Of a DNA stretch of 9,642 bases, positions 1-9,642 are shown piece by piece. Source of the stretch: an uncultured Synergistia bacterium (GTDB taxonomy: Bacteria > Eremiobacterota > SpSt-956 > JAKJGF01); contig CALARM010000517.1 in NCBI GenBank assembly GCA_937888925.1, positions 1-9,642 of the forward strand, written 5' to 3'. The notes beneath the pieces were generated by a model. The model was not told where the DNA came from, ran no database searches, and saw nothing but the letters and a program-made list of their open reading frames with translations. Numbering within the stretch: position 1 is the stretch's first letter; every line of letters begins with the position of its first letter. Both the position numbers and the translations under genes were made by a program.

Positions 1-45
1 AATTGTAGGCTCCAAATTGATAAGCCAGACTTCACCTCTAATCAT
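1..45 (-). CDS. mazF: MazF-like toxin, N-terminal fragment (runs off the window)
   Basis: Only the first 15 codons are in the window, reading MIRGEVWLINLEPTI. This is the characteristic opening of MazF/PemK mRNA interferases (I-R-G-E-V-W-L-x-N-L-x-P-T). The family cleaves mRNA as the toxin half of type II toxin-antitoxin modules. The ATG at 45-43 overlaps the end of the upstream antitoxin gene by 8 bases (stop codon at 40-38), the tight coupling typical of such pairs. No separate ribosome site is needed beyond the purine-rich GGAGAAGA just upstream, inside the antitoxin's last codons. The body of the toxin and its catalytic residues lie outside the window, so whether it is intact cannot be judged. 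Confidence 0.8.
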   Translation of the reverse strand, partial: MIRGEVWLINLEPTI

Positions 46-277
46 AGAAATCTTCTCCATCAAGAGCAGTAAATGCAGTTAATTCCTTATCTGTAGCATA
101 ATCTTTTAACATTACTCTGGCTGCTTCTGCTAATTTATTTTTTTTATCTTTCTGATTTTTTATTATGTCCGCCCTGCGAATATCTTCTCTAATCATATTT
201 AGAGTATCTTCAATAATTTTTAAACGTTCTTCATTTGTAAAGTTTTTAAGTTCCAGCAGAATTTCTTTTTGAGTCAT
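38..277 (-). CDS. Antitoxin of a MazEF-like module (79 aa)
   Basis: This small, highly charged and probably helical protein is encoded directly upstream of a MazF-like toxin start, and its gene overlaps that start. It ends in T-A-L-D-G-E-D-F-Y-D, an acidic tail of the kind that antitoxins use to wrap and block MazF. The middle is rich in Lys, Glu and Ile. I do not recognise a classic AbrB-type MazE domain, so I leave the symbol blank. The reading frame is open further upstream, but the start at 277 is chosen because a strong GGAGGAG (292-286) lies 8 bases before it and the upstream residues would fall inside the promoter and operator. Its proposed role is to neutralise the toxin and repress the pair's own promoter at 311-339. 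The assignment rests mainly on gene order and the toxin partner. Confidence 0.75.
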   Translation of the reverse strand: MTQKEILLELKNFTNEERLKIIEDTLNMIREDIRRADIIKNQKDKKNKLAEAARVMLKDYATDKELTAFTALDGEDFYD

Positions 278-310
278 TAAAATCACTCCTCCAGAGATTA
301 TTCTGATCAA

Positions 311-339
311 ATTATAACAGTTAAACTGTGATAAAGCAA
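311..339 (-). promoter_or_regulatory. Extended -10 promoter of the toxin-antitoxin pair
   Basis: On the minus strand a perfect TATAAT (316-311) is preceded by TGT, giving an extended -10 (TGnTATAAT). A weak -35, TTGCTT (339-334), sits at 17-base spacing. Transcription would start near 304, leaving a leader of about 27 bases with the GGAGGAG site well placed. The promoter overlaps the last codons of the preceding RadC-like gene as it now reads. It would be intergenic if that gene's stop were the inferred original one at 357-355. Confidence 0.6.
317..329. promoter_or_regulatory. Palindrome in the promoter spacer, candidate antitoxin operator
   Basis: ACAGTT-A-AACTGT is a perfect 6+1+6 inverted repeat lying directly against the -10 element, inside the -35/-10 spacer. 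A protein bound here would block RNA polymerase. Type II antitoxins commonly autoregulate through such sites. The palindrome is seen in the sequence; its use as an operator is inference. Confidence 0.45.
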
Positions 340-1157
340 AGATTTTTCTGATTTTTATTCTTCCAGTTCCCACAATGGTTATCTGCAATCAAATTAGTAG
401 GAAGAGCATATCCATCACCCAGGTCAGGAAACATAATAACCTTTCCTCCACTCCGACGTCCTGGAAGTAATAGAAGCACTCTGTCATCATCTGCAACCAT
501 TGTTCGAAGAAGTGTTAATTCCACATTATAAGCAAAAAGCATTTCTAAACTACCGAGTACTATAAGTCCTCTACCTTTAAGATTTGACCGCAAAAAGCTC
601 TCAAAAGCCCTTTCCACATGAGCGGCAGTAGGCTCAGGTCTTTTTGCTTCATTCTCCGCCAGTTCCCGAAATTCTGCATCAGGAATAGATGAAAGAATAC
701 CTTTATTAACTGACAGAGTTGAAGGAAAAGGTGTTCCATTGGGTGCTACGGTATCAGCTTCCGCTACGGAAACATCAAATAATCCTAATTGTTTTACTTT
801 ATCTTCCTTTATATCTATTTTCTCACTCTCTTTTACAACCTCTATTTCATTTTCTTTTACACTATGTTCTTTTACACCATGATGTATTCGAATCCAATCT
901 ACAAGTTTAAGTAATGTGGCAGAAGAAATTTTAATGCCGGAAATTTCACAGAGAGAAGAAACTTCTGCAGAAAGAACATCAGAAAGACTTCCAAACTTTT
1001 CCAGAAGACTTTTCGCCAGGGGTAAAACATCTTTCTGAGGAATAGAATAAGCCAGGAGTAACTCTAAAAGAGCTTCTTCTGTATGTGAACCTTCCCCGCC
1101 TTTTATAAATCTCTCCTTCAGCCTTTCACGATGGCCGGTTTTACTGTTTTTGTTCAT
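321..1157 (-). CDS. RadC N-terminal-domain protein with a BrxF-like C-terminal region; probable C-terminal frameshift (278 aa)
   Basis: Residues about 7-90 match the N-terminal domain of RadC/UPF0758 proteins: GHRERLKERF, then E-x-A-L-L-E-L-L-L, then IPQKDVLPLAKSLLEKFGSL, then a helix-hairpin-helix-like stretch (SLCEISGIKISSATLLKL, 68-85). The RadC JAB-like metalloprotease domain is absent. After a charged linker (about 95-150), residues about 176-262 form a compact alpha/beta region: GLIVLGSLEMLF, LLRTM, DRVLLLLPGRRSGGK, then LPTNLIADNH. From memory this pattern resembles the part of the BREX protein BrxF after its Walker A, but no Walker A is present here. The ATG at 1157 is chosen because GGGGA lies 7 bases upstream; a GTG at 1175 has no such site. 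The last 16 residues look out of frame. One extra T between 372 and 371 on the coding strand would give NHCWELEE and a stop at 357-355. Function is unknown; DNA binding is plausible. Confidence 0.65.
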   Translation of the reverse strand: MNKNSKTGHRERLKERFIKGGEGSHTEEALLELLLAYSIPQKDVLPLAKSLLEKFGSLSDVLSAEVSSLCEISGIKISSATLLKLVDWIRIHHGVKEHSVKENEIEVVKESEKIDIKEDKVKQLGLFDVSVAEADTVAPNGTPFPSTLSVNKGILSSIPDAEFRELAENEAKRPEPTAAHVERAFESFLRSNLKGRGLIVLGSLEMLFAYNVELTLLRTMVADDDRVLLLLPGRRSGGKVIMFPDLGDGYALPTNLIADNHCGNWKNKNQKNLCFITV

Positions 1158-1259
1158 TTTATATTCCCCGTTCACTTAATTTTTATTTTATTTCAGTCTA
1201 TTTTATCTATTATTCTGACCAATTTTTCAGTCAGTTTATTTCTTATTTTACTGATCAGT
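1158..1259. promoter_or_regulatory. AT-rich gap with repeated CTGA/TCAG motifs, possible regulatory region
   Basis: This 102-bp gap separates the integrase-SAM-like gene from the RadC-like gene. It contains the perfect 10-bp palindrome ACTGATCAGT (1250-1259), an inverted pair CTGAC/GTCAG (1215-1219 and 1230-1234) and a further CAGTC at 1194-1198. The recurring motif suggests a repressor site for the RadC-like gene. I find no convincing -35/-10 pair at normal spacing and no terminator with a T-run, so the role is open. Confidence 0.25.
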
Positions 1260-1958
1260 TTAATCCTTGACTTTACACCTTTTTTCATCTATCCATTTTG
1301 CTGCCTCTTTCAAGTCCATGTCATACAGGTCAACAGCTTCTTCTTCTGTCAGTTCAATCCTAAATTCTTTTTCAATTTCAGAAATTTGTTTTGTGTCACA
1401 AAGCGTGTCAGGCGGATTGCACGTTGACCACATGCAACACATTTGCTTTGAGTCTGGATTATGTTTGTATTTGCGTTGATATTTCTTGTATATATTGTAC
1501 AATTGCTGGTATGTACTTCTTGCTAAACAGAGAGTATGTCTGGTTGGCACAATAGCCGATCCGAATACCTTATGATTAACGATGCCTTTCTCTGTTGCAA
1601 GAAATATAAAGAATTTCTTCAGTGCGGTTTTGAGCTGATCTGGTGTAGTGGAGTCCCAGACCTTCCTCTTCCACCACTGCTTAAAATGGGTATTAACCAT
1701 TCCTTTAGTAATCTCCTCGATACTGTCGGCATCAGTCTGCCAGCAAATGAAATCAATAAATAGATCGATGATTGTTGAGTATTTACGAGCCGTCTTTTCA
1801 GAGTATTTCGCCAATAAATATTTATGGAATTCTTTATTGAGTTCTACCAGATGGCAACGGAATGGTTCTCTCTGTTTTTGAGCTTCTTCCATCAGTTTGA
1901 AGTATTCTCCTATTTTGTCCCCCGGAATCGCTACTTTGCCGGTGTACACTTTCGCCAT
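1260..1958 (-). CDS. Integrase SAM-like core-binding-domain protein without catalytic domain (232 aa)
   Basis: Residues about 41-126 have the four-helix SAM-like core-binding fold that tyrosine recombinases use to grip DNA: L-N-K-E-F-H-K-Y-L, then Y-S-E-K-T-A-R-K-Y, D-L-F-I-D-F, and LKTALKKFFIFLATEKGI. The following residues (about 130-232) lack the R...H-x-x-R...Y catalytic layout. Instead they hold a basic stretch (YKKYQRKYKH), a small cysteine cluster (Cys174, Cys175, Cys180, Cys187) and an acidic helical tail, so the protein cannot recombine DNA by the usual chemistry. It resembles a family of uncharacterised proteins I recall from Firmicutes. The start at 1958 is set by GGAG 8 bases upstream; an ATG eight codons earlier has no site. 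It has its own promoter at 1975-2002. A likely role is a DNA-binding accessory or regulator, but that is inference. Confidence 0.7.
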   Translation of the reverse strand: MAKVYTGKVAIPGDKIGEYFKLMEEAQKQREPFRCHLVELNKEFHKYLLAKYSEKTARKYSTIIDLFIDFICWQTDADSIEEITKGMVNTHFKQWWKRKVWDSTTPDQLKTALKKFFIFLATEKGIVNHKVFGSAIVPTRHTLCLARSTYQQLYNIYKKYQRKYKHNPDSKQMCCMWSTCNPPDTLCDTKQISEIEKEFRIELTEEEAVDLYDMDLKEAAKWIDEKRCKVKD

Positions 1959-1974
1959 ATTGATGACTCCTTTC

Positions 1975-2002
1975 ATTATCACCCTGTATACAACCCTGTC
2001 AA
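1975..2002 (-). promoter_or_regulatory. Strong sigma-70 promoter for the SAM-like gene
   Basis: A perfect TTGACA (2002-1997) is followed after 16 bases by GATAAT (1980-1975), five of six matches to the consensus -10. The -35 contains the TGA stop codon of the helicase gene (2001-1999), so the promoter begins exactly where the operon ends. The start point would fall around 1971-1968, leaving a very short leader with the ribosome site almost at the 5' end of the transcript. Confidence 0.6.
1981..1999. repeat. Two ACAGGGT direct repeats, 12 bp apart, inside the promoter
   Basis: On the minus strand ACAGGGT occurs at 1999-1993 and again at 1987-1981, one close to a helical turn apart (12-bp period). 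The first copy overlaps the -35 and the second abuts the -10. The spacing suits a dimeric regulator binding one DNA face, for example the SAM-like protein itself. This could also be chance. Confidence 0.35.
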
Positions 2003-4074
2003 TCTTTCGTTTCAGAAAGAATTAAACAGACTTCTCTAACTGTTTTATCAATATTTTCATCCCATAAAGACTCTTTTATTGCTAAAATCTCAGTCTCAGG
2101 ATTTAACCAGCTTTTCACTTCTTCACATCTTATATCATGAGGAAGTTTTGAATTTAAAACAGGCCTGCAGAGTTTACCTTCAAACCAGGAAATCTCCCTG
2201 TTTATATAAAATTCAAAACTGGAGATTTTAATGTCCTTAAGCCAGTCAGGCTTTTTATTACTTATTTGTGACAGAGCAAAATAAAATTGATTTGAACAGA
2301 CTGGCCTGTTATCACTCCGGGACATTCTTGCCAGCCCTTCTATGACAATCTGCCGTATTTCACCACCGAGATGAAATATATAAATCCTGTCTGACTTTCT
2401 TACAACAGGCCATATATTATCACCAATACCAAGATATTTCCTTATAGCATATGCCTGAGAAGAATTTTTAAGTATTCTTTCGGAAGCATAATTCCATTCC
2501 CCTTTAACAAGATTTTCATCCTTTACCTTCTTAACTTCAATATTATAATCTTTAAAATTTTTTATTTGAAGCAGTTCTCCCCCTGTTTTCAAACCTTTAC
2601 CCTGAACATATGTAATATCTGTAGCAATTTTCTCGCCGTTCTGTTCATCAATAACATTATAACCGTAAGAAAAATCTATGTTAGAATGAATTTTACCGTA
2701 TTCAGTCCTGTCCTGCCAGTAATCACCAGGCCTGAGACCTTCTTCATTTTCGATTAAATCTTCATATTCTATCATTCTGTCAAGAATAGATTTAGCTTTA
2801 TCAGGTGAAATATTACTTTTGAGGAAATCTTCAATGGTCACTCTTTTTCTGGTACGGACCGGAGATTGAAAAATATAGGAAGCAATCTGCTGAAAAATAA
2901 CAGAATAATTACTTCCTCCGTTATATGGAGTTTCGTAACAATCCTTTAAACCTTCTATCATTGCTTCAAGTATCATTGAGTCAGACATAGTATCGGCACA
3001 GGTTATTACCCTAATCTGGCCGGTTCTTCTGTTCCCTCTGCCAAGTCTCTGCAAAAGTGCTGCCATATCGGGAGGAGGGCCGTCGAGGACTACTAAATCA
3101 ATATCTCCTATGTCTATTCCAAGTTCAAGAGTGGATGTGGCAAAAGCTACAATTCTCTCTTTATTTTTTACAGCTTCTTCCCCGTCTTCTCTGACCCTTT
3201 TACTCAAACTTCCATGATGGGCCACAACATGATATTTAAATTTATTCAATTTTTCTCTCATGTAAGAGGCCAGAATATCAACTCTTTTCCTGGAATTGGA
3301 AAAAACAAGTATTTTTTCCGAATTTGCAGGATTTTTTTTTATATATTTAAAAAGTGCCTTATGAACAGGTTCCATAACATCATTGAGACGTGTAATTTCT
3401 CTCTTTTCTTCAGATGAGATATATTCTCCATGACCCATAAAAGAACTTATTACCTTTTCAGTTTCAGAAACAGTAGCACTCAGACCGATAATTTGAAGAT
3501 CATTTCCAGGAATATGACGGATTGAAGATACATATCTCTTCAATCTTCTGAGTCTTTCTATGAGCCATCTCACCTGTTCCCCTCTCTGTGTGCCGTAAAG
3601 AAAATGAATTTCATCCAGAACAACGGCTTTAACAGAGGCAAGAACATGTATGTACGTTCTATGTCTCCCGCGGCACATGATACTGTCAAAGGATTCAGGT
3701 GTTGTTATAAGGACATGAGGGATTCTGTAAGATCGTGACGAATGTTCTCCTGTTTTCCTTACCAGTCTTAAATCAAGTGATGAAAGGGGACTGTAGAGAC
3801 GTTCATAAAGATCATTGACAAGAGCCCTTGTAGGGCAGATATAAAGAATTGTCCACGGTGTATTTATATCAATATTTCTTTCTACAAGAGGAGCACAGAC
3901 TGCTTCTGTTTTTCCTGTGGCAGTCGAAGAAGAAATAAGGAGATTTTGCCCCTGAAGTATAACAGGTATGGCCTTTCTCTGAATATCCGTTAATCTTCCA
4001 TGAATTTCAAAGAATACAGGCCATGTCCTGGGAAGTTTTTTTGCTATTTCTCTATCTATCTTCAGTTTATTCAT
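1999..4074 (-). CDS. Lhr-like superfamily 2 DEAD/DEAH helicase (691 aa)
   Basis: All main helicase motifs are present in order: Q-type region TDIQRKAI (29-36), Walker A SSTATGKT (49-56), PTRAL (81-85), TTPES (124-128), Walker B DEIH (154-157), SAT (199-201), ILVFSNSRKR (255-264), ATSTLELGIDIG (312-323) and motif VI QRLGRGNRR (342-350). The QRxGRxxRR form is typical of Lhr-type ATP-driven 3'-5' translocases. After the core comes a winged-helix-like segment (about 395-455), then a beta-rich C-terminal part with IYIFHLGGEIRQIVIEGL (564-581), which recalls the DEAD/H-associated domain of Lhr. BREX type 2 loci carry an Lhr-like helicase, BrxHI. The ATG at 4074 is preferred to one at 4131, because it shares a base with the upstream stop (TGATG) and so is translationally coupled, while 4131 has no ribosome site. 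The gene is intact and is the last of the operon. Confidence 0.9.
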   Translation of the reverse strand: MNKLKIDREIAKKLPRTWPVFFEIHGRLTDIQRKAIPVILQGQNLLISSSTATGKTEAVCAPLVERNIDINTPWTILYICPTRALVNDLYERLYSPLSSLDLRLVRKTGEHSSRSYRIPHVLITTPESFDSIMCRGRHRTYIHVLASVKAVVLDEIHFLYGTQRGEQVRWLIERLRRLKRYVSSIRHIPGNDLQIIGLSATVSETEKVISSFMGHGEYISSEEKREITRLNDVMEPVHKALFKYIKKNPANSEKILVFSNSRKRVDILASYMREKLNKFKYHVVAHHGSLSKRVREDGEEAVKNKERIVAFATSTLELGIDIGDIDLVVLDGPPPDMAALLQRLGRGNRRTGQIRVITCADTMSDSMILEAMIEGLKDCYETPYNGGSNYSVIFQQIASYIFQSPVRTRKRVTIEDFLKSNISPDKAKSILDRMIEYEDLIENEEGLRPGDYWQDRTEYGKIHSNIDFSYGYNVIDEQNGEKIATDITYVQGKGLKTGGELLQIKNFKDYNIEVKKVKDENLVKGEWNYASERILKNSSQAYAIRKYLGIGDNIWPVVRKSDRIYIFHLGGEIRQIVIEGLARMSRSDNRPVCSNQFYFALSQISNKKPDWLKDIKISSFEFYINREISWFEGKLCRPVLNSKLPHDIRCEEVKSWLNPETEILAIKESLWDENIDKTVREVCLILSETKD

Positions 4075-5420
4075 CAGGGAAGCTGTTCTTTCGGAGGCCC
4101 GTAATTCACATCCAGAAGGCTTATATACCATTTTATAAAGGAACGTATTAATCCACTGTCATTGTTCTCAATTTTTCCTGCAAGCAACTCCTCAACTTCA
4201 GATGTAAGTTTACGGTTAAACACATTTTCCAGAGAATAGGCATCACAGTATATTGAATGTATCTTTTCAGCCAGCTTAACCCTCTGAGTTCTGTTAAAGA
4301 CTTTCAATCTGTATCTGCTGCTTTTATCAGAAGCTATATATTTTTCAATCAAAGGATCTCCTTCATTACCATACTGATCTACTACGGCAAAAAAGATGCC
4401 CAGCGGGGCATTGAAACATCCTGTCTTTCCTTTTAAATAATCCTGAAGTGCTCCAAGGGTTTCTTCTATTTTTACGAGTTTTCTTTTGTATAAATATTCA
4501 ATCTCGAACTCATCCATAGTAATAATAAGACCTCTGTAACCTGCAAGTCTGGAAAGAGCGGCATGACCTGCCAGAGCCTGAACAAAATCATAAGGTCTAT
4601 CAGAAACCTTTGAGCCAATCATTTTTTCAATTATTATATCTTTTTTATCTATATTATTTTCTTTTATCATTCCCCTTACCTGTGCAGGAGTATATTCATT
4701 ACCTGAAGAAATGACAGAAGATATTAAAGAGGCATATTTATCAAGATGTCCTGTCCTGATAAGGGTATGAATAAGGAGCATATTGTTTTTTATCTTATCT
4801 TTACCTTCAGTTATGATACTTGAAGGAATAGTATCATTTTTCAGGGCTTTTTTGTAAAGATCTATTAAAGGTTCCTGAAAATCTATATCATTTTCCGAAA
4901 GAGAAGCCCATATACTGTTGAGAAGCATTCCATGATTGGATAGACTCAGAGTATGTCCGTCAAGTTCAACCCTTGCAGTTAAAAAACCTTTTTTTCTTGC
5001 TATATATCTCACAAGAGAAAGGGTATGGCTTTTTCCTGTACCATAGGGGCCACTCACCTGAAAACCACAGGGCATATCATGGAGACATTTTGAAAGACCT
5101 TTTTCCACCCAGTTACTTAATTCTTCAAAACCAAGAGTCAATTCTTCAATATTTTCTTCAGGAACAAGGCCGAATCTTAAAGCTTCTATAGTGTTAGTTT
5201 TTTTACTCCTTGAGAGTTTATTTCTATCTCCGGGAGAAGTTACTCTATCCGAAGAAAGAGACATTTCTTCAAGAGGCTTCATTTCTGAAAGAGCTACTTC
5301 AATTTCAAGATTTTTCAGGCAAAAAACAGAAACAAGGGCACTGTTTCCGCTTACTTTTACAATTTTCCCATGACCTAACCTGTTAATGTCAACTGTCATA
5401 TTGGGCAAAAAATTTAACAT
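4074..5420 (-). CDS. BrxC/BrxD-like P-loop ATPase 3, with an N-terminal SH3-like segment (448 aa)
   Basis: The Walker A is GPYGTGKS (124-131) and the Walker B is LIITMDEFE (298-306, acidic pair 303-304). The layout matches the BREX BrxC/BrxD (DUF2791) ATPases: an N-terminal lead-in, then a long helical insert between the Walker motifs. It is the most diverged of the three ATPases here and lacks the LSVDK signature of the other two. Its own extra piece is the first 50 or so residues, with NRLGHGKIVKVSGNSALVSV (13-32), which read like a small beta-barrel (SH3/KOW-like) as found at the front of nucleic-acid motors. A basic linker follows (about 66-76). The start at 5420 is supported by AGGAG 8 bases upstream. 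The stop shares a base with the helicase start, so helicase and ATPase 3 are probably made together and may bind each other. I infer that this subunit is the link between ATPase assembly and helicase. Confidence 0.8.
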   Translation of the reverse strand: MLNFLPNMTVDINRLGHGKIVKVSGNSALVSVFCLKNLEIEVALSEMKPLEEMSLSSDRVTSPGDRNKLSRSKKTNTIEALRFGLVPEENIEELTLGFEELSNWVEKGLSKCLHDMPCGFQVSGPYGTGKSHTLSLVRYIARKKGFLTARVELDGHTLSLSNHGMLLNSIWASLSENDIDFQEPLIDLYKKALKNDTIPSSIITEGKDKIKNNMLLIHTLIRTGHLDKYASLISSVISSGNEYTPAQVRGMIKENNIDKKDIIIEKMIGSKVSDRPYDFVQALAGHAALSRLAGYRGLIITMDEFEIEYLYKRKLVKIEETLGALQDYLKGKTGCFNAPLGIFFAVVDQYGNEGDPLIEKYIASDKSSRYRLKVFNRTQRVKLAEKIHSIYCDAYSLENVFNRKLTSEVEELLAGKIENNDSGLIRSFIKWYISLLDVNYGPPKEQLP

Positions 5421-5471
5421 ACAAATTTCTCCTGGAAATTATATTTATAGTAACAGCTCATATTTATAATC

Positions 5472-5501
5472 GTGATGCGTGACGCGTGATGCGTGATGCG
5501 T
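5472..5501. repeat. Heptamer tandem array GTGATGC, 4.3 copies
   Basis: Four seven-base units (GTGATGC, GTGACGC, GTGATGC, GTGATGC) plus GT run without gaps on the plus strand. One unit differs by a single base. The array lies 51 bp upstream of the ATPase 3 start, in the only sizeable gap inside the operon. Such heptamer arrays occur as intergenic repeats in several bacterial phyla. Confidence 0.85.
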
Positions 5502-5511
5502 ATTTAATCCC

Positions 5512-5533
5512 GGGGCGTTTAGTTAAACGCCCC
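5512..5533. repeat. Perfect GC-rich hairpin between the two heptamer arrays
   Basis: GGGGCGTTTA and TAAACGCCCC form a perfect 10-bp inverted repeat around a 2-base centre (GT). Extended by GTAGGGGCG-type ends, it recalls dispersed REP-like palindromes. In the operon transcript it would fold strongly, but no T-run follows on the minus strand (the next bases are GGGATTAAAT). It is therefore not a standard intrinsic terminator. It could instead slow or protect the transcript between the ATPase 2 and ATPase 3 genes. Confidence 0.8.
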
Positions 5534-5537
5534 TACC

Positions 5538-5578
5538 TCACTTTTCACTTTTCACTTTTCACTTTTCACTTTTCACTA
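5538..5578. repeat. Heptamer tandem array TCACTTT, five perfect copies plus a partial
   Basis: TCACTTT repeats five times without error (5538-5572), followed by TCACTA. Read on the minus strand the unit is AAAGTGA. It carries GTGA every seven bases, the same spacing and core as the GTGATGC array on the other side of the hairpin but in inverted orientation. It ends 22 bp from the ATPase 2 stop codon. Replication slippage would make its copy number variable. Confidence 0.85.
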
Positions 5579-5599
5579 CTCACAGATTTGGCGAAGAAA

Positions 5600-6832
5600 T
5601 CAAACTTCCGGTTCATCAAAAGAATCTTCTTTAAATAATTCAGGTTTTACAAGTTTTCCTGTTTCAAACAGTTCAAGTAACATTGAACATGTTGCTTTAA
5701 CCATTTCCCTTCTGCTGCTTCCTGAAATATTTTCTTCAACTATAGATATGGCAATTTCATTAATCTCTTTATAAACTTCTTCTTTTCTGATACTTATTTG
5801 CTCTCCGAGTAGTTCATAAAAAACATCTGCAAGTTTATTGCCTATACGTCTTATGTCTTCAAGAGGATTATCACTCCATAGTTCAATTAAAGGAGCAAGG
5901 GTATTTCCATCAAAAAATCCCCTCCCTCTGGGACTCATAATCCTCTGCTGAAGAGCAGCAAAATTTTTCATTTTATCTACAAGGTCCGGTGTAAGAGCAT
6001 AAACAACAAGGGCTGAACCTTCCTGGAGATTTGTAATTGACTCAATACCTGACATTAACATTGAAAGTATCTTATCAGTTTTCTTTTTATCCACAGAAAG
6101 ACCCTGTTCCGCTTCATCAAAACAGACAAGACTCCCCTGAAAACCGGCATGTCTTATAAACTGAAAAAGTGACATCATCAATCTTTTTGCATAGAGATTA
6201 TTTGAACTTTTATCAATTTGAGCTATTCCAAGCTCTCCTGAAAGTCTCCTGTCATTTATATCTCCTTCAATCCACCGGCAACACATGTCCAGAATTACAT
6301 CGTCTTCTTCAACTATGGCCATAAGAGCTTTCTTTATTACCTTGCCGAACATATCAAGTTTAAAACCTTTTTTATCAATCCCGGAAATCCATCCGTTTAC
6401 AAAAAGTTCTTCAATATATTTATTTTCAGAACAGGATTTCACTTTTTCAAGAGAAGCAGAGAGAAAATGTTTTATTCCCCTTTCCCGTGAAAAAGGAACA
6501 CGGAGTTCACGTATAACTTCACTGTAGACAATAATACTTCTGGAAAAATCTATATCTTTATTCAATACAACTTCAGATGTTACACAGTTCCTGTCTCTGG
6601 CAATTTCCATTAATTGTCTGAGGAAATGGGTTTTACCTGAGCCGAAAGGGCCTATGACAAACTTCTCCGATGATGTACCCCTGGTGAATTGTTCGTTTAA
6701 ATATTTATGCTCTATCCTTGCAAAGGCATCTTCATAGCCAACGCCGAATATACTGCAACCTTCGTCGGGAGCAGAACCAAAAGAAGCCATACGTTCAACC
6801 ATGGTAATAAAAGTATCTTTTGAAATATCCAT
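5600..6832 (-). CDS. BrxC/BrxD-like P-loop ATPase 2 (410 aa)
   Basis: The opening ERMASFGSAP (14-22) and VGYEDAFARI (31-40) match the lead-in of ATPase 1. The Walker A is GPFGSGKT (61-68), followed by H-F-L. The Walker B is SLVCFDEAEQ (234-243, acidic pair 239-240) and runs straight into LSVDKK, shared with ATPase 1. Then come VVYALTPDLV (277-286) and a FAALQQRI box (291-298), which fit the sensor region and conserved A-L-x-x-R of BREX BrxD-type ATPases (DUF2791). Length is normal for the family. No membrane segment or signal is seen, so it should be cytoplasmic. The start at 6832 is chosen over an ATG ten codons earlier. It lies one base past the ATPase 1 stop, and GGAGAGGG is placed just before it. 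It presumably forms mixed assemblies with the two neighbouring ATPases. Confidence 0.85.
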   Translation of the reverse strand: MDISKDTFITMVERMASFGSAPDEGCSIFGVGYEDAFARIEHKYLNEQFTRGTSSEKFVIGPFGSGKTHFLRQLMEIARDRNCVTSEVVLNKDIDFSRSIIVYSEVIRELRVPFSRERGIKHFLSASLEKVKSCSENKYIEELFVNGWISGIDKKGFKLDMFGKVIKKALMAIVEEDDVILDMCCRWIEGDINDRRLSGELGIAQIDKSSNNLYAKRLMMSLFQFIRHAGFQGSLVCFDEAEQGLSVDKKKTDKILSMLMSGIESITNLQEGSALVVYALTPDLVDKMKNFAALQQRIMSPRGRGFFDGNTLAPLIELWSDNPLEDIRRIGNKLADVFYELLGEQISIRKEEVYKEINEIAISIVEENISGSSRREMVKATCSMLLELFETGKLVKPELFKEDSFDEPEV

Positions 6833-6833
6833 G

Positions 6834-7991
6834 TTATCCCTCTCCAAGACTCTGCAGTGCAATATTAGACAGAGTCTTCATTAAAATTCTCTTATAACCT
6901 GAACCGGCATTATCCAATAATACTGACTGTCCGCTTTCTTTCATTAAACTGCAAATACCATTGTTTTTACCGCCAAGTTTTTCTACAATAGATACATATT
7001 TATTTATGGAATGTTCAAGAAAATCTTCTTCTTCTGTAATTTCGTTCAGGAAATCAACAGGAAGAACAGGCCATCGCCATGAAGGTCTGTACGTTTCATC
7101 TCTGAATATCTGTAACCTCTGTCCCAGTGCCTGATAGCTCATAGAACAATTTTCCAGAAAACCGGGCAGTACGGCAAATACTGATACAGTGCCGGCCATT
7201 AATCCATTTACACAGCCGTCAATCATTCTTCTCATAAGATTGGCTGCAATATTATTTTTTCTGGAAGGACCTCTTTTATCTACGGAAAGAGTCTTCTCAT
7301 TTTCATCAAAGAGAAGTATTGTTCCATTAAATCCAAGACAATAAAGACCATGAAGAACTGTTTTTAACACATATTCTGCATTACGTCGATTAAGGCAGTT
7401 TTTAATTGTACCAAGTCCATGTTTTTTGAGATCTGAATTACTTACCTTTCTCCCTGAAAGATATTCCTCAATAAAAGGCCATAATTCCGGGGAAATCTTA
7501 TCTTTCTGTGTGGCGTAAATCATAGCATATTTAAAACCGGGACAGGGCAGATTTTCTTTTTTTAATATATCTATATGAGAAGTAATATTCTTTCTTCCCC
7601 ATAAAGCAAGTATTTCAGGAAGAGAACGTACTATCTGACCATCTATAAGGGCTTCCATATTTTGAAATATATATTCTGTAATAAGTCTCCAGTCAGACAG
7701 GCTTAAAGCCTGAGAAAGATTGGTATTTGCCACTACAAGATTCTTTTTAAAAGCCAGTTCTCTTAACATTTCCAGAATATGGGTTTTCCCCGAACCATAG
7801 GCACCTTCAAAGAATTTACATGTTGCTCCTCCTTTTGAGATTAAATCATCAATGATTTCTTTCTCGAAATATTTTAAATATCTCTCTGTACCGACATCTA
7901 CTAAATGACTGGTTCCAGAAGGAGCAGTGCCAAAAGTGGCAATATGTTCAAGAGCGTTTTTAAGGAGTATGTTACCGTTATTATGCCACAT
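6834..7991 (-). CDS. BrxC/BrxD-like P-loop ATPase 1 (385 aa)
   Basis: The lead-in HIATFGTAP (16-24) and VDVGTERYLKYF (31-42) are followed by the Walker A GAYGSGKT (63-70) with H-I-L-E-M-L after it. The Walker B is TILLFDENEK (224-233, acidic pair 229-230) and continues into LSVDKRGPSRKNN (235-247). A sensor-like strand, VSVFAVLPGF (269-278), and the box YQALGQRLQIF (286-296) complete the DUF2791/BrxD pattern. This is the clearest of the three ATPases. In BREX loci these proteins hydrolyse ATP and are needed for defence, with a mechanism still poorly defined. The ATG at 7991 overlaps the upstream stop by one base (TAATG). A GAGAGG lies 12 bases upstream, slightly far, so coupling to the upstream gene probably matters. 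The stop is one base before the ATPase 2 start. Confidence 0.87.
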   Translation of the reverse strand: MWHNNGNILLKNALEHIATFGTAPSGTSHLVDVGTERYLKYFEKEIIDDLISKGGATCKFFEGAYGSGKTHILEMLRELAFKKNLVVANTNLSQALSLSDWRLITEYIFQNMEALIDGQIVRSLPEILALWGRKNITSHIDILKKENLPCPGFKYAMIYATQKDKISPELWPFIEEYLSGRKVSNSDLKKHGLGTIKNCLNRRNAEYVLKTVLHGLYCLGFNGTILLFDENEKTLSVDKRGPSRKNNIAANLMRRMIDGCVNGLMAGTVSVFAVLPGFLENCSMSYQALGQRLQIFRDETYRPSWRWPVLPVDFLNEITEEEDFLEHSINKYVSIVEKLGGKNNGICSLMKESGQSVLLDNAGSGYKRILMKTLSNIALQSLGEG

Positions 7992-9073
7992 TATTTACCG
8001 GAGCCTCTCTTAACAGGAATAACATAACACATAACTTTATATTCGTCACAGGGGTTTAATCCGTTTACAACAAAACCTTTATTCTGAGATGCTTCCTGCA
8101 TGCTTCCTGTCTGAAGTCCAAGTCTCTTATTATCAGGAACTTTTAAACCAAGAGAACGATATATATCCAGATTATAAAGGAAAGCCCAGATGGGAAATTT
8201 ATGATATTTATCTATTCTGGCTGTCAAACCTTTATTTGCAAGCAAATTGCGAATAAGAGCTATACGGACTTCTCTGTAAAAATCAAATACAGGAACAAGA
8301 GAAGAAGTTCCTTTTCCTGATAGATGATTCTTTGCCTCTTTAAAAGCATCAAAAAATACTTCCGCAATATCCTGTTCCGGTATTAAATGACTATCAAGCA
8401 TAAGATTTGCCCTGTTTTCAAGATCAACAAAATCTTCTTTACTTTTAACAGATGTCCAGTTTATCAATGTCTGTTCATTATAAAGTATTTTGATTTTAGA
8501 TAATCCCGGCCTTACTTTGATCATAAGTCTCCCTGTACGCCATCCGTTACTGTATTCCCTTACAGGTCTGTTTTCTGCGTGGAGACTTTTTATATATTCA
8601 GCTTCATGTCTTTTAAAGGACTCTGCACGTACAGTTTTTGCGAGTTCAATAAATTCTTTTGCCTTACTTACTTCTCTGTCCATATCTATAGCCAGATTAT
8701 TTGAAGAAGGAACAGCTTTTATCAATTTTTCCAGACGTTCAAGACAATCAATTTTATCCGCTCTTAAATCTTTAAGGGCAGATACAAATCTAAAAAGGTC
8801 TTTTAATGATTTTATTACGTCAGTCATCTGTTTTTTTTCATCAAAAACATCTGATTTTTCAACGATATCTTTATTATTTTCATCTGTAATAACCTGTTCA
8901 TCCGAAGGCCTGTATTCAACATCAGTAATATCTTCATCTGAAGTAGTGTATTCAATATCAGTAATATCTTCATCTGAAATATTTTTTTCATTTAAATGTC
9001 CATTAGAAGAAACATTATCAGTAATATCTTGCTCTATAAACTCTTTTTTATTTAAACCGGTATTTTCTTCCAT
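7991..9073 (-). CDS. Acidic-headed protein of unknown function, first gene of the ATPase-helicase operon (360 aa)
   Basis: I do not recognise a named family. Residues 1-80 are very acidic and of low complexity, with a 12-residue repeat: SDEDITDIEYTT (33-44), SDEDITDVEYRP (45-56), then SDEQVITDEN. This part is probably disordered. Residues about 85-165 are helical and charged, possibly coiled coil (FRFVSALKDLRADKIDCLERLEKLIKA region). The rest looks folded: a strand-rich patch with GWRTGRLMIKVRPG (177-190), helices (about 216-285), and a conserved-looking end (KFPIWAFLYNLDIYRSLGL, 292-310) with a basic tail KRGSGK. AGAGG five bases before the ATG supports the start. Being first, behind the promoter, and overlapping ATPase 1, it is likely a dedicated partner, perhaps a target-sensing or scaffold subunit. 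The acidic head could mimic DNA or block ATPase or helicase activity at rest; that is speculation. Confidence 0.75.
   Translation of the reverse strand: MEENTGLNKKEFIEQDITDNVSSNGHLNEKNISDEDITDIEYTTSDEDITDVEYRPSDEQVITDENNKDIVEKSDVFDEKKQMTDVIKSLKDLFRFVSALKDLRADKIDCLERLEKLIKAVPSSNNLAIDMDREVSKAKEFIELAKTVRAESFKRHEAEYIKSLHAENRPVREYSNGWRTGRLMIKVRPGLSKIKILYNEQTLINWTSVKSKEDFVDLENRANLMLDSHLIPEQDIAEVFFDAFKEAKNHLSGKGTSSLVPVFDFYREVRIALIRNLLANKGLTARIDKYHKFPIWAFLYNLDIYRSLGLKVPDNKRLGLQTGSMQEASQNKGFVVNGLNPCDEYKVMCYVIPVKRGSGK
8921..8978. repeat. Internal direct repeat, 36-bp period, in the acidic gene
   Basis: Two identical 22-bp copies begin at 8921 and 8957, encoding the D-E-D-I-T-D units. A shorter related copy starts at 9017 (first 14 bases the same). 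Near-identity at the DNA level, including third codon positions, points to recent duplication rather than old protein-level conservation. Confidence 0.8.
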
Positions 9074-9131
9074 AATAACCTCTTTTCATAAAAATTCTTT
9101 TTAATAAACTTAATCAGAATCAGAGTCTCTT

Positions 9132-9160
9132 TATATAATAATTTTATATTCTATTTACAA
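9132..9160 (-). promoter_or_regulatory. Probable promoter of the five-gene operon
   Basis: TTGTAA (9160-9155) and TATATA (9137-9132) are spaced by exactly 17 bases on the minus strand, each matching four of six consensus positions. It lies in the 123-bp gap behind the ADP-ribosylglycohydrolase gene. The leader would be roughly 50 bases. The region is very AT-rich, so chance matches are common; position and spacing make this the best candidate. Confidence 0.4.
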
Positions 9161-9196
9161 TAAAAAATACCTTCTCAGAAAAATTGTCCATTTTTG

Positions 9197-9642
9197 TTAA
9201 CAACACTCAATGCCAAACCTTCCGTTAAATTCCTCTATAACATGTAAAAACTCAATATTCAGTCTCTTTCTTGTATTCTTAATTATCTCCTTCGGGATTT
9301 CCCCGTAAAAAGCCTGTGCAATAGCTCCGGCAATACATGCAATAGTATCACTGTCTCCTCCCAGAGAAACAGCTTTCCTTACAGCATCTTCAAAATCCTC
9401 AGATTCAAGAAACGCTATAATGGCTTCAGGAACAGAACCCTGACAGGTCACATCAAATTTATAGTGAGGTCTTATTTCGTCTAAAGTCCTTTCCAGATTA
9501 TATCCGAAATATTCCTGAATATATTCTTTAATCTCCTTTTTACTTCTTCCCTGCCTGGCAAAAAATACAGCAGATGCCGCAGCCTGAGCTCCTTTTATAC
9601 CTTCACGATGATTGTGTGACACTTCTGCACTTTTTTTTGCTT
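9197..9642 (-). CDS. ADP-ribosylglycohydrolase (DraG family), C-terminal part; 5' end outside the window
   Basis: The visible 148 codons include VSHNHREGIKGAQA near the edge and SLGGDSDTIACIAGAIAQAF further on, the two best-known signatures of the ADP-ribosylglycohydrolase family. The aspartates of GGDSDT bind the two magnesium ions that hydrolyse ADP-ribose from modified proteins or nucleic acids. Family members are usually about 250-330 residues, so about half is missing upstream. The frame is open to the window edge: a GTG at 9622 is not a likely start, because it encodes the V of the conserved VSHNH motif and the frame continues before it (A-K-K-S-A-E). The gene is co-oriented with the operon but separated by 123 bp and a promoter. 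Such hydrolases often reverse ADP-ribosyltransferase signalling, and some sit in defence islands. A role with the ATPase operon is unproven. Confidence 0.93.
   Translation of the reverse strand, partial: AKKSAEVSHNHREGIKGAQAAASAVFFARQGRSKKEIKEYIQEYFGYNLERTLDEIRPHYKFDVTCQGSVPEAIIAFLESEDFEDAVRKAVSLGGDSDTIACIAGAIAQAFYGEIPKEIIKNTRKRLNIEFLHVIEEFNGRFGIECC

What the first reader, a model, noticed from the sequence alone, without database searches (positions are those of the whole stretch)
1999..9073. Candidate undescribed system: acidic protein, three BREX-type ATPases and an Lhr-like helicase in one operon
Five co-directional genes are joined by one-base overlaps or a one-base gap, except for one 179-bp repeat-filled gap, and all read through intact. 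Three consecutive genes carry BrxC/BrxD-like P-loop ATPase signatures and the last is an SF2 helicase close to Lhr/BrxHI. BREX loci pair such ATPases and helicases with PglZ, PglX and BrxL or similar; none of those is here. From memory, TerB-linked DNA-processing clusters also join this ATPase type to helicases, but I see no TerB domain. The operon appears complete between its promoter and the next gene's promoter, so it may be a self-contained defence or DNA-processing module.
Basis: partly seen in the sequence, partly recalled or inferred. Interest (0 to 1): 0.85.

Follow-up and report, generated by a model that had tools for sequence, protein, structure and literature searches.

The report
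Three-ATPase helicase operon, likely phage defence
Five adjacent bacterial genes, kept together in the same order in very different bacteria, appear to build a DNA machine in which three related but differently equipped ATPase motors and a partner protein control a helicase; it resembles parts of known anti-phage systems but looks like a distinct variant whose function is still untested.

Summary
Five minus-strand genes (7991-9073, 6834-7991, 5600-6832, 4074-5420, 1999-4074) encode a family-less 360-aa protein, three BrxC/BrxD-type AAA+ ATPases and an SF2 helicase. All five recur in the same order in 10 of the 11 other genomes where I found a full or nearly full-length first gene (Clostridia, Syntrophomonas, Paenibacillus, apparently Caldicellulosiruptor); in the eleventh they are broken and on two contigs. 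One relative has lost most of gene 1 through gene 5 between kept neighbours.

It is not BREX (no PglZ, PglX, BrxC or BrxL found) nor Shango (no TerB/SngA; three ATPases, not one). Closest are unnamed operons with two such ATPases. Each of the three ATPases is its own clade. All keep Walker A/B, but an arginine at the presumed arginine-finger position is invariant in ATPases 1 and 2 and not conserved in ATPase 3.

Best reading: adaptor plus an asymmetric, ORC-like ATPase assembly load or gate the helicase on invading DNA. Defence is inferred from neighbours, patchiness, exchange between species and nuclease-fused sister forms; it is untested, and a DNA-repair role remains possible. New variant of a known kind.

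The parts
7991..9073 (-). A360: first gene, 360 aa. Acidic disordered tail (1-74), helical/coiled-coil region, five strands plus helix, C-terminal winged-helix-like domain. Presumed adaptor
   Evidence: ORF; no Pfam/PADLOC/NCBIfam family; AF2 model, 197 of 360 residues at pLDDT 90 or more, low confidence in 1-74; 38 homologues including itself
8897..8978 (-). 36-bp tandem repeat (2.3 copies) coding for a repeated acidic motif of the tail
   Evidence: the extension is seen only in P0001-P0003
6834..7991 (-). ATP1: BrxC/BrxD-type (ORC/Cdc6-like) AAA+ ATPase, 385 aa; Walker A/B and ALxxR arginine present
   Evidence: PF10923 E 1e-22; motifs
5600..6832 (-). ATP2: BrxC/BrxD-type AAA+ ATPase, 410 aa from ATG 6832; Walker A/B and ALxxR arginine present
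   Evidence: PF10923 E 3e-31; profile matches ORC4 E 2e-4; motifs
5421..5599 (.). 179-bp repeat-filled gap with a 10-bp hairpin, peculiar to this copy of the operon
   Evidence: relatives have at most 6 bases or an overlap here
4074..5420 (-). ATP3: BrxC/BrxD-type AAA+ ATPase, 448 aa, with an N-terminal extension; Walker A/B intact, no arginine at the ALxxR position
   Evidence: PF10923 E 6e-21; motifs
1999..4074 (-). HEL: SF2 helicase, 691 aa from ATG 4074 (DEIH box), Lhr/BrxHI/SngC-like
   Evidence: DEAD + Helicase_C; PADLOC BrxHI E 3e-68, SngC E 4e-67; profile of 9 relatives hits Brr2, Lhr and MrfA in PDB

Best explanation
A self-contained five-gene DNA-processing module, most likely an anti-phage or anti-mobile-element system, working like an origin-recognition/helicase-loader machine. 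Shown: five genes in fixed order; three separate ATPase lineages, all with intact Walker motifs; a conserved arginine at the presumed arginine-finger position in ATP1 and ATP2, not conserved in ATP3; an Lhr/BrxHI-like SF2 helicase; a first protein predicted to end in a winged-helix-like domain. Inferred: the three ATPases form one asymmetric hetero-oligomer in which ATP1 and ATP2 complete a neighbour's ATP site and ATP3 sits at the finger-less end or gap. A360, through its coiled coil and winged helix, bridges this assembly to DNA and senses or marks the target. ATP binding and hydrolysis load or unlock HEL, whose translocation blocks replication or exposes the invading DNA to host nucleases, since the family scans recognised no nuclease in the operon.
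For: Fixed membership: complete operons in L001-L006 and L008, L069, L089 and L090 besides the window. Reverse test: ATP3 above 500 bits in 4 of 63 and 2 of 291 genomes, the same genomes that hold full-length A360; next-best score 78.6 bits. A relative (L068) lacks about 6.4 kb, from inside A360 to just after HEL, while both sides stay collinear with L004 at 79-88% identity. Three ATPase clades, each 100/100, and the arginine present in 11 of 11 ATP1, 12 of 12 ATP2, 14 of 14 'first' and 6 of 6 single ATPases. In form E the 'first' ATPase has lost Walker A and the Walker B glutamate in 3 of 3 aligned rows but keeps the arginine, while the 'second' keeps Walker A/B: a composite-site signature. 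The form E helicase carries SNF2 plus an Mrr nuclease in 3 of 3 proteins checked. Defence-family neighbours at E < 1e-40 (a threshold set after seeing the hits) in 4 of 9 genomes whose flanks I scanned with PADLOC (G005-G008). Between two apparent Caldicellulosiruptor genomes the operon has dS 0.03-0.16 against 1.3-2.6 for flgK, flgL, sigF and fliC, which fits recent exchange.
Confidence: 0.52

Rival explanations
1. A genome-maintenance (DNA repair or replication-restart) module of the Lhr kind: the ORC-like ATPases load an Lhr-type helicase at the cell's own damaged forks, and defence-island residence is incidental.
For: Same site in the flagellar region of two Caldicellulosiruptor genomes and the first gene in at least five named members of that family; Brr2/Ski2-type and Lhr helicases are the best solved matches; purifying selection, dN/dS 0.15-0.33 (L089/L090) and 0.09-0.18 (L004/L006).
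Against: Patchy elsewhere: matches in 5 of 63 genomes of one class (one a fragment) and 3 of 291 of another (one marginal); module loss; recent exchange between species; nuclease-fused sister forms.
Confidence: 0.25
2. A divergent member of Shango: A360 is a replaced SngA, and the single SngB has been multiplied.
For: PADLOC SngB and SngC profiles match ATP1-3 and HEL (E 8e-14, 1e-17, 9e-9 and 4e-67); same order adaptor - ATPase(s) - helicase in a Shango-like locus (its first protein matches SngA at E 3e-49).
Against: No TerB/SngA match in A360; three ATPases; HEL and ATP1-3 fall outside the BrxHI/SngC group (100/100) and the single-ATPase BrxD/SngB group (98/94) (3 and 6 known-type rows only).
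Confidence: 0.12
3. A piece of a BREX locus cut off by the window edge.
For: BrxC_BrxD and BrxHI profile matches; one relative (G007) has PglX, PglZ and BrxL on the same contigs as its broken copy.
Against: No PglZ/PglX/BrxC/BrxL assignment among the window ORFs tested, and none as best hit among the flank proteins tested in the eight complete relatives scanned with PADLOC (the L005 SNF2 protein scores DrmD first, BrxHII third). The single-ATPase rows form their own clade.
Confidence: 0.03
4. A motility- or phase-linked regulatory module, as suggested by its place next to csrA and flagellin in Caldicellulosiruptor.
For: Position in L089 and L090.
Against: I recognised no flagellar neighbours by eye in the other nine relatives' maps, and dS shows that the operon was exchanged independently of most flagellar genes.
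Confidence: 0.03

Closest known systems
Unnamed two-ATPase operons (forms B, C, E here; no PADLOC match to the form B first protein)
   Same: Small first protein, BrxC/D-type ATPases in tandem, then a helicase (L018, L019, L059; L051-L053; L063, L065-L067). The form B first protein has the same order of elements in its C-terminal half as A360. HELs of form B and the window group together (100/100); ATP3 groups with three form B second ATPases (95/88).
   Different: Two ATPases, not three. First proteins align only distantly or not significantly with A360, and their N-terminal helices are arranged differently. Forms C and E have giant SF2-SF1 or SNF2-Mrr helicases.
Shango (SngA TerB, SngB ATPase, SngC helicase)
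   Same: Adaptor-like first gene, BrxC/D-type ATPase, BrxHI-like helicase; experimentally anti-phage (PMC10250203, passages read).
   Different: TerB protein absent, three ATPases instead of one, helicase in another clade.
BREX type 2 BrxD-BrxHI dyad
   Same: BrxD is an ORC/Cdc6 AAA+ ATPase that may load or activate BrxHI (PMC12839542, passages read).
   Different: BREX core genes absent, three ATPases, extra adaptor.
Eukaryotic ORC/Cdc6 helicase loader
   Same: Hetero-oligomer of related AAA+ subunits with unequal active sites (recalled); ATP2 profile matches ORC4 (E 2e-4).
   Different: Target helicase is an SF2 translocase, not MCM; membership in an origin-licensing pathway is not claimed.

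Membership tests
BREX | PglZ, PglX, BrxC (about 1200 aa), BrxL or BrxHI/BrxD with the core | tested here: not met
   No such assignment in the window ORFs tested other than BrxD- and BrxHI-like hits; BrxC profiles match the ATPases only weakly (E 0.0035 or worse)
Shango | SngA with TerB domain as first gene | tested here: not met
   A360 has no PADLOC match and no TerB in Pfam; none among the 25 families shown of 45 weak ones for 27 members; the SngA profile works on a Shango-like locus (E 3e-49)
Shango | one SngB-type ATPase | tested here: not met
   Three ATPases, each scoring far lower to SngB than a SngB-like protein does (32.8-62.3 against 582.9 bits)
Shango | SngC-type helicase | tested here: inconclusive
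   SngC profile E 4e-67, but the tree separates the window-type HELs from SngC plus BrxHI (one SngC and two BrxHI rows only)
BrxC/BrxD-type (ORC/Cdc6-like) AAA+ ATPases | PF10923 match above cut-off with Walker A and B | tested here: met
   Walker A lysine and Walker B DE in 35 of 35 ATP1-3 rows
BrxC/BrxD-type (ORC/Cdc6-like) AAA+ ATPases | arginine finger | tested here: inconclusive
   ALxxR by position only: ATP1 11 of 11, ATP2 12 of 12; ATP3 has an R in 2 of 12, without the AL; no structure or mutant
Lhr/BrxHI-like SF2 helicases | SF2 core motifs and Lhr-type similarity | tested here: met
   (Lhr 5v9x E 2e-34); the Lhr-type C-terminal domain itself was not shown
Anti-phage defence system | protection from phage | not testable with these tools
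   needs plating assays

The most novel reading that the evidence does not exclude
These operons belong to an undescribed superfamily of bacterial immune machines built like origin-recognition complexes: an adaptor with a winged helix, one to three non-equivalent ORC-like ATPases that share composite ATP sites, and an exchangeable helicase or helicase-nuclease effector. The window's form is the most elaborate seen, with three ATPases. Shango and the BREX-2 BrxD-BrxHI pair would be its simplest relatives.
Probability: 0.4. Interest if true: 0.82.

Novelty: new variant of a known kind. Interest (0 to 1): 0.66.

Why it matters
BrxD/BrxHI and Shango belong to defence systems, but how such an ATPase works with its helicase is left open in the passages I read. 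A series with one, two and three ATPases, in which one lineage has kept the presumed finger but lost its own ATP site, makes the question directly testable: which subunit hydrolyses, which supplies the arginine, and whether the assembly loads the helicase. If confirmed it would be a bacterial immune analogue of a heteromeric helicase loader.

Tried and rejected
Sequence families: A360 has no Pfam match better than E 0.13 and no PADLOC or NCBIfam match; weak Pfam hits across 27 relatives are scattered and look like chance. PDB by sequence: nothing convincing.

Homology of A360 with the form B first protein: direct profile comparison is not significant. Only the route through form C gives a signal: E 0.0038 at 8.8% hhalign probability, score 29 against at most 20 in six column-reversed controls; A-HMM median 13.4 bits on form C against at most 2.0 bits on reversed form C sequences, but on form B no better than on reversed ones (best 10.4 against 8.8). 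I treat it as probable distant homology, not proof.

First ATPase tree: two rows (L022, L024) were wrong ORFs picked by length. I replaced them and added the Caldicellulosiruptor rows; only one search is used for claims. The tree and motif counts take 14 ATPase pairs; pairs in L056, L058, L061 and L066 were left out. Of the six single rows, only L020 was itself matched to SngB by PADLOC; the BrxD labels rest on neighbours or on PF10923.

Motif regexes missed several Walker A variants; the aligned columns replace them.

Collections: no relative of A360 in viral contigs, plasmids or phages; no ATP3 match in plasmids. The marginal 20.5-bit match in G060 has none of the partner genes within the 3.2 kb around it and was dropped as chance.

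Literature: the searches listed no paper whose title, abstract start or read passages describe a three-ATPase form. Only open-licence PMC papers are held, and of papers I saw listings, one outline and passages, no whole text.
Full report
WHAT IS THERE. Five genes read on the minus strand of 1999-9073, with junctions of -1, +1, +179 and -1 bases. A360 (360 aa) has no family. ATP1, ATP2 and ATP3 match PF10923 (BrxC_BrxD), and HEL matches DEAD plus Helicase_C. PADLOC gives BrxD and SngB for the ATPases and BrxHI and SngC for the helicase as best hits, nothing for A360. NCBIfam gives only matches below its cut-offs.

IT IS A UNIT. A360 has 38 homologues, itself included, in a database of 5.8 billion proteins. 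In genome contigs, 8 loci were found: 7 have the five genes complete and in order. The eighth genome (G007) holds a broken first gene beside PglX-PglZ-BrxL and, on a second contig, an ATP1 piece, then ATP2, ATP3 and a helicase cut by the contig end, with a PglX part upstream. Further genomes came from sampling: class of G002, 3 of 291 matched, one marginal; class of G005, 5 of 63, one a fragment; phylum of G007, 1 of 297; phylum of G002, 4 of 398; the samples overlap. Of 11 genomes with a full or nearly full-length first gene (G001-G008, G029, G846, G955), 10 hold the complete operon. In the reverse direction the ATP3 profile scores above 500 bits in 4 of 63 and 2 of 291 genomes, exactly those with full-length A360; the next-best score is 78.6 bits.

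NATURAL LOSS. Genome G309 carries a 129-aa piece of A360 and no ATP3 match. Against L004 the two sides are collinear at 79-88% identity, and about 6.4 kb is missing, from inside A360 to just after HEL. The missing stretch is almost exactly the module.

THREE ATPASES WITH DIFFERENT EQUIPMENT. In a 69-row tree ATP1 (11 rows), ATP2 (12) and ATP3 (12) are each one clade at 100/100. Six single ATPases of BrxD/SngB type form a fourth (98/94). ATP3 joins three form B second ATPases (95/88). Walker A lysine and Walker B DE are present in all 35 ATP1-3 rows. At the position between sensor-1 and strand 5, where the arginine finger is expected, the arginine of ALxxR is present in ATP1 11/11, ATP2 12/12, first ATPases of pairs 14/14 and singles 6/6. 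It is not conserved in ATP3 (R in 2/12, without AL) or second ATPases (R in 3/14). In form E the first ATPase has lost Walker A and the Walker B glutamate in 3/3 aligned rows but keeps the arginine, and its partner keeps both Walker motifs. This is what one expects of composite sites in which one subunit binds ATP and another supplies the finger. That the residue is the finger is an inference from position; [quoted passage not shown]

THE HELICASE. The HEL profile matches Brr2 (1e-38), Lhr (2e-34) and MrfA/YprA (4e-27) in PDB. In a 16-row tree the nine five-gene helicases and four two-ATPase-form helicases stand together against two BrxHI and one SngC (100/100). A published helicase tree places SngC, BrxHI, DruE and DpdJ in one potentially distinct immune SF2 clade (PMC12278908, passages read).

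RELATED FORMS. PF10923 matches occur in 37 of 198 sampled genomes of the phylum of G007, 28 above cut-off; in 17 of these 28, by my count of the listed places, two ATPase frames lie side by side. I fetched 20 regions, 18 of them from this sample. Form B: 279-aa protein, two ATPases, helicase of about 700 aa (L018, L019, L059; L060 similar). Form C: 278-284-aa protein, two ATPases, giant protein of 1960-2034 aa (two completed) with SF2 and SF1 helicase parts and, in one of two, a sub-threshold Cas4-like stretch. Form D: two ATPases without a recognised helicase next door. Form E: 265-270-aa protein, two ATPases, a protein of about 188 aa, and SNF2 plus Mrr nuclease (3 of the 4 loci checked, all 3 positive).

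DEFENCE OR NOT. For: in 4 of the 9 genomes whose flanks I scanned, at least one chosen flank protein has a defence-family match below 1e-40 (G005 DrmD-like; G006 HEC-05, PDC-M57 and RT-NERD-helicase models; G007 BREX; G008 type I methyltransferase and a type II helicase model). Flank proteins were a selection, not all, and the threshold was set after seeing the hits. Controls: of 10 ORFs from unrelated flanks, 0 below 1e-40 but 3 below 1e-5. Distribution is patchy and the module can be lost. Two apparent Caldicellulosiruptor genomes carry it at the same site between csrA and flagellin, yet its dS is 0.03-0.16 against 2.60 (flgK), 1.57 (flgL), 1.26 (sigF), 1.48 (fliC), 0.55 (csrA) and 0.22 (fliW): a tract centred on the operon seems to have been exchanged recently (flgK, fliW, csrA and flagellin by Pfam, flgL and sigF named by eye; the largest dS values are near saturation). 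Against: that site is not a recognisable defence island, at least five named members of the family have the first gene, and 5 of 9 scanned genomes show no strong defence neighbour. dN/dS of 0.15-0.33 and 0.09-0.18 shows that the proteins are under constraint.

CONCLUSION. A real, conserved five-gene variant, not described in anything I found, in the neighbourhood of Shango and BREX-2 ATPase-helicase pairs, most likely a helicase-loading or helicase-gating DNA machine with a defence role. The mechanism is inferred; the phylogeny, gene content and motif pattern are shown.

Noticed in passing
window 321-1175, minus strand: ORF with a RadC-type N-terminus (UPF0758_N, E 3e-8) fused to an unidentified C-terminal half; plasmid matches cover only the first third.
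   Followed up: partly
window 1260-1982, minus strand: 240-aa protein with a phage-integrase SAM-like N-terminal domain only and GC3 0.42 against 0.21-0.28 in the seven other window genes compared, so perhaps a recent arrival.
   Followed up: partly
window 1-282, minus strand: Small ORF followed by the start of what looks, from memory, like a MazF/PemK-type toxin gene cut by the window end.
   Followed up: no
window 9197-9640, minus strand: C-terminal part of an ADP-ribosylglycohydrolase upstream of the operon (E 3e-19).
   Followed up: no
window 5421-5599: Two kinds of 7-bp tandem repeat and a perfect 10-bp hairpin between ATP2 and ATP3; an 18-base piece of the first repeat has no exact copy in the 92 loci fetched.
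   Followed up: partly
L063, L065, L066, L067: Form E operons: ATPase pair whose first member has lost its Walker motifs (3 of the 4 loci aligned), plus SNF2 with Mrr nuclease (3 of the 4 checked); looks like a separate restriction-type system.
   Followed up: partly
L051-L053: Form C operons with a giant SF2-SF1 helicase protein; 406 homologues of the first protein, and among the 120 listed many named ones are from cable bacteria (Electrothrix).
   Followed up: partly
L054, L055, L056, L057, L058: Form D: a pair of BrxC/D-type ATPases with no recognised helicase adjacent, several among what look like ordinary genes; may be a non-defence branch.
   Followed up: no
L089 and L090: In Caldicellulosiruptor the site between csrA and flagellin carries the operon, and dS drops sharply around it, suggesting recombination there.
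   Followed up: partly
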